From a virus: a stretch of 31,038 bases of DNA. The position numbers were made by a program, and so were the translations under genes. The stretch covers positions 1-31,038 of IMG/VR virus record IMGVR_UViG_3300037840_000031; one strand, written 5' to 3'. Under the pieces are notes generated by a model. It did not search any database. It saw only the letters and a list, made by a program, of their open reading frames with translations, and was not told the origin of the DNA. Shown here one piece after another: positions 1 to 31,038 of this stretch; the first letter of the stretch is position 1, and each line of letters opens with the position of its first letter.

Positions 1-688
1 CAAACCCTCCACCCCCTGTCAGGTGCTGATTGAACGCGGAGAAGAACCGAATAAGGTCGCCCGCACCAACAATCGGGAACTGCGGCGGTAGCGTGGTGCT
101 GTTCGGTCCTCTGATGTAACTCCCTGAGAACGGCATGCTCACCCCGGAGTAGAGAATCGGCATCATGGTGAACGTGTGCCCGAACACCGTAATCGGCGTC
201 GGCACCCCGAGCGTCACCGTGCCGTTCGCAATGAACGCCCCACCGAACGCGTATTGAAAGCGTGGCCCGACATAGACCACCACTCCGTTCGTGTTCAATT
301 CCCATGCCAGCGCCACACCCATGCCATTCTTAGCACTACCGCTGACGCCGGAAGTGAATCGCGTGTAGTAGGGGACGAGGAAAAAGTTGGTCATGCCCGC
401 TTCGGCCACGCCAAAGATGGACGATTCGAGTTGCTGCAAGCTGCCGGGGCTGTAGGCGTTGCCGCCTTGGCCGACCGGTGCGTTCGTGTCCGGAGCAGCG
501 GGCAGCGACGGCACTTGCAGCGTCAGCGCCGTATCCAGAGCCAGCAATGGTGCTCGATTCCATGTTGTGGACAATTCCCGCATGAGTGCGGGTGATGGAC
601 CATCGGTGCGGGTCTGGGCGTGGAGCGGCGCGGCAATGAGCAGCGCCAGCGTGGCCGCGAAGGCCTTCAGTGCGTTTAGCTTGTTCAT
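1..688 (-). CDS. exported beta-rich protein, 3' end cut by window
   Basis: An open frame running off the left edge; 229 complete codons are visible. The start ATG 688 is clear, with AAAGGAAAGTAAG just upstream. The product opens with a signal peptide (MNKLNALKAFAATLALLIAA, cut after PLHA near residue 24). The mature part is rich in Gly, Asn, Ser, Thr and aromatic residues, with alternating strands (MTNFFLVPYYTRFTSGVSGS, VALAWELNTNGVVVYVGPRF) that could form a beta-barrel or secreted beta structure. I do not recognise a family. It is a further exported product at the end of this cluster. Confidence 0.72.
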   Translation of the reverse strand, partial: MNKLNALKAFAATLALLIAAPLHAQTRTDGPSPALMRELSTTWNRAPLLALDTALTLQVPSLPAAPDTNAPVGQGGNAYSPGSLQQLESSIFGVAEAGMTNFFLVPYYTRFTSGVSGSAKNGMGVALAWELNTNGVVVYVGPRFQYAFGGAFIANGTVTLGVPTPITVFGHTFTMMPILYSGVSMPFSGSYIRGPNSTTLPPQFPIVGAGDLIRFFSAFNQHLTGGGGF

Positions 689-711
689 CTTACTTTCCTT
701 TGGTTGTTGGT

Positions 712-1329
712 TTATTTCGGCTTGAGAGTATTGACCAGGGCCGCAGCAGGGTCAACCGGTTTCGGTTGTGGTGCTTTGATGTCCTTGAATGTTTCTATGG
801 CCCGTTGCACATTCTGCTCCGGTGTCAATGTAGGATCATATTTGACGGTATCCGTTTCCTTCAACGCCTCCGGCTTATTTTGGTCCCACACTTCGCGCAG
901 CCACACTGCTCCCGCGCCGGCTGCTGTAGCCACCACCGGGTTCGGTGTTGTTCCCATTGTCCACGCTGAGAGTTGGTCGAGCGCGTTGGCGATGAGAGGT
1001 GCTAGCACGGGCAACAGTTGCTTGGGAACTTTCTCTGCCCACTTACCTCCATACTTCTTGAACGCACCTATGATGAAAGGCACGAGCAACGCGAACACGC
1101 CCTGCCATTGCGGCGGGAAGATAACCGCCGTCCTGCCGTCGTGCCAATGTGAAATTTCGGGAACCCACGGCTGGATCACCTTGACCGGAGGCAGACTCAC
1201 AACGCCGTTGCTCATATAGACCCACCCGGTCAATGCTCCGGTGGTGGCGTTCGTTGTAGCTGGCGCGTTGGTCTGCGCGGAGGCTGATACGGCGGCGGCG
1301 AGCAGGATGGTGAGGAATAGAGTTTTCAT
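712..1329 (-). CDS. exported hydrophobic protein, possible membrane/holin-like factor
   Basis: A 205-residue protein of no recognised family. An N-terminal signal peptide (MKTLFLTILLAAAVSASAQ, cut near residue 19) leads to a soluble stretch. Next is a hydrophobic region (about 75-150: VFALLVPFIIGAFKKYGGKW, LLPVLAPLIANALDQL, ATAAGAGAVWL) with two or three possible spans, ending in a charged Lys/Glu/Pro tail (EQNVQRAIETFKDI, PQPKPVDPAAAL). A holin or membrane-insertion role is possible, but a cleaved signal peptide with further spans is unusual. ATG 1329 overlaps the phosphatase stop. Confidence 0.62.
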   Translation of the reverse strand: MKTLFLTILLAAAVSASAQTNAPATTNATTGALTGWVYMSNGVVSLPPVKVIQPWVPEISHWHDGRTAVIFPPQWQGVFALLVPFIIGAFKKYGGKWAEKVPKQLLPVLAPLIANALDQLSAWTMGTTPNPVVATAAGAGAVWLREVWDQNKPEALKETDTVKYDPTLTPEQNVQRAIETFKDIKAPQPKPVDPAAALVNTLKPK

Positions 1330-1856
1330 GGTTTATCTCCTAGTGAGTTGATAGGTGATTGTTGCCAGTAATCCCAAAGCCCTTTGAGCGCCGGGTGGAA
1401 GCCGTGCGCCAACATTTCCTGTTGCGCCTGTTGTTTGGTCCAGCCATCCCATCGCACGCGGTAGCATGCAACGAATAACCCGGTGCGATCCTGTCCGTGC
1501 TCGCAATGAATAAATGTTCCTTGCCTGTTTCCGTTCGCCGCAAGGATGTTATCAATCCAATCTGGAGGAATCGGCTTTAGTCCAAGTTGCATTGGAAGCG
1601 TGATTGGTGCTGTGAAGACCGTCATACCGAGCGCGTCTGCATCTTCGTCGCCGCCTTCGCTCAGGACATTCAGCTTCACGTCGTTGGTGACGCCAAGTTC
1701 CATCCGCAGATAGAACCATCCTTCCATGGTTGGTTGTCCGCCGCGATACACCCCCGGTTCAACAATGGCGAAATTCGGGATGCCGTGCGTCATTGGAGCG
1801 GAGCAGCCGAAGAGAAGCAGTAGGAGCGAGGCTGTGAGCAGGATGCGGAATTTCAT
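1326..1856 (-). CDS. lipoprotein with tyrosine/dual-specificity phosphatase signature
   Basis: A 176-residue protein. Residues 1-18 form a lipoprotein signal peptide (MKFRILLTASLLLLLFGC) with lipobox LFGC, so it would be lipidated at C18 and sit on a membrane face outside the cytoplasm. The mature part has VEPGVYRGGQPTMEGWFYLR, typical of the atypical dual-specificity phosphatases, and the catalytic P-loop HCEHGQDRTG with nucleophile C118 and R124 (CX5R). The general-acid Asp is not obvious; DW near 99-100 or D123 could be considered. Expected to remove phosphate from phosphotyrosine, phosphoinositide or a small phosphorylated molecule. ATGA overlaps at both ends. Phage lipoproteins of this type are unusual. 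Confidence 0.82.
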   Translation of the reverse strand: MKFRILLTASLLLLLFGCSAPMTHGIPNFAIVEPGVYRGGQPTMEGWFYLRMELGVTNDVKLNVLSEGGDEDADALGMTVFTAPITLPMQLGLKPIPPDWIDNILAANGNRQGTFIHCEHGQDRTGLFVACYRVRWDGWTKQQAQQEMLAHGFHPALKGLWDYWQQSPINSLGDKP

Positions 1857-2560
1857 AGGCTTTTCAATCGGTAGAATGTTTGCTTGCTTCTATTGGTTGC
1901 GTCAAGGAACCTCCACAACCCAGACGCGCCATTTGTCAGCACCGGCGTCACAGCGGACCACACCTTAAGGTCCGTGGACTCCAGCACCTGCCAGTTGTTA
2001 GTCGGCCACGTCGGCCACAGCAGTAGCGGCCAACCGTTCGTGGTGGTGATCGTCAATGTGCCGATGCGCGTGTCCAGCGGCAACGCAGCGGCGGCACTGT
2101 TCGTGCCATAGGTTGTTGTGCAGCAGACGCCTATGCTGTGCGAGGTTCCAATGGCAAGGTTTGTTTCCGTGAACGGAGGCGCTGCGGCTGGCCAGCGGTT
2201 CGTTCCGTCCTGCACCTGATACCCGGTCACCGCAGCGTTCGTGCTGATATTCCAAACCAAGAGAACGTTCGGTGATACCCACCATGAATTGGTCGGCGCG
2301 GGCGCGAGGGTCAACGCCACCGCCGCCATGCTCGCCTCCATGACCTGAGCGCCGTGAAGTTGCGGCTTCGGGCCATAAGTGACCGGCGCGGGTTTTGCGG
2401 CCGGAGCGGGTGGTGGTGTGGGCAGTGTCAGCGGCGACGGCTTCGACGGGGCTGCGGGTGCCCACTCGCCGCGCCCAGTGCAGACCCACAAGAGAAACAG
2501 AAGCACAACCACCCACAACACCAAGGGCGGACGCATGCTGGATGGATGGGGCGGAATCAT
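1853..2560 (-). CDS. exported protein with Pro-rich linker and FN3-like domains
   Basis: A 235-residue protein. After a short lead comes a hydrophobic segment (RPPLVLWVVVLLFLLWVCTG, about 10-29), either a signal anchor or a cleaved signal, then a Pro/Ala-rich linker (about 35-65) and beta-sandwich-like domains with VLLVWNISTNAAVTGYQVQD and TLTITTTNGWPLLLWPTW. The C-terminus WRFLDATNRSKQTFYRLKSL has the FYRL ending often seen in exported verrucomicrobial proteins with FN3/LamG-like parts. Start ATG 2560 overlaps the previous stop as ATGA. Role: surface-exposed adhesin-like cargo, inferred. Confidence 0.72.
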   Translation of the reverse strand: MIPPHPSSMRPPLVLWVVVLLFLLWVCTGRGEWAPAAPSKPSPLTLPTPPPAPAAKPAPVTYGPKPQLHGAQVMEASMAAVALTLAPAPTNSWWVSPNVLLVWNISTNAAVTGYQVQDGTNRWPAAAPPFTETNLAIGTSHSIGVCCTTTYGTNSAAAALPLDTRIGTLTITTTNGWPLLLWPTWPTNNWQVLESTDLKVWSAVTPVLTNGASGLWRFLDATNRSKQTFYRLKSL

Positions 2561-3102
2561 GGCTTTTTCAACTCCCCATTGCGCCACTTGGCAAGTTCAT
2601 CCTGATCCCGCTTGATCTGGTCATACTGGATTTCCCAGAGGATGTCCTGCCGATGACCCATCGCGTCCATCGCCTTGCTTTGCGCGGCATCGCGGTCCCG
2701 CGCAGCCTGATCCACCACAGCCAGCTTGTCGTCTATCTTTTCCTCCGATAGCTTGTATTCGCGTTGCAGCGTCACATCGAGCGACGCCGTCTCCTTGAGC
2801 AGGTCCGCCTCCATTTGCACCCGGTCGTCCTTCTGTTGCTGCTGCACCGAGGCGATGCTTGTCTTCATCGGCGACGTTACGAGGTCCAGCGCGGCCATGA
2901 GGAAAGCAAGAATCAGCGTCAGCAGGGTGAGCATGACGAGATAGTTCGGGCGCTGGATGCTGTCCAGCTTCTTGTTGATCGCGCCAAACCCTTCGTTTAC
3001 GTTGTCCGACAAGTCGCCGATGCTCTTGGCCATGTTTGTGATCTCGGCGTCATGCCGGCTCACCGTCACCTCTACGCTCTCGGTCGGTTTAGTGTTGGCC
3101 AT
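2557..3102 (-). CDS. membrane protein with coiled coil, holin/spanin-like topology
   Basis: A 181-residue protein, not identified by homology. The N-terminal third is a polar helix (SVEVTVSRHDAEITNMAKSI, DLSDNVNEGFGAINKKLDSI), followed by a hydrophobic span of about 23 residues (LVMLTLLTLILAFLMAALDL) and a long charged coiled coil (KDDRVQMEADLLKETASLDV, LQREYKLSEEKIDDKLAVVD). Short MANTKPTE lead. I chose ATG 3102 because the longer frame to 3189 lies inside the upstream gene; AAAAGTGA may serve as a weak ribosome site. A lysis or membrane-scaffold role is possible. It ends with an ATGA overlap. Confidence 0.65.
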   Translation of the reverse strand: MANTKPTESVEVTVSRHDAEITNMAKSIGDLSDNVNEGFGAINKKLDSIQRPNYLVMLTLLTLILAFLMAALDLVTSPMKTSIASVQQQQKDDRVQMEADLLKETASLDVTLQREYKLSEEKIDDKLAVVDQAARDRDAAQSKAMDAMGHRQDILWEIQYDQIKRDQDELAKWRNGELKKP

Positions 3103-3106
3103 AAAT

Positions 3107-3295
3107 TCACTTTTCGACGCGCCACCGCTTCGGCACCCGGAGCATCGTTGACGGCGGAACACCCGTTGATGGTGACAATTCCTTCTCATTCAAGTCCGGG
3201 TTTTGCCGCGCAATGAACTCGCGTAGCGCCCGCTCCGCATCCTTGTCGGTGCATTCTATCACCCAGCCTCCGCCGTTGTTGCGCTCGCGGGTCAC
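3107..3295 (-). CDS. small hypothetical protein, 62 aa
   Basis: No family recognised. A basic, soluble product (MTRERNNGGGWVIECTDKDA, then ERALREFIARQNPDLNEKEL) with an alpha-helical middle and a Pro/Arg-rich end. Start overlaps the upstream stop as ATGA. It ends four bases before the next start and contains no signal peptide, so it is probably cytoplasmic within an otherwise exported or membrane cluster. Confidence 0.62.
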   Translation of the reverse strand: MTRERNNGGGWVIECTDKDAERALREFIARQNPDLNEKELSPSTGVPPSTMLRVPKRWRVEK

Positions 3296-3705
3296 GGCTG
3301 CTCCCTCCGATACAACGGTGGCCTTGTCGCCTGCTGCGCGTTGTCCACCGCCGCCTGAGCCGCCACCTGCTGCCGGAAATCCGACTCAGCTTCATCCGCT
3401 GCGAGCCGGTCCTGCTCCAGCCCGGTCGCGTCCGCCAAACGTCGTGCCGCCACCGCCAGCTTGCCGCGCACGAGGGACATATCGCGGTTGACCAGCTTAT
3501 GAGTTGCCAGCGCGACAGCCTTGGTGTCGGTCACCGCCTGCACGGCCACGGCGTTCGCGTGATCCTGCTTACGCTCGCGGAGTTCGCTCGCATCCGCCGC
3601 CGCCTTGAGCCTGCTGCCGTTGCGCCACTGGAGGAAGCCGAGCGCGACGGCCACAAGGAGTCCCACCGCGTCTTTCACCATGTCGTATTGGAGTTCGGCG
3701 ATCAT
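3292..3705 (-). CDS. membrane-anchored coiled-coil protein, 137 aa
   Basis: Unrecognised. One hydrophobic segment (VKDAVGLLVAVALGFLQW, about 9-26) near the N-terminus, then a long charged helix (ASELRERKQDHANAVAVQAV, LVRGKLAVAARRLADATG) ending in a polar tail. Topology: short outside or inside N-terminus, one span and a soluble helical domain. Following the spike, it could be a lysis accessory (spanin-like) or holin, but lacks a lipobox and no partner is evident. ATG 3705 overlaps the spike stop; the longer frame to 3741 is in spike DNA. Confidence 0.62.
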   Translation of the reverse strand: MIAELQYDMVKDAVGLLVAVALGFLQWRNGSRLKAAADASELRERKQDHANAVAVQAVTDTKAVALATHKLVNRDMSLVRGKLAVAARRLADATGLEQDRLAADEAESDFRQQVAAQAAVDNAQQATRPPLYRREQP

Positions 3706-6700
3706 TGTATCTGGACGCTGATTCCGACCGCCCCGCTCCACGCGGCGGACGTATTGTTGCTAACGCAGAAGCAGCCTAGATTCGTGATGCTCGCATTGGT
3801 AAACGTGTCCGCGAGGTCGGTGGATTCCCACGCCGTCAAGCTGCCGTTGCCGGTGAATGTCACGGTCATGCTTGGGCAGACTATTCCGTTAGTGACAAGG
3901 AACACGACCACGTTGCTGCCGCTCCCCATCGCGCCGGACGCCTTCATCCGCGCTACGAGGTTCGTTAGCAAACCGACACGACCGAGAGGTGACTGGACGT
4001 AGGAAACCGTGGTGCCGTTCGTGGTGCCGTTGAAGCTCACGTAATTGAGGCCGCTCGCGTAGGATGAATACGGCATTAGACCTCCAATGACAGTCGGTGG
4101 TATCGGCTGGTAGGTCTGATCCCCGCGAAGGAATGATTGGATGCTCGCAGTGCCAGTCCCGAGTGCCGCAGTCGGCACCTGGCCCGCGCCGGTCAGCGTC
4201 GTCGGCACAACTGCGGTCAGGTTCGCCCCGGTGATCGTCGGCGCGTTCGTCCATCCCACCGCGCCGTTTCCGACGTTCGCAAGAACCTGGCCGATGGTGC
4301 TCGTGTTTGTGGACAAGACTCCGGCGGTGCCAGCCTGTATGTTCGTCAGCCCGGAGCCGTTGCCGGTGAACAAAGCTGCCACTCCATTCGTAGGAATTAG
4401 TGTGACCAAAGCACAACCCAAAGCAGGAACGCTGATCGTGAAAGAACCACTCTGAGCCCCGTAATCCTTCTTCTCCCACACGCTGTAGGCATCATAATAG
4501 CCGTTCGTGCTCATGCCGGGTATGGTGGAGAAGTTCACCACAAGGTTGCTCGCATTGTTAGTTTCGTTCGCGAACATGACGGCTTCGGAACCCCCAGAAA
4601 GAGCGCGGGCAAAGCAACTGGTATTAGTGTATCCGTTGTCGAACACCATGACCGGCGGCGTCTGCAAAGGATCATTCGCAATTGCCAGCATCGCCGTGTT
4701 GGTGAATATCTGTAGTGCCTGAGTGCTCCAAGGAGTGTTCGTATGGACGTTAATCTCGATGAAGCTGAGAGTCATAAGGTTGGCCGACACTTGGAGTTGC
4801 GCCACGTTGGTTGTCGCAAGGCCAGACCCATTCGTTCCATCGTTCCATGCATTGTAGCCTCCCGGCCCATAGTGGCCCGGCCCACAAGTGGGATCGTAGT
4901 TGGTGAACGCCACACGAAAACGGTTCATTACCTGTACGGCTACGTTGGTTGGAGGCCCGGGCAGAATGCCGTTGCCGATGCCGAGCTGATCCACGTTGTA
5001 AACATTGATTGAGTCTCCAAGTTCCGGGATAGTCTGCCCCAAGTCGCCAACGAGCATCATCAGGCTCATCGGGGATAGCGGAGTGCTTCCGGCGTGAATT
5101 ATCGGTCCCCAAAAGTTCCACGGATACGCTTGCGTGGGGAAGCTGGTCTGTGTTCGGTCCATGTCTGGCAACTGCATTGCGTTCTGAAGAATGCGGGCCA
5201 TCTGCAAATACTGTGCCGGGCCTCCATCACCCCGGTCGGATGCGCGTAGGGAATTGCAGTGCAACTCATAGAGTTCGTCAACGTCCAATCTCGCCGTATT
5301 CGGCAGGATGCAAGGAGTGTTAAACCCGCTCGGTCCATTGAACACTCCATTCCAATCCACCGTCATTTTGTTGGTTATGATGGTGTCAAAATAAAGAAGT
5401 GCATCCCATCCAAAGCCGAAGGCCGTGAAATTAGTGTAAAGGTTGGTGCCGGAAGGCCACGTAGTCGTATTGATCTGCAAACGGCCATTGCCGTCGCGGG
5501 TGCTCTGGAAAAGGTTTCCGCTGTCCTGAACATCAATGATGACCGGCTGCGACAGCGCATTTGTGAAAAAACCTTGAATGCCGTTGGTTACAAGGCAATA
5601 AATCGTGTTTGTCAGGTCAATCTGCTTGGTGTTGTAATTGTCCCCAGTCCCCCCGGTCATAGACACGTAAAACGGAATGTGCGGCATCATCGCTCCAACC
5701 TGTGTTCGCGATGGCGGTAAGTCATAGGCCGCGCTCTCCCCCCCGCCGCCATAAGCGGTCTGGATCGAACGCGCCACCTGTCCAAACGGAGTCTGGTCAT
5801 TGATATTCACACCGCTGGATAAATCCTGGCCGTAAACACTCAGCATGTTAGAAGGTTGATACACCCCACTGGATGAAAATTGTCCCATACACCATGCCGC
5901 TCCATCTCCGCCTGTCAAAGACGGGAATCCGGTATTAGTCCCATTCCACGCCATTGTGGACATCGTTGCATCGATGTTAAACACTTCTCCACCACCGCCT
6001 GTAACAAATACCCAACCACCAGCATCTTGATCGCCAACAGGAGGAATGGCTGCACCTTGTTGGTTGAACGTGCTGCTACCAGATAGAGGATACCAATTTA
6101 GCCACATGGTCCCAGATGTTCCTCCGCCTCCGGCGTTACCGTTGATGCGAAGCGATGCCGCGAGTTGTCGATTATTCACGTCAAGATTGGTAATGGCGTT
6201 CCCTTGAGCCGCCATGAAATTACCAGCCTGAGCGGTATTGGCGAAGTCCGAGCCGTTGTTGACCTTGAGCGCCGGAGCCGCTGCTCCATTCGTCGCCGCC
6301 TGAGCCGCTGCGTTCGCAGCGTTCGTCGCATCGCTCATGTGCGCCCACGTGCTCGCGTCCGGTGGCACGTTGTCGTCCCAGTAAACCAAGCCACCGTCCG
6401 TTACCACCGAGAACGCATTCCCTGCGTTGTCCCCGATTTCCAGCGACCCGTAGATCGAAAACGCATCGCCCCCAAAGAACTGAACAGACCCGTTCGTCAT
6501 CGTGCCGTTGCCGAACAGGTTTGGAGCTTTGAGGATTGAATTGGTCAGGCTCGTCCCGATGCCATAGCCGTTCGTGATCGCGATGGAGTTTGTTGCGGAT
6601 GAGATTGGCCCCAACAACGCATTGATCTGCGCCTGCGTGTAATAGTTGGTGGTAGGGTCCGGTGGCAGCGCCGCAGCATTGGTGTAGAGCGTCCATCCAT

Positions 6701-7052
6701 CCACGGTCCCGCTCGTATTTGTCCCGACGTAGAGCGGAAACACCGTTCCCGGAAACCCGGAGAGCGACATGTTGTAGCTGCCGTATTGAATGTTGGTGAA
6801 CCACGCGTAACCATTGGTGTCCGTGATGCGTGTAATCGGATTCTGACTGATGCCGATCTGCGTTCCATTTCCCAAGGTGACAATGCGCGGGTTCGGCGCC
6901 ACCAACGTCAAGGTTTCCGTCATCCGATTCTGCGGTGAGATTCCAAGGTCGCCCACCGGAAAGTAAAGTGCGTTGGTATTCGGAGGGATTGTCTGCGCCA
7001 CCGCTCCAGCGACCTGCATCAACAGAAATAGGATTGAGAAGAGCTTTCTCAT
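3702..7052 (-). CDS. large fibre/spike protein with signal peptide and GH27-like domain
   Basis: A 1116-residue protein, the largest here. The first 19-20 residues (MRKLFSILFLLMQVAGAVAQ) form a signal peptide. Residues ~20-440 are Asn/Thr/Gly-rich fibre-like sequence with a helical part (about 240-260). Residues ~445-888 resemble GH27 alpha-galactosidases: VIIDVQD and TRDGNGRLQI (504-527), FGFGWDALLYFD, GPGGYN, LQIFTNTAMLAIANDPL, and a C-terminal beta part VFDNG...VPALGCALVTLI. Yet the loops that normally carry the Asp nucleophile (KxDxC) and acid/base (DPDM) read LRASDRG and NAWNDG. Residues 895-1000 carry fibre motifs FTGNGSGLTNI and SIQSFLRGDQTYQ. It overlaps the next gene by ATGA. Confidence 0.8.
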   Translation of the reverse strand: MRKLFSILFLLMQVAGAVAQTIPPNTNALYFPVGDLGISPQNRMTETLTLVAPNPRIVTLGNGTQIGISQNPITRITDTNGYAWFTNIQYGSYNMSLSGFPGTVFPLYVGTNTSGTVDGWTLYTNAAALPPDPTTNYYTQAQINALLGPISSATNSIAITNGYGIGTSLTNSILKAPNLFGNGTMTNGSVQFFGGDAFSIYGSLEIGDNAGNAFSVVTDGGLVYWDDNVPPDASTWAHMSDATNAANAAAQAATNGAAAPALKVNNGSDFANTAQAGNFMAAQGNAITNLDVNNRQLAASLRINGNAGGGGTSGTMWLNWYPLSGSSTFNQQGAAIPPVGDQDAGGWVFVTGGGGEVFNIDATMSTMAWNGTNTGFPSLTGGDGAAWCMGQFSSSGVYQPSNMLSVYGQDLSSGVNINDQTPFGQVARSIQTAYGGGGESAAYDLPPSRTQVGAMMPHIPFYVSMTGGTGDNYNTKQIDLTNTIYCLVTNGIQGFFTNALSQPVIIDVQDSGNLFQSTRDGNGRLQINTTTWPSGTNLYTNFTAFGFGWDALLYFDTIITNKMTVDWNGVFNGPSGFNTPCILPNTARLDVDELYELHCNSLRASDRGDGGPAQYLQMARILQNAMQLPDMDRTQTSFPTQAYPWNFWGPIIHAGSTPLSPMSLMMLVGDLGQTIPELGDSINVYNVDQLGIGNGILPGPPTNVAVQVMNRFRVAFTNYDPTCGPGHYGPGGYNAWNDGTNGSGLATTNVAQLQVSANLMTLSFIEINVHTNTPWSTQALQIFTNTAMLAIANDPLQTPPVMVFDNGYTNTSCFARALSGGSEAVMFANETNNASNLVVNFSTIPGMSTNGYYDAYSVWEKKDYGAQSGSFTISVPALGCALVTLIPTNGVAALFTGNGSGLTNIQAGTAGVLSTNTSTIGQVLANVGNGAVGWTNAPTITGANLTAVVPTTLTGAGQVPTAALGTGTASIQSFLRGDQTYQPIPPTVIGGLMPYSSYASGLNYVSFNGTTNGTTVSYVQSPLGRVGLLTNLVARMKASGAMGSGSNVVVFLVTNGIVCPSMTVTFTGNGSLTAWESTDLADTFTNASITNLGCFCVSNNTSAAWSGAVGISVQIQ

Positions 7053-7053
7053 G

Positions 7054-7488
7054 TCATGGTGCAGTGGTGGTGATGAAGCGGCCCTTGAATGTCATCCGAA
7101 AGGTGACCGCCCCACCCTCGACCGTGGGTTGCTGCATGTCGCAGAGCGCATACGGCAGATAGAGGATCTGTCCGCTTCCATACACCTCCTGAAACTGAAT
7201 GTGATTCTGGATGTTGATGAACAGAGCCGGGACGTTGACCGATGCCAGCAGCGCCTTCCCTGCATCCGCCACGCCGGCGCTCGTATAGACCTTGCAGATT
7301 TCCAGGTCCACCTGCGACTTGGCGTTGCCGAGCGGCAATAGAATCGGTGAGGCCGCATTGTAAGCGTTTTCCTCCAGCACCGCCGCGCTGCTTTTGGGCG
7401 GGTAAGCCTTGATTGCGTCCCCGGCTGAGTCGTCCGCAAAAAGGACGTAGGACCCGCCTGCAATGACCGGTTTGTAGAATAGCTTCAT
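7054..7488 (-). CDS. putative tail-tip/baseplate protein, 144 aa
   Basis: Not a family I recognise. The 144-residue product is compact and mostly beta: KLFYKPVIAGGSYVLFADDS, a helical middle (GVADAGKALLASVNVPALF), and VTFRMTFKGRF near the end. No signal peptide. It sits between the Gly-rich protein and the spike, with three bases and one base to its neighbours. A longer overlapping frame (7049-7495) starts elsewhere and reads as Arg/Gly-rich nonsense, so it is rejected. A virion adaptor joining the spike to the tail would fit. Confidence 0.65.
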   Translation of the reverse strand: MKLFYKPVIAGGSYVLFADDSAGDAIKAYPPKSSAAVLEENAYNAASPILLPLGNAKSQVDLEICKVYTSAGVADAGKALLASVNVPALFINIQNHIQFQEVYGSGQILYLPYALCDMQQPTVEGGAVTFRMTFKGRFITTTAP

Positions 7489-7491
7489 TCA

Positions 7492-8619
7492 TCACGCGTT
7501 TGCACCAATAAGGACTATCTCAAAGGCGACCGGATTGCTACCTCCATTTACCACATAGAGAATGTTGTTGGTGGTGGAAGTGCCAACCAATAACCCCGCG
7601 CTGCCGGTGCTGCCGCCGTCGCATCGCTCGAAATATCCCGGTAGATTATTGGTGCCAGAGTTCATCACCATGGATGCGGTGTTCGGTGTCAGAAGCGCGG
7701 TCCATTGCGCCGAACTACCCAAGGCTCCCACCGTCAGGTAGTCCGCTTCCGAATAGACGGCAAGAGCCTGCCCTGCGCCTGGTGATCCAATGACATAGGT
7801 TCCGAGCGTGAGGTCGAATGTTGCCCCGGTGCCGCCTCCGCCGCTTGCGGCCGGGCAGGCGCTGGTCGGTGGCGCAACCACATAGCTGCCGAGAACCGCA
7901 ACCGAATTGACCGCCGTGACCGCATTGCCGGCCACCGTGACATTGAGTTGCGCCGGGATGGAAGCGATCATGGTCAGGTCAAGGCCGGCTCCGCTTCCCG
8001 TCCCGCCGGTGGGTGAATTATTGCTTGTGGTCGGATTTGCCGAGTAGGCTCCGCGGGTCAGAACCGCAAGAGTCAGGATTGCCCCACCGCTGACTGTGAG
8101 CACCTGAACCGTTGCTGCGGTGCCGGTTCCTCCTGCAATGGTCAACACATCCCCGACAACATAGCTCGACCCGCCACCACCGGAATGAATCACCACCGAC
8201 CCAAGGTAGCTGCCCCCCGCGAGCGTGATGACCTGTGCGCCATTGGTGTATCCGCTCCCGCCACCTCCTGAATGCACCGTTGCAGAAGCGACATACTGAC
8301 ATCCAGTATTGCCGAGAATACGGATGACAATATCCTTGATGCTGGCGAAGTTGACCGCGTTCCCTAGCGCGTCCAATACCGTCGCGGTCAGCAGGTTCTG
8401 TGCGCCATTGTGAACATTGAACTTCCACGCTTCCGCCGGGCCAAGGATTTGCGTGAGGCTGTAGAACTGATTTCCCTTGTCTGCTCCGGTGCCTGAGGTG
8501 AGCGACGCACCAAGAAGCGTTTCCGTGTAGGCGGCGGTGGTGGTGCCGCCGAGCGGCAGCGGCTGCGACAGGTTCGCCGTGCCGGACCGGTTGATGGTTG
8601 CGATGAGGGTTTCAGCCAT
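7492..8619 (-). CDS. Gly-rich repetitive structural protein
   Basis: A 375-residue protein with low-charge Gly/Thr/Ser/Ala composition. It contains repeats of HSGGGGSGYTNGAQVITLAG (about 116-135), a related HSGGGGSSYVVGDVLTIAGG (145-164) and a third in 256-266. Repeats of this kind fold as beta-prisms or beta-helices in tail-fibre or head-decoration proteins. The N- and C-terminal parts are non-repetitive. Position between the tail-tube candidate and the spike suggests a tail-tip, fibre or decoration protein; the exact role is unknown. Start is four bases from the previous stop. Confidence 0.65.
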   Translation of the reverse strand: MAETLIATINRSGTANLSQPLPLGGTTTAAYTETLLGASLTSGTGADKGNQFYSLTQILGPAEAWKFNVHNGAQNLLTATVLDALGNAVNFASIKDIVIRILGNTGCQYVASATVHSGGGGSGYTNGAQVITLAGGSYLGSVVIHSGGGGSSYVVGDVLTIAGGTGTAATVQVLTVSGGAILTLAVLTRGAYSANPTTSNNSPTGGTGSGAGLDLTMIASIPAQLNVTVAGNAVTAVNSVAVLGSYVVAPPTSACPAASGGGGTGATFDLTLGTYVIGSPGAGQALAVYSEADYLTVGALGSSAQWTALLTPNTASMVMNSGTNNLPGYFERCDGGSTGSAGLLVGTSTTNNILYVVNGGSNPVAFEIVLIGANA

Positions 8620-8623
8620 AAGA

Positions 8624-9664
8624 TTACGAGCTAAAGATAAGCTGAGGTTGCGGAGCGCCGGAAGTAAAGGTTGTCTGCGTCACGAAACCAATCTCCCCGG
8701 TGCCGAGTTTCGCCCCACCGAACTCGAACCCGGTCCCCTTGATTTCGCAGTTGACCAAGGTGATCGTTTTGCTGCTTGGTCCATTAAGGATTAGGTTTGT
8801 TGCAGACCCATGCGCCATGAATTGGCCCTGGGTGTGGGCAAGGATGGTGGAGAGTTGCTGTGTATGCGTCGGGCCTGAGATCCGTCCCTTGATCATAAAC
8901 CGAGCTGACGCCAGCTTGTAATGCACCGTGCGCTTCTGAATCGTGAGCACGTCGTATTTCACTTCCGGCACGAGTTGCCAGTAATCCTCCGCCACTGCTC
9001 CCGCCCATCCGGTCAAGGCTCCCCATGTCGAGGCGGTGTTCGCCATATACCATAGACCATTCACGAAGTCGCTGGTGGCGAAGTTACCACCGGGGTCTGA
9101 GGCATTGCCGGAGGTGTCGGCCTGACCCACCACCGGAGTTGCGGCCATGAGATAGGCGCTGACTCCGGGTGCCTTGGTTGCATCCCCGATACAGGTCACT
9201 TCCATTTGCTCATAGAGCGGCACACCGACGCCGAGCTTGAGCCCCGGATGTTTGGTGATTGCTCCACGAACGAAGGTGTAGCTGCGCAGGTCTTCGGTGA
9301 AGATTTCGACTGAAGCCAAGTCATTTGCGCCGCCACCCCAGAAGTCATGCGGCCGTGTCCCAATGGCCAATACCCCGGTGCCACCGGGCATAGTGCCGCT
9401 TCCGGCCGGAGCGGTCACTCCAAGATACGGCGGAAACAAAGTTCCAATGAGTCCCCAATTATCAAACGGGATTGTGGTGATGGTGGCGGTTTGATCGTCG
9501 AGCGTTTCCCCCACCTCCCCGAACATGGCAGTTCCCCGCACGGTGGTCTTTTCATTGATTGTGGCATTGATGGGGCCGTTGACTGCATCCGGGTGAAAGC
9601 CGAGCGCGTTAAAGAAAAGTTTTCCCGGCCCGGAATAGACTGTGGTTGGATTGACGGCTGGCAT
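8624..9664 (-). CDS. putative major tail tube protein
   Basis: A 346-residue protein, beta-rich and without signal peptide or membrane span. It begins with PTTVYSGPGKLFFNAL, then TLDDQTATITTIPFDNWGL, TPHD-like loops and LKLGVGVPLYEQMEVTCIGD, and ends TGEIGFVTQTTFTSG. The N-terminus with a Gly-Pro-Gly loop and DDQTATIT-type strand is reminiscent of siphophage tail tubes, and the position is right. I cannot confirm this by homology. Ribosome site is absent, so translation is probably coupled to the gene four bases upstream. Confidence 0.6.
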   Translation of the reverse strand: MPAVNPTTVYSGPGKLFFNALGFHPDAVNGPINATINEKTTVRGTAMFGEVGETLDDQTATITTIPFDNWGLIGTLFPPYLGVTAPAGSGTMPGGTGVLAIGTRPHDFWGGGANDLASVEIFTEDLRSYTFVRGAITKHPGLKLGVGVPLYEQMEVTCIGDATKAPGVSAYLMAATPVVGQADTSGNASDPGGNFATSDFVNGLWYMANTASTWGALTGWAGAVAEDYWQLVPEVKYDVLTIQKRTVHYKLASARFMIKGRISGPTHTQQLSTILAHTQGQFMAHGSATNLILNGPSSKTITLVNCEIKGTGFEFGGAKLGTGEIGFVTQTTFTSGAPQPQLIFSS

Positions 9665-9667
9665 GAT

Positions 9668-10447
9668 TTAATTTTGGTAGAAGGTTGAGGACGAATTGAC
9701 TTTGCCGGCGACATAGGTGACCGCCCGGACCCGATCCCCCGGTTGCACCGCGAACGGCGCGGTGTAGAGCGTTCCCGCAATCGCTCCCGCTCCTGAGTTG
9801 CCGGGGAATGGCGCCGGAGTAACCGGTATCGTGATGCTGCTGCCGAGCGTGTAAAAGATTTGCAGCGAGGTGGGTGTGGTGTCCGGTTCCGTGGTTGAGA
9901 GGGTCATGATCCCGGCTGACCCTTGAGCGGCGCTGTTCGAGTAACTGACCGCAGCCGCTCTTGGAGTCTGGTTCGGGTTTCCATTCGGCGACATCTTCGC
10001 CTTGAACAGTATCCGGTGATCTATGCACCCGGGAAAGCGGCCGGCAAACTTGATGCTCCCGGCGCTGTCGCATTGAAACGTCGTTCCATACTGCGTGTCC
10101 GCATACATGTGAACCACGTCGAGAACGATTTGCGCTATGTCTTCGCTGGTGAGCCCGGTGCCGGTCGTAGCCGCCATGTTGATCGTCTCGTTGTCCACCG
10201 TGACAATCGGGAATACCCAATCCAGCACCGGCCCTGGCACGTTCGGCTGATTGCAATTCGCGTAAGGATGTTCAATGAGAATCCCAGCGCCGCCTTTGCC
10301 GTTGCGCACGGTGGTATAGACTGTCTCAAGGTTCAGTTCCCCGGCGAGCTGCTCCTTGCGTTCGCTGACGATGTTGACGCCATTGAGCCGCGCTTCACTG
10401 AGCAGCAGCGCCAGCATGTCGGCTTGGATTGCGATGGAGGAAATCAT
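9668..10447 (-). CDS. putative tail-terminator-type protein with chitobiase-like C-terminus
   Basis: A 259-residue protein. Residues 1-150 are alpha/beta (LLSEARLNGVNIVSERKEQL, TSEDIAQIVLDVVHMYADTQ) and by position, after the neck protein and before the tail-tube candidate, would fit a tail terminator. The C-terminal ~85 residues (LQIFYTLGSSITIPV, GTLYTAPFAVQPGDRVRAVT) resemble the chitobiase/beta-hexosaminidase C-terminal fold, a beta-sandwich often attached to surface or carbohydrate-active proteins. The main domain is not firmly recognised. ATGA overlap upstream; ends four bases before the next gene. Confidence 0.55.
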   Translation of the reverse strand: MISSIAIQADMLALLLSEARLNGVNIVSERKEQLAGELNLETVYTTVRNGKGGAGILIEHPYANCNQPNVPGPVLDWVFPIVTVDNETINMAATTGTGLTSEDIAQIVLDVVHMYADTQYGTTFQCDSAGSIKFAGRFPGCIDHRILFKAKMSPNGNPNQTPRAAAVSYSNSAAQGSAGIMTLSTTEPDTTPTSLQIFYTLGSSITIPVTPAPFPGNSGAGAIAGTLYTAPFAVQPGDRVRAVTYVAGKVNSSSTFYQN

Positions 10448-11094
10448 CCGCGCCCTTGCCTTGCGATGAGGTCCATGACGGCGCGTTTTGCTTCCGCCAC
10501 ATATTGTTCACCGGATGGGACGATGCGCGGGTTCGCCTTTTGCGTGACACTTTCCACGAGCCAGAATGCGACCACGCCGGCGGACCTTGCTCCCGCTCCT
10601 TTGACATCCGACTCGTTGCCGGTCTCGAAGTTGACCTTGCCAGCACCGCCGGTGCCAATCACAAGCGCCTTGGCTCCGCTCTTGAACATGATAAATTTGA
10701 GGTTGGTGAAGCCGGTGGCCCGAAATCCGTAGAACTCCGCCCGTGCCGGGATCGTGAGCAGCTTGTCCTTCATGTTGATGGTGATGTCCCCATCCACACC
10801 ACCATTGAAACGAAAGCGCATGGCCCCCGGATGTTCCCGGTTGTCCACAGTGACGATTATACCCTCGCTCGCCGGCTCCCACCCTGTGCCTCGTGCTGCT
10901 CCTTCCCAAAAACCTGTGCTTGGCCAGCCTTGCGCATTGTTCGGGAGAGAGCGGAGATGGTCCTGCGTCAACCGCTTGAGCCTTGTGCCCACCGCATCCT
11001 GTAGCTTGGGAAGGGTGATGGCCGCCTTGAGCCGGAGAATTGCGGCGGTGGCCTCGTCGCGGGTCACGGTGATGGAGTAGGTGATGCCGCTCAT
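10444..11094 (-). CDS. putative neck/tail-completion protein (gpG-like)
   Basis: A 216-residue protein. Its N-terminus (LKAAITLPKLQDAVGTRLKR, then LTQDHLRSLPNNAQGWPSTGF) resembles phage virion morphogenesis/tail-completion proteins of the Mu gpG kind, in which paired helices and an NxxGWP loop precede a beta barrel. The middle is beta-rich (EGIIVTVDNREHPGAMRFRF, NGGVDGDITINMK), and an Arg-rich helix ends it. Position between gpF and tail-type genes fits a neck protein. ATG 11094 overlaps the DUF6527 stop. Family assignment is tentative. Confidence 0.6.
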   Translation of the reverse strand: MSGITYSITVTRDEATAAILRLKAAITLPKLQDAVGTRLKRLTQDHLRSLPNNAQGWPSTGFWEGAARGTGWEPASEGIIVTVDNREHPGAMRFRFNGGVDGDITINMKDKLLTIPARAEFYGFRATGFTNLKFIMFKSGAKALVIGTGGAGKVNFETGNESDVKGAGARSAGVVAFWLVESVTQKANPRIVPSGEQYVAEAKRAVMDLIARQGRG

Positions 11095-11429
11095 ACAGAT
11101 TTGAACTCTCCTTTCGTGAGGTAGCCGTGCCAGCGGCAAGGAGTCAGCTTCTGGATTGAAGGAGTGAGGGTGGGTTGCGCCTCATTGCCATCCCATTGCC
11201 ATGATGAGCCAGTGTAACCCGGTCGGATGGGAGTGAATCCGACGCTGCCGCAGCCGCATGGACAGACGAAGCGGAGTCCCGATCGTTTATCATCCGAGCC
11301 ATTGACCCACCATGCCATACCGGGAGCAAGCGTCTTAGTCCACAGCGAGTTGTCTTTTGGGTCTTGGAAGATGTCCTCACCTTCCATGGAGTTCACCCGC
11401 ACATCGAAAATAATTGGCACTGGATTCAC
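11091..11429 (-). CDS. DUF6527-like protein
   Basis: A 112-residue product with a GTG start at 11429 (GTGA overlap with the upstream stop) and ribosome site GGAGGTGGGGA. The features C56, C58 and C60 (VCPCGCGSVGF), WQWDGNEAQPTLTPSI and C98-RWHGYLTKGEF resemble DUF6527, a small zinc-type family common in phage head-tail clusters with no firm function. The upstream extension to 11654 lies within the Mu-F gene and is rejected. Confidence 0.75.
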   Translation of the reverse strand: MNPVPIIFDVRVNSMEGEDIFQDPKDNSLWTKTLAPGMAWWVNGSDDKRSGLRFVCPCGCGSVGFTPIRPGYTGSSWQWDGNEAQPTLTPSIQKLTPCRWHGYLTKGEFKSV

Positions 11430-12742
11430 TCCCCACCTCCCAGCCGCGTGTTCCGCAACTGTTCCAGCGTCAGCAGATTTTCCTTCTGCCCAATCAACTG
11501 CGCGTCGCTTATGTCCCCGCGCTGCCAGTTCGCATAGGCACCTTTCCCGAACGCCTGTTCCAGTTCCTTGTCGGTGAACTTGTCGAGGTAATCGGAGAAT
11601 GAACCAGTGGCCGGTGGCTCCGCGGCATCCTGTGGAACTAATGAACATCGGCACCCCCAGTGCGCAGGGGGATCACCGGGATATTCGTCCGCGTCGCCGA
11701 TTGGTTCATTGTCCTGATCCCACATCTGCCCGTCGAGGTGTTCGCAATAGGGACAAGTATTGGCGTCCATCACCGCCAGCCAAACGTAAACGATTTGCTT
11801 CTCGTCCGGATTATCTTCCTCGTCATCGTCCTCCGGCAGTTCCTCCGCTCCCAACATTTCCACCGCGTTCTGCACGGCGTTGATTGCGGCGTGAATCACT
11901 TTCTCAAGCGAGTTCTCGGTGCCGTCAAAGAGCCGGATGCCAATCTGTAACGACTTATCCGCATTGGCCGGGGTCGGTGCGATGTCCGCGGCTTCCAGCG
12001 CGTGCGAGTGCCCGGCATGTCCCGCAGTCACCGGTCCGCCTGCCACCCGCTGCCGTATCTCTGCGGCGGTGTCCCCATTCTCCACTCCCGACCGCACCGC
12101 CGCCTTGAAACGAAAGAGCAGGGTGTTTGCGATGTAGTCGAGGTGATCCGAGAGCGGAGCGCCGAGCACCGAAGTCTCACCGATACCACCGAGCTTTGCA
12201 TCCCCGCGTTTCACTCCATGATGCTCGGCCAAGTCCTGTTGCCCGTGGTCGTCAAGGATGTCACCAAGTTCCGACAGCTTGCGGTCCAGATCCTTTTTGA
12301 GCGCGTTAAAGGTCTTGGTGGTGGTGGCCGCAGCCTTTGCGAACGTCGCATCCAGATTCTTTTCGGTCGCCTGACCCGCCAACGTCAGCAGCTTCGGTTC
12401 CAGCGCCGAAATCTGTTTATGCGCCTCTTTCACCAGCCAATTACCGACGCTCTTGAGCATCGCGGTGCGCTTCACCGCTGCCACCGCCATCTTTTGGTTC
12501 GGCGTGTCGGAGATTCCCGCTTCAATCCGTTGCGCGAGAGTGTCCGCGCCGATGGCGTGCAGCGCCCGAGCGAATCGTCGTTGCGGATGTTTGAATGATC
12601 CGTGCAGGGAATCCAGCAGTTCCCCGACCTTGCCCGGCTCCCGACCAGCCTTCAAAGCCGATAGGTCAGCGCAGACCGCCCCCTTCACAGCGTCGGTGAC
12701 CGCCCCAAGGGTCTTTGCCGCTATGGTCGCTGCTTCGCTCAT
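11426..12742 (-). CDS. Mu gpF-like head morphogenesis protein
   Basis: A 438-residue minor head protein of the Mu F/SPP1 gp7 type, present in a few copies near the portal and needed for head assembly. The family signature is near the C-terminus: VWLAVMDANTCPYCEHLDGQ with C330 and C333, then PPAHWGCRCSLVP with H361, C364 and C366, likely a zinc site. The N-terminal 200 residues are helical. The sequence GGPVTAGHAGHSHALEAAD carries a His-rich stretch. In Mu this gene precedes the protease; here it follows the connector, an altered order. Both ends are ATGA/GTGA overlaps. Confidence 0.88.
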   Translation of the reverse strand: MSEAATIAAKTLGAVTDAVKGAVCADLSALKAGREPGKVGELLDSLHGSFKHPQRRFARALHAIGADTLAQRIEAGISDTPNQKMAVAAVKRTAMLKSVGNWLVKEAHKQISALEPKLLTLAGQATEKNLDATFAKAAATTTKTFNALKKDLDRKLSELGDILDDHGQQDLAEHHGVKRGDAKLGGIGETSVLGAPLSDHLDYIANTLLFRFKAAVRSGVENGDTAAEIRQRVAGGPVTAGHAGHSHALEAADIAPTPANADKSLQIGIRLFDGTENSLEKVIHAAINAVQNAVEMLGAEELPEDDDEEDNPDEKQIVYVWLAVMDANTCPYCEHLDGQMWDQDNEPIGDADEYPGDPPAHWGCRCSLVPQDAAEPPATGSFSDYLDKFTDKELEQAFGKGAYANWQRGDISDAQLIGQKENLLTLEQLRNTRLGGGE

Positions 12743-13536
12743 GGTAGCTCGGTTGCCAAAGGAGTTGCCTGTAGCTCAACCGTAGGTTGCGATTCCCCCG
12801 CTGAGTTGACGGATGTGAGTTTGTAGTAATACGTGGTTCCATTGATTAAACCATTGTCCACGTAATTCGTCCCAGTGATCCCGGATACGAACAGCGCCTC
12901 CTGCCCGGTGGCCAGCGCCCGATACAGGTTGTATGAGGTAGCAACATTGACCGTGTCCCACATGAGCGCCACCTTTCCCGGAGCCGGGAATGCCTGAAAC
13001 CCGACAGGTATCTGCGGCACTCCGGGGGAGTTGCTCGGCACCGTGTCCGATGGCGCGTTGGGATTGACGTAGATCGGATTCGGCACCTGCTGCAACTGCT
13101 GCTCCGCCGGCGGTATCGGAGACATGCGGCCCACCACCTTTTGAAGACTGTTCCAATTCGCGGTGGTTTGATCCGTCCCGTAAGGCGATTCGATTGCGCC
13201 GTAGTCCCGCGCTGCGATCTTTTCCAGCACCTTTTCCGCGTCGCTGGCGGCGGTCTTGCGGTCGTCGGTCTTGAAGATTGCCAGCTTGGGAAAGTCCCGG
13301 AGCCATGTCCAGATTGCCGCCGCGACGATGTGACGCCGTAACTGGTCCGGCACCTGATTGCTGTTGAGCACCACCGGATAATTCGCCGCGTTCAAGGTCG
13401 CCACCCATTCGTTGATGACCACCGTGAGCGAATTGGCGAGCCCGGCGGTTGATCCTTGGACGCCTTGCAGCAGCGTCACCTCGCTGGCGGTGAATTTTGC
13501 CAGAGCCTCGGCTGGTAGTAGAGCTTTCCATGCCAC
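12739..13536 (-). CDS. gp36-like head-tail connector fused to FN3 domain
   Basis: A 265-residue protein. The first ~135 residues resemble Mu gp36/DUF1320-type connectors (helical, with QLRRHIVAAAIWTWLRDFPK and DAEKVLEKIAARDYGAI), which sit under the portal. A Pro/Asn-rich linker leads to a fibronectin type III domain (about 175-262: KVALMWDTVNVATSYNLYRA, NGTTYYYKLTSVNSAGES). Such Ig-like/FN3 additions often decorate the virion surface and may bind carbohydrate on the host. Start is GTG 13536, immediately after the previous TAA, with GGAGG eight bases upstream; the ATG at 13531 is in another frame. It ends with an ATGA overlap. Confidence 0.78.
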   Translation of the reverse strand: MAWKALLPAEALAKFTASEVTLLQGVQGSTAGLANSLTVVINEWVATLNAANYPVVLNSNQVPDQLRRHIVAAAIWTWLRDFPKLAIFKTDDRKTAASDAEKVLEKIAARDYGAIESPYGTDQTTANWNSLQKVVGRMSPIPPAEQQLQQVPNPIYVNPNAPSDTVPSNSPGVPQIPVGFQAFPAPGKVALMWDTVNVATSYNLYRALATGQEALFVSGITGTNYVDNGLINGTTYYYKLTSVNSAGESQPTVELQATPLATELP

Positions 13537-13932
13537 TTACTTCGCCTCCTCAAGTTCAAATCGTTGACGCGGCGCCTTCCATTTGCGCATGAAGTATTTG
13601 CAGGATGGGCCATGGCATTGCAGCGTCATTTCGTCCGGCATCAGGGTCATCCGCAGCCGGCAGCCAGGGCACAGCACATCCGAGAAGATCACGGTTCCCA
13701 TCGGCGTCAGTGAGCCGGCCCGTTTCTCGCAGTCCGGATACACGGCCTTGACCTTCTCCGCGAAATACTTCCCTTTGGAATCCGCGGTGACGAATTCCCC
13801 GATCACATTCGGCGGGACACCCTTATACACCCAAAGGTCGCCCGAGATGAATTGCACATGCAGCTCGTGCGCGGGAGCGTCATACCCAACGCTCTCCACG
13901 TTGCTGCTTTCCACTTTGAACATATCAACCAT
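13537..13932 (-). CDS. KTSC domain plus zinc-knuckle protein
   Basis: A 131-residue protein. Residues ~8-65 match the KTSC domain: SSNVESVGYDAPAHELHVQF, SGDLWVYKGVPPNVIGEF and the signature SKGKYFAEKVK. This domain is frequent in phage and bacterial accessory proteins and has no firmly known activity. The C-terminal half adds a zinc-type site C88, C91, C106, C111 (CPGC, CHGPSC), not usual for the family. ATG 13923 (MFKVESS) is an alternative start; neither has a good ribosome site, and the preceding hairpin may control access. The last codons supply GGAGG for the next gene. Confidence 0.85.
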   Translation of the reverse strand: MVDMFKVESSNVESVGYDAPAHELHVQFISGDLWVYKGVPPNVIGEFVTADSKGKYFAEKVKAVYPDCEKRAGSLTPMGTVIFSDVLCPGCRLRMTLMPDEMTLQCHGPSCKYFMRKWKAPRQRFELEEAK

Positions 13933-13939
13933 AAGGCTT

Positions 13940-13975
13940 GGGCGGCGGCGAGCCTACGAAATCCCGCCACCGCCC
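13940..13975 (-). terminator. GC-rich hairpin between exported protein and KTSC genes
   Basis: An 11-base stem (GGGCGGCGGCG with CGCCACCGCCC, one G-U type pair) with a 14-base loop, 15 bases after the upstream stop and ending eight bases before the next ATG. No U-run follows. It could act as an mRNA stabiliser or attenuator and may mask the next gene's start. Confidence 0.45.
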
Positions 13976-13990
13976 CTTGGGGTGAATGCC

Positions 13991-14662
13991 TTACTCGCCA
14001 GGACCAAGCGGCTTCGGAATCAGCTTCTTGTAAACATAGAAGAGGCCGCTGGAACCGTTCGCGTTGGTGATCCATGAACCGGAGCCGATGTTGTTGGTGA
14101 TGGTGTAAATCCCAATCCATCCACCATCGCCACCCAGCGTGTCCACGCTGACATTGGTTTGCCAGTTGAACCAGTTGGTCAACGCCGGTATCGCAATGTT
14201 AATCATCGCGCTCGGGTAGTAGGACCAGTCGTTCTGGGTGAACACGTTGGTCGTGGTGCCCGGATAGAGGTTGGTATTCCCATAACCAATGGTCGGGCCG
14301 CCGCCTCCGTAGGTTTGAGCAACTGCGGTCACGTACTGAAACCCGACAATTGCCGCCGCAGCGTTTGTGAGGTAGCCCTGGAATACGATCTCGTATCGTT
14401 CCTGATTCCCGACCGCCACCCCTTTACCGGTGAGCACCCCGAGTCCATTCGTCCCCGGCGAGTTCGTCGGCCACGAGGTGATATTGGTATTCACCGTGGT
14501 CGAGTTGCCAAGGAAGTTGGTTGTCTGAAACGCCTGCAAGTAACCTTCGGCGTGAGCCATGGGCACCAGCACCGCCAGCATCCCTGCGATTGCGAGACAG
14601 GCCAGCATCGGCTTCGTCAGCCACCGCGCCGTCTCCTTGATTCTTTGAGTGAAGTTTTTCAT
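13991..14662 (-). CDS. Asn/Thr-rich protein with signal peptide, between capsid and connector genes
   Basis: A 223-residue product not assigned to a family. The N-terminus has a basic start, hydrophobic core and cleavage motif (MLACLAIAGMLAVLVPMAHA, cut expected before EGYLQ near residue 39). The mature part is rich in Asn, Thr, Gly and aromatic residues and looks all-beta (GYLTNAAAAIVGFQYV, GGDGGWIGIYTITNN). Placement directly after the capsid would suit a head decoration protein, but the signal peptide implies export. It is bracketed by hairpins at 14710 and 13940, so it may be expressed as its own unit. Upstream ribosome site is only a purine-rich GAGAAAGAAAA. ATG 14662 chosen because earlier codons lie in the hairpin and intergenic DNA. 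Confidence 0.72.
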   Translation of the reverse strand: MKNFTQRIKETARWLTKPMLACLAIAGMLAVLVPMAHAEGYLQAFQTTNFLGNSTTVNTNITSWPTNSPGTNGLGVLTGKGVAVGNQERYEIVFQGYLTNAAAAIVGFQYVTAVAQTYGGGGPTIGYGNTNLYPGTTTNVFTQNDWSYYPSAMINIAIPALTNWFNWQTNVSVDTLGGDGGWIGIYTITNNIGSGSWITNANGSSGLFYVYKKLIPKPLGPGE

Positions 14663-14709
14663 TTCGTTTTCTTTCTCTGTTATTGCGTGATTGTTTTTGG
14701 AGGTTTGCG

Positions 14710-14737
14710 AAGGGTGGCCCCACATGGAGCCACCCTT
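14710..14737 (-). terminator. hairpin just after capsid gene
   Basis: A perfect 9-base stem (AAGGGTGGC with GCCACCCTT) and a 10-base loop, beginning 8 bases past the capsid stop. No run of U follows on the minus strand, so it is not a classic intrinsic terminator; it may partly stop or process mRNA, leaving capsid message more abundant than downstream message. Confidence 0.5.
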
Positions 14738-14745
14738 CATTTCAA

Positions 14746-17112
14746 TTAGGCGCTGGTCCCGACGATTCCGGCGCGGACATCCCCGGCGGCTGCGCCAAGG
14801 ATGACTTCCGGCCGCCATTCCGCCCAGCCACCTTGCAGGTTGACATACTGGACGAGCATGATGCTGATCTTGGTGTCCGGGTCCGTGACCGTGGTCACCG
14901 AGCCGGGAATCATCACGCCAAGGGTCTGCGTGAATTCCTGCGGCAACCGTGACTTGATGATCGCCGCCGCTTTCTGGAACGCGAAGAACACGATATTGTT
15001 CGTGGTCGCGCCGGTGGAGGGAGTCGAGGATGGGAGGTAAGGCGCCTTGTAAGGCGCAAACCCGCTCAACTTCGGCAACCGGGCTTCGGTGAGGAATTCC
15101 CCGGCTTGATTGGTGGTGTCCTTGGCGCTGGCCGCATACATGAAACTGAGGCGTGGGTCGCCGCGCAGTTTCGCGTAATAGGTCGGTTTCAGCATGATGC
15201 CGCGATCTTCCTCGGGCACCTTGAGCGTGGTGAACATGGCGTCCAGCGTGTCAAGGTCGCCCATGCTGAAGTCACCGTACGCTTTCACGTAGGTCGGTGC
15301 ATTGGCGAAGGTCGGGTCCGTGGCCGCGATGGTCGCATACGAGTTGTAGGTTGCCGCCGTTGCCAGGTTCGTCAGCATGTTGACGAAGTAACCCGCGAGC
15401 GCCTTGATTGCGAGCACGCTCTGCTCATCGAAGAGCCGGCGCGTGGTGGCCCCGAGCACGTTCTGGCCGAAGTTGATCGGCACAGCCACGTAATCGGTCA
15501 GGGTCAGGCTCACGTCCGTCGTTTGCGCAGGTGAGACCGTGTTCCAGCCGAGCGGACGCCCGGTTCCATCCGTCGCCGCATTGTATTTCTGCACCGCCTG
15601 TTGCGTAACGATGCGGGTCGTTTCGGTCTGGTTGAGCAGTCCCGGAGTGTCGCTGAAATCCGTATAGAAGTTCAGCAATTCGGGATACTTGTAGGCGAAG
15701 AACGGCAGGGTGCGTTGCAGCACCAAGGTTCCGCTCAACACCCCCAACACGTTCACCGGCGCGTTGTTGTCGGTGTAGTCCGCCGCCTCAAGGGCGTGCC
15801 CGGAACATTCGATCTCCCGGCTCATGGGACTCTTTTGACGGAAGCCGACCCTGCGGCCGATCTCCATCACCGTGCAGTCCTGCCAGTGATCCATGTTCGT
15901 CGCCAGCTCCGTCTTGTAGAAGGAGGCGGCTTGCAGCGCGAGCTTGCCCTTCAACTGGTAGGAGTGGATACGATTCGTGGGGTCAATCTGCACGTTCGCA
16001 TTCGCGGCCACGAGTTCGCCGTAAGCGCGAAACGCGCCGTCGAAGTCGAACCCGGAGGTCAAGGTGTATTCCTTGCGCTGTTTCCCGGATGCGTCCAAGG
16101 CGGCGGCATTCGGTGTGGTGCGCCCGGCAAGCGGGTCGCGCCCATTCGGCGCGGCGGCGTCGAGCGGTGCCAGCAGCGGGATCAGGTCCGGGTCTTTCAT
16201 GAACTTGGCCTTGTAGCTGGCCTGCACCTCGGTATCCCGCGGCGCAATCTTTTGGGCCTTGACCATGCGCTGCACGGCGGCTTCCGCGTCGCCTTCGAGG
16301 CGCTTCGCATTGGCCGCTTCGAGGGCGGTGGTTTTCTCCTGGGCCTGAGCCAATTCGATTTGAACGGCGATTTCCCGACTCTCGGCGGATGCGGCCTTGA
16401 GTTCGGCCTTGCTCAGTGCATCGGTCTTTTGGTTAAGACCGGCAATGGTCAGCTCCAGCTTTTGGTTGCGCGCTTGGAGCTCGGCGACTGTTTCTTTCAT
16501 TGTGTTCCTTTGGTTGTTATTGCCGGGTGCTCCGGCGTTCCCCGGCAACGAAGCCGGAAATTGTTTTGCGTTCCCCGCCCACAGCGGGCTCATGTTCTGG
16601 AAAGCGGGATCGTTCTCCAGCGCCCCCATGTTCGCCTTTGCTTCCTCGCAGCAGATCACATGCACCGGGTTGTCCGGGTCATCGCGAATTGCGTCCACAT
16701 GAAACGTGGGTGAGAAGGTGCGGAAATCTTTTCCCTCGACCGCCTTGCGCCCGGAATCGGTCCATTCGCCGGATGCCCAGATGCCTGTTGCCATGGAGCC
16801 GGTGGCGTCAATGCGTGTATCCCAGAAAAACTTGTCCGGCCAGAAAGCAGCGACACCCTCCTTGTGTTGAAGTGAAAAGAATGGCTTTTTGCCGGACGCG
16901 GTAAGAACCTTGCGCTGCTTCTCCAATTCATCCACCGCGCCGGATTCCACTTCCACGCACACCGTCACCGGCCGCCCGTTCTGGCTCGGTGTGATCGTGG
17001 TCACGCCTGACGGCATATACATGCAAATGTTATCCTCAAGAGCCGGGATGATGGAGCGGACCGGGTTTGCCTTGGCGCTGGAGGCCGCTGTGAGTTGGTA
17101 GCTGGTGGTCAT
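14746..17112 (-). CDS. fused prohead protease, scaffold and major capsid protein
   Basis: A 788-residue polyprotein. Residues 1 to ~190 resemble the Mu gpI-type head protease: GRPVTVCVEVESGAV, WASGEWTDSGRKAVEGKDF and RTFSPTFHVD. Residues 205 to ~300 are a coiled-coil scaffold (AELQARNQKLELTIAGLNQK, LAQAQEKTTALEAAN). The remainder, about 330-788, is capsid-like, with NFGQNVLGATTRRLFDEQSV and LKPTYYAKLRGDPRLSFMYA. ATG 17112 has GGAGGACTAAC upstream. An internal in-frame ATG at 16500 has its own AAAGGAACACA site and would give a 584-residue scaffold-capsid product in excess over the protease form. In most phages these are separate genes. Confidence 0.88.
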   Translation of the reverse strand: MTTSYQLTAASSAKANPVRSIIPALEDNICMYMPSGVTTITPSQNGRPVTVCVEVESGAVDELEKQRKVLTASGKKPFFSLQHKEGVAAFWPDKFFWDTRIDATGSMATGIWASGEWTDSGRKAVEGKDFRTFSPTFHVDAIRDDPDNPVHVICCEEAKANMGALENDPAFQNMSPLWAGNAKQFPASLPGNAGAPGNNNQRNTMKETVAELQARNQKLELTIAGLNQKTDALSKAELKAASAESREIAVQIELAQAQEKTTALEAANAKRLEGDAEAAVQRMVKAQKIAPRDTEVQASYKAKFMKDPDLIPLLAPLDAAAPNGRDPLAGRTTPNAAALDASGKQRKEYTLTSGFDFDGAFRAYGELVAANANVQIDPTNRIHSYQLKGKLALQAASFYKTELATNMDHWQDCTVMEIGRRVGFRQKSPMSREIECSGHALEAADYTDNNAPVNVLGVLSGTLVLQRTLPFFAYKYPELLNFYTDFSDTPGLLNQTETTRIVTQQAVQKYNAATDGTGRPLGWNTVSPAQTTDVSLTLTDYVAVPINFGQNVLGATTRRLFDEQSVLAIKALAGYFVNMLTNLATAATYNSYATIAATDPTFANAPTYVKAYGDFSMGDLDTLDAMFTTLKVPEEDRGIMLKPTYYAKLRGDPRLSFMYAASAKDTTNQAGEFLTEARLPKLSGFAPYKAPYLPSSTPSTGATTNNIVFFAFQKAAAIIKSRLPQEFTQTLGVMIPGSVTTVTDPDTKISIMLVQYVNLQGGWAEWRPEVILGAAAGDVRAGIVGTSA
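16500..16512 (-). promoter_or_regulatory. internal ribosome binding site and start within capsid ORF
   Basis: On the minus strand AAAGGAACACA stands directly before ATG 16500, in frame with the full ORF at residue 205, exactly where the protease part ends and the scaffold coiled coil begins. This matches the nested protease/scaffold starts known in lambda (C/Nu3) and Mu (I/Z). Confidence 0.7.
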
Positions 17113-17113
17113 G

Positions 17114-18709
17114 TTAGTCCTCCTTTTTCTCCGTTGGCGCTGCGGTGGGAGTGGTCTGCGGCGGTGCCATGGGTTTGAACGCTTCATTCCCTTTGTGCGC
17201 CTCGACCGCTGCAAGGTGCCCGCGATACTTGGTGTCATGCGCCGCCGCTTCCGCGCTGAGTCCGTTCATCTTTGCGTGCTCGGCGGCGATGGAGTGCAAT
17301 GAAGCCGCGTCCTGATGCGCCTTGAGACAGGCGCCGGTTGCTTCCATGGCGTCCTTTGCCGCCGCCTGATACTTGTTCATGGACGCCTTGCCAGCTTCGA
17401 GCGCGGTGGATGGGGTGGCGTTGCTGGCCTTGGCGCTGGCGGCTTTGTCATTATGCTCAATGGCCGCCTTGAAGTGGAGGTTGGCTTGGTGCGCATGGGC
17501 GACTTCGCGATTCCGATCCCCATCTTCTTCCGCTTGCATTGACGCCTTTTGATGCGCCTTTGCCGCGGCGAAATGAGCATCGGATGCGGCGCGGTGGTCC
17601 TTTGCGGTGCCGGAATCATTTGCTGCCTTTGTTTTCTTCTCCGCCTTTTCATCCTTCTCGCTGTAAGCCCTCTCAAGGTGAGTATATTGGTTGATACCCT
17701 CCGGGTTAGACGCGTTCAGCGCCCGCGTCTTTGCAGCTGCTGCCGCTCCAATCGCTTCCGGTTCCGCGTCCTTCCCCATGTCGAACACGTAATCGTAATC
17801 TGTCACGCGCTCGACCTGTTTCGGTTCACCCTCCACTTCCACGTTATCCGCTGAGACGGTGAAGCTGACGCAGTAGAGTTTTCCGTCTGCTCCCTGCACA
17901 ATCGCTTCCCACGATTCACCGGCTTCGTGCGCGGGAGCGATCACGTCGCTGACCCAGACGCTGGAGCACGGATACTGTGCTCCTTCCGGTTTCTGATTCA
18001 GCACCGCGATATCGGACACCGCATCCCGGATTTTCTGTTGCAGATCATTAAGCGAGAACCCACCGTCTTTCACCGATGCTTCAAGAGCCGCGTTCTTTCC
18101 CATGCGTGCAAAGGCTGCGCTTTGTAGCTTTTGTGCGGCCTCGGGTGTGGTGAAGGATGGGTCTTGATACCCTTCCTCGTTCCGTATCTTGGACGCCTTT
18201 TCTACATGCGCCGCTGCGGTGGCCTCGTGCAATGCTGCCGCTTCCTGATTCTGTTCGGCGTGCGCGGCGGCGGCAGCTTTCCCATGCGCCTGCGCCGCAA
18301 CGTCGTGATGTTCACCATCGCCATCCGGTGACTTGTTCGCCTTGGTGCTGGCGGCGTAAGCGAGTTCCCGGAGAGCGCCATAGTCGAGCACTTCATCCGG
18401 GTCGGTGATGTCGGCGACTTCGGGCGCTGGCTTCTCATCCTTTGCCATGATGGCCGCTGCCACCTTACCATTCCCGGCCATGCACGCGTTCATTGCGCCC
18501 ATGTGTTTCTGCGCCATCTTGTCGTGCGCCTGCATTTCGTCCGCGAGTCCAATCGCCTTGGCGTGGACGCTGGCGGCAAGGTGCGATGCGGCGGCTTGGC
18601 GATGATTGTGCGCGGTGGGCATTCCCTCGGCGGTCTTGCTGGCATCAGCGGCCTCCTTGGCGGCTGATGCATAATCCTGTTTGTAATCTTCGGAAGTGTC
18701 GGTGCTCAT
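17114..18709 (-). CDS. Ala/His-rich helical-repeat protein with central beta domain
   Basis: A 531-residue protein lying between portal and capsid genes. Two long regions (about 1-170 and 350-510) consist of degenerate helical repeats with regularly placed Ala and His (HNHRQAAASHLAASVHAKA, AAAKAHQKASMQAEEDG, HHDVAAQAHGKAAAAAHA). Between them (about 215-335) is a compact domain with SSVWVSDVIAPAHEAGESW and DGKLYCVSFTV, resembling a small beta domain seen in other phage head proteins. I know no family name for the whole. Position suggests a scaffold, internal head or DNA-entry protein. Start ATG 18709 has AAAGGAATAAT upstream; the portal's last codons supply it. Confidence 0.75.
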   Translation of the reverse strand: MSTDTSEDYKQDYASAAKEAADASKTAEGMPTAHNHRQAAASHLAASVHAKAIGLADEMQAHDKMAQKHMGAMNACMAGNGKVAAAIMAKDEKPAPEVADITDPDEVLDYGALRELAYAASTKANKSPDGDGEHHDVAAQAHGKAAAAAHAEQNQEAAALHEATAAAHVEKASKIRNEEGYQDPSFTTPEAAQKLQSAAFARMGKNAALEASVKDGGFSLNDLQQKIRDAVSDIAVLNQKPEGAQYPCSSVWVSDVIAPAHEAGESWEAIVQGADGKLYCVSFTVSADNVEVEGEPKQVERVTDYDYVFDMGKDAEPEAIGAAAAAKTRALNASNPEGINQYTHLERAYSEKDEKAEKKTKAANDSGTAKDHRAASDAHFAAAKAHQKASMQAEEDGDRNREVAHAHQANLHFKAAIEHNDKAASAKASNATPSTALEAGKASMNKYQAAAKDAMEATGACLKAHQDAASLHSIAAEHAKMNGLSAEAAAHDTKYRGHLAAVEAHKGNEAFKPMAPPQTTPTAAPTEKKED

Positions 18710-18710
18710 A

Positions 18711-21116
18711 TTATTCCTTTGTGGGAACGGTTTCCTTGCCGTCCGGTGAACTGAAGATGAGAGTATCAATGGTGAATTTGGTTCCAACGAGTCCCCCCCA
18801 GCCGTCCAGCTTCGCGTTGCTTCCCTTTTTCACGTAAGCAACCGTCAGGTGCGGGTGATACTCGTGCTCGCTCGGTGTGATGTCTGCTGCCAGCTCCTTT
18901 GCCAAGGAATCATGCAGCGCCTCGGCTCCGGGTGAAACGATGTCGAATTTGAGAACGTCGTAGTCCGGGCACTCGAACCGCGACAGATTCCCGAGCGTGA
19001 AGGTCACAGGTCCGCTTGAGGTGATCTTGGATGGGTCGAAGCCGGGGTTGAATCCAAACAGGATTGTCACATGCGGCTCATCGTCCAATCCATCGGCAGC
19101 CAAGGTTCCGGCTTTCACCGCCTTCTTACCGAACGCGACAATCTGCTTTGCCACCGACTGCGGCGCCATGGCCATGAGACATCCGAATTTCCCGGCGGAA
19201 CTCGGCCGGGCAGCAGCGGCTTCCAGCGCCTGCGCCAGCCCTGGGTCTGCGGCCACGGCGGCTTCGATGCCCGGTAGATCGCGCAGGAACTTTGTCAACA
19301 TTCCCTTTTTCACCACCACATCCTCGACCGCCCGTATTGCTTCCAGCCGCACGAGTATCGGTGTAATGGTCGCCTGCAAAGCGTTCGACGCTTTCAACGC
19401 CAGTTCCACCCGCGCAGCAGCCGCTTCATTCGCGTCATCGGACCCGCTCGGCTCCTGTTGCTGCTGACCCTGTTGCGACTGTGCCAACGCGGCCTTGGCG
19501 GTGGCTTGTTGGGTCTTCTGCTGTTGCGCCTGCTGCTTTTCCTGCGCGGCGGCCTGCGCCCCAAGCACACCGGTATCCACTCCGGCGATTGGTTCACCCT
19601 CTTGCGGTTTTGGGATGCCGTATTTGCGGTAGAGGTGCGACTCCGGCACGTCCATGATCTGCACCAGAGCCGAGTCCCGTTGCGCGTCCGTCAATCCCCC
19701 TTCCTTGACATCCACCAGCTTGCACACCGGCGCTTCCATGTCACCGCCCTCACCAAAGTTGACGGCGAGGAAGTAAGGGATGAGTTGCAGGTTGATGACC
19801 GATGCGACATAAGTTGCCCCCGAGTCAATGCAGGTATCCTTGACATCGGACTCCGTTTCGCCAAAAGCCTTTCCACCGCCTTTACCCATGGAATCGTGCT
19901 GCCCGCCGGTCATGGTCTGGTGCAGGATCACCTTGCGCTTCTGGGAGTCGGCGAAGTGAAAGAGGAATGCTTGCGGAGACTGGCCTCCGGTGCCGGTGGC
20001 AGTTTCAAAAGCGATCTCGACGCCCTCGGGAACCAGCGCCCATGCCTGGCTTCCCATCGCCTGCAACATTTGCCGGATTTCCTCTTTCTGTGGCTCGCTC
20101 ACTCCCGGCTTGTAAGTTGCTTTGCGGAACGGAACGCCGAACAGTTGCGCGGTGGCCATGAGGAAGTCGCCGCAGAAGTTCGAGGCGCACCACCACCACG
20201 CCAGACACCGAAGCTGAGACGAGGCCAGCACTGAACCGGTCTTGCTCTTGTCAATTCCAATGAGGAACTTGTTCGCGGGAAACTCCACGAATTGATTCGG
20301 GAGCATGGTGCCGGACACCGTTGAGTAGAACCCTCCCTCGGTCAAGGCCGCCTTGGGATCGAACTTCATCTTCTTGATCGTCCCGGTCTTGTCCCGCGCC
20401 ACCTGCGGCGGCATCAGCAACTTGAGACGGCCACCCTGATCCCACGCGTAACACACCGGGTTGACCCAGTAGCCGGCCCGCGGGACAAGCACTTGCCCGT
20501 CAAATCCGGGTAGCTGGAGCAGATTCAATTCGCCGGTGCCATAGGTCTGATACCAGTCGAGTTCAATGAGCGATTGACCATGAAACCGGGCGGCGAGCAA
20601 ATCCTTGATGATGCCGCGCATGTCGCATTCATCGGAGGCTGCATCCGGCCGCATGGAACGGATCGCGGCGGAAAACATCTTTGCCTTTTCCACGGCTGAC
20701 GGTGTCGGTTCCTCGTCCTCGTCGTGGTATGCTTCAATGACCACCCGCTTCGACAACACGCCCTCTTGAAACTCGCCGATGCAGCTTTGTATCTCCGGGT
20801 CCGTGTCCCACATGAGATCGAATAGCTGGTGCATCTGCACATGGTTCCCGGCGAGCCCACCGCGTATCACCGATTCAATGTAGCTCGGTGTGATAGCCGA
20901 CATATACGGCATGAGCCAGTTGCCAACCGATTCCCTACGCAGCACGCCGGCGAGCGACGGTAGAAGATTGGTTGCGTCCGGTGTCAGCGTCTGTTTCGGT
21001 GTCGAGAGTGCTTTTGCGGCGAGGACCGAACGTGCGGTGAAGCCGGGGGAAGCGACTCCGCCGCTCCGAATCTTCGGAGCCTGTTTCTGTAACTGATAAC
21101 CAAAAAGACCGGCCAT
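18711..21116 (-). CDS. portal protein (DUF935/Mu gp29-like) fused to 2H phosphoesterase domain
   Basis: An 801-residue protein. Residues 1 to about 500 resemble Mu gp29/DUF935 portals (YIESVIRGGLAGN, LMWDTDPEIQSCIGEFQEGV, LLAARFHGQSLIELDWY, RKYGIPKPQEGEP), forming the ring through which DNA enters the head. A Gln/Ala linker (about 515-565) follows, then a helical stretch. From about 640 there is a second domain with two histidine motifs, HVT (H682) in DEPHVTILFGF and HLT (H756) in HPHLTVAYV, the signature of 2H phosphoesterases. The length exceeds typical ~500-aa portals because of this domain. No clear ribosome site precedes the ATG. The domain assignments are motif-based; the substrate is unknown. 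Confidence 0.88.
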   Translation of the reverse strand: MAGLFGYQLQKQAPKIRSGGVASPGFTARSVLAAKALSTPKQTLTPDATNLLPSLAGVLRRESVGNWLMPYMSAITPSYIESVIRGGLAGNHVQMHQLFDLMWDTDPEIQSCIGEFQEGVLSKRVVIEAYHDEDEEPTPSAVEKAKMFSAAIRSMRPDAASDECDMRGIIKDLLAARFHGQSLIELDWYQTYGTGELNLLQLPGFDGQVLVPRAGYWVNPVCYAWDQGGRLKLLMPPQVARDKTGTIKKMKFDPKAALTEGGFYSTVSGTMLPNQFVEFPANKFLIGIDKSKTGSVLASSQLRCLAWWWCASNFCGDFLMATAQLFGVPFRKATYKPGVSEPQKEEIRQMLQAMGSQAWALVPEGVEIAFETATGTGGQSPQAFLFHFADSQKRKVILHQTMTGGQHDSMGKGGGKAFGETESDVKDTCIDSGATYVASVINLQLIPYFLAVNFGEGGDMEAPVCKLVDVKEGGLTDAQRDSALVQIMDVPESHLYRKYGIPKPQEGEPIAGVDTGVLGAQAAAQEKQQAQQQKTQQATAKAALAQSQQGQQQQEPSGSDDANEAAAARVELALKASNALQATITPILVRLEAIRAVEDVVVKKGMLTKFLRDLPGIEAAVAADPGLAQALEAAAARPSSAGKFGCLMAMAPQSVAKQIVAFGKKAVKAGTLAADGLDDEPHVTILFGFNPGFDPSKITSSGPVTFTLGNLSRFECPDYDVLKFDIVSPGAEALHDSLAKELAADITPSEHEYHPHLTVAYVKKGSNAKLDGWGGLVGTKFTIDTLIFSSPDGKETVPTKE

Positions 21117-21166
21117 TGGGGAAAGGGTTAGATTCCCGCCGCTTTAGCCGAAAGGTTTTTTTACGG

Positions 21167-21195
21167 TTGACTGATGGCCATGCGGTGGCCATATT
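21167..21195 (+). promoter_or_regulatory. candidate promoter for the plus-strand cassette
   Basis: TTGACT (21167-21172) and CATATT (21190-21195) lie 17 bases apart, a reasonable sigma-70 pair. The start codon at 21202 is where transcription would be expected to begin, so the first gene may be read from a leaderless mRNA. No ribosome site is visible at normal spacing. Confidence 0.5.
21174..21192. promoter_or_regulatory. palindromic operator candidate inside promoter
   Basis: ATGGCCA and TGGCCAT, exact reverse complements, flank the 5-base spacer TGCGG. Each arm contains the self-palindromic TGGCCA and the arms repeat at 11 bases, about one helical turn. The site covers the spacer and enters the -10 element, so a bound protein would block RNA polymerase. 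The repressor is not known; the first cassette protein or the HTH protein at 21605 are candidates. Confidence 0.5.
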
Positions 21196-21201
21196 TACCG
21201 C

Positions 21202-21375
21202 ATGCCAGTTATCACTGATGCAGAAGAGGAGCAGTTTGAGAAACGTCTTGCGATGGTGAAGGTGCCGTGCAAACCGAGCGAGAAGAAACGATGGGTCCGA
21301 GCCATTGGCCGCGGAGAGGTTGCCCGCAAGGCACGGGAGTTATTGAATCAGTTTGTGAATGGAGGCGGGAAATGA
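21202..21375 (+). CDS. small charged protein, first gene of plus-strand cassette
   Basis: A 57-residue protein, one of only two convincing plus-strand genes here. It begins MPVITDAEEEQFEKRLAMV, is helical and highly charged throughout (PSEKKRWVRAIGRGEVARKA), and ends LLNQFVNGGGK. No family recognised. The ORF is supported by its stop overlapping the next start as ATGA and by encoding that gene's GGAGG ribosome site. Size, charge and pairing with a second small gene would fit an antitoxin or autorepressor, but no diagnostic motif is present. Confidence 0.62.
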   Translation: MPVITDAEEEQFEKRLAMVKVPCKPSEKKRWVRAIGRGEVARKARELLNQFVNGGGK

Positions 21376-21602
21376 TGTGGGCGTCCGCCGAATCAGTGCC
21401 GGGTCTTTGCACTCGCATTACGGAATTGGATGCAATCGCTGGTGTCGCCCTTACTCCATCACAAGCACGTGATTTCTTTCATGGTGGTGATGTTCTGGTT
21501 TTGGTGCGCAAGCTGCCGGCGCATGGAGTCCCTGCGTTCCCGATTCTCTGTGCCGTGCTGCCCAAGCAAACGCCGGTGTCCAAGGTGTTTTCAGGGATGT
21601 GA
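21372..21602 (+). CDS. second gene of plus-strand cassette
   Basis: A 76-residue unrecognised protein starting MMWASAESVPGLCTRI, with a folded-looking middle (IAGVALTPSQARDFFHGGDV) and a hydrophobic strand-rich part (LVLVRKLP, FPILCAVLP) ending KVFSGM. GGAGG stands seven bases before the ATG and the start overlaps the upstream stop as ATGA, so the pair is translated together. A longer frame from 21267 lies across the first gene and is rejected. Possible moron, toxin-like or host-takeover gene; nothing decides between these. Confidence 0.62.
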   Translation: MMWASAESVPGLCTRITELDAIAGVALTPSQARDFFHGGDVLVLVRKLPAHGVPAFPILCAVLPKQTPVSKVFSGM

Positions 21603-21604
21603 TT

Positions 21605-21856
21605 TCACGTCGCATTCCCCTGCCACCGCTCCCGGCTTCTTGAGTGTGGTGGGTATTGAAATCTCAATTCGTCGGTGGATTTGCCGATTGCATTCGCGGT
21701 GCGGCGGCGGGCGCTCAGTAGCCAGTCTCGCACCTTTCCCTCAGACACTCCCATGTTCTCCGCAATCGCTCTGGCACTGAGCCGCTGTTCGCAGCGCAGC
21801 CGCCATGCTTCGGCCTGACGCGGTGTCAGCCGGGTGGGATCGAAGGAGCGCGGCAT
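21605..21856 (-). CDS. sigma-70 region 4-like helix-turn-helix protein
   Basis: An 83-residue DNA-binding protein. The segment LTPRQAEAWRLRCEQRLSAR followed by AIAENMGVSEGKVRDWLLSA matches the sigma-70 region 4/LuxR-type helix-turn-helix, in which the second helix reads the -35 DNA. The rest is a short basic and Arg/Ser-rich tail. It starts at ATG 21856, four bases past the previous stop, with GAAGGTGATA as ribosome site. Being last in the run before the portal operon, it could be a late-gene activator or a packaging-linked regulator. It converges tail to tail with the plus-strand cassette, with two bases between the stops. Confidence 0.75.
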   Translation of the reverse strand: MPRSFDPTRLTPRQAEAWRLRCEQRLSARAIAENMGVSEGKVRDWLLSARRRTANAIGKSTDELRFQYPPHSRSRERWQGNAT

Positions 21857-21860
21857 AGGG

Positions 21861-22091
21861 TCAGCTATCACCTTCCATCTTATCGCGTTCCTCTTTTTCG
21901 GTGAGCAGCCGCTCTCGCAGCAGAAACTCATGCACCATACCTATCCGTGCGTATAAGTTTCCTGCGCCTTTGAAGCAACGGAATGTGTTTCCATCCTCTT
22001 GATATGTGGCAAGTATTTGAACGGTGTCGAAGTGCTCGGTCAGCACGTTCATTGCATCGTCAATGGCTTTCTTGCGCGTTGGGTCACTCAT
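21861..22091 (-). CDS. hypothetical protein, 76 aa
   Basis: Unrecognised soluble protein: helical start MSDPTRKKAIDDAMNVLTEH, a strand-like core (TVQILATYQ, NTFRCFKGAG), then a helix (MVHEFLLRERLL) and an acidic end. ATG 22091 overlaps the previous stop as ATGA and is preferred to 22115. The alpha-beta-beta-alpha order resembles small phage regulators, but this is only an impression. Its 3' end carries GAAGGTGATA, the likely ribosome site for the following HTH gene. Confidence 0.65.
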   Translation of the reverse strand: MSDPTRKKAIDDAMNVLTEHFDTVQILATYQEDGNTFRCFKGAGNLYARIGMVHEFLLRERLLTEKEERDKMEGDS

Positions 22092-22369
22092 GGTCGCCCG
22101 GTGACAGACCGGCATTTCCCATCCTTATCAACAATGAACTTGCGGTCGAAGGCGCGGAGCCGGTCGCTGAAGCGGTGCATATCCATGGACGCATGCACAT
22201 TATACATTGAGTCGAGCGTCTGCGCGCCGTCGGCCACCTGCGCATTGAGCAAGTCCTCGAAGTGAATTGAGTTCGACCATATGAATACAATCTGTGGCTG
22301 CGCTGCTGCCAGTTGCCTCATTCCATCCGGAGCAGGGGATATGATGCTTATGCTTCCGTCGCTATTCAC
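22088..22369 (-). CDS. hypothetical protein, 93 aa
   Basis: Not recognised. The product begins MNSDGSISIISPAPDGM, has a short hydrophobic strand (PQIVFIWSN), and a His/Met/Asp-rich second half (NVHASMDMHRFSDRLRAF) ending KDGKCRSVTGRP. No membrane span or signal peptide. It overlaps both neighbours by ATGA. The mixed composition and absence of low complexity suggest a folded protein. Confidence 0.62.
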   Translation of the reverse strand: MNSDGSISIISPAPDGMRQLAAAQPQIVFIWSNSIHFEDLLNAQVADGAQTLDSMYNVHASMDMHRFSDRLRAFDRKFIVDKDGKCRSVTGRP

Positions 22370-22602
22370 TTCTTTCTATCCCCTCTCTGCGGCGGGTCCA
22401 CCTTTTGCCGCACCGCAACCGGCGTCCCTGGCTCCAGCGGTTTATGTTCCCCGCACCATTCCCGCTCCCCATGCACCACCGGACGATAAGCATAGAGCGG
22501 CGCGATGACCGTTGGCGGGTGCCGGTGGCAGCGACCGGTGCGCTCTCCCGGTCCTTGTTGGACATAGTAGAAGCAGGTGCCGCAGGAGGGATGCTGGTTC
22601 AT
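22366..22602 (-). CDS. small Cys/His metal-binding protein
   Basis: A 78-residue protein with a clustered metal site: CGTCFYYV near the start, RCHRHPP about 15 residues later, then WCGEH near residue 50. This CxxC...CxxxPP...WCGE layout recurs in small phage and bacterial proteins that bind zinc or an iron-sulfur cluster, but the function of the group is unknown to me. The C-terminus is polar and basic. Both ends overlap neighbours by ATGA, placing it firmly in the operon. Confidence 0.68.
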   Translation of the reverse strand: MNQHPSCGTCFYYVQQGPGERTGRCHRHPPTVIAPLYAYRPVVHGEREWCGEHKPLEPGTPVAVRQKVDPPQRGDRKK

Positions 22603-22982
22603 GGGTGTGCTGGACGCAAAAACCGGGGAAGATTTGCGAGGCTATCCGGTGCGCCGGGACTGAATGTCACCGTTACGTCCCACATATTGCTTGCCATCAC
22701 GTATGAGTATGCATCCGCTTCGAGCGCGTCGAGATTCGGCCCAAACTCGCCGGGGAACGGGTCTCCTTTATACGCTATGTAAAAGAATCGTGTGCAGTTG
22801 GTGGACTTGAACTCGGTCAACCGAGCATCGAAGTCGGTTGCTGTCGGTATCATGGCATTGGGCAGTTCCACGGCCAAGGCATGCTCCAACGCGGTCTCCG
22901 GTTTCTGTTTCTGATTCTGTATCAGAGCGGCCAGCAGAATTCCGCAAACAAGACCGATGGCCCACGCATGAGCAGGTTTCAC
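22599..22982 (-). CDS. exported or membrane-anchored hypothetical protein
   Basis: No family recognised, 127 residues. The N-terminus MKPAHAWAIGLVCGILLAAL is a short basic start plus hydrophobic core, either a signal anchor or an uncleaved signal peptide; a Cys lies inside the core without a clear lipobox. The rest is soluble (about residues 25-127), with two Cys-poor mixed segments and a Pro-rich end. The start overlaps the previous stop as ATGA, and the stop overlaps the next start. Confidence 0.65.
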   Translation of the reverse strand: MKPAHAWAIGLVCGILLAALIQNQKQKPETALEHALAVELPNAMIPTATDFDARLTEFKSTNCTRFFYIAYKGDPFPGEFGPNLDALEADAYSYVMASNMWDVTVTFSPGAPDSLANLPRFLRPAHP

Positions 22983-23275
22983 TTCACCCTCCCAAACTTG
23001 AATTCGTGCGCCGCTTGCCGCTGCCGTCTCTGTGCCAGCAACTTACGCCCTCGCTCGAAGTGTTTTCGATACACCCGGAAACCGGTGCGCCATTTCACCT
23101 TCCCATCCTTGACGCGCTCGCCGAACTTGTCCTTGGGACCGAATACGCCGCAGAGCCCGGCCAGCGCCTTCACGGTTGGTGTTCTGCGTCCGATGCCGCG
23201 GGGAGTGTGTCGGGAGCCGATTGGTCGCTTGATGATGTGGATTTGTTTATTCTTCGGATTCTTTGGATTATTCAT
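22979..23275 (-). CDS. small basic hypothetical protein
   Basis: Unrecognised. The 98-residue product is strongly basic, with Lys/Arg clusters in MNNPKNPKNKQIH, RGIGRRTP and KLLAQRRQRQAAH, and few acidic residues. It is a candidate nucleic-acid binder, either in packaging or as a small internal head protein, but this is inference from composition and position after the terminase. There is no good ribosome site before ATG 23275; 60 bases separate it from the large terminase, holding nothing I can name. It overlaps the next gene as ATGA. Confidence 0.62.
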   Translation of the reverse strand: MNNPKNPKNKQIHIIKRPIGSRHTPRGIGRRTPTVKALAGLCGVFGPKDKFGERVKDGKVKWRTGFRVYRKHFERGRKLLAQRRQRQAAHEFKFGRVK

Positions 23276-23335
23276 ATTGTTATTGATTGTTTACCCGTCC
23301 AGTCTGGCTGAACCATTCCATGAGTCAAGATTCTT

Positions 23336-24793
23336 TTAGCGCCCCGGCCATCCCGGTCTCCCAGGCCACTGTCTCGGCACCGTGAGCCGCGGCGGCACCG
23401 CTGTTCCACCACCCGATTTCATTCCCGCAACGTCTCCGGGTCCAATGGCACCGGTCGGTGTAGCGAGCGCGTCCTGTAGATACCTGATTGCATCCATGGC
23501 GTGATCGTCCTCTTTCCTTGGCACATCCGTTCCGGCGTCCGATCCCGGCTTCGGTTTGTAGATATACGATTCAAATTCGTTGATGACATTAACGCACCCT
23601 GGGTCCACGGTGAGCCTCGGCCGCCCGTCGCCCTGCACCTTGAGACGGTTCTTTACCAGCGCGATTCCATCCTCGACGCTTCCCTTGCCTCCCACCGCGT
23701 TGATGCCTCGTGCCTGCAATGAAGCAATGAGTCCGGCGGCGGATTCGTCCACGGCGCAGAGTTCGTATTTCCTTCCCTTGTCTTCATTCCACCACAGCAC
23801 AGCCGCCGCCACATGATTCTCCGGTATCACGCCGCGTTCGTAGAACTCCCGGAAGATATGTTGACGACCATCCGAGTCCTCCCCGACATCCAGTATCACC
23901 GCGGGATTGGTGTAGCCTTCGTCCATGGTCAGGAAGAACCGTTTCATCTCACTGCGTAGCCGCACCTGCACATGGTCGCTTGGTATTCCGGTCTGCGCCG
24001 AGTTAAAGGTGTCATACACCGCCCCTTCCGCCGTCGCCCAGATCCCCTCAAGCAATCTCATGCGCCGAACGCCAGTCAATCGGTCAGCCAAGGCCGCCAG
24101 CCGCTTTGCTCCTTCCGCCGTCAGGTTTCCGGCTTCATCGTAAATGCTCGGGTTATCCTTGTGCGTGGTGGTGAAGAGCCGGAGCCGCCCCTGCGCCGCC
24201 CGTTCCTTGATCCAATGTTTCGAGCCGGCCGGGTTGCAGTCGCCAAAGAGTTGCGCATTCTCAACCACCGCACCACGGCCGCTGGTTCTGGTGCCAAGCA
24301 ACTCCCAATCGTTCAAGGTGAACTCTTCAACCTGACAGCCGTAGATGAAATCCCGCTCGCTGGACAGCACCCGCTCCGGATGATCCATGCCACCGAGCCA
24401 GATCACGCTTCCGTTGGGATAGATGTAGCGTTGCGGTGTTTCCCCACCAAACACCCGCACACCCTGATTCGATATTACCTTGGCAAAGGTCTTGAGAACC
24501 GTGCCTGCCAGTGACGTTGCGGTCTTGCGGAGGATCGCCCCCTGTGCTCCCGGACACAGCGCCGCGGTCACGTGCGCCTTGAGGCACATTGCGAAGGTCT
24601 TGCCGGTATCTGCGGGACCGGAGTTGATCAACTCCGGTTCCTTGCAGCCGAATGCCGCCCGGTTTCCGCCGCGCAGGATGATGTCGGTTGCGCTCGGTTT
24701 GACGACTTCAACCTTGGCCGCCGGTTTCCGGGTCTTCGGTGGTTTGGGTGATTGCAGTTTGGAGGGCATTCGACTTGAGTTTGGGAAGTTCAT
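23336..24793 (-). CDS. terminase large subunit
   Basis: Packaging ATPase and headful/cos nuclease. ATPase motifs: Walker A GPADTGKT (residues 59-66), Walker B region DFIYGCQVEEF (148-158), and motif III GDCNP (184-188). The RNase H-like nuclease domain follows, with acidic residues D291 (LTMDEGY), D349 (CAVDESAAG) and the DDHAMDAIRYLQ motif (429-440), an arrangement like PBSX/XtmB-type terminases. The length of 485 is normal. The start could be 24793 or ATG 24769; neither has a clear ribosome site, so expression probably depends on coupling with the small subunit. Confidence 0.95.
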   Translation of the reverse strand: MNFPNSSRMPSKLQSPKPPKTRKPAAKVEVVKPSATDIILRGGNRAAFGCKEPELINSGPADTGKTFAMCLKAHVTAALCPGAQGAILRKTATSLAGTVLKTFAKVISNQGVRVFGGETPQRYIYPNGSVIWLGGMDHPERVLSSERDFIYGCQVEEFTLNDWELLGTRTSGRGAVVENAQLFGDCNPAGSKHWIKERAAQGRLRLFTTTHKDNPSIYDEAGNLTAEGAKRLAALADRLTGVRRMRLLEGIWATAEGAVYDTFNSAQTGIPSDHVQVRLRSEMKRFFLTMDEGYTNPAVILDVGEDSDGRQHIFREFYERGVIPENHVAAAVLWWNEDKGRKYELCAVDESAAGLIASLQARGINAVGGKGSVEDGIALVKNRLKVQGDGRPRLTVDPGCVNVINEFESYIYKPKPGSDAGTDVPRKEDDHAMDAIRYLQDALATPTGAIGPGDVAGMKSGGGTAVPPRLTVPRQWPGRPGWPGR

Positions 24794-25304
24794 CCTGTGT
24801 CACGCGCAGGGTCATGGTCAGACTCTCGCCTTCAGGTGTCACCACTTCGGTCCTTGAGCTGTCGCGCCACTGCGCCGGTTTCCGATTCTTGAGCCAGAAG
24901 ATGCAGGCGGTGGTGTCGGGTGGATAATGTTCGATGTATTCCTTTGTCACTAGATTCCCATTGACGGTGATAAACTTCGTAGCAGGGCAGTCGTAGCCTT
25001 TTGCCCGCTGGTAGAGAGATTTGACCACCGCTTCATCGGCTTGATCCTTGCTTTCCTTTAAGGTGGCAAGTAGCTTTGGGTTCCTGTCGCGCCATTGTCG
25101 AAAGGCGTTGCGTGAAATCCCAAGTGCTTCCGCCATCTGCGTATCAGTAGCGCCGAGCCGCCCGAGCATTTGCACCACCCCCGCCGTTGACACCCGGTCC
25201 AGTTTGCTTTTATGGACTCCGTTGCCTTTGGTTTTCACCACCGGCTCCCGTTTCGGTTTCTGCTTCTGCTTCGGTTTCGGTTTCTGCTTCTGCTTCGGTT
25301 TCAT
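24708..25304 (-). CDS. terminase small subunit
   Basis: DNA-recognition subunit of the packaging motor. After a basic low-complexity start of Lys, Pro and Gln (residues 1-20) comes a helix-turn-helix (DTQMAEALGISRNAFRQW, about residues 54-71). Next is the region AVVKSLYQRAKGYDCPATKF with YPPDTTACIFWLKNRKP, a signature common in small terminases. The order just before the large subunit supports this. The Lys/Gln/Pro start is encoded by a 24-base tandem repeat. The C-terminus overlaps the large-terminase frame by more than 60 bases in another frame, an unusually long overlap for this window. Confidence 0.85.
   Translation of the reverse strand: MKPKQKQKPKPKQKQKPKREPVVKTKGNGVHKSKLDRVSTAGVVQMLGRLGATDTQMAEALGISRNAFRQWRDRNPKLLATLKESKDQADEAVVKSLYQRAKGYDCPATKFITVNGNLVTKEYIEHYPPDTTACIFWLKNRKPAQWRDSSRTEVVTPEGESLTMTLRVTQDELPKLKSNALQTAITQTTEDPETGGQG
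25255..25302 (-). repeat. tandem repeat, two exact 24-base units
   Basis: Two perfect copies of a 24-base unit made of hexamers in the order ggtttc, tgcttc, tgcttc, ggtttc (plus strand). They encode the Lys-Pro-Lys-Gln start of the small terminase. Hexamer periodicity keeps the frame whatever the copy number, so the tail length can vary without a frameshift. Confidence 0.9.
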
Positions 25305-25381
25305 AACGTTTTCCGTCGGGTTCTTGCGGCGAGGCGCACGGCCTCTGTCTCGCGTGGGCTGAGTTTGGAATGGGCGGTCAT
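25301..25381 (-). CDS. 26-aa candidate ORF coupled to small terminase
   Basis: A very short frame that exactly bridges two genes. Its ATG at 25381 shares the final A of the upstream stop (TGATG), with AGGAAG just upstream as a ribosome site. Its own TGA overlaps the small terminase start as ATGA. The peptide starts MTAHSKLSPRETEAV and ends in a basic RTRRKTL. Precise junctions on both sides suggest translation, possibly as a leader that couples terminase synthesis to the upstream genes. At 26 codons chance cannot be excluded. Confidence 0.42.
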   Translation of the reverse strand: MTAHSKLSPRETEAVRLAARTRRKTL

Positions 25382-25527
25382 CACTTCCTGATTTCTTTAA
25401 TCAGAAGGACTATACAGATAACGAATAAGATCATAAAAGGCACCATCGCAATGCACCACAATAAAACATCGTAATTGTTAAGCACGCATGGATTAACATG
25501 TTCAAGATTGGCAATCCAGTTTTTCAT
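25381..25527 (-). CDS. 48-aa single-span membrane protein
   Basis: Start ATG 25527 has a strong ribosome site GGGGAGG with about seven bases of spacing and overlaps the upstream stop as ATGA. The product has a 20-residue polar N-terminus with one Cys, then a hydrophobic segment (LLWCIAMVPFMILFVICIVL) and a short basic tail KEIRK, which predicts an N-out, C-in inner-membrane protein. A holin, antiholin or exclusion role is possible, but nothing in the sequence decides it. Confidence 0.65.
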   Translation of the reverse strand: MKNWIANLEHVNPCVLNNYDVLLWCIAMVPFMILFVICIVLLIKEIRK

Positions 25528-26249
25528 TGTTTGTCCTCCCCCTGATTGTCCGCTGCGGCGAGGGCTTGTTCTGCGATATGTCCTTGGTCGCGTTGCAGGT
25601 CCACGTGCGGCGTTGTCCAGTCTGCTCCACGATCCCATTTATCCCGGTAGAACTTCAACCCCGCCCTCAACCGCTCGTTCTCGGCGCGGAGGGTGGATTC
25701 TTCCCTCTTCGTTTCCTTCCAACCATCGAGGCACTCTCGGGTTGTTTTTTGAGCCTCCCGAATCCACTTATCACGATCCTTCCTAATCTCATCCAGCGAC
25801 TTGCGGAGCGATGCGGTTTCGAGAAGATGCCAGCGAGCGGCATGACAATAAGCGATTCGATAACCTGCGTCGAGATTCGGGTCGTCGCCCATAGCCAGCT
25901 TGATACGATCTACCTCCTTTTCAATCTGTTCCTGCGTCGGCTCCGTCTCCGCTGGCGGCGGTTGATGTGCGGCGGTTGCTGTGCGGCTTTCCTCTGTTAC
26001 TTTGAGTCTAGGATTGTCCTTTTCGATCCGCATCAACTGCTTTACGAGTTCGGAACTGTTGTTTTCAATGCCTATAATTACAGTCGTTTCCGGCGGTTGC
26101 TGTGGCGCGGCGGGGGTGGCTTTAGTTAATTTGTCCAGATAATCATGTTTCGGACAATACCATCCTTTAGCGGGATAAAATACACTTATAAGTGCCTCCA
26201 TGCCGCAAATGGGACATCGCGGCGGCACCGGCCCTGGTTGGTTGGTCAT
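25524..26249 (-). CDS. zinc-ribbon plus coiled-coil protein
   Basis: A 241-residue protein of unknown function. It opens with a zinc site (C12, C15, C32, H35: CPIC and YCPKH), followed by a polar linker with the repeated QPPPAE module. Then comes a long charged helical segment (about residues 105-215) with heptad-like Leu/Ile spacing, including EQIEKEVDRIKLAM and LRAENERLRAGLKFYRDKW. A coiled coil that dimerises is likely. ATG 26249 overlaps the miniprotein stop and is preceded by AAAGGAAAAGGAAA; the longer frame to 26276 is rejected. It is the largest gene of the small-ORF region. Confidence 0.7.
   Translation of the reverse strand: MTNQPGPVPPRCPICGMEALISVFYPAKGWYCPKHDYLDKLTKATPAAPQQPPETTVIIGIENNSSELVKQLMRIEKDNPRLKVTEESRTATAAHQPPPAETEPTQEQIEKEVDRIKLAMGDDPNLDAGYRIAYCHAARWHLLETASLRKSLDEIRKDRDKWIREAQKTTRECLDGWKETKREESTLRAENERLRAGLKFYRDKWDRGADWTTPHVDLQRDQGHIAEQALAAADNQGEDKQ
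25946..25964. repeat. second copy of 19-base PPPAE repeat
   Basis: Exact copy of 26696-26714, here inside the zinc-ribbon/coiled-coil gene, where it encodes part of the linker between the zinc site and the coiled coil. Confidence 0.8.
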
Positions 26250-26392
26250 GGTGATTTCCTTTTCCTTTCCGCCCACAACTGAATGTTCAGGATAGCGATT
26301 TCATGATCCCTGCTTCTGCGGCCTCTCCAGAAGCCAAACCCAATGGCGGATGCGAATAATGGGACGTGGATTATGAAGTAGAGGGTGGTCAT
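26246..26392 (-). CDS. 48-aa membrane miniprotein
   Basis: A short ORF filling the gap between two coupled genes. It overlaps the upstream stop by ATGA (26389-26392) and the downstream start by ATGA (26246-26249). The product begins MTTLYFIIHVPLFASAIGFG, a hydrophobic segment of about 20 residues fitting one membrane span, then turns strongly basic (FWRGRRSRDH, WAERKRKSP), so the tail would stay in the cytoplasm. Exact overlap at both ends is good evidence that it is translated. Function unknown. Confidence 0.6.
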   Translation of the reverse strand: MTTLYFIIHVPLFASAIGFGFWRGRRSRDHEIAILNIQLWAERKRKSP

Positions 26393-26649
26393 TTCGTGGC
26401 CTTTCTCGCGGCGTCAATCGCCTCGCGGAAGGTTGCACCGTAATAATGTTGCCCGTCATCGCCAATTAACATGAATCGTCCGTCCGGCTCCTGAATACTA
26501 GCCTTAGCGAACCAATCCAGCCGCTCGCGGTCCTTGGAAAGTTCGCGGAGCAGGACGCCACACTGCCTAACATCGTCTTGGACTTGCGCCGTATCACCAT
26601 TCAGCATGGCCCACGTTATGAAGTCCATCAGCTGATCAATCGTTTTCAT
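26389..26649 (-). CDS. hypothetical protein, 86 aa
   Basis: No family recognised. The 86-residue protein is soluble-looking and mostly helical: MKTIDQLMDFITWAML, then QDDVRQCGVLLREL, a short strand-rich middle (GRFMLIGDDGQHYYG), and FREAIDAARKATK. The FREAIDAA ending after a Gly-rich strand resembles small phage proteins that present substrate data, but this is weak. Start ATG 26649 overlaps the previous stop as ATGA and uses the GGAGG carried in the repeated end module. Confidence 0.65.
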   Translation of the reverse strand: MKTIDQLMDFITWAMLNGDTAQVQDDVRQCGVLLRELSKDRERLDWFAKASIQEPDGRFMLIGDDGQHYYGATFREAIDAARKATK

Positions 26650-26691
26650 CTCGCCTCCTTTATGAGCCGGTCGAGGTCCGATGCGCATTCC
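26646..26691. repeat. module repeat copy 2 of the 27296 element
   Basis: Second copy of the end-of-gene/start-of-gene module. The flanking genes differ, so the element is a shared junction joining unrelated coding bodies rather than a duplicated gene. Confidence 0.85.
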
Positions 26692-26858
26692 TCACTCTCC
26701 GCTGGCGGCGGTTGCTGAGTCTCTGCCCCCTTAGTCACTTCGGGGGCTTGACTTCCAGTCGCTCTCACCTGATGAGGTTGAACCGTTGACTGGCATGTTT
26801 CATCACCGCCTTTCTCTGAAAGCTGCGTCGGCACCGGCTCTGGTTGGTTGTGGGTCAT
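26646..26858 (-). CDS. hypothetical linker-like protein built of repeated modules
   Basis: Unrecognised 70-residue product that looks almost entirely disordered: MTHNQPEPVPTQL start, polar middle, QQPPPAESEE, then CASDLDRLIKEAR. The start module recurs at 26249, the PPPAE module recurs in the same 241-aa gene, and the end module recurs in the gene at 27296. I preferred ATG 26858 over 26870 because GAAGGA lies just upstream. It may be a recombination by-product kept for coupling, or a real small protein. Confidence 0.55.
   Translation of the reverse strand: MTHNQPEPVPTQLSEKGGDETCQSTVQPHQVRATGSQAPEVTKGAETQQPPPAESEECASDLDRLIKEAR
26696..26714. repeat. 19-base exact repeat encoding the PPPAE module
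   Basis: The 19 bases tctccgctggcggcggttg occur here and at 25946-25964. They encode QPPPAES/T in two different proteins (70-aa and 241-aa genes). The start modules MTxNQPxPVP of the same two genes are also alike, so both genes share two separated modules. Confidence 0.8.
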
Positions 26859-26859
26859 G

Positions 26860-27096
26860 TTATCCTTCATATTCCGACAACGCTTTAAGCTCTTTGCTGG
26901 ACCAGTATTCCTCAACCCCAACCATACGGCGTCGGTTTCCGATATGGCCGATCATCGTCACAATGGCGGCATCTCTGCTTTCTGCCTTGCTGCCGGGAAT
27001 GATAAACTTCTGGCCAGCATCGGGGTGTGACCAGACTGTTACAAGGGTGGTTCTGTGAGATGTTTTTCGCGCTCTATTTAGTTGGTTGGGGGTCAT
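26860..27096 (-). CDS. hypothetical protein, 78 aa
   Basis: Not recognised. The product starts MTPNQLNRARK, a short lead related to the MTxNQ starts of two nearby genes, and continues as a compact mixed alpha/beta-looking sequence (TLVTVWSHPDAGQKF, AAIVTMIGHI) ending in an acidic ALSEYEG. Its start overlaps the zinc-ribbon gene's stop by ATGA. The end supplies GAAGGA, the likely ribosome site for the following gene two bases downstream. Confidence 0.65.
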   Translation of the reverse strand: MTPNQLNRARKTSHRTTLVTVWSHPDAGQKFIIPGSKAESRDAAIVTMIGHIGNRRRMVGVEEYWSSKELKALSEYEG

Positions 27097-27299
27097 GGGG
27101 TGGTCGTGGTTTTGTTGGTTTCTGTCGGAGGATTATTGTCAAAGTAAAGAACCAAGTCGCCAATGCCAATCTCTCCGCTATCCCAACAGTTTCGGCAGAT
27201 GTGGAACTTCTCTACAGAGCCGTCGTTTCTTGGCGGTGAGAATAGTAACGCGCCTGCGTTCTCAAGTTCTTCGCTGCAATGTGAACATCGTAGTTTCAT
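27093..27299 (-). CDS. small zinc-ribbon protein
   Basis: A 68-residue protein with two CxxC knuckles, C5/C8 (CSHC) and C35/C38 (CRNC), about 27 residues apart, the pattern of a treble-clef or zinc-ribbon domain. The segment FHICRNCWDSGE resembles small phage zinc proteins, but no named family is recognised. Start ATG 27299 overlaps the previous stop as ATGA, with ribosome site GGAGG encoded by the previous gene's last codons. An in-frame extension to 27338 would translate the repeated module and is less likely. Confidence 0.72.
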   Translation of the reverse strand: MKLRCSHCSEELENAGALLFSPPRNDGSVEKFHICRNCWDSGEIGIGDLVLYFDNNPPTETNKTTTTP

Positions 27300-27341
27300 C
27301 TCGCCTCCTTTATGAGCTGGTCGAGGTCGCGGGCGCATTCA
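27296..27341. repeat. module repeat copy 1 (DLDxLIKEAR end, GGAGG, start overlap)
   Basis: A ~46-base segment nearly identical to 26646-26691 (about five mismatches, clustered). It encodes the last residues of one gene, the ribosome site and the first residues of the next gene as one piece, giving AHKGGEMK/IKEAR in different frames. Confidence 0.85.
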
Positions 27342-27625
27342 TTCAGCACTTTGTGAGCATCCATAACCGCTGGCCATTCGTAAGCCCGAGCCTCAAACTT
27401 CTTAACCAGCCTCCGCAGGCTGGCAACCGGCACGGAGCGGGGTGGTTTTGGGTTCACTCCGCCGCGCTCTGTTGCTGTTCCTGATTCCGCTCTCGCAATT
27501 CGACGCGCACCTTGAAGCTGTCGGCCACCACGATGACCATGCGAGGGCGCGGAGCTTGCGGCGCCGGTTGCTTGGTGCTGCGCCGGTTTCGGTCCTGTAG
27601 CTGTGGTTCTTCTGTCTTCACGCAT
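27296..27625 (-). CDS. hypothetical protein ending in DLDQLIKEAR module
   Basis: Unrecognised, about 109 residues. The first half is low-complexity, rich in Gly, Ala, Arg and Thr. The second half appears structured (SLRRLVKKFEARAYEWPAV) and ends CARDLDQLIKEAR. Nearly the same ending, CASDLDRLIKEAR, closes the gene at 26646-26858, and the underlying DNA is repeated. The last codons (AAG GAG GCG AGA TGA) also form the ribosome site and start overlap of the next gene. ATG 27637 is an alternative start; neither has a strong ribosome site. Confidence 0.6.
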   Translation of the reverse strand: MREDRRTTATGPKPAQHQATGAASSAPSHGHRGGRQLQGARRIARAESGTATERGGVNPKPPRSVPVASLRRLVKKFEARAYEWPAVMDAHKVLNECARDLDQLIKEAR

Positions 27626-27818
27626 AAGATTTACCATGTTTCTTGCGGCGCTTCAAGTGGGGTGTTTTCCGGGCGATGAGCCATAGCTGCCATGCTGCGG
27701 AGTCCACGGTGGGTGTGGATAGCGCGCCAATGTCATTGCGAGCCTGGCGCCATGTTTTGTGGAATAGAGCGGATTCGCGTTGCAGCTTGGTATCCAGCTT
27801 CTTGAAGTCGGTGCTCAC
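27618..27818 (-). CDS. small hypothetical protein, GTG start
   Basis: A 66-residue product with no recognised family. The start is GTG at 27818, overlapping the upstream stop as GTGA, and is preceded by a full ribosome site GGAGGTGA with seven bases between GGAGG and the codon. That decides it over the longer frame to 27908. The protein is amphipathic with a Trp-containing middle (SAAWQLWLIARK) and a strongly basic tail (RRKKHGK), so nucleic-acid contact is possible. Confidence 0.72.
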   Translation of the reverse strand: MSTDFKKLDTKLQRESALFHKTWRQARNDIGALSTPTVDSAAWQLWLIARKTPHLKRRKKHGKSYA

Positions 27819-28834
27819 GATGTCACCTCCGGAAATTGTCGCACTCGCAAATCCTTCGGCCATTCGATTTGGTCGCCGCCTTTTGAATGTTTTAGGCCGT
27901 GGAGCCAAACAACCTCACCCTTCATTGGCTCAACCTTTACCTCCACTTCGGTCTTTATGCTTCCCTGCGGCCAATGCTGACCGGGACCGGTGATTCCATG
28001 AGACACAACCTGACTTCCTAGTTGCTTCACAAAGCACGGTACCGCCGCACTCTTGCACTGCTCCACGATGCTGCGAATCCACTCGATGTTGCATGGCCTC
28101 GCCTTGGGGCCGCTCTCGCCGCCAATTATGGTCCAAGCGATCAACTGGGTTGGGTTCTTGCAAATGTGATGATCCATGTGTCTCTGCATGTCGGCCTTTG
28201 AGTATCCGCAAGACCCGCAACGCAAGCCTGTTAATTCGACCGGCCCAAGCAACGGCTCGACGCTCAGGAACCTTACCCGCGCCGGTATCTTGAGCAGTTC
28301 CGGTATCCGCTCATCCGCACGCTTCTGATCCTCGATGCTGGTGCCGATCCAGACATTTGCTGGCGGCGTGCCGTTGAGCCATGCTTCCACCATCTTCGCC
28401 GCCGCAAACCTGCCGTCTGTCACAACGCCATGCGTCATGCAGCAGGTCAACGCCCGCGCCAGTTGCGGTTTCCAATTCTCCGGTCGCTTGGTCAGCAGCA
28501 GCCAATCGAGATTCGGCGTCTTGTTAATCAGATTTAGAAAGTCCGCCAGCCATTCAATCGGCACCTCGGCGTCAAGCCAGTCGCACAGGCTCGGGAACAC
28601 GCGGTGCCTGTAGTCCGGGTGCGCCTCAACTTCTGTGTTCCAGCGCAGTGGCTTGGACCAGTTCGCCTTGGCAGTCCTGCGTCTTGGCGCTCCCTTACCC
28701 CAGTTTACTCCGCCAGCGAATCGCAGGTTGCGTGCCTCCGCGTAGCAGTGCGCGCAGCCGGGTGAGACTTTGGTGCAACCTTCCCACGGATTCCACGTCG
28801 CATGCGCCCATTCTATCTTGGTGCTATCACTCAT
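27815..28834 (-). CDS. Gp37/Gp68 family protein (DUF5131), radical-SAM-like
   Basis: A 339-residue member of the phage Gp37/Gp68 family (DUF5131). The N-terminus carries KIEWAHATWNPWEGC and a three-cysteine signature C20, C27 and C30 (GCAHCYAE) resembling radical SAM cluster motifs. Further signatures are LLLTKRPENW, NVWIGTSIEDQ, RFLSVEPLLGPV and IIGGESGPKARP. Between the last two sits a segment with C206, C209, H219, H222/H223 and C225 that looks like an inserted zinc finger. The activity of the family is not established to my knowledge. Its place beside folE and queE makes a nucleotide or nucleic-acid modification role plausible. It overlaps its neighbours by ATGA and GTGA. Confidence 0.88.
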   Translation of the reverse strand: MSDSTKIEWAHATWNPWEGCTKVSPGCAHCYAEARNLRFAGGVNWGKGAPRRRTAKANWSKPLRWNTEVEAHPDYRHRVFPSLCDWLDAEVPIEWLADFLNLINKTPNLDWLLLTKRPENWKPQLARALTCCMTHGVVTDGRFAAAKMVEAWLNGTPPANVWIGTSIEDQKRADERIPELLKIPARVRFLSVEPLLGPVELTGLRCGSCGYSKADMQRHMDHHICKNPTQLIAWTIIGGESGPKARPCNIEWIRSIVEQCKSAAVPCFVKQLGSQVVSHGITGPGQHWPQGSIKTEVEVKVEPMKGEVVWLHGLKHSKGGDQIEWPKDLRVRQFPEVTS

Positions 28835-29211
28835 GCCGCCTCCCTCTGTTGCTCTTCCGATTCCAGCACTGCGGCTCTACCGAGCGCCGCGAAGCTGGTT
28901 GCGGGTGCGACATTCATTGCCTTGAGCCGTAGCCTCCTGGCTTTGTTATAGTTTCGGTGCCGGAGCAGTATCTCGTCGCGGTGCTCCCTCTCGTATCGCT
29001 CCCGATACTCGGCGTCGCGAGCCAGCCGCTCGTCGAAAAACAGTTCGGCTCTTTGCCGGTTAATCATCTTTTCGATCATCAGGCCGATTCCCTTGAGTGC
29101 TTCCCGGCAGCTCGGGCATGACCAGCCGCTGCTGTCCTTTTTGTCTCCGTAGCTGCCGCAGTCGCAGTGGTGTGGTGGGACGATGGGAGCGGTCAAAGTG
29201 GTGGCGCTCAT
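28831..29211 (-). CDS. hypothetical protein with CxC/CxxC zinc-binding N-terminus
   Basis: Not recognised as a named family. The 126-residue product begins with a short tail and then a likely zinc site, CDCGSYG and CPSC about 16 residues apart. It continues as a highly charged, probably helical segment rich in Arg and Glu (ERYEREHRDE, RRLRLK) and ends AAVLESEEQQREAA. The start at 29211 overlaps the upstream stop as ATGA; a longer frame to 29292 would lie inside the upstream gene. The form suggests a small nucleic-acid or protein-binding factor, which is inference only. Confidence 0.7.
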   Translation of the reverse strand: MSATTLTAPIVPPHHCDCGSYGDKKDSSGWSCPSCREALKGIGLMIEKMINRQRAELFFDERLARDAEYRERYEREHRDEILLRHRNYNKARRLRLKAMNVAPATSFAALGRAAVLESEEQQREAA

Positions 29212-29621
29212 GGCTGGCCTCCTTCCCAAAGCCCCAGCGTCCTCAAGAACGCTTCGGCGCGTTGCGCGGCGGTGGCGTTGGCCACGTCCCAAATTACCTT
29301 TACAACGCCGGGGTTGTTATTGAGCGATTCAATCGGCGTGTCTTGGAACAGGACACCAAGCAAATGATAGGTGAAAGCCGTCCGCTGCTCATCCGTGAGA
29401 GTCGCCTGAGCCTTCGCCACGGCTCCGAGGTCTGCGACGTAGTTGGGGACTGGCTCGTATGCTTGATCGTCTTGTGGCTTGTCTTTATCTCGCGGCGGTG
29501 TTCCATGCAATGTTTCGGGACCGCCAAGCAACTGTTTGCCGCTGGCTATGTGCCGATACATGCCAAACCTCGACCACCCGCACGCCTTGGCAATCGCCAC
29601 GTTCTGCGCCTTGGGTGTCAT
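29208..29621 (-). CDS. phage ABA sandwich domain protein
   Basis: A 137-residue protein resembling the small 'phage ABA sandwich' family. Supporting features are an N-terminal segment containing KAQNVAIAKACGW, a central VPNYVADLGAV stretch, an FTYHLL segment, and the C-terminal AAQRAEAFLRTLGLW typical of that family. The role of the family is unknown to me beyond its frequent place in phage accessory or early regions. I chose ATG 29621 rather than 29642 because it overlaps the folE stop as ATGA, the dominant junction type here; its own stop overlaps the next gene the same way. Confidence 0.72.
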   Translation of the reverse strand: MTPKAQNVAIAKACGWSRFGMYRHIASGKQLLGGPETLHGTPPRDKDKPQDDQAYEPVPNYVADLGAVAKAQATLTDEQRTAFTYHLLGVLFQDTPIESLNNNPGVVKVIWDVANATAAQRAEAFLRTLGLWEGGQP

Positions 29622-30352
29622 CCATGTCCTCCGTTTCTGCAATGGTTGAAGAATTCCGCCCTGACCGCCGGCGCCTTAAATACGCCAAGCAAACAGCTTG
29701 TCACCATTTCGCTCTGTTGCTTCCGCACACCGCGGCATGCCATGCAGAGATGTTTGGCGATGATGGTTACTCCCACCCCTCGCGGATTCAGGTGCTGCCG
29801 CATTGCCTCCGCGATCTCCTGCGTCATCTTCTCCTGAATCTGCAACCGCCGCGCAAAGCAATCCACCAGCCGCCCCATTTTCGAGAGGCCGACCACCCGC
29901 GTCCGAGGAACATAAGCGACATGCGCCACACCGAGGAATGGTAATAGATGATGCTCACACACCGACACGAATTCCATATTTCGGCACACCACCATTTCAT
30001 CGTATCCGGCTCCATCGAAGTCGGTGGCGAGGATGGTTGCCGGGTCTTGGCCGTAACCCTGGGTTAGTTCGTCCCATGCCTTGACCACGCGCCGGGGGGT
30101 TTCCTTGAGCCCTTCCCGGTCAGGGTCTTCCCCGATGTAGGAGAGCAGGGTGCGGACGGCGGTGGTTGCTTCTGCTTCGGTGGCGGGTTCCGTAGCCCGG
30201 TTGAGCACATGTCCCATCACCACCGCCAGAATCCCGCTTTTTCTGCGCTCTGGGGTGCGTTCTACGGCTTTGGGAGCCTTTTTGGCATGTTGACCCATAT
30301 TTTGCCTTTGGATTGATTTGAGGCGGGTTTCTGCGCGATGTAGCTGGGTCAT
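29618..30352 (-). CDS. folE: GTP cyclohydrolase I (FolE)
   Basis: Converts GTP to dihydroneopterin triphosphate, the first step of both folate and 7-deazaguanine synthesis. The family signatures are all present: CEHHLLPF with zinc ligands C132 and H135, RLQIQEKMTQEIA, and HLCMACRGV with the third zinc ligand C203 (244-aa numbering). The catalytic core starts near residue 60. The first ~55 residues are basic and not part of the usual fold. The outermost start overlaps queE by ATGA. A second in-frame ATG at 30298 (MGQHAKK) has a better ribosome site, AAAGG six bases upstream, and may be the real or an additional start. Lying next to queE, it most likely feeds preQ0 synthesis. Confidence 0.95.
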   Translation of the reverse strand: MTQLHRAETRLKSIQRQNMGQHAKKAPKAVERTPERRKSGILAVVMGHVLNRATEPATEAEATTAVRTLLSYIGEDPDREGLKETPRRVVKAWDELTQGYGQDPATILATDFDGAGYDEMVVCRNMEFVSVCEHHLLPFLGVAHVAYVPRTRVVGLSKMGRLVDCFARRLQIQEKMTQEIAEAMRQHLNPRGVGVTIIAKHLCMACRGVRKQQSEMVTSCLLGVFKAPAVRAEFFNHCRNGGHG

Positions 30353-31038
30353 ACGCCGCGCCTTGCTCCCCAGATGAGCGCGTGAACCCTCATGCAGAGG
30401 TTAAAGCCGTGTTTTTTGCATTCCTCAGCGACCCACGTAGCTTTATCCAGCACTTCATCCCGGGTCCTCCCCTCCGGCATGAGCCAGACCTTGCCCAACG
30501 GAAGTTCATGCGCCTCGGCCAGCATGAGGACATCGTCCACATCACCCGGTTTAGTCACCACGAATTTATATTGCACGTCATTGCCGTAGCGTTGCGCCTG
30601 TTGCCAGAACGCCGGCATGGTCGCCGGGCGTAGGTTGCGGAGATGCATGGCCGCTTCCTTGCCTTGGGTTTTTTGGGTCGGTGTCGAGCTGGCCAGCTTT
30701 GGACTCACGCTCCAAAGATTCGGAGCCACGTGCGGGTCGAACCGGGTGCCGTTGGTTTCAATGGTGACTATGTGACCCTGCATCACCAGCTCGTGACAGA
30801 GGTTGCCAATCTCTTCCGGGAACATCATTGGTTCCCCGCCGGTGATGACCACATGCTTGACCCCGGCCACGGCCGCCTGATTCACCAACGCCTCAACCAT
30901 CTCCTTTTTCCCTTCCGGTTTCCAGCTGGTGTATGGAGTATCGCACCACCAGCAGCGAAGGTTGCAACCGCTGGTGCGGATGAAGAATGAAGGGACGCCG
31001 GTGAACTTACCTTCACCCTGGATGGATTTGAATGTCTC
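30349..31038 (-). CDS. queE: 7-carboxy-7-deazaguanine synthase QueE, 5' end cut by window
   Basis: Radical SAM enzyme that converts 6-carboxytetrahydropterin to 7-carboxy-7-deazaguanine in the preQ0 pathway. The reading frame runs off the right edge; 229 residues are visible and the true start lies outside. The visible part opens with FKSIQGEG, then the CX3CX2C iron-sulfur/SAM motif CNLRCWWC (visible residues 25-32) followed by DTPYTSW. Further on are the GGEP SAM-binding motif, ETNGT, SVSPK, WLMPEG and a C-terminal WGARRGV, all typical of QueE. It overlaps folE by 4 bases (ATGA), so the two are probably co-translated. Family assignment is from motifs I recognise; use of the product for phage DNA modification rather than host queuosine is inference from phage context. 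Confidence 0.93.
   Translation of the reverse strand, partial: ETFKSIQGEGKFTGVPSFFIRTSGCNLRCWWCDTPYTSWKPEGKKEMVEALVNQAAVAGVKHVVITGGEPMMFPEEIGNLCHELVMQGHIVTIETNGTRFDPHVAPNLWSVSPKLASSTPTQKTQGKEAAMHLRNLRPATMPAFWQQAQRYGNDVQYKFVVTKPGDVDDVLMLAEAHELPLGKVWLMPEGRTRDEVLDKATWVAEECKKHGFNLCMRVHALIWGARRGV

Follow-up and report, generated by a model that had tools for sequence, protein, structure and literature searches.

A Mu-type phage portal protein with a C-terminal 2H phosphoesterase domain as a putative cargo of the phage head

We analysed a viral DNA stretch of 31,038 nucleotides (IMG/VR record IMGVR_UViG_3300037840_000031, positions 1 to 31,038; hereafter the window), in which a gene on the minus strand encodes a portal protein fused to a 2H phosphoesterase domain. 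The coding sequence (18711..21116, minus strand, as are all features in this and the next paragraph) is one continuous ORF of 801 aa plus stop, and the plus strand of the same interval contains no long ORF, its translation being full of stops. The portal core (residues 97-501, 19614..20828) belongs to the Pfam family PF06074 Portal_Mu (E 4.9e-54) and matches the PHROGs portal family phrog_113 (E 9.5e-52). It is followed by a Gln/Ala-rich linker, read from the translation (about residues 517-565, 19422..19568), and by a helical portal tail (about residues 566-640, 19197..19421). This tail was delimited by alignment with the portal L002, which lacks the 2H domain and terminates where the tail ends, and by helices in the full-length structural model that have low to middling confidence. 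The 2H domain itself occupies about residues 643-798 (18723..19190). The sequence-only reading of this locus had described a separate C-terminal domain joined by the Gln/Ala linker; the separate domain stands, but the linker does not join it, as about 75 residues of helical tail intervene. The two histidine motifs which that reading had placed 74 residues apart are exactly so spaced: HVT at residues 682-684 (19065..19073) and HLT at residues 756-758 (18843..18851), with both H and T invariant in 54/54 aligned relatives. Six-frame translation of the window gives 121 open frames of at least 100 aa, and a pair of H-x-[T/S] motifs 60-95 residues apart occurs in the portal-2H ORF alone.

The gene lies in a head-gene context. 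The large and small terminase subunits are encoded at 23336..24793 (phrog_2, E 1e-20) and 24708..25304 (phrog_309, E 2.2e-40). The next gene after the portal, whose ATG lies just past the portal stop, encodes an Ala-rich helical protein (17114..18709) for which we found no family match in Pfam or PHROGs. A single 830-aa ORF (14746..17238) combines a Mu-like head protease with a major head protein (PF10123, E 2.3e-9; phrog_328 protease, E 1.1e-14; phrog_283 major head protein, E 9.2e-7), and a MuF-like head morphogenesis protein is encoded at 11426..12742 (phrog_241, E 1.7e-26). No tRNA or Rfam RNA was found in the window. The same portal-2H chain was recovered from another metagenome on an independent contig, L008, with 53 % identity (Portal_Mu, E 2.6e-52; 2H, E 3.5e-9), and there too the gene after the portal encodes a similar Ala-rich protein.

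The profile match, the predicted fold, the structural comparison and the invariance of the catalytic residues all bear out the 2H assignment. Residues 700-764 match PF13563 (2_5_RNA_ligase2) with E 3.3e-7 and 30.9 bits, exceeding the curated cut-off of 27, so the motif layout is beyond chance. The AlphaFold2 model of the domain alone, built with 54 aligned sequences, reached a pLDDT of 95.3 and a pTM of 0.89 and predicts the duplicated alpha/beta fold of 2H enzymes. Every one of its best structural matches is a 2H enzyme: ThpR/LigT (4qak, VIA Z 15.1), CPDase (15.0), YjcG (13.7), FBB1 Acb1 (7t26, 13.5), BCSR5 Acb1 (9q2g, 13.3), Usb1 (about 13) and MHV ns2 (12.9). As these values lie near one another, the fold gives no substrate name. 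Seven residues are invariant in the 54 sequences (H682, T684, G688, Y753, H756, T758 and Y761), which argues for a working enzyme. A search of the PDB with the lone domain by phmmer returned nothing useful, and only the family profile gave matches. The nearest was 9q2g, annotated 'Anti-CBASS protein Acb1' from Burkholderia phage BCSR5 (E 9.7e-7), followed by an archaeal LigT-like protein (7.7e-5) and FBB1 Acb1 (1.2e-4). Across the 54 clade members, Pfam identified PF13563 in 54/54, Acb1 in 47/54 and LigT_PEase in 37/54.

The full-length model (mean pLDDT 70.6) is less certain than that of the 2H domain alone. Its residues 46-505 align to the portals of JBD30 (8rka, Z 21.8) and Mu (9knu and 9khx, Z about 21), which identifies a portal of this type; the portal fold stops near residue 505, at the crown in the capsid interior, and the 2H domain has no counterpart in the aligned part. 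Residues 641-801 of the same model align to 2H enzymes. The model of the 2H domain alone superposes on a 2H structure over its full length (151 residues at 2.5 A), and this suggests that the predicted geometry between the two catalytic histidines is as in 2H enzymes. The C-terminus of a portal exits at the crown. Since the C-terminal crown end of the Mu/JBD30 portal type faces the capsid interior, the 2H domain should be located in the head. The JBD30 portal is a dodecamer with its crown and wing domains inside the capsid (PMC11445458), and the match to this portal type means that up to twelve copies of the domain at the portal vertex, as the sequence-only reading had it, follow from the architecture.

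The combination of 2H and portal is not limited to this lineage. The search for other portals with the domain recovered L008, L061, L162 and L171, which carry the same 2H clade. The L061 portal is of the Phage_portal_3 type (phrog_146, E 5.8e-53), and those of L162 and L171 belong to phrog_2662 (E 9.9e-40 and 7.7e-36). In L061 (3-4145) the 1381-aa chain comprises the Phage_portal_3 portal, 2H and a topoisomerase IB, with GGKGSGN-type motifs between the domains. The portal-2H ORF of L171 (1070-4444, 1125 aa) is extended at its N-terminus by a long segment with matches to phrog_85 and phrog_32482, which may be an intein. The same clade is found on the MuF proteins of L029 and L105; that of L029 belongs to the head module of a phage whose separate Portal_Mu gene lies upstream. 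Most members of the clade are free proteins or parts of large polyvalent proteins, where ART-PolyVal and MuF domains accompany them. The close free relative in L034 adjoins ribonucleotide reductase genes, so the enzyme can do without a virion.

In a quick tree of 81 2H domains, in which many forks are weak, the portal-borne ones are in three places; three changes are needed to explain this and the well-supported branches force at least two. Fusion to a portal thus took place on at least two and probably on three occasions, each involving another portal family. The nearest neighbours of the window domain were the L008 portal and the MuF-type protein of L029.

Only the window and L008 carry 2H among about 40 related portals, and most of the others end a short way past the portal core. 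A GHxFHGNQ-type motif occurs in some that have a longer tail, and domains of polyvalent proteins were recognised in two tails: Kinase-PolyVal in L131 (6411-7835, E 5.9e-9) and LPD3 in L121 (6363-7160, E 2e-17). It is conceivable, though on balance doubtful, that the capsid-interior end of the portal in this phage lineage is an exchangeable cargo dock (for 2H, a polyvalent-type kinase and others), so that the DNA gate itself would carry a counter-defence enzyme in about twelve copies and release it together with the genome. A scan of bacterial genomes returned three related portals, all in Verrucomicrobia MAGs and all without 2H, and a weak match pointed to a portal relative in an Akkermansia phage.

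Fusions of 2H domains to MuF or portal proteins were described by Iyer et al. 2017, who proposed RNase activity or degradation of defence nucleotides (PMC5512222), and these fusions were restated later (PMC9503650). The architecture described there in words is the same as ours: 2H and portal are in one chain, and the clade is that of the polyvalent proteins, here found with ART-PolyVal and MuF domains. The architecture and the defence or RNase idea are therefore already published, and the window protein is a further example. However, no portal family or accession is given in the 2H passage of Iyer et al. 2017, whereas the window case is Portal_Mu and three portal families are involved. New are the Portal_Mu case itself, the portal relatives in Verrucomicrobia MAGs and, weakly, in an Akkermansia phage, the recurrence of the fusion across several portal families, and the variability of the portal tail, which in related phages bears other polyvalent domains. 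Neither this portal lineage nor the Acb1 of Burkholderia phage BCSR5 was the subject of any paper returned by literature searches. Of the characterised enzymes, Acb1 (PMC9117128; 7t26, 7t27, 9q2g) shares the 2H fold and the HxT/HxT tetrad and provides the nearest solved sequences by profile, but it is a small free protein and the window domain is fused to a portal. LigT/ThpR (4qak, 5ldm) and the 2',3'-cyclic phosphodiesterases (5h7e, 1jh6) share the fold with the top Z of about 15, but they are free cellular enzymes with about 13 % identity to the window domain.

Our preferred reading, to which we assign a probability of roughly 50 %, is that the window encodes a Mu/JBD30-type portal with a catalytically intact 2H domain as C-terminal cargo, borne in the head and acting in the host cell. 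A portal of this type would have gained the phosphoesterase, and up to twelve copies would be carried within the head on a flexible tail. Catalysis would be metal-free, of the acid-base type, by H682 and H756 on a phosphodiester assisted by a 2'-OH. The likely target would be either a cyclic oligonucleotide of host defence or the end of a cleaved RNA, the proposal being compatible with both classes. Portal rings normally remain in the virion, and delivery of 2H at infection therefore requires a release step. We infer that the domain is incorporated into the virion and released into the cell; release may take place at infection, for example by the head protease, or the enzyme may act late in infection, in the cytoplasm, from newly made portals. 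Entry into the cell and cleavage of cyclic nucleotides or RNA ends, as suggested in the sequence-only reading, is plausible and had been proposed earlier (PMC5512222); the domain assignment behind it holds, but the window domain has no match to the Pfam Acb1 profile (PF23474) at E 0.01. If the domain is virion-borne and active, a counter-defence enzyme would be present ahead of any phage gene expression, at a copy number that the portal ring fixes. With the isolated domain and its small relatives of about 180 aa, the substrate question of polyvalent 2H domains becomes directly testable.

A serious alternative, which we nevertheless regard as somewhat doubtful, is that the enzyme works mainly on RNA ends. 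It would open the 2',3'-cyclic phosphates that metal-independent nucleases leave behind, or act as a Usb1-like RNase, and so take part in the damage and repair of tRNA or mRNA in the infected cell. LigT, CPDase and Usb1 are among the top structures, and the RNase activity proposed by Iyer et al. 2017 (PMC5512222) is in the same direction. Members of the same 2H clade are joined to CCA-adding enzymes, with PolyA_pol head and RNA-binding domains, in L154 (2-4513), L155 (698-4831), L161 (2636-4411) and L173 (2666-5776); in L163 and L087 the partners are other nucleotidyltransferases. The CCA fusions suggest tRNA 3'-end repair for their sister branch, but in the tree they lie on another major branch than the window domain. 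RNA ligases are present in just 6-7/50 records with this 2H and none adjoins it, a rarity which is consistent with Iyer et al. 2017 and is weak evidence against repair. Moreover, action on RNA ends gives no reason for the location on the portal.

Rather unlikely, in our view, is a hydrolase of the Acb1 type that would cleave the cyclic di- and trinucleotides of CBASS 3' of adenosine and is made late within the portal, so as to be ready when CBASS fires. The solved sequences nearest to the clade profile are annotated as Acb1, the Pfam Acb1 family covers most of the clade as given above, and in T4 infection Acb1 is active at the time when CBASS sets in, which is late (PMC9117128). However, this family does not recognise the window domain itself at E 0.01, the structural Z to LigT and CPDase is equal or slightly higher, and the mapping of the aromatic base-stacking residues and of the C-terminal lid is uncertain at about 17-19 % identity.

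A role in packaging or structure at the portal, such as RNA clearance or portal assembly, would make the activity one of morphogenesis instead of counter-defence. We consider it improbable. The position of 2H on the portal agrees with it, as does Arthrobacter phage Salgado gp18 (L015, 4674-5795), a 2H-containing gene annotated as RNA ligase and flanked by the capsid protease and capsid genes. Nevertheless, a function needed at the portal is difficult to reconcile with a domain present on only two of the related portals mentioned above, replaced on others by kinase or LPD3 tails, and belonging to a clade mainly of free and polyvalent proteins. An assembly or frame artefact that merged separate portal and 2H genes lying side by side, conceivable in principle since a single metagenomic contig could be chimeric, has a negligible probability, as the ORF is unbroken and the next gene begins right past its stop, and it is ruled out by the independent contig L008, where portal and 2H are fused likewise and the gene downstream is related.

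Two other loci of the window were recorded. A 1116-aa protein (3702-7052) contains a Melibiase_C-like beta-sandwich (Pfam, E 9.3e-9) and, judged by its position, our guess is that it is a tail protein. At 29618-30900, genes for a GTP cyclohydrolase and a QueE-like radical SAM protein adjoin each other, as they do in 7-deazaguanine pathways, and this pair may possibly serve DNA modification.
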